From NCBI GenBank assembly GCA_902812505.1, contig CADDZQ010000011.1, positions 1-33,347 on the forward strand: a stretch of 33,347 nt of DNA, read 5' to 3'. This stretch comes from an archaeon. Lineage in GTDB: Archaea > Thermoproteota > Thermoprotei_A > Marsarchaeales > Marsarchaeaceae. This document shows, in pieces, positions 1 to 33,347 of this stretch (position 1 is its first letter; every line of letters starts with the position of its first letter). The notes under the pieces were generated by a model. That model was not told the DNA's origin. It was given only the letters and a program-made list of their open reading frames with translations, and ran no database searches. The position numbers and the translations under genes were made by a program.

Positions 1-228
1 GACTGGGTGCTCGTCGTGGGCGTCTCAGCCATAGCCATATGGCTCGGCTGGGTGATGATAAGCACCAAACCAATAGTCCCAGAGGACAAACCAGAGCAGC
101 CACCAACAACCACCACGAGTGAGGGTGGAGGTGGCGGTTCCGAAGGAAGTGGATCCGCCGCTAGCGGTGCTGGCGTGAACCAGCCACAAACCACGCAAAT
201 GACAAACCCAACTCAGAGCAGAAAATAG
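1..228 (+). CDS. C-terminal end of a membrane protein (5' end outside window)
   Basis: The reading frame is open from the first base, so the gene very likely starts upstream. What remains is one hydrophobic helix (about residues 3-20, VLVVGVSAIAIWLGWVMI) followed by a roughly 50-residue tail of low complexity: Pro/Thr-rich, then Gly/Ser-rich (GGGGGSEGSGS), then Gln/Asn/Thr-rich. Tails like this are common on exported or membrane-anchored archaeal proteins, but nothing here identifies a family. Orientation of the tail across the membrane is not decided. Function unknown. Confidence 0.55.
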   Translation, partial: DWVLVVGVSAIAIWLGWVMISTKPIVPEDKPEQPPTTTTSEGGGGGSEGSGSAASGAGVNQPQTTQMTNPTQSRK

Positions 229-614
229 CGGTTGCTCCTAAGTAATATTAGTCAACGCCTTGAACGGTTTGGCAGGTCTGTAAAACTATATACTAAACTC
301 TTTCTAACTTTTAACGATATTTGTAAATAACACCAAAGCACCTAATCAACATGTGGCATCATTAGACCGGAATACTGTTGGCACATTCTTGCACAATATT
401 AAAGTTACGTCTAAACACCACACCTAGGTCTCTATAGAAAGCCCCACCCTCAGTTTCAGACTATATGTAACCATATGAATAAGCTCCAAATGCGTTCTAA
501 TAATGATTCAATAAGGGTTTTAGCGCGCTTTCCACAGAGGGTGTTTTTCCCTCCGCAACTATGTACTTAATGTATAGAAAAGTGTTTAAGTATGCGTGGA
601 TATTTAACTTTAAG
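229..614. other. Intergenic region upstream of the roadblock gene
   Basis: This stretch of nearly 390 bases has no credible gene. It is AT-rich near 280-330. It holds a small perfect inverted repeat (ATATG-taac-CATAT, 463-476) and ends in the TATA box of the next gene at 585-593. No tRNA or other structured RNA is apparent. Confidence 0.5.
585..593 (+). promoter_or_regulatory. TATA box of the roadblock gene
   Basis: TTTAAGTAT is centred about 26 bases upstream of the TTG at 615, the normal archaeal spacing to a transcription start. It lies inside the longer open frame that begins at 561, which argues that the upstream ATG codons (561, 570) are not used and that the mRNA is leaderless. Confidence 0.6.
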
Positions 615-962
615 TTGTCCGACTTATTAAAGGATATCAGAGGGTCGCTAAAGTCGATTTTAGATCAGCATTTAAAGTCTGTGATACTCATTGATAGGTA
701 TGGTACACAGCTGGCCTCAGTATCCAGCATAGACCTTCAAAGGGAGACCCTCTCAAAGGTTTCCGCTGTTTTGTATGGTTCAGCTGAACGCCTAGGGGAG
801 ACCCTAAGTAGGGGTTCGCCTAGATGCATCATCATAGAGTATAACAATATGGTTCTATGTATAGTTAAGACGATGTCGGGGAAATACGTGGTTGTTGGTG
901 TCTGTGATGGGTATACTCAAGACATCTGGTCCAAATTAGAGGGTCTTTCAGTTAAACTTTAG
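615..962 (+). CDS. Roadblock/LC7 domain protein (MglB-like)
   Basis: A 115-residue protein of the roadblock/LC7 fold: an N-terminal helix (SDLLKDIRGSLKSILD), a strand with the typical I-D-R-Y-G-T element, a long helix, then a paired-strand end (CIIIEYNNMVLCIVKT, KYVVVGVC). Family members dimerise and often act with small Ras-like GTPases as activators or scaffolds; no partner GTPase lies in the window. I place the start at TTG 615 because a TATA box sits 26 bases upstream and because the protein then has the usual family length. The last 11 bases overlap the convergent QueD-like gene. The precise role is unknown. Confidence 0.75.
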   Translation: MSDLLKDIRGSLKSILDQHLKSVILIDRYGTQLASVSSIDLQRETLSKVSAVLYGSAERLGETLSRGSPRCIIIEYNNMVLCIVKTMSGKYVVVGVCDGYTQDIWSKLEGLSVKL

Positions 963-1320
963 CTGTTTGATACTCGGCCCACTGGTGTGGAGTCTCCCAG
1001 ACTCGAACAATGACCCCAAGGTTGGGAGGTAATCTCTCACTTAATGAGCTGTATACATAGAAAGCTATGTTTTCTGCGGAGGGTGGCTGGTATTCTTTCG
1101 GTATGGAATCATTGAGGTAGGTGTGGTCCAATAGGCCCACTATGGCGTTGAGAGATGATTTCACATCTCCGAAGTCTATTAGGAAACCGTTTTGGTTGAG
1201 TTTATCACCAGTAAGTGAAACCTCTACCTTATAGTTATGACCGTGCATACGCCCACACTTCGGGTGCCCAGGTATTATGTGGGCGGCCGAAAACTCGGTG
1301 TCTACAGCGATACGCCACAA
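952..1320 (-). CDS. queD: 6-pyruvoyl-tetrahydropterin synthase / QueD family
   Basis: A 122-residue single-domain T-fold enzyme. Zinc ligands H14, H26 and H28 (in C22-GRMHGHNY) are present, with the catalytic cysteine C22 four residues before the HGH motif. An Asp-His pair (D65-H66, LLDHTYLND), a PSAEN element and a late WETP glutamate for pterin binding are also there. This is the QueD-type pattern: 7,8-dihydroneopterin triphosphate to 6-carboxytetrahydropterin, feeding preQ0 and so archaeosine in archaeal tRNA. A pterin-synthase role cannot be excluded. The only start after the last in-frame stop is TTG 1320, about 27 bases after a TTAATA box. It overlaps the roadblock gene tail to tail by 11 bases. 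Confidence 0.85.
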   Translation of the reverse strand: MWRIAVDTEFSAAHIIPGHPKCGRMHGHNYKVEVSLTGDKLNQNGFLIDFGDVKSSLNAIVGLLDHTYLNDSIPKEYQPPSAENIAFYVYSSLSERLPPNLGVIVRVWETPHQWAEYQTAKV

Positions 1321-1454
1321 TTCTAAGCAGGAATCAACTATGGGAGTATTAAGTCAAGCGGTCGACTCGGACTCACCCATTGTTGAATACGAGTAACTAC
1401 TTTCAAGAATGGGTTTTCTTAAATTCTTGTTGGGTTAAGACTTACCAGGAATAC

Positions 1455-1463
1455 CTTATATTA
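1455..1463 (+). promoter_or_regulatory. TATA box of the SufT-like gene
   Basis: CTTATATTA is centred about 29 bases upstream of the ATG at 1488. It supports a leaderless or near-leaderless start there and argues against the in-frame codons upstream from 1380. Confidence 0.6.
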
Positions 1464-1487
1464 TGGCTTGACCCATATTACATTGGT

Positions 1488-1826
1488 ATGGCTGAGGAGA
1501 AGAATGCTAATCTTAATGGTAAGGAAGAGTTGAAGCAGAAGATAATGGATGCCTTGAGGAACTGTTATGACCCCGAGATACCGATTAACATAGTTGACCT
1601 CGGCTTGGTTTACGATGTTGTGATAAACGACTCTAACGAGGTTTTCCTAAGAATCGGGCTAACCGCCCCAGGCTGTCCTGTGGGTTACCTGCTTGAGGAA
1701 GAGGTTGTTCAGGAGGTTAGTAAAATACCCGAGGTCAAAAGGGTCGACGTAGAGATTGTCAGGACACCCCTTTGGACGCCGGATAGGATGAGTGAGGACG
1801 CAAGAAGGCAGCTCGGCCTGCTCTAG
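1488..1826 (+). CDS. sufT: MIP18/SufT-like Fe-S cluster assembly protein (DUF59)
   Basis: A 112-residue DUF59 protein. After a charged helix it has the family signature NCYDPEIPINIVDLGLVYDV, then the conserved TAPGCPVGYLLEEEV segment with a single cysteine, and ends in the VxRTPLWTPDRMSEDAR element typical of the PaaD/SufT/MIP18 family. Such proteins help build or hand over iron-sulfur clusters. The start is ATG 1488, set by the TATA box at 1455-1463. The stop overlaps the last 4 bases of the convergent HTH regulator, whose four C-terminal cysteines make an Fe-S connection worth considering. The family is certain; the client proteins are unknown. Confidence 0.85.
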   Translation: MAEEKNANLNGKEELKQKIMDALRNCYDPEIPINIVDLGLVYDVVINDSNEVFLRIGLTAPGCPVGYLLEEEVVQEVSKIPEVKRVDVEIVRTPLWTPDRMSEDARRQLGLL

Positions 1827-2218
1827 GCCGCGGCTGACTCATCATCCAAGCACACACCGCACCTCTGCCTCGAGATGGCTGGGTCTATTCTAGCGTGGAA
1901 ATCACACATGTATCCATGCTTTAGAACATAATCACATATGTCGTCTATCCTCTTCGCTACATTGACGGGTGTAAGTTCACCTGACGCGATCCTCTCAGCC
2001 AAATCATCCACCAGTCTGACTACATCCTTATGTGATTCGAGGTCTATTGCCACACCCCTATTCTTGGTGTCATAACGGCTTATAGCAGACTGGGAAACCC
2101 CTAGCACCGAGGCTGCGCGTTGCTGAGTGAAGCTGTGATTCTTGATCAGCTTCTCAGCAACCATCCGTCTTAATGCGGGTATAACCGACTTGACCGCAAC
2201 CTCATAGGGTGTGAGCAT
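1823..2218 (-). CDS. Archaeal HTH transcriptional regulator with C-terminal cysteines
   Basis: A 131-residue protein of the archaeal XRE-like regulator type (COG2522-like). Residues about 1-60 contain the helix-turn-helix: TPYEVAVKSVIPALRRMVAE, then FTQQRAASVLGVSQSAISRY. A helical middle follows. The C-terminal part has C95, C105, C120 and C123 plus H108, including a C-x-x-C, which could hold zinc or an iron-sulfur cluster. It starts at ATG 2218; a TATA-like TTTATAT lies about 33 bases upstream. The gene is divergent from a CtaA-half gene and overlaps the SufT-like gene tail to tail, so a role in Fe-S or heme/oxygen response is an inference from position only. Confidence 0.75.
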   Translation of the reverse strand: MLTPYEVAVKSVIPALRRMVAEKLIKNHSFTQQRAASVLGVSQSAISRYDTKNRGVAIDLESHKDVVRLVDDLAERIASGELTPVNVAKRIDDICDYVLKHGYMCDFHARIDPAISRQRCGVCLDDESAAA

Positions 2219-2246
2219 TATCTCTGTAATAAATACATTGAGGAAA

Positions 2247-2256
2247 CATATAAATT
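2247..2256 (-). promoter_or_regulatory. TATA box of the HTH regulator
   Basis: Reading the minus strand, AATTTATATG is about 33 bases upstream of the regulator's ATG. It sits in the 92-base gap shared with the divergent CtaA-half gene, so the regulator could control both itself and that gene. The plus-strand gene probably uses the TAATAATA at 2279-2286. Confidence 0.5.
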
Positions 2257-2310
2257 TGGCTTCCCACGGTGTTTAAACCTAATAATAGTCTTCCACTAAG
2301 CTCGAAATCA

Positions 2311-2751
2311 ATGAATACCTACAAGGTCACTTCGCTTCTAACGGTGTTTGGAGTGTGGTTCCAGTTTGTTATAGCTGCTTCAGTTGTGTTGTTCGACCCG
2401 AATAACAACACCTTCCCCTATACCAAAATAGTTCTAAGCTGGCCCGGTGTCCTAGAGGAAGTACACAGGGTGTGGGCTCTCGTGATCTTGGTCTTCATAG
2501 TGTTAAACCTCTACTATACGCGTAGGAGTAGACTGGGTAGGGGTCCCCTTCTATACGCGGGGCTGGTTCTAGTGCTTTTCGTGTTGCAGGCTATCTATGG
2601 CGCCGTAACCATCTGGAGCTATGATTATCCCCCCTTCGTCCTCCTACATGAGGGTAACGCTGGCATATTACTCCTAGTTAGCTCATTGATGGCTGGAAGC
2701 GCATTGGAACATGGTACAAAGCACACCACTAGCAGTGCCCCTTATACATAG
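2311..2751 (+). CDS. ctaA: Half-size CtaA/Cox15-like heme A synthase (glutamate-bearing half)
   Basis: A 146-residue protein with four membrane helices, half the length of bacterial CtaA, as known for some archaeal CtaA proteins. Helix 2 opens with E49-E-V-H52-R53, the E-x-x-H-R motif whose Glu and His are needed for heme O oxidation in CtaA; helix 3 has LQAIYGAVT; helix 4 starts with H113. It resembles the N-terminal half of full-length CtaA. I start at ATG 2311 because TAATAATA lies about 28 bases upstream; a GTG at 2269 is an alternative. It converges on the second half-gene (12-base gap). Product: heme A for the oxidase at 11.5 kb. No heme O synthase is in the window. Confidence 0.75.
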   Translation: MNTYKVTSLLTVFGVWFQFVIAASVVLFDPNNNTFPYTKIVLSWPGVLEEVHRVWALVILVFIVLNLYYTRRSRLGRGPLLYAGLVLVLFVLQAIYGAVTIWSYDYPPFVLLHEGNAGILLLVSSLMAGSALEHGTKHTTSSAPYT

Positions 2752-2763
2752 CGTTAAACAATA

Positions 2764-3171
2764 TTAATGAGTGTGCATACTTTTGACTAGGGTTAATCCC
2801 GCGGCTATTATTATGAGTCCACTTATGGAGAAGTGTGTTAACACAAGGTATTTGCTGAGTAATGGTTTGCTGGTGTTTATAGCAATAAGTAGACCTACGA
2901 CTGTTTGGAGCACTATCAGTGCCACAGTGGCCCGCGAATAATTAGCAATCGTTCTCTCGCGTAAACCTATTGCTAAAACGAGCCACCCTATAATGAGAGT
3001 CATGCCGAGAAGCCTGTGGAGTAGTGGTAGAACTGCTGGATATGTTAGATTGAAACTACTCGGTGTGAAGCCTAGGTTGGCTGGGTCATCGAAGGTGACT
3101 AGTCCCCCGCTCACATACTCGATGATAAGTAGGCTGACTAGTACACCTAGTGTAGCCCTGCTTTTTGACAA
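2764..3171 (-). CDS. Half-size CtaA/Cox15-like protein (half without the catalytic glutamate)
   Basis: A 135-residue, four-helix protein with the same layout as the neighbouring CtaA half: H52-R53 at the start of helix 2 (PLLHRLLG), LQTVVG in helix 3 and H113 at the start of helix 4. The position three residues before H52 is Pro, not Glu, so it matches the C-terminal half of full-length CtaA, which provides the second heme site. It probably pairs with the convergent half-gene. The start is TTG 3171, with AGATAAAT about 30 bases upstream overlapping the end of the Lon-domain gene. Catalysis alone seems unlikely. Confidence 0.7.
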   Translation of the reverse strand: MSKSRATLGVLVSLLIIEYVSGGLVTFDDPANLGFTPSSFNLTYPAVLPLLHRLLGMTLIIGWLVLAIGLRERTIANYSRATVALIVLQTVVGLLIAINTSKPLLSKYLVLTHFSISGLIIIAAGLTLVKSMHTH

Positions 3172-3200
3172 TTTTTTCGCCGCACTTTGGTGAGTAGCAT

Positions 3201-3791
3201 TTATCTCTCATCCACTATTTGGCTCAGGAATTCTAGCTCTGCACGAAGCCTCTCTTGGGTGCTAGTGTAGGCGAGAAGTCTCTGCTTCTCGTATAGGTTG
3301 AGATTAAGCATGTCTGCCACTAAGTAAGAGTACTGAGCTGGGTCTAGGTAGTGAACCAGCTCCTTGGGTGGGCTCACACCATTGGCTTCCAAAATGGCTA
3401 GATACCTTCTGAAAGCCTCCTCCACTCTTCTTTTGAGCTCCTCTACTTCTCCTGGGTCACCGTCATCATCTTTTAGTGGTTCGACTTCCGCTTTGAGTAT
3501 AGGTTTACTGTAATCTATCCAGTTCACGCGGAATTTGCATTCACCTTTCATCACAACCCTGAAGCAGCCGTCTTCGGTATCCTCGGTGGCAATAACCTTG
3601 GCGGCTGTTCCAATATCGTAGGGTACAACTGGTCCTTCACCCGCCTTCTTAATAAGAACCACCCCAAGCGCCTTGCCAGTCACGTTGTGGGCTCGAAGCA
3701 GTCTTCGGTATTTCGATTCACATACAAATAGTGGGAGCATCATCTTGGGATAAAGCACCGCTGTCAGCGGTAATATGGGTATTAGTGTCAT
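3201..3791 (-). CDS. Stand-alone Lon N-terminal (substrate-binding) domain protein
   Basis: A 196-residue protein matching the LON_substr_bdg domain alone. It opens with IPILPLTAVLYPKMMLPLFV, a variant of the Lon start in which the N-domain strand leads to a P-G/M-x-x-x-P-L turn. The next conserved block is ESKYRRLL, then a beta barrel containing IGTAAKVIATEDTEDGCFRVVMKG, and the rest is helical (about 115-196) and ends in ERLRAELEFL. No ATPase or protease domain follows; the stop is genuine. Archaeal LonB usually lacks this domain. It may be an adaptor or a peptide or small-ligand binder; function is unproven. ATG 3791 is the start. Confidence 0.75.
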   Translation of the reverse strand: MTLIPILPLTAVLYPKMMLPLFVCESKYRRLLRAHNVTGKALGVVLIKKAGEGPVVPYDIGTAAKVIATEDTEDGCFRVVMKGECKFRVNWIDYSKPILKAEVEPLKDDDGDPGEVEELKRRVEEAFRRYLAILEANGVSPPKELVHYLDPAQYSYLVADMLNLNLYEKQRLLAYTSTQERLRAELEFLSQIVDER

Positions 3792-3938
3792 CTGACGGCT
3801 TCAAATGAAGCAAGCAAATAGACTTATTAGGCTTACTAACCGCCGAATACGTATAAACCATAATCTATATAATGTAAATCAGGCTAAGATCAACCTCCGT
3901 TTCTCCTCTGAAGTAGATGGTTAGGCTCAATTCGCCTC

Positions 3939-3957
3939 AGCTAAGAACACTTTAGCT
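3939..3957. repeat. Inverted repeat in the divergent gap
   Basis: AGCTAA, a 7-base loop, then TTAGCT: a perfect 6-base inverted repeat between the divergent Lon-domain and small membrane protein genes. Because both flanking genes run outward it is not a terminator of either; an operator or the stem of a small RNA is possible. The rest of the 234-base gap shows TATA-like stretches only. Confidence 0.3.
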
Positions 3958-4025
3958 TTATCGAATGCGGAGTATTTTTACGCTTAGAAATTAGGATGCG
4001 CTGACTTAAATTTGGAGCCTGTAGT

Positions 4026-4250
4026 ATGTTTAGTGTGTCTGTTCGCAGTGTTATTGGTGAAGTGGTTAGGTGGGGCTGGACCTATATTTTCATAGGGCTG
4101 TGGTTCACGATCGGCGGGTCCTATTCGGCGGACGGTTTGGAGGCTGTGTTAGGCGTCATACTTGTTTTCTATGGGGCGCTCCTCTTAGATCGGAAAGCCA
4201 AAAGATTGGAGGAAGAATTGGAAAGGATCCGCTCTAAGAAGGACGGCTGA
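4026..4250 (+). CDS. Small two-helix membrane protein
   Basis: 74 residues: two hydrophobic helices (about 17-31 and 37-53) and a charged C-terminal helix (DRKAKRLEEELERIRSKK) likely to be a short cytoplasmic coiled coil. No family recognised. Its stop overlaps the end of the convergent M20 peptidase gene by 17 bases. CTTAAATTT at 4005-4013 is a TATA candidate; measured from it, the GTG at 4035 would be the leaderless start, so the ATG at 4026 is not secure. Confidence 0.55.
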   Translation: MFSVSVRSVIGEVVRWGWTYIFIGLWFTIGGSYSADGLEAVLGVILVFYGALLLDRKAKRLEEELERIRSKKDG

Positions 4251-5406
4251 GAAGTCTTTCTGTTGCCCTACACAGTATCGCTACACCGTGTTTAAGCGCG
4301 TCCTCGTCAACATTGTAGGTTGGGGTATGCTGGGGGCTGGTTACACCCTTGGCGGGGTTACCCACACCCAAAAAGTAGAATGCTCCCGGAACCCTCTGCA
4401 TATAGTAGCCGAAGTCCTCCCCACCCATCACTGGGTCGGGGTGAAGCACAGCGTCTCTTCCCAGTATGTCCACAACGGCCTCTTCAACAACCCTCGCCAC
4501 CTCAGGGTTGTTAACCACCACAGGATAACCCTCCTCGTACTCAAACTCGTAGGACACTCCCATAGAGCTACACACGCCCTCAAGAAGCCTTCTTAGCTCG
4601 GCTTTAACAAGCCCACGCGTATCCATGTCGAGGGTGCGCACAGTGCCAGTGAGCTCCGCGTGAGCCGCGATTATGTTAAACCTGTAGCCAGCGTTAAAGG
4701 TGCCAAACGTCACCACGGCAGCCTTAACGGGGTCAACCCTCCTAGAAACTATCGTCTGAGCCAGTGTTACATAGTATGATGCGGTCACTATTGGGTCAAC
4801 TGTCTCATGTGGTGCTGAGCCGTGCCCACCTCTCCCATGAAGGCGGATGATGAACTTGTCGGAGTTAGCCATGAGTGGTCCATAGTATACGGCTACCTTC
4901 CCCGCTGGTATATTCGAGAAGACGTGTTGACCAATGATATAGTTCACCCCCTCCAGCACCCCCTCTTTAATGAGTTGCTGTGCGCCCCCCGGGGGTTGCT
5001 CCTCCGCTGGCTGGAAAATCAGCCGCACTCTACCCCTAATATTCCTTTTCTCTTCGACGAGTATCTTCGTAAAACCGAGAAGCATTGCCACGTGTGCATC
5101 GTGTCCACAGGCGTGCATAACCCCCTTATTCTTAGAGGCGTACTCCACGTGGTTTTCCTCTTGCACGGGGAGCCCGTCTATGTCTGCCCTTATTGCCACA
5201 GTTCTACCTGGTTGTGCACCCTCAATATCTGCTACGACACCTGTGCCAGCCACCCTCCTTGGTGATAAACCCATAGACCTTAATTCGGCCTCTATCCTCT
5301 TCGCGGTCTCAAACTCTTGGAAGCTAAGTTCGGGGTACTCGTGAAGAGTTCTTCTGATAGAGACAACGTAGGAGTGAACCTTTTCAGTCTGGGAAACACA
5401 CTCCAA
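4234..5406 (-). CDS. M20D-family metallo-amidohydrolase / carboxypeptidase
   Basis: About 390 residues, the usual length of M20D amidohydrolases (hippurate, N-acetyl-amino-acid and IAA-amino-acid hydrolases; Sulfolobus carboxypeptidase CpsA). It has RRTLHEYPELSF near the N terminus, ADIDGLPVQEE, the metal motif HACGHDAHVAMLLG (Cys and His ligands), the catalytic EEQPPGGA, QHV, a dimerisation domain in the middle (GGHGSAPHETVDPI) and a late GGEDFGYY ligand. It probably cleaves acylated amino acids or peptides in the cytoplasm. I choose TTG 5406: a GAGGTG site, made of the last codons of osmC, ends 7 bases upstream. It is the second gene of the OsmC operon. Confidence 0.85.
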   Translation of the reverse strand: MECVSQTEKVHSYVVSIRRTLHEYPELSFQEFETAKRIEAELRSMGLSPRRVAGTGVVADIEGAQPGRTVAIRADIDGLPVQEENHVEYASKNKGVMHACGHDAHVAMLLGFTKILVEEKRNIRGRVRLIFQPAEEQPPGGAQQLIKEGVLEGVNYIIGQHVFSNIPAGKVAVYYGPLMANSDKFIIRLHGRGGHGSAPHETVDPIVTASYYVTLAQTIVSRRVDPVKAAVVTFGTFNAGYRFNIIAAHAELTGTVRTLDMDTRGLVKAELRRLLEGVCSSMGVSYEFEYEEGYPVVVNNPEVARVVEEAVVDILGRDAVLHPDPVMGGEDFGYYMQRVPGAFYFLGVGNPAKGVTSPQHTPTYNVDEDALKHGVAILCRATERLLSRPS

Positions 5407-5410
5407 TGCC

Positions 5411-5842
5411 TCACACCTCAACAATCTCGTAGCTCGTTAGGATTTCAGCCCTACCCTTGATTGTAGCCCCCACCGAGCAAAAAAGCTCATCCGACTCCTT
5501 TATTACACGCTCAAGCACCGCTTTATCAATCGACACACCCTTTACCAAGTAGTGTACGCGTATTTTAGTGTAATAGTGAGGCAACTTTTCATTAACCTCA
5601 CCACTCACCTTCACTTCAAGACCCTTCAAATTCTGCCCAAATTTCTTTAAACCCTGAACTATGTCCATACCCGTGCACCCACCGAGGGCGGCGAGTAAAA
5701 GCGCCATAGGCCTCATACCCGTGCCTTCACCGTTCGGCCTATCAGCGTCAATCACGACGGAGTGCCCCTTATCGTCAAACCCAACAAACTGAAAATTCGA
5801 CGACCACCTAACAACCACGTCCCTCGTATTAGACCCACTCAT
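5411..5842 (-). CDS. OsmC/Ohr-family protein
   Basis: A 143-residue OsmC-like protein. The two redox cysteines are present, in AALGGCTGMDIV and in ELFCSVGATIKG; in this family they reduce organic hydroperoxides using thiols. The N-terminal strands (VVVRWSSNFQFVGFDD) and RPNGEGTGMRPMALLLAALGG match the YhfA/OsmC subgroup with a Met-rich first helix. The start is ATG 5842, about 26 bases from CCTTAAG on the minus strand (5866-5872); a TTG two codons upstream is an alternative. Its stop lies a few bases from the M20 start, so the two are co-transcribed. The substrate is not determinable. Confidence 0.85.
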   Translation of the reverse strand: MSGSNTRDVVVRWSSNFQFVGFDDKGHSVVIDADRPNGEGTGMRPMALLLAALGGCTGMDIVQGLKKFGQNLKGLEVKVSGEVNEKLPHYYTKIRVHYLVKGVSIDKAVLERVIKESDELFCSVGATIKGRAEILTSYEIVEV

Positions 5843-5978
5843 ACCCAAAACAACATGCGGGTAATCCTTAAGCTTAATTCATCACCACCCGCTAGGCTTG
5901 TGTACTAATCAGAGTTGACTGTTCACAAAATAATATTTTAGCTGTTAAACCAAAATAAAAATATCTTAAACCGAAAAC

Positions 5979-5988
5979 TTTAAGTTTA
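5979..5988 (+). promoter_or_regulatory. TATA box of the APC permease
   Basis: TTTAAGTTTA is centred about 25 bases upstream of ATG 6008, giving a leaderless or near-leaderless mRNA. The surrounding 60 bases are very AT-rich. Confidence 0.6.
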
Positions 5989-6007
5989 ACAACGTTTTTA
6001 ACCACAC

Positions 6008-7963
6008 ATGTCTGACACAGAAACGCGTCAGGCTGTAAACACGGGCACACAAACAACGTCGACCACTAATGTGGCAGTGGAAGCCGACAGGAAACTCAAA
6101 CGGGAACTTAGCGCATTCGACTTACTAGGGCTCTCAATGGGAGGCATTATCGGGTCAGGATGGTTATTCGCGGTTAACGCCGCAGCAGCGGTCGCTGGAC
6201 CATCAGTCATCCTCTCATGGATAATAGGTGGCATCCTAGTACTCTTCGTAGCCCTAGTCTACGCTGAAATATCAGGTATGCTTCCACGCTCAGGAGCAAT
6301 AGTGCGCTACCCCCACTATACCCACGGAAGCTATACAGGCTATATAATGGGTTGGGCGTACCTGCTGTCGGCGGTAACGGTGCCTACGATCGAGGCTGAA
6401 GCAGTCGTTGGATATGCAGCGTCATATATACCTTCACTCACCCAGAGTGTGAGCACAGTGTTCGGTACAGTTACGGTGCTTTCGCCCCCAGGCATAGCGT
6501 TCGCGTTCGCACTACTAGTGATATTCTTCTTCCTGAATTACGCTGGAATAAAAGTTCTCGGGAAGACCAACACAGTAGTAACCGTATGGAAAATAGTGAT
6601 ACCCATACTCACATTCATGTTCCTGTTTGCAATCTTCGACAAAACCAATATAGACAGCCTCCCTGGCGGCTTCTTCCCGTATGGTGCATCCAGTATGTTT
6701 CTCGCGATACCCACGGCTGGCATAGTGTTTGCGTACCTAGGTTTCAGGCAGGCGCTCGAATATGGTGGAGAAGCCAAGAATCCACAGAGAGACGTTCCCA
6801 AAGCCACCATCCTATCCATTCTAATAGCCCTAGCCATATACACCATCCTTCAGATAGCCTACATAGGAGCGATCAAATGGAACGTCGCGGGTCTCAATCC
6901 AGGCGATTGGGCTGACCTAACAAAGCAGAGTGTGCCCTATAGTTCTGGCCCGCTGTACACGGCTTTATCGAAGAGTGGTTTGGCGGCGCTCGTGGCTTTC
7001 TCATACGTGCTGCTGTTCGACGCCTACGTATCTCCTTCTGGGACTGGCTGGATCTACACTGGCACTGGGACAAGAACCTTCTACGGCTTGGCCACAGACG
7101 GCTATTTCCCATCCGCGTTTTTACACATCAATAAGAGAGGTGTGCCTTGGATATCACTCATAGCATCCTTCATAGTTGGCATATTCTTCCTTCTGCCGTT
7201 TCCCTCGTGGTACCTCCTAGTCGGCTTCATCAGCTCGGCCACTGTGTTCACATATATGATGGGGGGAGCGGGTATACTGGTATTCAGGAAAACCGCTCCA
7301 CAAATCACTAGGCCGTTCAGGCTACCCGGAGCCGGAGCGCTAGCACCGATCGCATTCATAGCCGCAGCTATGATAGTGTACTGGTCCGGTTTCACCGTGC
7401 TGTTCTTCGTCTTCACAGCCATCCTAGCCGGTCTACCACTCTATTACATATTCTACGCGCCCAAGCGACTCGGCGTCCCACGCGGAGTCAGCGTTGCCCT
7501 CGGGTTAGTATTCTGGGCAATCATTGGTTACCTAAGCTATTACGGCTATCAAAACATAGTCTACTACTTTGCGACGGTCGTGTCGAATGGAAGTATAACC
7601 GCCTCACAGGGCGCCAACATACAACACGCCTTCCTAATCTACTTCCCAGCGTTGGCCGCACTCACCATCGTTTACACCCTAATATACCAAGTGCTAGCAC
7701 AACCAGAAAAGAGAAGGCAAGTGGTAAGTGGCTGGTGGTTGATATTGTTCTCACTCGCAATAATGCTGGTATCTTTCTACGGCGCTTTCGGTCCACTACC
7801 CGTGAATGGCTCTACACCCATCGGCTTCCCACTGGACAACATCATTATGATAGTGGTTTCCGCAGTGTTCTATGTGGCGTCCTACCTCAGCGGATACTTT
7901 ACAGAGGACCTCAAAGAACTACTATTAGTAGAGGGAATGGGCCAACAACAGAAAACCCAATAA
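6008..7963 (+). CDS. APC-superfamily amino acid permease
   Basis: 651 residues with at least 12, probably 14, membrane helices. After a polar 38-residue N terminus comes the first helix with the substrate-loop motif SMGGIIGSGWLF, then the conserved E-I-S-G-M-L-P-R-S-G-A segment of helix 3, and AYLGFRQALEYGGEAKNPQRDVPKA, the helix 6 to cytoplasmic-loop signature of amino acid/polyamine transporters. It is longer than most family members because of extra helices after about residue 480. It is probably a proton-coupled uptake system for an amino acid; the substrate cannot be read from sequence. It lies next to the OsmC-M20 operon, so import of peptide-derived amino acids is conceivable. Confidence 0.85.
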   Translation: MSDTETRQAVNTGTQTTSTTNVAVEADRKLKRELSAFDLLGLSMGGIIGSGWLFAVNAAAAVAGPSVILSWIIGGILVLFVALVYAEISGMLPRSGAIVRYPHYTHGSYTGYIMGWAYLLSAVTVPTIEAEAVVGYAASYIPSLTQSVSTVFGTVTVLSPPGIAFAFALLVIFFFLNYAGIKVLGKTNTVVTVWKIVIPILTFMFLFAIFDKTNIDSLPGGFFPYGASSMFLAIPTAGIVFAYLGFRQALEYGGEAKNPQRDVPKATILSILIALAIYTILQIAYIGAIKWNVAGLNPGDWADLTKQSVPYSSGPLYTALSKSGLAALVAFSYVLLFDAYVSPSGTGWIYTGTGTRTFYGLATDGYFPSAFLHINKRGVPWISLIASFIVGIFFLLPFPSWYLLVGFISSATVFTYMMGGAGILVFRKTAPQITRPFRLPGAGALAPIAFIAAAMIVYWSGFTVLFFVFTAILAGLPLYYIFYAPKRLGVPRGVSVALGLVFWAIIGYLSYYGYQNIVYYFATVVSNGSITASQGANIQHAFLIYFPALAALTIVYTLIYQVLAQPEKRRQVVSGWWLILFSLAIMLVSFYGAFGPLPVNGSTPIGFPLDNIIMIVVSAVFYVASYLSGYFTEDLKELLLVEGMGQQQKTQ

Positions 7964-7964
7964 G

Positions 7965-7990
7965 CCCTTTTTATCTACTCTCTTTTTATT
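7965..7990 (+). terminator. T-rich terminator after the permease
   Basis: Two T runs (CCCTTTTT and TCTTTTTATT) follow the stop directly, the usual form of archaeal intrinsic termination. The rest of the 295-base gap to 8258 holds no credible gene: an imperfect hairpin near 8174-8196 and a GGAGG followed by a seven-codon frame only. Confidence 0.5.
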
Positions 7991-8258
7991 GCTGTGTTGA
8001 AAATATAACTAATTATGCTTCCTATGTAAACTGCTACGGCCGAACTCTATGCTACCGCGCTTTATACGTTCGTGTTAGTTATAATCATGCTCAAAGCATA
8101 AATCTTGATTCACAGTAAAAGATGGGGTTTTCAAAACTCTATAAAAAGATGTTTGCTGAACTAAACGCGTCCCGAGTCCACTCTTTAATGGAGTAGACTA
8201 GATAGGAGGTTTTAATTGGGATGAAAAAGTCATATTGTTGTTAACCAACTGCTGAGAA

Positions 8259-8852
8259 CTATCTCGTTCTCCTACTGCTTATTTCCCCAAGTACTAGACC
8301 TATAATTATTAGGGCGAAAACGCTAGCAGCTATCACATTACCAGGTGGGTTTCTTGGTGACGGCAGACTACCGGTGTACATATAGGTTGCACTATAGTTT
8401 AATGGGGCGGTTGTACCCGTAGGCGCTTCAACGATCACCGTTCCCTTCATCCAAGGATGAATAGTGCAGTAGTAATTGAATGTACCGGGGTACGTAAAAG
8501 TGTAGTTCCAGGACTGACCCGGAGGCAATAGCCCAGAGTCAAAAACTCCAGTAGTGGATGTAACAGTATGCGTGACGTTATCATTATTAGTCCACACAAC
8601 AGTATTATTCACACCTATCACAACGTGTATCACATCTGGCGAGTAGCCTAACGAAGACCTGTTATACCCAGCACCGGGAATTATACTTACATGGACAACG
8701 CTTACCTCGCTTGCAGCCGACGATACATACACATGTGTTTGCAGGAGCATTAACGACGTTAGTATTATTATAATCAATGGGGGCATTAAAGTATGCTTTT
8801 TGGGTCTCGATATTGTTTGTTTAATAACGCAACTAAGGCTTTCTCTGCTCAA
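8259..8852 (-). CDS. Membrane-anchored cupredoxin (halocyanin/plastocyanin-like)
   Basis: 197 residues: a basic N terminus (RPKKH), a hydrophobic signal/anchor helix (about 24-38), a cupredoxin domain (about 50-142) and a second helix near the C terminus (about 172-190) ending in RRTR. Type 1 copper ligands are H95 (NVTHTV), C129, H132 and M135 (C-x-x-HPWM). It is likely an extracytoplasmic electron carrier to the CuA subunit, filling the role of cytochrome c. The domain is closely similar to the upstream cupredoxin, sharing VVIGVNNTVVW-x-NNDNV-x-HTVT. TTG 8852 is chosen because AGGTG lies 8 bases upstream; ATG 8786 would remove the basic part of the anchor. Confidence 0.85.
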   Translation of the reverse strand: MSRESLSCVIKQTISRPKKHTLMPPLIIIILTSLMLLQTHVYVSSAASEVSVVHVSIIPGAGYNRSSLGYSPDVIHVVIGVNNTVVWTNNDNVTHTVTSTTGVFDSGLLPPGQSWNYTFTYPGTFNYYCTIHPWMKGTVIVEAPTGTTAPLNYSATYMYTGSLPSPRNPPGNVIAASVFALIIIGLVLGEISSRRTR

Positions 8853-8863
8853 ATGGGTAACAC

Positions 8864-9361
8864 CTAGCTTGTGGTTGAGTTGGACGTAGTGCCTGCGCCC
8901 GGCTGTTGGTTTGAACCACTAGCTAACACAACCACTTTTGCAACCATCCAAGGATGGTATTCACAGTAGTATGTATAGTTTCCGGGTACTGTGAATGTGT
9001 ATTCGAATGTTTGACCTGGGTTCAGATTGCCAGAGTTAAACATTGTGGCGCCGTTAGGAACCGACCTAGCAGTCACTGTATGGGCAACATTATCATTATT
9101 GTCCCAGACTACGGTATTGTTTACACCTATTACAACAACGATGAGTGCGGGATGGTAGTTCTGTCCGTTTCCGTCACCCTGCATTGTTACCTCTACACTG
9201 TGGGGAGGCAGTGATGATGCGGATGATTGCCCTGAGGGTGGACTTGGACTAATTGTGCCGCCGGTGGCAAGTATTACCCCTACACCCACAACTAATACTA
9301 CGCCTACGACAATGAGTGATATAAGCACTGACACGTTAGGTTTCGCTTCATATACAGGCAT
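8864..9361 (-). CDS. Membrane-anchored cupredoxin (halocyanin/plastocyanin-like)
   Basis: 165 residues: an N-terminal anchor helix (about 10-32), a Ser/Pro-rich linker and a cupredoxin domain (about 54-147) with copper ligands H94, C133, H136 and M139, ending in a Gly/Ser/Thr tail. It is the first gene of a two-cupredoxin operon (11-base gap) and a close paralogue of the second. Expected role: an electron shuttle outside the membrane between the Rieske/cytochrome b complex and the CuA oxidase encoded 2-8 kb away. The start is ATG 9361; TATA box at 9393-9403. Confidence 0.87.
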   Translation of the reverse strand: MPVYEAKPNVSVLISLIVVGVVLVVGVGVILATGGTISPSPPSGQSSASSLPPHSVEVTMQGDGNGQNYHPALIVVVIGVNNTVVWDNNDNVAHTVTARSVPNGATMFNSGNLNPGQTFEYTFTVPGNYTYYCEYHPWMVAKVVVLASGSNQQPGAGTTSNSTTS

Positions 9362-9392
9362 GACGAATCAATTTAAGATTCAACAAACACCC

Positions 9393-9403
9393 AATATAAA
9401 AGC
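9393..9403 (-). promoter_or_regulatory. TATA box of the cupredoxin operon
   Basis: On the minus strand, GCTTTTATATT is centred about 36 bases before ATG 9361, implying a leader of roughly 10 bases. Confidence 0.5.
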
Positions 9404-9760
9404 TTCGGAATATGGCTACAATGTGACTTTGAGTGTGTGCGCTCAGCTATCATATAACCTTCAAACGAATATTAGACATTATATTAAATTAATGATAAAG
9501 TATCATTAGGTTACTTAGTTAGTACGTCGAAATTAACCCCTAAAATCTTATAGAGATTATGCTATATGTTTTGTTAATACACTAGGCATAAGGGGTGGAT
9601 TTGGGATATCAATTGCATTGTCATTCCTGTGTTTGGATGGATTAATGACGAAATCATTTTGGGGTATTAGACGGTGGAGCTGTGCGGTGGTCTGCAGGTA
9701 AAATTTTTAAAGATGTTTTGACAACCTCACATAGATGGGACTAAGTATCCATAGAGATGA
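9404..9760. other. Divergent intergenic region, cupredoxins / MBL protein
   Basis: No gene seen. On the plus side there are two TATA candidates for the MBL gene: TTTTAAAG at 9705-9712 and TAAGTAT at 9743-9749. The section 9440-9600 is AT-rich and without clear repeats. Confidence 0.45.
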
Positions 9761-10675
9761 GTGGTTGGTTTGGACGCTAAGATTGAAGAGATATCCGATG
9801 GAGTTTACATGATTGATCCATACTTATTTGATTCGATGGGTTATATTGCTCTGTATTTCATAACCCAGCCTAAGAGGATTTTGTTTGATGTTGGGCCTTC
9901 GGTTACTGCTGAGAGAGTGATCCATGCGATTGAGGGTTTGGGGTATAAGGGTGAGCAAATCGATTACCTCTTTGTTTCCCACGTACATGTTGAACATTCG
10001 GGCGGGATTTCGAGGATTGCTTCGTGGGCGAGTAATGCTAAAATAATTGTATCACCGGCAAGTGTGAGGCACCTTACAGATCCCTCAAAGATGTATCAGG
10101 CCTACACCAGCTCCTACGGCAGGTTCGCCTCCCTTATCGGAGACTATCAACCCCTCTCTCAAAGCTCAATGCCAAGGGTTGTATCAACCCTCTCAGAGCT
10201 CCCCTTGGGTGATAGGAGGAGTCGAATAATCCAGTGCGTTGGACACGCACACCATCAGGTATGCCTCCAGCTAGATGGTTCACTGCTTGGTGCCGATATA
10301 CTCAGCACCCAATTCAGGATAAACGATCAGCTTTTACCCACTAGCACACCTCCAAGCTTCAATTACCCCAAATACACTGAGGACTTGGATACCGCGCTTG
10401 CGCTTAACTTGGATAGGCTTATGGTTTCCCACTACGGTGCTTTTGATAACCCCACGGAGATTATAACTAAGGCTCTGGATTCTTTAAAGTGGTTGCGCCA
10501 CCAAGTCGAGTCGTTACTCAAAGAGGGTTTATTGGTGGATGAAGTTGCTGACACTCTGCTCAAAGGGCTTAACTGCACTCCCCCTGTCGATAACGAGTAT
10601 GCACATATCAAAGCAAAGCTTAGCCTCATAGGTTTCATTAACGGGGTCATAAAGGTGCGTAGTGAAAAAGTTTAA
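9761..10675 (+). CDS. Metallo-beta-lactamase-fold hydrolase
   Basis: 304 residues of the MBL fold (glyoxalase II-like). The metal motif reads S-H74-V-H76-V-E78-H79-SGG: the usual Asp of HxHxDH is Glu. Further ligands are H162 or H164 (GHAHH), D179 (GADIL) and H224 (SHYGAF). The C-terminal 80 residues are helical, as in thioesterase-like family members. The substrate is unknown. A stop codon lies directly before GTG 9761, so the start is here or a few codons in; TTG 9770 is about 26 bases from a TAAGTAT box and would suit a leaderless start. Confidence 0.8.
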   Translation: MVGLDAKIEEISDGVYMIDPYLFDSMGYIALYFITQPKRILFDVGPSVTAERVIHAIEGLGYKGEQIDYLFVSHVHVEHSGGISRIASWASNAKIIVSPASVRHLTDPSKMYQAYTSSYGRFASLIGDYQPLSQSSMPRVVSTLSELPLGDRRSRIIQCVGHAHHQVCLQLDGSLLGADILSTQFRINDQLLPTSTPPSFNYPKYTEDLDTALALNLDRLMVSHYGAFDNPTEIITKALDSLKWLRHQVESLLKEGLLVDEVADTLLKGLNCTPPVDNEYAHIKAKLSLIGFINGVIKVRSEKV

Positions 10676-10694
10676 TCTACCAAAGCTTTTATAC

Positions 10695-10702
10695 CCTTAT
10701 AG
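10695..10702 (+). promoter_or_regulatory. TATA-like box of the small membrane protein
   Basis: CCTTATAG lies about 26 bases upstream of ATG 10724. A second candidate, CTTTTATA, is at 10686-10693. Confidence 0.4.
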
Positions 10703-10723
10703 GGGGTTCTATCTCGACCCAAT

Positions 10724-10951
10724 ATGAACAGGGTTGTGGCAATAGCTTTGCTCATAATACTGTTTGCACTCCAAGCTCTAGTATTATTCATCGTGTCGTC
10801 AGTTAATCCAACCACTATTATTGGTCAGAGAATCGCTGGGCTGACGCTTGGCGTGGATATGCTGATTTTCGCGGGGTTCATCAGCCTGTTTCAGAGGAAT
10901 TTCTCGAAACCGGTTTACTCCAAAGAAGACGAAGAATACGTTGAGGAGTAG
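10724..10951 (+). CDS. Small two-helix membrane protein
   Basis: 75 residues with two hydrophobic helices (about 5-26 and 38-56) and an acidic C-terminal tail (KEDEEYVEE). No family recognised. It sits just upstream of the flavin/F420-type gene and the oxidase cluster, but with its own TATA candidates. A respiratory accessory role is possible on position alone. Confidence 0.6.
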   Translation: MNRVVAIALLIILFALQALVLFIVSSVNPTTIIGQRIAGLTLGVDMLIFAGFISLFQRNFSKPVYSKEDEEYVEE

Positions 10952-10995
10952 ATATCCGGTCCCAAAGCTAGAGTGAGTGATGAAAGGTGTTTCTA

Positions 10996-11373
10996 GTGTC
11001 GAAAGACGATGAGCTAAACAATTTTCTGGCGCAACACCACAAAGATTATAGTATATGGCTCACCACGTATGGTAGAAAAACCGGTAAGCCAAGACTGGTT
11101 CAGATATGGTTTGCATATATTAATGGAGAATTCTATATTCTTGCGCGTCACGGTTTAAAAGCGTGGTGGGCTAAGAATATAGTTAAGAATCCGAACGTAA
11201 TCGTAAATATTGGTGGTAGGGCAGTGAAGGGTAAGGCTGAGGTCTTAGACGATAAAGACCTTACCGATGAGGTATGGAGGTATTATAAAGGTAAGTACAG
11301 GTTTTACCCGCAAATCTACATGTTTAGCTGGGCCAAGAGGAAACTCATCAGGATTGTTTTCAACTTACAATGA
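10996..11373 (+). CDS. DDN-like F420/flavin-dependent nitroreductase family protein
   Basis: 125 residues with the split beta-barrel family signature WLTTYGRKTGKPRLVQIWF, then YILARHGLKAWWAKNIVKNPNVIVNIGG, typical of deazaflavin (F420H2)-dependent DDN-family reductases. These proteins bind F420 or flavin and reduce quinones, nitro compounds or biliverdin-like substrates; the substrate here is unknown. The start is GTG 10996, placed by AAGGTG ending about 7 bases upstream; GTG 10987 is the alternative. Two luciferase-like proteins at 20.7-22.7 kb also suggest F420 use in this organism. Confidence 0.75.
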   Translation: MSKDDELNNFLAQHHKDYSIWLTTYGRKTGKPRLVQIWFAYINGEFYILARHGLKAWWAKNIVKNPNVIVNIGGRAVKGKAEVLDDKDLTDEVWRYYKGKYRFYPQIYMFSWAKRKLIRIVFNLQ

Positions 11374-11492
11374 ATGGATGCGTTTTCAAGTATAAGTTAA
11401 ATTGCTCTGAAAAACCAAAAATTATTAGACGATTCATTTAATTCCTTGAGTATTTTCACTGTTTCACCTAACAGATTAGGGTGAGTGAAACC

Positions 11493-11500
11493 TTTTTATT
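11493..11500 (+). promoter_or_regulatory. TATA box of the oxidase I+III gene
   Basis: TTTTTATT is centred about 32 bases before ATG 11529. It lies inside the in-frame extension beginning at GTG 11481 and so argues for the downstream start. Confidence 0.5.
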
Positions 11501-11528
11501 TGGGTTGTTCTTGATTTACAAGAGCAAG

Positions 11529-14183
11529 ATGGGCGAGGAAGAATTAGCACCAGTTGTGAAGAGTAGGCCCAGTTCTCAGACAGCGTTTTATGCTATACTC
11601 GCTGTGCTTGTTGTTGCTACTGCGGTGCTTGTTGATTTGAATTATGGTACACCTGCGGAGCGTCTTGTATTCTCAGAGGTAGTGATAATCTGGGGAGCCC
11701 TTCTACTACTATACTTCATATTTAATAGGCCTTTCATAGCTACTAGTGAGAGGTTCAGGAAAACCGAGTCGTGGGTTAAACGTTGGCTGTATACTACTAA
11801 TCACAAAGATATAGGTATACTCTATATTGTCACCGCGCTTTTTTATGCTTTTGTTGGGGGAATGCTTGCTGAGTTCATGCGCACCCAACTAGCCGTGCCT
11901 CAAAACCATTTTCTTAATCCACTAGAATATAATGAAGCGGTAAGTATTCACGGTTTGGTCATGATATTCTGGTTCCTGTCACCCTTAGCCTTCGGCTTCG
12001 CGAACTACTTTGTCCCGCTTCAAATAAAGGCTAAGGACCTAGCTTTCCCACGTCTTAACGCGCTCAGCTACTGGACCTATGCCTTCAGCGGCTTACTAGT
12101 TGTGTTGGCATTCTTCCTACCTGGGGGTGATATTAATGGTGGATGGACTCTTTATTCACCACTCACTTCAAATACGTTTATGCCAGGTCCAGGTCCAACC
12201 CTCGGCTTCGCAGGCTTCACCCTTCTCATAGGCTCCATTACAATTAGTAGTATTAACTTTATTGTGACGCTAGTAGCTGAACGTGGACCTGGTGTAACTT
12301 GGTCTAAAATACCCATGTTCACTTGGTTTATACTCTTCACGGTTGTGCAGATGCTCTTCGCCTTCCCCGATCTCCTCTCGGGTATGTTTATGCTAATTGC
12401 AGACAGACTTGCTGGAACAATCTTCTTCACATCCACAGCAGGTGGAGCACTACTATGGGATAATATATTCTGGTTCTTCGGTCACCCGGAGGTGTACATA
12501 GTGCTTCTCCCAGCGTTTGGAGCCATCTGTGAAGTCTTACCGGTTTTCGCACGTAAGAGGCTGTTTGGTAAGAACGCGATACTAGTGGCCACATTTGCCC
12601 TCGTGGTACCATTTAGCTTCCTAGTATGGGGGCACCACATGTTCACTACACCGATACCTCCAACCGAGAAGATGGCGTTTATGGTTTCAACGATGGGCAT
12701 CTCTCTTCCATTTGATGTCATAGTCATAGCGTGGCTTATCACGATCACAGGTGGCTCACTCAGGCTTAAGACACCCTTCCTATTCGCCTTAGCATCAATC
12801 GTAGTGTTCATTATAGGTGGTATAGCCGGGGTGTTCTTGGCCTCTGTTCCTTTGGATATGCTTTTTAGAGGTAGCTACTTTGTTGTCGCCCACTTCCACT
12901 ACGTTATGGTTGGGGCATCTGTTTTCGGACTGTTCGCAGCCTTCTACTACTGGTTCCCCAAGATGACTGGGCGCATGTACAACGAGTTTCTTGGTAAACT
13001 CCACTTTGCTCTTTCAATGATAAGTTTCAACCTACTCTACTTCCCTATGTATTTCCTTATGGATATGCCTCGCAGGATAGTTACCTATAATGTACCCTCG
13101 TGGACACTACCCAACCTCCTTGCCACAATAGGCGGATACATTTTTGGAGCAGTGCAGTTCATATTGGTGGCAAACTTTATTCAGAGTATGCGTAACGGCG
13201 CTCCAGCACCAGCTAACCCTTGGGACGCGGACACACCAGAATGGGAGCCAGAACAAGTTTTGGAAGAGGTAAATGGGGGCTTCACTACCCCAGCTAAGAT
13301 AACACCATCACTTGGGCTCGGTGTTGGTAATAGTCCTCCAATAGCTAAGGCGCCAGCCGTTGATGCGTTGAGAAGCGCCCAACAGGCTGCGACAACAACA
13401 CAGGCTGGACCAAGTGTTGTTGTCAGACACCACGTTAGTACGCGCCCAATTGTGCTTTCAGGCGGAATATCAATCGCGCTTCTAGGATTAGCCATGCTAC
13501 AGTATGCGTACCTAGGTCTACCAATACTGGCTATAGGTGCAACCATCGCTGTTATGAGCATTGTGGGCTGGGCTTGGGATGATATGAACTCGGTATTCCG
13601 GATACCTGAGGGGATAACCGAGAAGTGGCCTTTCACCCAGGTTTCAAGACTTAAGCTCGGGATGTGGTCTTTGATATTCTCAGACGTTATACTCTTCGCA
13701 ACAATACTTACAGGTGATGCTTATATCAGGATAAATTCACCCACGTGGCCTGCACCCAACACTCTTCACCCAATAGTTCTGGGCACGATAAGTACGTTCA
13801 TACTTCTCTCAAGCAGTCCAGCCGCTTATATGGCGCTCGACTCGATAAGGAAGGGTAGTACGAGGGGTATGCTCTCGTGGCTTGGTGTAACGCTCGCCTT
13901 GGGCGCAATTTTCGATGGCTTCGAGTTCTATGAGTGGTGGCAACTCTTCTCCCAACACATGTATCCTTCAACCAGTAACGCTCTCACAACCTACTTCTTC
14001 ACTGTGGGTATCCACGCTACGCACGTGTTGATAGGGTTACTCGTTATGGTTTACCTGATAATAAAAGGATTGAGGGGAGGCTTTACAAAGAGTAATCACG
14101 AGGCGGTTGAGATGTTCGGTATATACTGGTCGTTCGTGGACGCCCTGTGGGTGTTCATCTTCGCATTCTTCTTCCTCCTGTGA
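11529..14183 (+). CDS. Heme-copper oxidase, fused subunits I and III
   Basis: 884 residues. Residues about 80-560 are subunit I: low-spin heme ligands H141 (SIHGLVMIFWF) and H457, CuB ligands H319 (GHPEVY, with cross-linking Y323), H369 and H370 (WGHHMF), and high-spin heme ligand H455 (AHFHY). D-channel residues are kept: D170 with N159 (NYFVPL...KDLAFPRLN) and E321. The K-channel lysine position is I398 (PFDVIVIAW). A Pro/Gly/Ala linker (about 560-640) leads to a subunit III part with LGMWSLIFSDVILFA and YWSFVDALW, where family members usually have E and H (SEV, YWHFVD). Oxygen reduction at the membrane; cupredoxin or CuA donor. The I+III fusion is known from archaeal SoxM-type oxidases. 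Confidence 0.93.
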   Translation: MGEEELAPVVKSRPSSQTAFYAILAVLVVATAVLVDLNYGTPAERLVFSEVVIIWGALLLLYFIFNRPFIATSERFRKTESWVKRWLYTTNHKDIGILYIVTALFYAFVGGMLAEFMRTQLAVPQNHFLNPLEYNEAVSIHGLVMIFWFLSPLAFGFANYFVPLQIKAKDLAFPRLNALSYWTYAFSGLLVVLAFFLPGGDINGGWTLYSPLTSNTFMPGPGPTLGFAGFTLLIGSITISSINFIVTLVAERGPGVTWSKIPMFTWFILFTVVQMLFAFPDLLSGMFMLIADRLAGTIFFTSTAGGALLWDNIFWFFGHPEVYIVLLPAFGAICEVLPVFARKRLFGKNAILVATFALVVPFSFLVWGHHMFTTPIPPTEKMAFMVSTMGISLPFDVIVIAWLITITGGSLRLKTPFLFALASIVVFIIGGIAGVFLASVPLDMLFRGSYFVVAHFHYVMVGASVFGLFAAFYYWFPKMTGRMYNEFLGKLHFALSMISFNLLYFPMYFLMDMPRRIVTYNVPSWTLPNLLATIGGYIFGAVQFILVANFIQSMRNGAPAPANPWDADTPEWEPEQVLEEVNGGFTTPAKITPSLGLGVGNSPPIAKAPAVDALRSAQQAATTTQAGPSVVVRHHVSTRPIVLSGGISIALLGLAMLQYAYLGLPILAIGATIAVMSIVGWAWDDMNSVFRIPEGITEKWPFTQVSRLKLGMWSLIFSDVILFATILTGDAYIRINSPTWPAPNTLHPIVLGTISTFILLSSSPAAYMALDSIRKGSTRGMLSWLGVTLALGAIFDGFEFYEWWQLFSQHMYPSTSNALTTYFFTVGIHATHVLIGLLVMVYLIIKGLRGGFTKSNHEAVEMFGIYWSFVDALWVFIFAFFFLL

Positions 14184-14194
14184 GGTAGTGTGAG

Positions 14195-14473
14195 TTGGAC
14201 GAGGAAAAAAGAAGGTTTAACCCAATACCCGTATGGCTAGCGGTGCTTGCGTCAACAGCGATACAGATAGCTAGTGTGTACAAGCTAAGGCAGTATAGTG
14301 TAGTGGCTACCGATACTCTAATCCTCCTCGTGGGTGCGTTTGAAGTAACACTTATCGGCGCCTACTTTATGCACTTAAAATTCGAGCAGAAATCGCTTCT
14401 AGCAGTCGCGCTGATACCAATATTTATCGTTGGGGCAATGGTTTTCGGCATACTAGCATCGATCGTTAGATAG
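14195..14473 (+). CDS. Cytochrome oxidase subunit IV-like (CoxD/CyoD type)
   Basis: 92 residues, three hydrophobic helices. The AYFMHLKFEQKSLLAVALIP segment is the hallmark of prokaryotic oxidase subunit IV. It follows the I+III gene by 11 bases, and a GAGGT site overlapping that gene's stop lies 8 bases before TTG 14195, so it is translated as part of the same operon. It probably stabilises the oxidase. Confidence 0.8.
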   Translation: MDEEKRRFNPIPVWLAVLASTAIQIASVYKLRQYSVVATDTLILLVGAFEVTLIGAYFMHLKFEQKSLLAVALIPIFIVGAMVFGILASIVR

Positions 14474-14482
14474 TCACCGAGA

Positions 14483-14497
14483 CTCCCTCTTTTTTCT
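14483..14497 (+). terminator. T-rich terminator after subunit IV
   Basis: A pyrimidine-rich run with six consecutive Ts lies just after the stop and before the promoter of the next gene. Confidence 0.45.
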
Positions 14498-14513
14498 AGA
14501 AGGCTACGGTTAA

Positions 14514-14522
14514 GGTTTATTT
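14514..14522 (+). promoter_or_regulatory. TATA box of the nine-helix protein
   Basis: GGTTTATTT is about 29 bases before ATG 14547, so this gene has its own promoter inside the respiratory cluster. Confidence 0.5.
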
Positions 14523-14546
14523 CAGGGTTGAAGAATATATATCCCG

Positions 14547-15464
14547 ATGTTAGAGCCCTTTCTCTGGATGGCCGCTATCGGCATGAGTCTACTCTCAGCG
14601 TACACCTTAGCCTATATCTCAGACACCGATAGAGCCTTAGAGGTCTACTTGGCTATATTCGTGTTGGGTATGATGGCGGCGATGCTGGGTGGAGGCCTCA
14701 TATACTTGGCGCACCCAAGTGTGCCAAGCATAGAAACCGCAATTTGGCTCAACATGGGTGTAATGGGCTTCTTAACCGTACCCATTATACGGGTGCTAGT
14801 GAAAACAGCTCTAGAGAAGGGTGAGCTAACACTATACGTGTACACTATACCTTACAGGTATCTTTGGCTTACACGGATACTAGTCATCAGCCTAGTACTC
14901 TTTAATGAATTGCTAATGGGCTGGGCGTTTATAGCGGTTACGCAAGGCGTGTCCATATTTGGCGTGGGGGGCGGAAGCCTTATTAGGGCTTTCTCAGCTA
15001 TAGTTAGCTCTGACTGGTTTGTATTTATCATGGCTGTGGAAATGGCTTTTTCCGCGTATCTTATAAGGAAGCTTATACCAAAGAGCTTCCTTTTGGTCGT
15101 GCTGTTTCAGACAGCCACGATGATTTTCTCCCCAACAGCGGTAGGTGTAACCTACTGGAAAGAAATAAGTATAGTAGCTGATGGTTTGGTTATGGCTGGT
15201 TTCATGGCGTATGTTTTCTTAAAGCTTTATCGGGGTGCGCCGCCAAATAGGAATTTTATCAGCTACCTCTACACCCTCGTCGTGATATACGTGTTCATGA
15301 TGATTGGTATACTTGTCTGGGTGGCAACCAAGAGTGAGCTCCTATTTTCACTCTCACTTTTCGCCCAAATGGTTCTATATTTCAGAGTGGAGCTTGAACC
15401 ATCCACGCTTACTGCAAGGGAGAAGAGGTCGTGGCTTTTGGATGCTAAATGGAGTTTCCAATAA
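14547..15464 (+). CDS. Unrecognised nine-helix membrane protein in the oxidase cluster
   Basis: 305 residues, about nine membrane helices and short loops. I recognise no family. Visible features: IPYRYLWLTRILVISLVLFN before and in helix 4 (Arg and Trp residues at the membrane face), a GVGGG loop, TYWKEIS between helices 6 and 7, and a short basic/acidic tail (TAREKRSWLLD). I see no paired histidines that would hold a heme. Position between the CoxAC/CoxD genes and the CuA subunit suggests an extra oxidase subunit, an assembly factor or a quinone-site partner. It has its own TATA box. Confidence 0.7.
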   Translation: MLEPFLWMAAIGMSLLSAYTLAYISDTDRALEVYLAIFVLGMMAAMLGGGLIYLAHPSVPSIETAIWLNMGVMGFLTVPIIRVLVKTALEKGELTLYVYTIPYRYLWLTRILVISLVLFNELLMGWAFIAVTQGVSIFGVGGGSLIRAFSAIVSSDWFVFIMAVEMAFSAYLIRKLIPKSFLLVVLFQTATMIFSPTAVGVTYWKEISIVADGLVMAGFMAYVFLKLYRGAPPNRNFISYLYTLVVIYVFMMIGILVWVATKSELLFSLSLFAQMVLYFRVELEPSTLTAREKRSWLLDAKWSFQ

Positions 15465-15519
15465 TACACTTAGCAACCAGCCACGCTTATTGAATATCTA
15501 TGTTGCCGACTATCCAAAT

Positions 15520-15552
15520 AGTGGTTACACTTCTAAACATGCTACCACCACT
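15520..15552. repeat. Imperfect inverted repeat in the gap before coxB
   Basis: AGTGGT pairs with ACCAcCACT (one bulged C) across an 18-base loop. It may be a remnant terminator or regulatory structure; the 250-base gap otherwise shows only the coxB promoter. Confidence 0.25.
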
Positions 15553-15683
15553 CAAAATGAGGGTTTCTGATTGCGCTCAGCGTAAATGCAGATATGCACA
15601 TCTATTCTCTTGGCAATGTCATAAAACTTGCAGGGCTTCGTCAGGGTGGGTAGGAGCCCAGCGAATCTTACTGTTAGATTAAC

Positions 15684-15693
15684 CTTATAAATA
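15684..15693 (+). promoter_or_regulatory. TATA box of the coxB-Rieske-cytochrome b operon
   Basis: CTTATAAATA is centred 27 bases upstream of ATG 15715, a near-consensus archaeal box with ideal leaderless spacing. Confidence 0.7.
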
Positions 15694-15714
15694 TGATTAT
15701 AGAGTAAAAGGCAA

Positions 15715-16371
15715 ATGAGCCACTACCTAACACTTTCGGCGTGGGTACTGCAGCCCCCTACAGTTGTGAACTTCCTTTCCGAATATAACCTGTTCCTAGT
15801 GTTGGGGATTGGTGCTGCGGTGCTAACGATTGGCTGGTTGGTGTATGCCACAGTAAAGTACCGGGTCAAAGATGGCTCGAAGGACTTGGAGATGAAGCCT
15901 AGTGGTAAAAATGATAACTTAAGGGCGTGGCTCACTGCTGTGATAACTATAGGTATCCTCGCCGTGGCTCTTATCACGGCGGTGCAGGCAACCCAGTTCC
16001 TTTATAACGCTCCGCCTGGCCCTGACCTAGTTATCACGGTTTACGGTTTTCAATGGGGATGGAACTTTACGTACCCTAATGGGTACTCGGATATTGGACA
16101 CCTAATTGTACCCGCTAATACCACCATTATACTCAATATAACTTCGAAGGATGTATTCCACACGCTGGGTATCCCCTCACTTTACGTTAAGGGTGACGCT
16201 ATACCCGGTCAATGGACCAGTCTGTGGTTTAAGGTTACACAAACTGAGAATATCACTGATGGTATAAGGTGTTATGAGCTATGCGGTATTGGCCACTATG
16301 ATATGGTGGCGAACCTCTCAGTGGTACCGCAGGCACAGTTTCAGGAGTGGTACAGCTCCGTGTCCAAGTAG
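15715..16371 (+). CDS. Heme-copper oxidase subunit II with CuA site
   Basis: 218 residues: two N-terminal membrane helices (about 25-47 and 72-95), then an extracytoplasmic cupredoxin domain. The full CuA set is present: H149 (KDVFH), C186, E188, C190, H194 and M197 in CYELCGIGHYDM. The aromatic entry patch reads FQWGWNF. DAIPGQW corresponds to the subunit II metal/dimer-interface loop. It takes electrons from an external donor, most likely the cupredoxins at 8.3-9.4 kb, as no cytochrome c gene is nearby. It heads an operon with the Rieske and cytochrome b genes, separate from the subunit I+III promoter. Confidence 0.93.
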   Translation: MSHYLTLSAWVLQPPTVVNFLSEYNLFLVLGIGAAVLTIGWLVYATVKYRVKDGSKDLEMKPSGKNDNLRAWLTAVITIGILAVALITAVQATQFLYNAPPGPDLVITVYGFQWGWNFTYPNGYSDIGHLIVPANTTIILNITSKDVFHTLGIPSLYVKGDAIPGQWTSLWFKVTQTENITDGIRCYELCGIGHYDMVANLSVVPQAQFQEWYSSVSK

Positions 16372-16385
16372 GGTGGTGTTGGATA

Positions 16386-17027
16386 ATGGTGGATAAACAA
16401 AAAGATGAGAATGGGTTCGACCCTAATAGGAGGCTTTTTGTGCGCGGTGTGCTTGTAGGCTCGGCACTACTAGTTGGCGGCTCAGCCCTTGGTGTGGGGA
16501 GGTATTTTGTACCCCCAGCGCCAAGCCTTAAACCCTTCCCCCGTGTATTGTTGGGCTATGCGTCAGAGTTTAAGGTCGGGCAACCAATGCAGTACAAGTA
16601 CCCCATGGATAATCAGCCCTGCCTTATAGTCAAGCTTGGCCAGAAAGCTATGTTTGGTGTCGGCCCAGACCAAGATATAGTGTCATTCAGTAATATATGC
16701 CAGCACTTGGGGTGCATCTACCTATATGAGAATAGCGTCACAGCCTGCTCGGGGACCTCTTTCCCGGGGGGACACTGCCCCTGCCATGGTAGCTCCTACA
16801 ATTTCCTAGAGAACGCCACGGTTATATGTGGACCAGCACCGAGACCTGTCCCTCGTGTTATACTCGAGTATGACCCCGTCTCAGACCAGATATGGGCTGT
16901 TGGTATGGCTCCGCCAACGGTGTTCGGCTTTAACACTGGCTCTGATAATGTAGCTTATGACCTCATTGGGGGGTCGATTATACCAGATGGGTCAACGGCC
17001 ACATTGACGCCGGCTCCCACGGGTTAG
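16386..17027 (+). CDS. Rieske iron-sulfur protein (Tat-type anchor)
   Basis: 213 residues. The N terminus has twin arginines R15-R16 (PNRRLFVRG) before one hydrophobic helix (about 21-36), as expected for Tat-dependent insertion of a Rieske subunit. Cluster ligands are C105 and H107 (CQHLGC) and C131 and H134 (CPCHGSSYN), with C110 and C133 available for the usual disulfide. It oxidises quinol with cytochrome b and passes electrons on, probably to the anchored cupredoxins. The start is ATG 16386; a GGTGGTG site ends about 7 bases upstream and overlaps the end of the subunit II gene. A Gly/Ser/Thr/Pro tail closes the protein. Confidence 0.92.
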   Translation: MVDKQKDENGFDPNRRLFVRGVLVGSALLVGGSALGVGRYFVPPAPSLKPFPRVLLGYASEFKVGQPMQYKYPMDNQPCLIVKLGQKAMFGVGPDQDIVSFSNICQHLGCIYLYENSVTACSGTSFPGGHCPCHGSSYNFLENATVICGPAPRPVPRVILEYDPVSDQIWAVGMAPPTVFGFNTGSDNVAYDLIGGSIIPDGSTATLTPAPTG

Positions 17028-17036
17028 GTGGTAGGC

Positions 17037-18434
17037 GTGGTCGAGAACTCTAAAAGCACTGAGAAGGCCTCCGACCCAATAGATTATATTTGGAGGTGGA
17101 TAGAGGATAGGACGGGTCTTAAGAGGCTCATACTCAAACCTCAACCGGAGTTCACTTTGTTTAATCCACACTACTGGCTGGGGGCTCTCGCAGTTATAGC
17201 CTTCGCGTTCCAAGCCGTAACCGGATTCCTACTTATGATGAATTATGTGCCCCTCTACCGCACATTGCCCACAGGGGCGGACAACCTAGCGTGGGAGTCG
17301 GTGAATAACATTATCCACAACGTGCCGTTCGGCTCCCTGATTGCCAGTATGCACCTCTACGGCGCGTACGCGATGGTTATGATAGCCTTCGTCCACTTGG
17401 TGAGGAACTTTCTCATAGGGGGCTACAAGAAGCCGCGTGAACTTATGTGGATCCTGGGAATAATTCTGGGGTTCATAACACTCGTCTACGCATTCACAGG
17501 TTACCTTCTACCTATGAACACAGTCTCCTATGGCGCTACAAGTGTGGGTGTCCAGCTGGCGAGCTACTTCCCCGGATGGATAGGTAAAGTTGTACCAAGC
17601 CTACTTAAGGGAGCCGTGTTCCCAGATGACACGCTTAACAGGTTCTTCGCATTCCATGTTGTACTGCTACCAATACTCTTCATACTGGTTCTCGGCGCAA
17701 AGATAGGCCTAGTCTTCGAGGCCCACGGCGCCAGCGGACCAGTCGAGGTATCAGTGGACAGGGGACCGAGGAACAGGAAGGTCAACTGGTACCCCAGACT
17801 CATCTGGTACAGTTTGGGCTTCACACTTATCTACTTTGCCGCCTTACTCATAGTCTCAGCCCTCTTCCCCATAAGCGCGGGCACAGAGTATACTGGGGGG
17901 TCACTTGGAGCCAACATATTGCCTGACTGGTACTTTGTCTGGACCGATATAGTTCTACGCGCAAGCTTCTTCTCGAATCAATACGTACTGGACGGCCTCC
18001 TCACCATGGTGGGAGTGATACTCCTATTAACGCTTATACCTTGGGTGGATAGGAGCCCCGCGAGACACCCCGCCCAGCGCCCACTTATCAACATACTATT
18101 TATAGCGTTAATAGGGGAGCTATTCGCACTCACAGTGTACGGATACCTAACAACTACTGCGCTTGAAATCGCCTCAGCCGGGGAAATATTCGAGGTGTTT
18201 GTTTTCGTACCCCTAACAATCATTCTACTGGGGTTGGTCATATACAGATTCAGCCCAGCCTACGTAGTCAACAAGGGTAAGCTGTGGGCGATAAAACCAG
18301 AGTGGGATTATGCTGAGATAAAGAGAGAAGCTGAGGCAGGTGAAGCGCTTGTGCCCACAAACCTATACAGGGGTGAAGCTAGCGCTGATTTGGGACGCAA
18401 GCTGAAGCCTAACCCAGAGGATAAGCCAGTGTAA
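17037..18434 (+). CDS. Cytochrome b of a Rieske/cytochrome b complex, with an unusual heme-ligand position
   Basis: 465 residues, eight membrane helices, N- and C-terminal parts fused as in bc1. Helix 2 keeps H106 and H120 (H-x13-H). Helix 4 has H207, but 15 residues on, where b6-type proteins have the second histidine, there is K222 (HVVLLPILFILVLGAK). The Qo motif is PDWY (296-299), not PEWY. KLWAIKPEWDYAEIKREAEAGE forms a charged C-terminal tail. GTG 17037 is preferred: AGGTGG, overlapping the Rieske stop, ends 5 bases upstream; GTG 17028 is the alternative. It moves electrons across the membrane from quinol. The family call is sure; the lysine needs an alignment. Confidence 0.93.
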   Translation: MVENSKSTEKASDPIDYIWRWIEDRTGLKRLILKPQPEFTLFNPHYWLGALAVIAFAFQAVTGFLLMMNYVPLYRTLPTGADNLAWESVNNIIHNVPFGSLIASMHLYGAYAMVMIAFVHLVRNFLIGGYKKPRELMWILGIILGFITLVYAFTGYLLPMNTVSYGATSVGVQLASYFPGWIGKVVPSLLKGAVFPDDTLNRFFAFHVVLLPILFILVLGAKIGLVFEAHGASGPVEVSVDRGPRNRKVNWYPRLIWYSLGFTLIYFAALLIVSALFPISAGTEYTGGSLGANILPDWYFVWTDIVLRASFFSNQYVLDGLLTMVGVILLLTLIPWVDRSPARHPAQRPLINILFIALIGELFALTVYGYLTTTALEIASAGEIFEVFVFVPLTIILLGLVIYRFSPAYVVNKGKLWAIKPEWDYAEIKREAEAGEALVPTNLYRGEASADLGRKLKPNPEDKPV

Positions 18435-18546
18435 ACCCGCAAATCCACTTTCTTTAATTACAGATGTTGTCTCCAGATTATTTTTAGGCGTGTCATAATA
18501 GCAATGCTTAAGCATATGGTGTTCACTTAATATTAAAAGGGTCGTA

Positions 18547-19980
18547 TTGGAGTTACCTTTGGGCTTAACATATGATGATGTGTTGCTACTCCCAGTGAAG
18601 ACACCTGTGCGATCTAGAGCTGAAGTGGATGTGTCCACGGTTCTCGCTAAAGGCATCAGGCTTAACATACCCATTGTTTCAGCAAACATGGATTCCGTGA
18701 CTGAGTCCACGATGGCCATAGCCATGGCTAGGCTTGGTGGCGTAGGCATAATCCACAGGTTTATGGGTATTGAGCGCCAAGTGGCGGAGGTAAAGCGTGT
18801 TAAGCGCGCCGAGGCCTACGTTATAGAGAAGCCGTACACGATTAGCCCTGATACCAGGGTTTCAGAGGTAAGGCAGCTGATGCGTGATACTGGTGTGAGC
18901 GGCTTCCTTGTAGTAGACAGTGATAATAGGCTTCTGGGTATCGTCTCTAGGCGGGATGTTAGATTTGTTAACCATGATGAGAAGATGGTCACTGAGGTTA
19001 TGACACCTCGTGAAAAGCTCATCGTGGGCTCACCGAAAACCACCTTGGAGGAGGCGATGCGCCTTCTAGGCGAGCACAAGCTTGAGAAGTTGCCTCTCGT
19101 CGAGAGCGACTGGTCGCTTAAGGGGCTTATAACCGCTAAAGACGTTGAGAGGGTGGTTAACCCTTCTAATGCGGCGAAGGATTCCAAGGGGAGACTACTA
19201 GTGGGCGCCGCGATAGGTGTTCGGGGGGACTACTTGGAGAGGGCCGCTAAGCTTGTGGAGGCGGACGTGGATGTCCTCGTGCTCGACATAGCCCACGGGC
19301 ACTCGGAGGCCGCGATAGAGGCTATCAGAAGGGTTAAAAAGGATTTCCCCCATGTACCCCTCGTAGCGGGTAACGTGGCCACCCGTGAGGGGACCTTGGA
19401 CCTAATACAGGCTGGTGCGGATGCAGTTAAAGTGGGTATAGGTCCCGGCGCGGCGTGCACCACGCGCATAGTTACCGGTGCAGGGGTACCGCAGCTCACC
19501 GCCGTGATGTGGTGCGCTGAAGCTGCGTCAGGTATGGGTATTCCAATAATTGCGGATGGTGGAATTAAGCACCCAGGAGACATAACCAAGGCTCTCGCAG
19601 CTGGTGCCTCAACGGTGATGATTGGGAGTCTACTCGCTGGGACAGATGAGAGCCCTGGCTACTTTGTGGTTAGGGACGGGGTTAAATACAAGGCTTATAG
19701 GGGTATGGCGAGTCTTGGTGCTAATATAAGGAGAAGGCTTCTTGAGCGGGGTGACTTGGACGCTGAAAGCGTTGCTCAAATAGTGCCCGAAGGTGTAGAG
19801 TCCTATGTTCCCTATAGGGGAAAAGTTGAAGAAGTAGTTAACCACCTCGTAGGCGGACTGAGGTCGGGTATGAGCTATTGTGGCGCGAGAAATATCGAGG
19901 AGCTGAGGAGAAACGCGAGGTTCATAAGGATAACCGAGGCCGGCGCCGCGGAGAGCTTTGATAAACTAAAGCAAACATAG
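18547..19980 (+). CDS. guaB: Inosine-5'-monophosphate dehydrogenase
   Basis: 477 residues, standard full-length [15 protein letters not shown] start, SANMDSVT, two CBS domains (about 95-205), the DIAHGHS and [20 protein letters not shown] phosphate-binding segments and the mobile flap with YRGMASLGA. The catalytic loop is [15 protein letters not shown] with C304; the usual S-I before the Cys is A-A. It converts IMP to XMP for GTP synthesis. The start is TTG 18547; CTTAATATT upstream is only about 17 bases away, so TTG 18559 is a possible leaderless start. hemD follows after 9 bases. Confidence 0.93.
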
Positions 19981-19989
19981 GCGCTGGGT

Positions 19990-20742
19990 GTGAGCACGCC
20001 TAAATGGGTAATTATAGGTACCTCAAACACCGTCAAGAGGATTGTTGAGCTTTGCGCCCACGCGGCTATAGACGCGGATGGTTACCCACTTGTGGTAGCA
20101 CGTGAAAATCCCGACATCCGTGAAGAGTTAAGAAGACTTGGCTACGTAGATACATGCGTGTTCACCAGTAGAAGGGCAGTCGAACTCGTTTACCAAAATT
20201 CGAGTGAAGACTTCAAATCAAATATAGAGCGTTGCGCTGTTTACACTATAGGTCCCTCTACGGCGCGAAGAGTTCATGAGTTATTCCATGCTGAGTCTAC
20301 ACACCCGAATGTGGATTATAGCTCCACTGGGTTAGTAAAGCTCCTTACAGGTAGGATCCTTGGACGCACGGCGCTTTTTTCATCTGTTAAGCGAAGCGAG
20401 ATATTAGTGGACGCTTTGAGGATGTCTTCTCAGGTTCTATATGAACCCAAACTATACGACTTGGGTGTTGACGGCCTAGTTGCCTCCAGATTCATCGAAA
20501 GCTTAGAAAACTCTTATATAAGAGGCTTGGTGTTCACCTGTTCCACCGCTGCAACAATAATGGGAGGTACGCGTGTAGATAGCTCGATTCGCGTTGTGGC
20601 TATGGGTCCCCGCACGCTTGCAACCCTATCAGCGCTTGGCTACAACAGCCTCATTCCAACCCACAGTACAGTGGAGGGGGTTGTTAAGCTTATAGTGGAG
20701 CTTGAAGGTTCAAACGTATCGGAGCATCTTGGGAGGAAGTGA
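19990..20742 (+). CDS. hemD: Uroporphyrinogen-III synthase
   Basis: 250 residues with the loose HemD pattern: VFTSRRAVELVY in the first domain, YTIGPSTARRVHE, then in the other domain VFTCSTAATIMG and VAMGPRTLATLSALGYN near the end, arranged as two Rossmann-like halves. It closes hydroxymethylbilane to uroporphyrinogen III, the branch point to heme and siroheme. HemD is poorly conserved, but these blocks together are convincing. No other heme-ring genes are adjacent; it sits between IMPDH and a luciferase-like gene in a tight operon. GTG 19990 is the start. Confidence 0.8.
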   Translation: MSTPKWVIIGTSNTVKRIVELCAHAAIDADGYPLVVARENPDIREELRRLGYVDTCVFTSRRAVELVYQNSSEDFKSNIERCAVYTIGPSTARRVHELFHAESTHPNVDYSSTGLVKLLTGRILGRTALFSSVKRSEILVDALRMSSQVLYEPKLYDLGVDGLVASRFIESLENSYIRGLVFTCSTAATIMGGTRVDSSIRVVAMGPRTLATLSALGYNSLIPTHSTVEGVVKLIVELEGSNVSEHLGRK

Positions 20743-20748
20743 TTTTAC

Positions 20749-21603
20749 GTGGATATAGGTTTAGCCCTCAGACCCGAGGTGTTCGAACCGAGCCTGATTA
20801 GGAAGATAGCACCCAAACTCGATGAGCAAAGCTTTGCGAGTGTGTGGTTCCCAGACGTGGCTGGGTTCGATTCCCTCGAGTTGGTTGCACTCACGCTTGG
20901 CGCCACTAATAGAATCACGGCTGCCACAGGTGTGCTAAGATTCCACGAACACGACCCAGCGCATATGGCTAGGCGAGTCATAACTTTGAGCTCTGCGTCT
21001 AGTGGAAGGTTAATACTTGGGGTTGGCACCGGTTCAATGCACGGTGGAGAAGCTGTCAAAGGGGTTAGGAGTTGGGTTGAAAGCTTGAGGAAGCTTGCTG
21101 GTGCTGAGACCAAAGTCTTCGTGGCGGCGCTAAGAAAAAGCATGTTTACCGCTGCAAGCCTCTACGCTGATGGCGCCCTACTCAATTTCTGCAGTCCACA
21201 ACACGTTTCGCATCTTAGAGAAAACCTAAGGCAGGCGAGAAAGGGCTTCCTCACTGCGTGCTATATTAAGCTGTTTTACTCGAGGAAGGAGTTTGCTGCA
21301 AGAAGAATGTTTTTCGACGAATTCTTAAAGTATGACTCATACCCGCACTACCATAAGCTGTTCGAGGAACTGGGCGCCGCTGAATCAATCCAGAGGATAA
21401 AAAGCTCGGAAAACCCATCAAGGGACTTAGAGGAGCCGCTGCTCTCAATAGCTCGCTATAACCCCGACAAAGAGGAGGTCAGGGAGTTAGTGGATGAGTT
21501 TCGACGTTCAGGGGTAGAATTACCAATAGTGTACCCATACGTTGAAGGTGACGCTGACTATAAGCTCGAAGTCATCAAAGAGCTCTCACAAATTTTTGGG
21601 TAA
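20749..21603 (+). CDS. Luciferase-like (F420-type) oxidoreductase, short form
   Basis: 284 residues of the luciferase-like monooxygenase/F420 oxidoreductase TIM barrel. MDIGLALRPEVFEPS opens the first strand; ASVWFPDVAGFD, TGVLRFHEHDPAHMARRVITLSSASSGRLILGVGTG is the family's central block. It is about 40 residues shorter than the paralogue downstream and lacks the usual YxRxxE(T) helix after the GVGTG strand, so its substrate pocket differs. It probably uses F420 or a flavin; the substrate is unknown. GGAGG at the end of hemD lies 13 bases before GTG 20749, so it is translated in the guaB-hemD operon. Confidence 0.75.
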   Translation: MDIGLALRPEVFEPSLIRKIAPKLDEQSFASVWFPDVAGFDSLELVALTLGATNRITAATGVLRFHEHDPAHMARRVITLSSASSGRLILGVGTGSMHGGEAVKGVRSWVESLRKLAGAETKVFVAALRKSMFTAASLYADGALLNFCSPQHVSHLRENLRQARKGFLTACYIKLFYSRKEFAARRMFFDEFLKYDSYPHYHKLFEELGAAESIQRIKSSENPSRDLEEPLLSIARYNPDKEEVRELVDEFRRSGVELPIVYPYVEGDADYKLEVIKELSQIFG

Positions 21604-21716
21604 CATTAGACCCATAAAGAAATGGGTCATAGAGGACCCCCATACGCTTTGGCTGGGATGTTGTCTTTGGTCTTGTCTGGCTAAACTCTTATTAGTTTTT
21701 ACGCGTGGTGTTAGCG

Positions 21717-22688
21717 GTGTTGCAAACGTCAGTGAGTTTGATGTTTAGCGGTAACGGCGACCTTCCACCATCCCTTGTGGGCAAGTTTAGCACTACTTCT
21801 GAAGAGAGGGGTTTCAATGGTTTATGGTTTGGGGAGACGACCATACGTGATGCGGGTGTGCTTAGCTGTTTGGCCTTGAATGCCACCAAGAAGATTGAGG
21901 TGGGTACCTCGATCGTTAACGTGTACACTAGAACGCCCGGGCAGCTCGCAATGTTGGCGTCAACGCTTAACGAGTTGGGTGAGGGGAGGTTTACACTCGG
22001 GGTTGGCGCTAGCACTCCAGCTATTGTGAGCGGGTGGCACGGAGTGAACTATGAGAAACCTCTTCTCAGGGTTGAGGAAACGGTTAAGCTTCTGAGACTA
22101 TACTTTTCGGGTGAGAAATTCAGTTATAAAGGGTCGTTCGCATCACCCAATAACGCTCGGCTTAAGGTTCAAAGCACCCCCCGTTTAGCGTTGGCAGCTT
22201 TGAACGAAAAGATGATAGGTTTGGCGAGTAGATTGGCCGACAGAATAATCCTAAACCTTTACCCCCCCAGTATGATCGCCGAGGCACGGAAGATTGTCAG
22301 GGAGGCAAATCCAAGATCTGAAGCCAAGCTTTCAGTAATGCTCTACGCTTATGTTTTGGGGGAGTCCGAGAGGGGTCTCCAGGCTTCAAAGGATCTTATA
22401 GCCTTCTATTCTAGCTCTGAAGCGTACTCCCGACTATTCTTCCGTGCTGGCTTTGTGGAAGAGTCGAAAAGGGCCTATGAGGCGTGGCAGCTCAAAAACA
22501 GAGAGATGGTAAAGAAGAGTATAACTGAGGAGATGGTTCGCACCCTGATGGTGTATGGTGACATTGGGGCGCTACGCGAAAGGGTTAAGGCGTACCACGA
22601 TGAGGGGGTGGATGACGTACTCATAGCTCCTTGCCCAACAGGGGACTATGTAGAAAACATCCAACACATCGTAGACCACTATTTTTGA
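21717..22688 (+). CDS. Luciferase-like (F420-type) oxidoreductase
   Basis: 323 residues of the same superfamily (Mer / F420-dependent dehydrogenase side): GFNGLWFGETTIRDAG, IEVGTSIVNVYTRTPGQLAMLASTLNE, GRFTLGVGASTPAIVSGWHG, RVEETVKLLRLYFSGEKFSYKG, and a C-terminal VKAYHDEGVDDVLIAPCP strand. It is likely an F420-dependent hydride-transfer enzyme; substrate unknown. It has its own probable promoter: CTTATTAG at 21688-21695 is about 25 bases before GTG 21717, which I take as a leaderless start; GTG 21705 is the alternative. Its end overlaps cytidine deaminase by 10 bases. Confidence 0.8.
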   Translation: MLQTSVSLMFSGNGDLPPSLVGKFSTTSEERGFNGLWFGETTIRDAGVLSCLALNATKKIEVGTSIVNVYTRTPGQLAMLASTLNELGEGRFTLGVGASTPAIVSGWHGVNYEKPLLRVEETVKLLRLYFSGEKFSYKGSFASPNNARLKVQSTPRLALAALNEKMIGLASRLADRIILNLYPPSMIAEARKIVREANPRSEAKLSVMLYAYVLGESERGLQASKDLIAFYSSSEAYSRLFFRAGFVEESKRAYEAWQLKNREMVKKSITEEMVRTLMVYGDIGALRERVKAYHDEGVDDVLIAPCPTGDYVENIQHIVDHYF

Positions 22689-23110
22689 GGATTCTTGTTC
22701 TGTCCTCCACCTTTTTGTTCCAGCGTAAACGCGTCGGGTAGGAGTTCCCCGAGTGTAGTTTCCGACTCGTATCCCAACGTGTTCACCTCGATTATCTCCA
22801 GTTCCTGCGAAAACTCGGCTAGCACCTGTCTGCACGCGCCGCATGGGGTGGGCTTCAGGTTTCCCTCCACCACGACGCATAGCGCTTTAAACCTTTTTGA
22901 CCCGTTTACGATAGCGTTAAACACACCCACTCTCTCAGCGCATATCGTTAGCCCAAAGGAGGAGTTCTCGATGTTACAACCCTTAAAGATACGCCCCTGC
23001 TCGTCCAGTAAGGCAGCGCCAACCCTAATCCCAGAGTAGGGTGCATATGCGTTTGTGAGCGCATCCTTAGCGTTGTTTATGAGCATCCTGCGAAGCTTGG
23101 ATGAAACCAC
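22679..23110 (-). CDS. cdd: Cytidine deaminase
   Basis: 143 residues, the small homotetrameric type. Substrate block GCNIENSSFGLTICAERVGVFNAI with zinc ligand C57 and catalytic E59 (C-A-E); second block PCGACRQVLAEF with C90 and C93. AYAPYSGIRVGAALL is the usual N-terminal signature. It turns cytidine and deoxycytidine into uridine forms for pyrimidine salvage. Residues 125-143 are a polar tail (EQKGGGQNKNPQK) in the section that overlaps the convergent gene. GTG 23110 start with GTTAATATA about 33 bases upstream. Confidence 0.92.
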   Translation of the reverse strand: MVSSKLRRMLINNAKDALTNAYAPYSGIRVGAALLDEQGRIFKGCNIENSSFGLTICAERVGVFNAIVNGSKRFKALCVVVEGNLKPTPCGACRQVLAEFSQELEIIEVNTLGYESETTLGELLPDAFTLEQKGGGQNKNPQK

Positions 23111-23152
23111 GTGGGCATCGCTAGTAATATGACGAAGCGCTATATTAACTAT

Positions 23153-24328
23153 TCACACGAGTTCAACAGCTATGGCCGTGGCTCCCCCCACACCGTGACA
23201 GAGAGACGCTATTCCTCTTCTGCCTCCAAGCCTTCTTAGCGTGTTTATAAGCGTTATAAGTATCCTTGCACCAGTCGCCCCTATAGGGTGTCCGAGCGCT
23301 ATGGCTCCGCCGAAGACGTTGAGTCTATCGTAGTCGATGCCCAGTTTTTTATGGTAGATTACACTGCTGACCGCGAATGCCTCATTATTCTCAAAGTAGT
23401 CAAAGTCGTTTATCTTCATATTTAGTTTTTCAAGAAGCTTTTTAACGGCGGGTATTGGTGCCTCCACGAACCTCCAGCTCTCTGTTCCCACCCATGAGTA
23501 GCCTAGAATTCTGGCTATGGGTTTCACCCCCGCCTCATTAACTGCCTTAGAGTTCATAATAAGCATGGCTGCTGCGCCGTCGGATACTTGAGAGGATGAT
23601 CCGGCGGTGTGCAGACCTGAGGCTGAGAAGGCGGGTGGTAGGGAAGAGAGCTTTTCAATCGATGTATCCTGCCTTATTCCCTGATCCATTGAAACAATGG
23701 TTCCGTCGACTTGGATGGGTACAACCTCATCCTCGAAGAAACCCTTCTTGTATGCGTTGGATGCCCGTAAATGGCTAGTGTACGCCACTTCGTCTAGCTC
23801 CCTACGAGACACACCCATTTCACCGGCCACCATATCCGCTTCTTCACCCATGAGTTTAAGGTTAAACGGGTCGGTCAGACCATCGCGGAGCATGATGTCC
23901 ACTAGCTCCATTCTGCTATCCATGAGAGACTTTACACCCCACCTGAGCCCTCCGCTCAGAAGGAATCCGGCTTGACTCATGCCCTCCACACCCCCAGCGA
24001 GTACAGCTCGGGCGTCGCCCAAGCTCACGGATTGGGAGGCGTTAATCACGGCCATCATACCAGAGGAGCACACCATGTCCACACTGTAGGCGTCGACTCG
24101 ATTGGGTATACCAGCCTTTATGGATATTTGCCGTGAAATGTCTTGGCCGTGGCCAGCCCTAAGCACGTTACCGAAAACAACGAGCTCCACAAACGCTGGG
24201 TCAACCCTGCTCCTATTAAGGGTCTCCCTAGCAATCTGTGAGCCCAGTTCAACGGGGTTAGTGTTTCTGAATGCTCCCCCAAATTTGCCGATAGGCGACC
24301 TAGCCATAGAAACTATATATGCATCCAC
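23153..24328 (-). CDS. Acetyl-CoA acetyltransferase (thiolase II type)
   Basis: 391 residues, normal for thiolases of the bacterial/biosynthetic type rather than the archaeal HMG-linked SCP-x-like form. Nucleophile C87 lies in VDMVCSSGM; ENNEAFAV, GGAIALGHPIGATGAR (catalytic His) and the late SLCHGVGGATA (acid/base C377) are all present. It condenses or cleaves acetyl-CoA and acyl-CoA; direction and chain length are open. GTG 24328 is about 28 bases after GCTTAAATC on the minus strand, supporting a leaderless start. It is divergent from the disulfide oxidoreductase across an AT-rich gap. Confidence 0.9.
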   Translation of the reverse strand: MDAYIVSMARSPIGKFGGAFRNTNPVELGSQIARETLNRSRVDPAFVELVVFGNVLRAGHGQDISRQISIKAGIPNRVDAYSVDMVCSSGMMAVINASQSVSLGDARAVLAGGVEGMSQAGFLLSGGLRWGVKSLMDSRMELVDIMLRDGLTDPFNLKLMGEEADMVAGEMGVSRRELDEVAYTSHLRASNAYKKGFFEDEVVPIQVDGTIVSMDQGIRQDTSIEKLSSLPPAFSASGLHTAGSSSQVSDGAAAMLIMNSKAVNEAGVKPIARILGYSWVGTESWRFVEAPIPAVKKLLEKLNMKINDFDYFENNEAFAVSSVIYHKKLGIDYDRLNVFGGAIALGHPIGATGARILITLINTLRRLGGRRGIASLCHGVGGATAIAVELV

Positions 24329-24663
24329 AATTAGGGAATGCCCAAATAACTGATTTAAGCTCTAGTAACACCCGAATCCGCAGACAGCCTAGTATACACT
24401 TTAAGCAGTGGTGTGCGAACACCTAGGTAGCACGTTGGGCACCAAATTTTTTGCATCGTAGAGTCAATTTTGGTTAAATTTTTGTACATAGTTTAAAATC
24501 CAGATTATCTTGATAATATATGATAATAAATTAGATATTAACCAAGTATATATGCGTATTAACTTGATTGTTAGTTTTAGTTAATTAGTAGAATTGTCGA
24601 ATTAGATATTACCTGATTTATTCGGTGGAAGGTTTATATATGTGTAAAACGGACATCGTTGTG
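24329..24663. promoter_or_regulatory. AT-rich divergent control region (thiolase / disulfide oxidoreductase)
   Basis: About 335 bases without a gene. It contains the thiolase TATA (24352-24360, minus strand), a perfect palindrome ATTATC-TT-GATAAT at 24504-24517, and two copies of AATTAGATATTA(A)CC at 24529-24543 and 24600-24613, then the TATA box of the downstream gene. The layout looks like operators ahead of the plus-strand promoter. Confidence 0.4.
24632..24639 (+). promoter_or_regulatory. TATA box of the disulfide oxidoreductase
   Basis: TTTATATA is centred about 28 bases before ATG 24664 and 25 before GTG 24661. It lies inside the open frame that begins at GTG 24625, so that upstream start is unlikely. 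Confidence 0.6.
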
Positions 24664-25314
24664 ATGGTTATGGCGATACTGCGCGAAAGTGATAAGCAAT
24701 TTATTCGTGAACTGTTCGAAAAAGAATTGAAGGATGATGTGAGGATAGTTGTCTTTACATCTAATGATAACTGCGAGTACTGTCAGCCAACGGTTGAAAT
24801 CCTCAAGGAACTCGCCTCCTTATCTCCCAAGATTAAACTAGAGGAGCACGACTATAACAGTGAAAAGCAGCTTGCTGAATCAATGGGTGTAGACAAGGTT
24901 CCCGCCACAGTCATCGTAGCTAGTAATGGTGCGAAGCTTTACTATTTCGGTATACCCTCTGGCTATGAGTTCAGAAGCCTATTAGATGATATTGTCGATG
25001 TGTCAAAGAATACTACTCGTTTACCTGACGAGGTAAGGGCTCAGATAAGGGGGATCGATGACCCAGTCCATATAAAGGTCTTCGTCACCCCGACTTGCCC
25101 GTATTGCCCTAGGGCTGTGCGGACTGCGCACCAGTTCGCGCTCGAGAACCCCAACATTAGGGCGGATATGATTGAGGCTTTAGAGTTTCCTGAACTGGCT
25201 CAACAGTACAATGTTATGGCTGTCCCCAAAGTGGTCATCAACGAGTCAACGGAGTTCGAAGGTGCGCTCCCTGAGAATGTGTTCGCGGAAAGTGTTGTGT
25301 CCGCCCTAAGTTAG
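24664..25314 (+). CDS. pdo: Protein disulfide oxidoreductase (two thioredoxin folds)
   Basis: 216 residues forming two thioredoxin-like domains, as in the thermophile PDO/glutaredoxin-like family. N-terminal site C37-E-Y-C40 (SNDNCEYCQP) and C-terminal site C145-P-Y-C148 (TPTCPYCPR), each followed by a cis-Pro element (KVPATV, AVPKVV). It makes or isomerises protein disulfides in the cytoplasm of thermophiles. The start is ATG 24664, set by the TATA box; ATG 24670 and GTG 24661 are equally leaderless choices. It overlaps the convergent small membrane protein by 4 bases, and a T-rich run just past its stop may end transcription. Confidence 0.88.
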   Translation: MVMAILRESDKQFIRELFEKELKDDVRIVVFTSNDNCEYCQPTVEILKELASLSPKIKLEEHDYNSEKQLAESMGVDKVPATVIVASNGAKLYYFGIPSGYEFRSLLDDIVDVSKNTTRLPDEVRAQIRGIDDPVHIKVFVTPTCPYCPRAVRTAHQFALENPNIRADMIEALEFPELAQQYNVMAVPKVVINESTEFEGALPENVFAESVVSALS

Positions 25315-25595
25315 GCTACCTTTTTTGTGTTTTCGTTCTCAGTTTCTTTGGCGGTTAAGCCTTTATAGTAGAGGACTGCGGCGGCTATTAGCTGTGCTAC
25401 ACCTACGAAGTTGACATAGTAGATTGGGGCCACCGTTGCCCCGCTAATATTGGGGTGGGTCCAGAACGGTTCGAAGGAGAAAACAATATTGTAGTCCAAT
25501 CCATGGCCACTTATGTGGTAGCCTGTGCCAAGGAGCGCGAAGAATATTCCGACAGCTGTGAGCACTATAGCCGTGATAACGAATTCTCTATCCAC
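25311..25595 (-). CDS. Small two-helix membrane protein
   Basis: 94 residues: helix about 5-25, an external loop with His, Tyr and Trp residues (GYHISGHGLDYNIVFSFEPFWTHP), a second helix (about 58-78) and a charged tail (TAKETENENTKK). No family recognised. The His-rich loop could bind metal. It is divergent from a secreted-type protein gene and convergent with pdo. GTG 25595 is the start, just after GGGGTAGG-type purines. Confidence 0.55.
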   Translation of the reverse strand: MDREFVITAIVLTAVGIFFALLGTGYHISGHGLDYNIVFSFEPFWTHPNISGATVAPIYYVNFVGVAQLIAAAVLYYKGLTAKETENENTKKVA

Positions 25596-25669
25596 TTATC
25601 CTACCCCTAAGCGGATGTTTTTTGGCGGAATATAGGATTTTTGTCTTGGCTTAGGTCTCTTCGTTTAAC

Positions 25670-25679
25670 TTATATATTC
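25670..25679 (+). promoter_or_regulatory. TATA box of the anchored extracytoplasmic protein
   Basis: CTTATATATT lies about 25 bases before ATG 25699, but only about 13 before ATG 25687, so it selects the downstream start. Confidence 0.6.
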
Positions 25680-25698
25680 TTGTTAGATGAGGGTACCC

Positions 25699-26091
25699 AT
25701 GGATAGTAGGGGTCAGGCAAGTAAGGCCACACTCTTATTCACGGCTCTTATAATCGTGATTGGTTTAGGTTTGGCGGGTTACGCCGTCAACAGACAGGTG
25801 ATACAGCCAGCCGCGAGCACTGTTGGGTACCCTCCGGCTGGTACCATTGTTGTACCCAACCAGACATCAGTGGAGCTCTTCTACACGTCTGGCTCAGGCT
25901 TCACGATGAACAGTAGTGCGCCCATCAATGTATTCATCTTGGTTAATAAGCCTGGCACATTTCAAAGCGTGTACCAGTACACTGAGTTGTCTGTGAGTAA
26001 AATGAGTGTCACATACCCCCTCACGGGTGAGGTGTACATTGTGTTGAGTAATCCCTGGACCTATAACATCACTGTTACATACAGTCAATGA
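25699..26091 (+). CDS. Membrane-anchored extracytoplasmic protein, unknown function
   Basis: 130 residues: one N-terminal hydrophobic helix (about 11-28) then a beta-rich domain outside the membrane, with N-glycosylation-type sites (NQT, NSS, NIT) and alternating hydrophobic strands (INVFILVNKPG, GEVYIVLSNPWTYNITVTY). The second half resembles the immunoglobulin-like beta-sandwich style common in archaeal surface proteins; no catalytic or metal residues stand out. Function unknown. Confidence 0.6.
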   Translation: MDSRGQASKATLLFTALIIVIGLGLAGYAVNRQVIQPAASTVGYPPAGTIVVPNQTSVELFYTSGSGFTMNSSAPINVFILVNKPGTFQSVYQYTELSVSKMSVTYPLTGEVYIVLSNPWTYNITVTYSQ

Positions 26092-26147
26092 GGGATCCGT
26101 ATACACTCTCGTTTAAGGCTTATTTGTGTGCGTAGAGAGGTATGATT

Positions 26148-26576
26148 ATGGCGGACGCCTTATCAAAGCATTCGTGTAATCACAGATTCAAGTATTACGG
26201 GGTAGTGGGCCTAGCTGTGCCAGGCCATGTTGTGGGAACAATAGACCTGTGGAGGTGTTTGAACTGCGGCTCGGTAGACGCCAACCCGAGGAGGGTGGGG
26301 GATACTCGACCACCGAGTACAGTTGGCTTTAACATCTTAGAGGACGACGAGAAGTGGATGATACTAGCATGCTATGATAACAAACCCCCATTTAACTGGG
26401 ACCTCGTTAGGGCTAAGCCTGGCATGAGTATCCCACACGAGTGCGTAGGACCTGAGAAGAACTTCAAAGTAGACAGCGACTATAATTTGCTACTTGACGG
26501 CGGTGGTAAACCTGCTAGGCATGAGCTAAAAATGGTCGAAGACTATATGGAGAAGACGATTCTCTTGGTCAAGTAG
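26148..26576 (+). CDS. Putative zinc-binding protein of unknown function
   Basis: 142 residues. C10, H12, C37 and C40 (SCNHRF...LWRCLNCGSVD) look like a treble-clef or ribbon zinc site; the remaining two thirds are mixed with no known motif (ILEDDEKWMILACYDNKPPFNWDLVRAKPG). AGAGGT lies 6 bases before ATG 26148, which I prefer over ATG 26142. It overlaps the end of seryl-tRNA synthetase by 8 bases, tail to tail. No family recognised. Confidence 0.6.
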   Translation: MADALSKHSCNHRFKYYGVVGLAVPGHVVGTIDLWRCLNCGSVDANPRRVGDTRPPSTVGFNILEDDEKWMILACYDNKPPFNWDLVRAKPGMSIPHECVGPEKNFKVDSDYNLLLDGGGKPARHELKMVEDYMEKTILLVK

Positions 26577-27870
26577 GTTTAGCCTTTGGCGCTATTTCTG
26601 TTCTCCCATTCATATATGGTGTAAGCGCCCTAGGTATCTTTACCACTCCATCCCTTTGCTGGTGGTTTTCGAGGATTGCTACCAGTGCGCGCGGTGTGGC
26701 CACCGCCGTGCTGTTAAGGGTGTGTACGTAATCCTTTTCAGCTGAGCCGTGCCTTAGCCTGTACTTGATGTTGAGGCTAACCGCCTGATAGCTTGTGCAG
26801 TTACTCGTGGACACAACCTCCCTGTATGTTAGCTGCGCTGGCATCCACGCCTCTACGTCGTATTGTTTTGCGTTTTTGGGGCTTATGTCACCCGAGCATA
26901 TCTCCACCACCCTGTAGGGCACTTCGAGTGCCCTGAAGATCTCCTCGGCGTTACTTAGTAGCTCTTCAAGGTGTTTGGGTGAGTCTTCGGGTCTGCAGAA
27001 GACCACTTGTTCGACTTTGTTAAAGTTGTGCACCCTGAATATACCCTTAGTGTCCTTACCATGCGCGCCGGCTTCCTTGCGGAAGTTGACGCTTATGCCC
27101 GCATACTTGAGTGGAAGTTCCTCTGGTTCAAACGTCTCATCCATATGCATGGCGACTAGTGGGTGTTCGGATGTGGCTATGAGGTATAGGTCCTCTCCTT
27201 CGATTTTATACATCGTGTCCTCAAAGTCTTGAAGAGGCGTCACACCCTCATAGGCTTCTCTACGCATCATTTCAGGTGGGAAAACGGGGGTGAAGCCCTT
27301 CTCCACAAGTCTATCCAGAGCGAACCTTAGTATCGCGAGGTCAAGTAGTACTAGGTCCCCCTTGAGGAAATAGAATCTTGACCCAGCTATCTTAGCGGCT
27401 CTATCCAGATCAGCCAGATCGAGTTGCGTTATTAGGTCAACGTGGCTCTTTGGCTCAAAGTCGAACACTGGCTTATCACCAACCGATCTGACCACCACGT
27501 TCGCGGTTTCATCAAGGCCGTCGGGGGTTGTGTCGTCGAGCAGGTTTGGTACTAGCTTGAGAAGCCGGTCTCTTTCAACCCTGAGAGCCTCAACCACCTT
27601 CTCCATTTCACCTATATCGCTGGATAATTTGGCGGCCATATTCTGCGTTTCACTTGCCTGCGGTGGCCCCTGTTTTAATTGTTGGGCTATGAGCCTTGTG
27701 ATTTTGTTGTGTTCGGCTCTCTTCGCCTCTAATTCACTCATCTTCTTTCTCAGCTCGGTATCGACGCTTAGAAGCCTTTCGAAATATTGAAGGTAGGCTT
27801 CCCTATGCCGCTTCATTATGTTCCGACGCACGCCCTCTGGGTCCTTTCTTATCAGCCTAATATCCAACAT
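26569..27870 (-). CDS. serS: Seryl-tRNA synthetase
   Basis: 433 residues, the common class II SerRS (not the rare methanogen type). It begins MLDIRLIRKDPEGV, has the long antiparallel coiled-coil arm for tRNA(Ser) (about 20-105), TSEHPLVAMH, motif 2 FRKEAGAHGKDTKGIFRVHNF, and motif 3 with ATPRALVAILENHQQRDG. It charges tRNA(Ser) and serves selenocysteine-free serine decoding. ATG 27870 is chosen because GCTTTAATC lies about 29 bases upstream on the minus strand and because the family starts exactly here; GTG 27891 would add seven residues. Confidence 0.95.
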   Translation of the reverse strand: MLDIRLIRKDPEGVRRNIMKRHREAYLQYFERLLSVDTELRKKMSELEAKRAEHNKITRLIAQQLKQGPPQASETQNMAAKLSSDIGEMEKVVEALRVERDRLLKLVPNLLDDTTPDGLDETANVVVRSVGDKPVFDFEPKSHVDLITQLDLADLDRAAKIAGSRFYFLKGDLVLLDLAILRFALDRLVEKGFTPVFPPEMMRREAYEGVTPLQDFEDTMYKIEGEDLYLIATSEHPLVAMHMDETFEPEELPLKYAGISVNFRKEAGAHGKDTKGIFRVHNFNKVEQVVFCRPEDSPKHLEELLSNAEEIFRALEVPYRVVEICSGDISPKNAKQYDVEAWMPAQLTYREVVSTSNCTSYQAVSLNIKYRLRHGSAEKDYVHTLNSTAVATPRALVAILENHQQRDGVVKIPRALTPYMNGRTEIAPKAKPT

Positions 27871-27894
27871 CAATTCAATGTGAATGTGCACGCA

Positions 27895-27903
27895 GATTAA
27901 AGC
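27895..27903 (-). promoter_or_regulatory. TATA box of serS
   Basis: Minus-strand GCTTTAATC is centred about 29 bases before ATG 27870, supporting a near-leaderless mRNA. Confidence 0.5.
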
Positions 27904-28026
27904 TTACCCTAAAACCCGAGCTATTCATAGTGTATGGAAAAAGTATTCACCACCCGATTTTTGTCGACAGAGCAAATCCATGTTGGTTGTCACCCCCTAA
28001 TCTGGGGTACCGTTTTAGACCGTAAA

Positions 28027-28035
28027 TTTTAATTT
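28027..28035 (+). promoter_or_regulatory. TATA box of the CBS-pair protein
   Basis: TTTTAATTT is centred 26 bases before ATG 28057, so that ATG is the likely leaderless start rather than the TTG three bases upstream. Confidence 0.6.
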
Positions 28036-28056
28036 CATAAAGAGTACCATAAATTG

Positions 28057-28485
28057 ATGGTTCTCAAAGCAAGAGAGGTAATGCACACTGATTTACTTAT
28101 AGTAGATGGTGACATAACGGCTTTAGAGGCGGCTAAACGTATGGCCGAAGCCCATAAGGGGTATGCTATTGTTTCCGAGGGTGGAAAACCAGTGGGGATA
28201 GTTACAGAGTGGGATTTCCTCGGAAAGGTGGTGGCCAGGGAGGCTGACCCTAAGGGTATAAGGATACGTGAGCTAGCGTCGGCTCCACTAGTTGGATGCG
28301 ATAAGGAAACGCCGACCGAGGAAGTAGTTGAGTTGATGGTGAGTAAGGGTATTAGACGCCTCATCGTAATGGATAAGGACACTGTTGTGGGAGTAATCAC
28401 CTCCAAGGATATATTGGCAATATTCAAGAAGTACGTCGATGAGATCTCCTCTATAGTGGCGAGGTTTTCTGCAACACCCTTCTAG
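28057..28485 (+). CDS. CBS-domain pair protein
   Basis: 142 residues that are almost nothing but two CBS motifs: VMHTDLLIVDGDITALEAAKRMAEA...PVGIVTEWDFL (about 8-60) and LVGCDKETPTEEVVELMVSKGIRRLIV...VVGVITSKDIL (about 73-128). Such pairs dimerise and sense adenine nucleotides or S-adenosylmethionine. Just downstream come a PhoU/AbrB protein and a CNNM-type protein that also has CBS domains, which suggests a shared nucleotide-, phosphate- or Mg-responsive setting. No target protein is evident from the sequence. Confidence 0.85.
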   Translation: MVLKAREVMHTDLLIVDGDITALEAAKRMAEAHKGYAIVSEGGKPVGIVTEWDFLGKVVAREADPKGIRIRELASAPLVGCDKETPTEEVVELMVSKGIRRLIVMDKDTVVGVITSKDILAIFKKYVDEISSIVARFSATPF

Positions 28486-28514
28486 TTATATAGAACAATA
28501 TAGTAATATAAAAT

Positions 28515-28523
28515 CTTATATAG
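28515..28523 (+). promoter_or_regulatory. TATA box of the PhoU/AbrB gene
   Basis: CTTATATAG is centred about 28 bases before TTG 28547, so the gene has its own leaderless promoter despite following the CBS gene by only 61 bases. Confidence 0.6.
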
Positions 28524-28546
28524 TTAGCTCGGGTATACTTAATAGA

Positions 28547-29629
28547 TTGAGTTTGGTGTACCCTGTTTCAGAAACAGTTTCTAGTGGGTTAGTGGATAAG
28601 TTTACTAGGAGAGCGCAACTCACAGGTGGCTCCACATTTGTGGTTTCACTGCCGGCTGAGTGGGTTAAGGCTGTTGGCTTAAAACCTAAGCAGGAGCTCT
28701 ACATTGTACCCCAGAGCGACCTTTCACTACTAGTGTTAGTGGGGGGAAAAGAGAGTGAGTTGGCCGAGGGGCTTGTCAACGCTGCTAACTGTGCTGACGG
28801 GGAGGAAGCGTTAAGGGAGTTCATCGCCAACTATATCGCTGGTTATGATTCGATAAAGATAAAGTGTGAGATAGGCGATTTCCGGCATAGGCTTAAGTCC
28901 CAGATCAGGGAGAAGCTCATAGGGGTTGAAATAGTAGAGGAAACATCCGAATACGTGGTTATTCAATGTCTACATGGAGACGTGGACCTCCCCCTGAGCA
29001 AAGCTTTGAGGAGAATGGCCCTGCTTGTCACAGCCATGCTTCAGGACTCAGTTAGAGCTCTCCTAACACTTGACTCCCAGTTAGCGGAGGAGGTAATTAA
29101 CAGGGATGATGAAGTTGACAGGTTCGCCTACTACATTTTCAGACAGCTTAACAGGTCGCTGCTGAACCCTGTTCTCATTCAAAATACTGGTATGAAGAAT
29201 ATAAGGGAGTTTATGCCCTTCACAATACTTGTAAGAAGCGTTGAGAGAATAGCCGATCACGCCACGCAGATAGCATCTTCGGCGCGTGAACTACAAGGGA
29301 TAGAGCTCGATGACAAGGTGGTAGAGCAGATAAACAGGCTTGCAACTAATTCTCAGTCACTTTTCGAAAGGTCTATGAATGCTGTCTATACACTCGACCC
29401 CAAGGGTGCCAATGATGTAATCAGGGGTGTTGGTCAAATTCTAAATATCGAGGCAAACGTTACCCAGTTACTGTTCGCTTCGAAACTAGATGCCAAGAGC
29501 GTGTCCCTATTAAGGCTAGGATTGGAGAGCCTGCGCAGGGTGGCCGAGTATTCGGCGGATATATGTGAGGTTGTGGTGGATGTGAGCGTGTCTTCCAAGC
29601 TCAGACTCAACCAGCAGGGGGCTGACTGA
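28547..29629 (+). CDS. PhoU-like protein with N-terminal SpoVT/AbrB domain
   Basis: 360 residues. Residues about 18-60 (RRAQLTGGSTFVVSLPAEWVKAVGLKPKQELYIV) are an AbrB-type DNA-binding swapped hairpin; about 150-345 are two PhoU three-helix units with the acidic metal motifs N-RDDEVDRF and SVERIADHATQIA. This architecture is archaeal and generally thought to be a phosphate- or metal-responsive regulator; no Pst phosphate transporter is in the window. The TTG start at 28547 is set by the TATA box. The CNNM-type gene follows after 51 bases. Confidence 0.85.
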   Translation: MSLVYPVSETVSSGLVDKFTRRAQLTGGSTFVVSLPAEWVKAVGLKPKQELYIVPQSDLSLLVLVGGKESELAEGLVNAANCADGEEALREFIANYIAGYDSIKIKCEIGDFRHRLKSQIREKLIGVEIVEETSEYVVIQCLHGDVDLPLSKALRRMALLVTAMLQDSVRALLTLDSQLAEEVINRDDEVDRFAYYIFRQLNRSLLNPVLIQNTGMKNIREFMPFTILVRSVERIADHATQIASSARELQGIELDDKVVEQINRLATNSQSLFERSMNAVYTLDPKGANDVIRGVGQILNIEANVTQLLFASKLDAKSVSLLRLGLESLRRVAEYSADICEVVVDVSVSSKLRLNQQGAD

Positions 29630-29680
29630 AACCAACCATGTTTACACCCGTGTAAGGGAAGTGGCTGGTGAGCATATAAT

Positions 29681-30745
29681 TTGGGTTTTGTTGCTGCTAA
29701 CATAGCCTTGCTCGTGTTAGCCTACTTGGTCCTGGTAGGGTTGTCGTTTGTTTTCTCAGCCGCCGAAACCTCCTACTCTTCCCTGAGAGTCATGTTGATC
29801 CGCCTCTACGCTGCCCGGGGTAACAAGCGCGCTCAAACGGTGTTAAAGCTAACAAACAACCTACCGCACACCCTTAACGCCATCGTGATAGGCGACAACA
29901 TGGTCAACATCGTGTTCACCTCTATCGCCACCTATTCTGGCTATGTTTACGGCGGGACAGCTGGCGCCATAATTTTCTCCGTTGTGAATCTACTTATAGT
30001 GTTCATAATCAGTGAAGCATGGCCCAAAACGCTTGCAGCCAATAATCCAGAAGACTTAGCGCTTAAGTTATCTGGGTTCATGGGGGTCTATCTTGCCGTG
30101 ATGAATGTTCCCGCCTCTTTCTTTAACGCCGTAGGCCAAAGACTTTCGGGCGTGTTTTCTTGGACGAGGACCCGTGGTAGCATGACAACGGAGGAGAGGA
30201 TGCTCTACGCTTTAGAGCTAGCGAAAGCGGAGGGAGTGATAAGTGACAGACAACACTTTATAATAAACAGGCTTCTCAAACTTGACGACGCAACCGCTAA
30301 GGATATCATGGTTCCCGTGGAGAAGAGTGTGGTTCTAACAGCTGGGTCGAGTGTGGAGGAAGCCATGAAGATCTTCAGTCGCTCGGGTCACAGGCGTCTC
30401 CCAATTATTAGACCCCAAGCCAAGGAGGGTGGTTATCCGGCTGGCAGTGTTATAGGAGCCTTATATATTAGGGACGCCGCTGTACTCCTCATCAACGGCT
30501 ACGGTGACACACCGGTTGAAGAAGTGTGTGAGCCAGTCGTTGTGGCCTCAGAGGGTACAAAGTTAATCGATGTATTAAACAGTATGCATGAGAAGGGCGC
30601 ACAGGTGGCATCGATCGAAGATGGGGGTGTGGTTAAGGGTTTCATATTTATGAACGACATTCTGATCTCCATTTTCGGTGAGAGAAGAACGCATCCGAGG
30701 GGCAGAGGGCTTATAGAGAAATTCAAGACCAGAAGAAAGGGCTAA
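29681..30745 (+). CDS. CNNM/CorB-type membrane protein with CBS pair
   Basis: 354 residues: a DUF21/CNNM membrane domain of three to four helices (about 1-160) with SAAETSYSSL, LPHTLNAIVIGDNMVNIVFTS and ISEAWPKTLAANNPE, then a helical linker (TTEERMLYALELAKAEGVI) and two CBS motifs (about 205-335). It ends without the C-terminal CorC/HlyC domain. Family members move or control Mg2+ (Mg-ATP binding to CBS). TTG 29681 follows a GGTGAG site by 8 bases, so it may be translated on the PhoU/AbrB mRNA. Confidence 0.85.
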   Translation: MGFVAANIALLVLAYLVLVGLSFVFSAAETSYSSLRVMLIRLYAARGNKRAQTVLKLTNNLPHTLNAIVIGDNMVNIVFTSIATYSGYVYGGTAGAIIFSVVNLLIVFIISEAWPKTLAANNPEDLALKLSGFMGVYLAVMNVPASFFNAVGQRLSGVFSWTRTRGSMTTEERMLYALELAKAEGVISDRQHFIINRLLKLDDATAKDIMVPVEKSVVLTAGSSVEEAMKIFSRSGHRRLPIIRPQAKEGGYPAGSVIGALYIRDAAVLLINGYGDTPVEEVCEPVVVASEGTKLIDVLNSMHEKGAQVASIEDGGVVKGFIFMNDILISIFGERRTHPRGRGLIEKFKTRRKG

Positions 30746-30822
30746 TTACTCGTCATACTGCTAGTTACAGGTTTTGAGCATAAGCAATGCTAGAACCGTG
30801 CTTTTATCCAGTTAGAACTAAT

Positions 30823-30852
30823 GTCACCCATATCTCTTAGCCAAGAGGTGAC
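30823..30852. repeat. Bulged inverted repeat
   Basis: GTCAC, a 6-base bulge, CTCTT, loop AGCC, AAGAG, GTGAC. Ten paired bases in two blocks. It lies 78 bases after the CNNM stop; it could end its mRNA or be part of a small RNA. Confidence 0.35.
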
Positions 30853-30876
30853 CCAATATTTATCAAGTTTCCAAAA

Positions 30877-30896
30877 CCTCGCCTTTTAAGGCGGGG
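30877..30896. repeat. GC-rich hairpin resembling an IS200/IS605-type end
   Basis: CCTCGCCTT-TT-AAGGCGGGG: nine paired bases (one G-T) round a two-base loop. Hairpins of this form are common at the ends of IS200/IS605 elements and TnpB guide RNAs. No transposase or TnpB remnant is visible around it, so it could equally be an independent structure. Confidence 0.4.
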
Positions 30897-31027
30897 ATAG
30901 CCCACCAAGTTTCTGATTACCGCTGATAGGTGTCTGGGTAAAGGTTTTCCACGCTTAGCCACCACGCTCACAACCAATTGACCCGGATATTATCTAGTAG
31001 CGACGCTCTGTTATGGTATAAACCAAG

Positions 31028-31036
31028 TTTTAAATA
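31028..31036 (+). promoter_or_regulatory. TATA box of the GlcD-type oxidase
   Basis: TTTTAAATA is centred about 26-27 bases before GTG 31058, near-consensus in sequence and spacing, so the mRNA is probably leaderless. Confidence 0.65.
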
Positions 31037-31057
31037 CTCAGTCTCTAAAGGGTTGTT

Positions 31058-32425
31058 GTGGTCTGCTTGGTTAAAGAAGAGTTGCTTGGTATTCTTAGGA
31101 CGCGTTTCGGGGATAATTTGATTGTTGATGAAGAGGTTGTTAGAGCCTATTCGCGTGACATGTCGGGCGTGCAGGGTGTTGCGGGTGGCGTAATACGTGT
31201 AACATCTACCAGTCAGGTCAAAGAGGCCGTGGACTTTGCCAGAGATAATGGTGTACCATTGGTTGCTAGGGGGGCTGGCACGAGTCTTGACGGCGAGTCT
31301 GTACCCTTTGACGGTGCACTTGTCCTTGATTTTTCACCTATGAAGAGAGTTCTAGATTTCGACGTTGATAATCATCTTGTAACAGTTGAGCCAGGCGTGG
31401 TTAACCGTGAGCTCAACAACTATTTGAGTCAAAAGGGATTCTTCCTACCCCCGAATCCGGGAAGTTGGGAGATGTCCACGATAGGTGGTAACACATCCAC
31501 GAATGCGGCCGGACCAAGAAGTTATAAGTATGGCTCATTCAGAAGGTGGGTTAAGGGCTTAGAGGTTGTGCTCGGCACTGGGGAGGTAACTAGGCTGGGC
31601 CACTATACAACCAAGTCATCCAGTGGTTTGGACCTAGTAAGCCTGCTTGTTGGAAGCGAGGGGACGCTCGGCCTCTTCACTAAGGTCGTGCTCAGAGTTG
31701 AACCATTACCTGAATCTAGGGTTGGCGTTATAGTGCCGGTGAGGGGTGTGCGGCAGGCCACAAAGGCCGTGGTAGAGCTGTCCCGTAGGCCTTGGCTTGG
31801 GATATCCGCTTTAGAGTTCGTTGATGACAAGTGCATTTCGGCGCTCAACGCTGTTTACGGTGATACGCTACCTGAGGCTCCGGCGGCGCTATTCTTAGAG
31901 GTTGAAGGCAGTAGACGAGAGTTCGAATCGAGGCTCGAAGAGCTTTTGAACACCCTCTCAGGCTTCGAACTCGTGGGTGACCCACTCTACGAAGAGAACG
32001 TGGATGGCATGTGGGATATTCGTGGAAGAATAGCTTTCGCATTGGGTAAACTCTATGGGGAAAACCGCTACAGGGATGATGTTGCTGTACCCGTAAGCTC
32101 CTTCCCCGAGTTGGTGAGTGGCGTAAGCAGGATCCTCGAAGAGAAAGGGTTGGAGTACGCTGTGTTCGGCCACGCGGGGGACGGAAACCTGCACTTAGAG
32201 TTCGACCGCACAAAGCTGAGCGCGGCTGAGCTCGACTCTCTGCTTAGACAGATATTCGGGTTAACGCTGAGCCTAAGGGGCACACTTTCAGGTGAGCACG
32301 GTATTGGGTGGCTTAAGCTTCCCTACGTGGACCTTGAGCACACTGGGGAAGCGATAAACCTTATGCGCAGCATAAAGAGGGTTTTTGACCCCAAAAACAT
32401 ACTAAACCCTCGCAAGGCCTACTGA
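31058..32425 (+). CDS. FAD-linked oxidase, GlcD / D-lactate dehydrogenase type
   Basis: 455 residues with the vanillyl-alcohol-oxidase fold. FAD-binding block: PLVARGAGTSLDGESV, DNHLVTVEPGV, PPNPGSWEMSTIGGNTSTNAAGPRSYKYG and GSEGTLGLFTKV. Cap domain with FGHAGDGNLH (catalytic-site His) and SGEHGIGW near the C terminus. These enzymes oxidise D-2-hydroxy acids (D-lactate, glycolate) and feed electrons to the quinone pool or a carrier. No GlcE/GlcF partners follow, so it may act alone; the true substrate is unknown. The start is GTG 31058. Confidence 0.9.
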   Translation: MVCLVKEELLGILRTRFGDNLIVDEEVVRAYSRDMSGVQGVAGGVIRVTSTSQVKEAVDFARDNGVPLVARGAGTSLDGESVPFDGALVLDFSPMKRVLDFDVDNHLVTVEPGVVNRELNNYLSQKGFFLPPNPGSWEMSTIGGNTSTNAAGPRSYKYGSFRRWVKGLEVVLGTGEVTRLGHYTTKSSSGLDLVSLLVGSEGTLGLFTKVVLRVEPLPESRVGVIVPVRGVRQATKAVVELSRRPWLGISALEFVDDKCISALNAVYGDTLPEAPAALFLEVEGSRREFESRLEELLNTLSGFELVGDPLYEENVDGMWDIRGRIAFALGKLYGENRYRDDVAVPVSSFPELVSGVSRILEEKGLEYAVFGHAGDGNLHLEFDRTKLSAAELDSLLRQIFGLTLSLRGTLSGEHGIGWLKLPYVDLEHTGEAINLMRSIKRVFDPKNILNPRKAY

Positions 32426-32456
32426 TCCTATGCTGAGCGTAGGGTGCTTGGTTAGA

Positions 32457-32466
32457 CTTTTTTCTC
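32457..32466 (+). terminator. T-rich terminator after the FAD oxidase
   Basis: A run of six Ts within pyrimidines, 30 bases after the stop and before the phosphatase gene. Confidence 0.4.
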
Positions 32467-32500
32467 GGAGACATAGTAATCCACAGTGTAAGGATCTAGG

Positions 32501-32983
32501 TTGGATGTGAAAGCACAGTTTTCAAGGTTGCTGAGCATCGTCTCCTCAGCAAACAGGTTTGACTGGGTTGTCCGTGGATTAGCCGTGGGAACGGATAACG
32601 TTTCGGCTGAGACGCTTAAATCAAACGGGATCGACTGTGTTGTGAGTGTTGGGGCAAACCTAGTCGAAGACTACAACGTTGATAAACTCTTCTTGGATGT
32701 TGAAGATGGCGAGCCTCCTAGTGAGGAGCAGAGTGTAAAGGGAGTGGAGTGGATAAATCGAAGAATTAGTGAGGGTAAGTGTGTTTTCGTCCACTGCCAT
32801 GCAGGTATGGGTAGATCCGTGACGCTTGCGGCGTGTTACCTAATAGCCACTGGGTACACTTCTGATGAGGCGCTCAGGCTGCTCCGAGAGAGACACCCCC
32901 AATCTTCGCCTACAAAAACGCAGTTAACATTCCTACGCTCCTTCGAAACAAAATATAGAGGGCTACTCAACCAAGCTAAGTAA
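32501..32983 (+). CDS. Dual-specificity protein phosphatase
   Basis: 160 residues of the cysteine-phosphatase (DSP) fold. The P-loop is VH98-C99-HAGMGR105-S, i.e. H-C-x5-R-S with catalytic C99 and R105. The likely general acid is in LDVEDGEPPSEE (D66 or D69). ACYLIATGYTSDEALRLLRERHPQSSPTKTQ is the usual helix and loop after the P-loop. It dephosphorylates phosphotyrosine, phosphoserine or nucleotide/RNA ends depending on the subfamily. TTG 32501 is used; GTG 32507 is an alternative, and the promoter is weak. Confidence 0.88.
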   Translation: MDVKAQFSRLLSIVSSANRFDWVVRGLAVGTDNVSAETLKSNGIDCVVSVGANLVEDYNVDKLFLDVEDGEPPSEEQSVKGVEWINRRISEGKCVFVHCHAGMGRSVTLAACYLIATGYTSDEALRLLRERHPQSSPTKTQLTFLRSFETKYRGLLNQAK

Positions 32984-33029
32984 GTACACTCCTAAGGGCG
33001 AACTTATACTCTAATGTGGTATCCCATTC

Positions 33030-33347
33030 TCAGATCGCTTGCCTGTACACTTCTAGTAGCTTAGCGTTTACCGTCTTTGGTGAATAGTACTCTTCCACCC
33101 TTCTCCTTAGAGCTTCACCGATGATTCTCCTCTCCTTCTCGCTTTCAAGCATACCTCTTAGCTTTTCGGTGAACTCTACTTGGCTTCCTCGGCTGAATGT
33201 GCACTTATCACTTGATGCTCCAAGCTGCTCTCTTATTATGGGTAAGTCGGATGCGAGGATGGGTATACCGTAACTCATTGCCTCAAGTATCGTGACTGGG
33301 AAAGTGTCCGCCTTTGTTGGTAGAACGAGTATGTCGGTTTTAGGATA
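33030..33347 (-). CDS. GT4-family glycosyltransferase, C-terminal end (5' end outside window)
   Basis: The frame stays open to the right edge of the window, so only the last 105 residues are seen. They carry the nucleotide-sugar signature of GT-B, GT4-type enzymes: DILVLPTKADTFPVTILEAM with the E-x7-E spacing role taken by the D-T-F...E residues, then SYGIPILASDLPIIREQLG. The C-terminal helix RRVEEYYSPKTVNAKLLEVYRQ is usual. It probably builds a cell-surface glycan or glycoprotein; the sugar is unknown. It converges on the phosphatase gene. Confidence 0.85.
   Translation of the reverse strand, partial: YPKTDILVLPTKADTFPVTILEAMSYGIPILASDLPIIREQLGASSDKCTFSRGSQVEFTEKLRGMLESEKERRIIGEALRRRVEEYYSPKTVNAKLLEVYRQAI

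Follow-up and report, generated by a model that had tools for sequence, protein, structure and literature searches.

Lysine occupies a heme-ligand position in cytochrome b across archaeal lineages

Ligation of each heme by two His is commonly counted among the features that define bc1/b6f cytochrome b. Here we report that a cytochrome b encoded in a 33,347-nt stretch of archaeal DNA (the window, meaning the whole stretch that was analysed) has Lys at a heme-ligand position, that this Lys is fixed across a group of archaeal lineages, and that the protein otherwise keeps its heme pocket and Qo motif and has an intact Rieske partner. The protein is a variant of the Rieske/cytochrome b (bc1/b6f-like) complexes and not a plain member, because its helix D reads H-x14-K and Lys is found in 27/27 variant members. 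Quite probably it belongs to a working bc1-like complex whose N-side heme bH has His123 and Lys225 as its ligands, a ligation that we infer without a structure or spectrum.

The N- and C-terminal cytochrome b domains of the gene product (PF13631, PF00033 and PF00032) all scored over the curated Pfam cut-off; the SoxC equivalog NF041076 was not reached (151 bits versus a 740-bit curated cut-off). Helix B has the normal H-x13-H (H109 and H123, sequence HLYGAYAMVMIAFVH). In helix D the second ligand His of H-x13-H or H-x14-H is missing: NRFFAFHVVLLPILFILVLGAKIGLVFEAHGAS, the translation of 17637–17735, contains a His (codon 17655–17657), 14 residues, a Lys (codon 17700–17702, AAG) and then EAHGASGP. 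The Qo motif is PDWY in this protein and PEWY in other Lys-type members. The relevant features, with conservation taken from a pocket alignment of 70 sequences (27 Lys-type and 43 His-type rows), are as follows.

16347–17027, + strand: Rieske 2Fe-2S protein, partner subunit, directly upstream of cytochrome b with a gap of 0 (PF00355; CQHLGC...CPCHGSSY)
17028–18434, + strand: cytochrome b subunit, 468 aa, fused b6 plus subunit-IV type, Lys-ligand variant (PF13631, PF00033, PF00032)
17181–17225, + strand: helix A glycines G52 and G66 (G-x13-G heme packing), invariant in 70/70 aligned sequences
17352–17354, + strand: His109, helix B, heme bL ligand position, invariant in 70 aligned sequences
17394–17396, + strand: His123, helix B, presumed heme bH partner ligand, invariant in Lys-type and His-type proteins
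17457–17501, + strand: helix C glycines G144 and G158 (G-x13-G heme packing); among Lys-types, G144 in 26/27 and G158 in 27/27
17655–17657, + strand: His210, helix D, heme bL ligand position, invariant in 70 aligned sequences
17700–17702, + strand: Lys225, helix D heme bH (N-side) ligand position in H-x14-K, from profile alignment to Rhodobacter sphaeroides His212
17724–17726, + strand: His233 of EAHG, proposed alternative ligand, not supported by the alignment of 70 sequences
17922–17933, + strand: PDWY (residues 299–302), Qo-site motif, PEWY equivalent, from the sequence and its alignment with the Rhodobacter and Aquifex PEWY

The sequence-only reading had put the Lys exactly on the second ligand of the inner, N-side heme. 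A profile of eight Lys-type proteins, when compared with PDB sequences, bore this out, placing the Lys column, unforced, onto His212 of R. sphaeroides cytochrome b and onto the ligand His of Aquifex; the clade-wide conservation described below agrees. In R. capsulatus, His212 of cytochrome b is the heme bH ligand (PMC4807273). The H-x14 spacing of helix D has a precedent in cytochrome b6, and almost all Lys-types of the main group outside Marsarchaeota show H-x14-K-x7-G, which reproduces the b6 spacing exactly, without any flanking indel, and makes the register of the ligand position unambiguous. Marsarchaeota have one extra residue between the Lys and the following Gly relative to other Lys-types. 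By alignment, then, Lys225 stands where helix D normally supplies its second ligand, to the inner (N-side, bH) heme.

The Lys is not peculiar to the window. Among 121 distinct cytochromes b from genomes of the phylum Thermoproteota, the only group surveyed (the counts do not cover other archaea or bacteria), the ligand quartet was HHHH in 94 and HHHK in 27, with no third state. The nearest named relative, a 97%-identical protein of Candidatus Marsarchaeota G2 archaeon ECH_B_1, has Lys, as do the ~70%-identical relatives in one Marsarchaeota G1 genome and two other archaeal genomes. A contig scan for relatives gave matches in Marsarchaeota-like genomes only. Lys was present in 5/5 genomes of the window's family that have this cytochrome b, and in three genomes from a second family, whose proteins are 44% identical. 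Of these three, G057, which we take to be Caldisphaera lagunensis, is a complete genome in a single contig of 1,546,846 bases; the Lys-type cytochrome b is its sole match to the query and is therefore no idle second copy. The phylum-wide extension found only Lys in the families f24 (five genomes), f17 (one), f56 (two) and f66 (three). A separate and very divergent family of 407–444 aa proteins (f25, the Pyrobaculum-like group), from genomes presumed to be Pyrobaculum and Thermoproteus species, also has H-x14-K. Together, the 27 Lys-types come from Marsarchaeota, Caldisphaera-like and Pyrobaculum/Thermoproteus-like genomes and four further family groups, and identity between the main-group lineages is mostly 31–39%. 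The H-x14-K of helix 4 and H-x13-H of helix 2 noticed at the outset are thus confirmed by the translation, by the relatives and by the 27/121 count, and the question left with them, whether close relatives share the Lys, is answered: it is common to them. The HHHH set includes Sulfolobales, a second Marsarchaeota paralogue and genomes that we assume to be Aeropyrum, Nitrosopumilus and Caldivirga. That paralogue (L086–L089) represents a second Rieske/cytochrome b pair in Marsarchaeota, with the normal four His. The lineage has been described as the order Tardisphaerales in Thermoproteota, with bc1 and aa3 genes in some members (PMC12542729).

In the mechanism that we propose, Lys225 would bind the heme bH iron with His123 opposite; the heme would stay low-spin, and its midpoint potential would lie tens of mV above that of a bis-His counterpart. 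Electrons would continue to pass from quinol at Qo through heme bL and heme bH to quinone at Qi (two-heme binding and Q-cycle activity are part of this inference), and the second quinol electron would go via the Rieske protein to the oxidase of the same operon. The closest comparison is the engineered H212K of R. capsulatus, the same substitution at the same aligned residue, which has a low-spin, functional His–Lys heme bH with gz 3.22/3.15 instead of 3.44, an Em7 of 130 mV instead of 80 mV (that is, +50 mV), a turnover of 121 versus 149 s-1, and photosynthetic growth (PMC4807273). There it is a laboratory revertant/mutant of a His enzyme, whereas in the archaea it is the native, clade-wide state. 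The sequence-only reading had also raised the possibility that electrons are bifurcated differently; nothing supports this, and in the H212K enzyme the transfer of electrons from Qo to Qi keeps a competent rate (PMC4807273).

A raised bH potential could serve to match a high-potential quinone pool, an inference to which the Pyrobaculum-like group gives no support, its quinones being presumably menaquinones. AlphaFold prediction for five Marsarchaeota sequences (pLDDT 35, pTM 0.21) was too poor for a Lys–iron distance.

Conservation of the pocket bears on the alternatives. The 16 main-group proteins share 51 invariant positions, including H109, H123, H210, K225, G52, G66 and G158. In the Pyrobaculum-like group R126, R137, E231 and H233 are changed, and the Lys and the three ligand His are kept. 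The Lys has been retained over a tree length of ~13 substitutions per site among main-group proteins and of ~2 within the Pyrobaculum-like group. Loss of function would let position 225 drift, so the finding of only His or Lys in 121 proteins counts for function; nor is Lys merely tolerated, because other residues should then appear there. Conservation alone, however, would look the same if the Lys amine had some essential role other than binding iron. Heme bH might be five-coordinate through His123, high-spin or ligand-accessible, with Lys225 beside it and not bonded to iron, perhaps donating protons or partnering a propionate or the quinone at Qi. Lys amines can act as proton donors, and strict conservation of the Lys would suit any essential role. 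We nevertheless consider such an arrangement unlikely: the Lys sits at the exact ligand position and is exchanged with His only, and the corresponding residue of R. capsulatus H212K binds iron in a low-spin His–Lys heme (PMC4807273).

More doubtful still is that heme bH has been lost, with electrons reaching the Qi side otherwise or the complex running without a Q cycle. Cofactor loss usually begins with a lost ligand, and in R. capsulatus the H212N mutation knocks out heme bH (PMC4807273). A pocket no longer in use would be expected to decay, however, and His123 and the glycines of helices A and C, which would then be free to change, stay conserved over the ~13 substitutions per site, with Lys alone at position 225 in the 27/27 variant sequences. 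Between the two options offered by the sequence-only reading, the evidence thus favours His–Lys ligation with a shifted potential and disfavours loss of the heme. That another residue takes the ligand role is very improbable. The candidate named earlier, His233 in EAHG (eight residues further along), does not vary within the main Lys group, but Gly or Ala stands there in the Pyrobaculum-like Lys group. It also occurs in 14/43 His-type rows, which have four ligands already, and by inference is two turns of the helix away from the plane of the heme; the replacement by Gly/Ala and the occurrence in His-type proteins rule it out. Finally, although the window genome is fragmented and 79% complete, a sequencing error at 17700, or any assembly or alignment artefact, can be set aside, as the Lys recurs in the independent 97%-identical record and the ~70%-identical ones, in complete G057 and in more archaeal lineages (27 distinct proteins in all, from many genomes, some of them complete and in a single contig, under an unforced profile alignment).

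How often the Lys state with its presumed His–Lys heme arose is less clear. In a tree built without the ligand columns, the free topology requires two changes, and tests of a single clade were not rejected for the main group (p-AU 0.33) or for all Lys-types together (p-AU 0.25). Deep branches of the cytochrome b tree are long and weakly resolved. From these sequences the Lys arose once or twice; a single origin cannot be taken as settled, since the free tree needs two changes even though the AU test does not reject one clade.

Compared with known complexes, the Lys-type protein resembles bc1 cytochrome b (Rhodobacter, mitochondria) in its four-helix heme bundle, the H-x13-H of helix B, the Gly pairs of helices A and C, a PEWY-like Qo motif (PDWY here) and a Rieske partner gene, and differs from it in having Lys for His as the helix-D heme bH ligand and in the x14 spacing of helix D. 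It shares with cytochrome b6 of b6f the x14 ligand spacing, a Pro in the first turn of helix D and the sequence that follows (ISGP in b6, ASGP here). Unlike b6, it has Lys for His, combines the b6 and subunit-IV parts in a single chain, and has W50 aligned at the position of the helix-A Cys that carries covalent heme cn; because W50 replaces this Cys, no heme cn is expected. The Sulfolobales SoxC, SoxG and SoxN proteins and the Acidianus ba complex are relatives at ~30–35% identity, with four His in those inspected.

Pintscher et al. (2016) noted that no natural Lys or Met axial heme ligand was known in integral membrane proteins and expected that cases would be found (PMC4807273). We probably have here a native His–Lys heme in a transmembrane protein, in a distinct, clade-wide archaeal class of Rieske/cytochrome b with one or two origins, and hence the natural case anticipated by the authors of H212K (PMC4807273). 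In some heat-loving archaea, nature seems to use a heme grip that was thought absent from membrane proteins. If this is true, a clade with the engineered substitution would be a natural experiment for that expectation (PMC4807273), and would show that ligand exchange can tune the bH potential in evolution. We found no earlier report of a natural Lys-type cytochrome b in the open-access literature; most subscription journals were outside the scope of this search and priority is unproven. The Lys-type can be tested in cultivated archaea, because it is present in complete genomes that we take to be those of Caldisphaera lagunensis and of Pyrobaculum/Thermoproteus species.

In Marsarchaeota the cytochrome b gene comes last in an operon with the order I–III fusion, subunit IV, unknown membrane protein, CuA subunit II, Rieske and cytochrome b, a SoxM-like oxidase gene order as in the Sulfolobales systems. 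The oxidase of the window operon is aa3-type, and its genes are as follows.

11481–14183, + strand: oxidase subunit I–III fusion, SoxM-like arrangement (PF00115, PF00510)
14195–14473, + strand: oxidase subunit IV (PF03626)
14547–15464, + strand: predicted membrane protein, 305 aa, unknown family, between oxidase subunits IV and II (no Pfam match)
15715–16371, + strand: cytochrome oxidase subunit II (PF00116), CuA motif CYELCGIGHYDM

Upstream of the oxidase operon, at 2449–2679 of the window, lies a half-size Pfam match to heme A synthase (CtaA). The CtaA search gave only this half-size match in Marsarchaeota, and it missed Sulfolobales too, though heme a is reported there; the Acidianus ba complex uses heme a (PMC12808453). 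Because the search misses Sulfolobales as well, the missing match says nothing on whether Lys substitutes for heme a in raising the potential.

The cluster ligands are present in the window Rieske protein, whose gene adjoins cytochrome b, and a Rieske or Rieske-like gene adjoins the Lys-type cytochrome b in the lineages inspected. The other neighbours vary between lineages, so that the Lys variant is not tied to one electron acceptor. In two loci (L083, 12046–13260; L162, 5444–6562) an EB_dh gene (ethylbenzene dehydrogenase heme subunit-like, CbsA-like) lies directly upstream of the Rieske and Lys-type cytochrome b genes. In L090 (f24) the putative Rieske partner at 8600–9307 is degenerate, keeping CxH...CxxH without the disulfide Cys pair and giving no Pfam Rieske match; a NarI-like gene and a 4Fe-4S/CCG (DsrK/HdrD-like) gene follow it. 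The Pyrobaculum/Thermoproteus-like Lys-types (L147, L149–L151, L153–L156, L157, L160) have the Qo motif PWPV(M/E)WYY, not PEWY, and have lost usually conserved Arg residues; in two of these loci (L157, 9673–10893; L160, 9042–10325), genes for a Rieske protein and a small cytochrome c lie upstream of the Lys-type cytochrome b.
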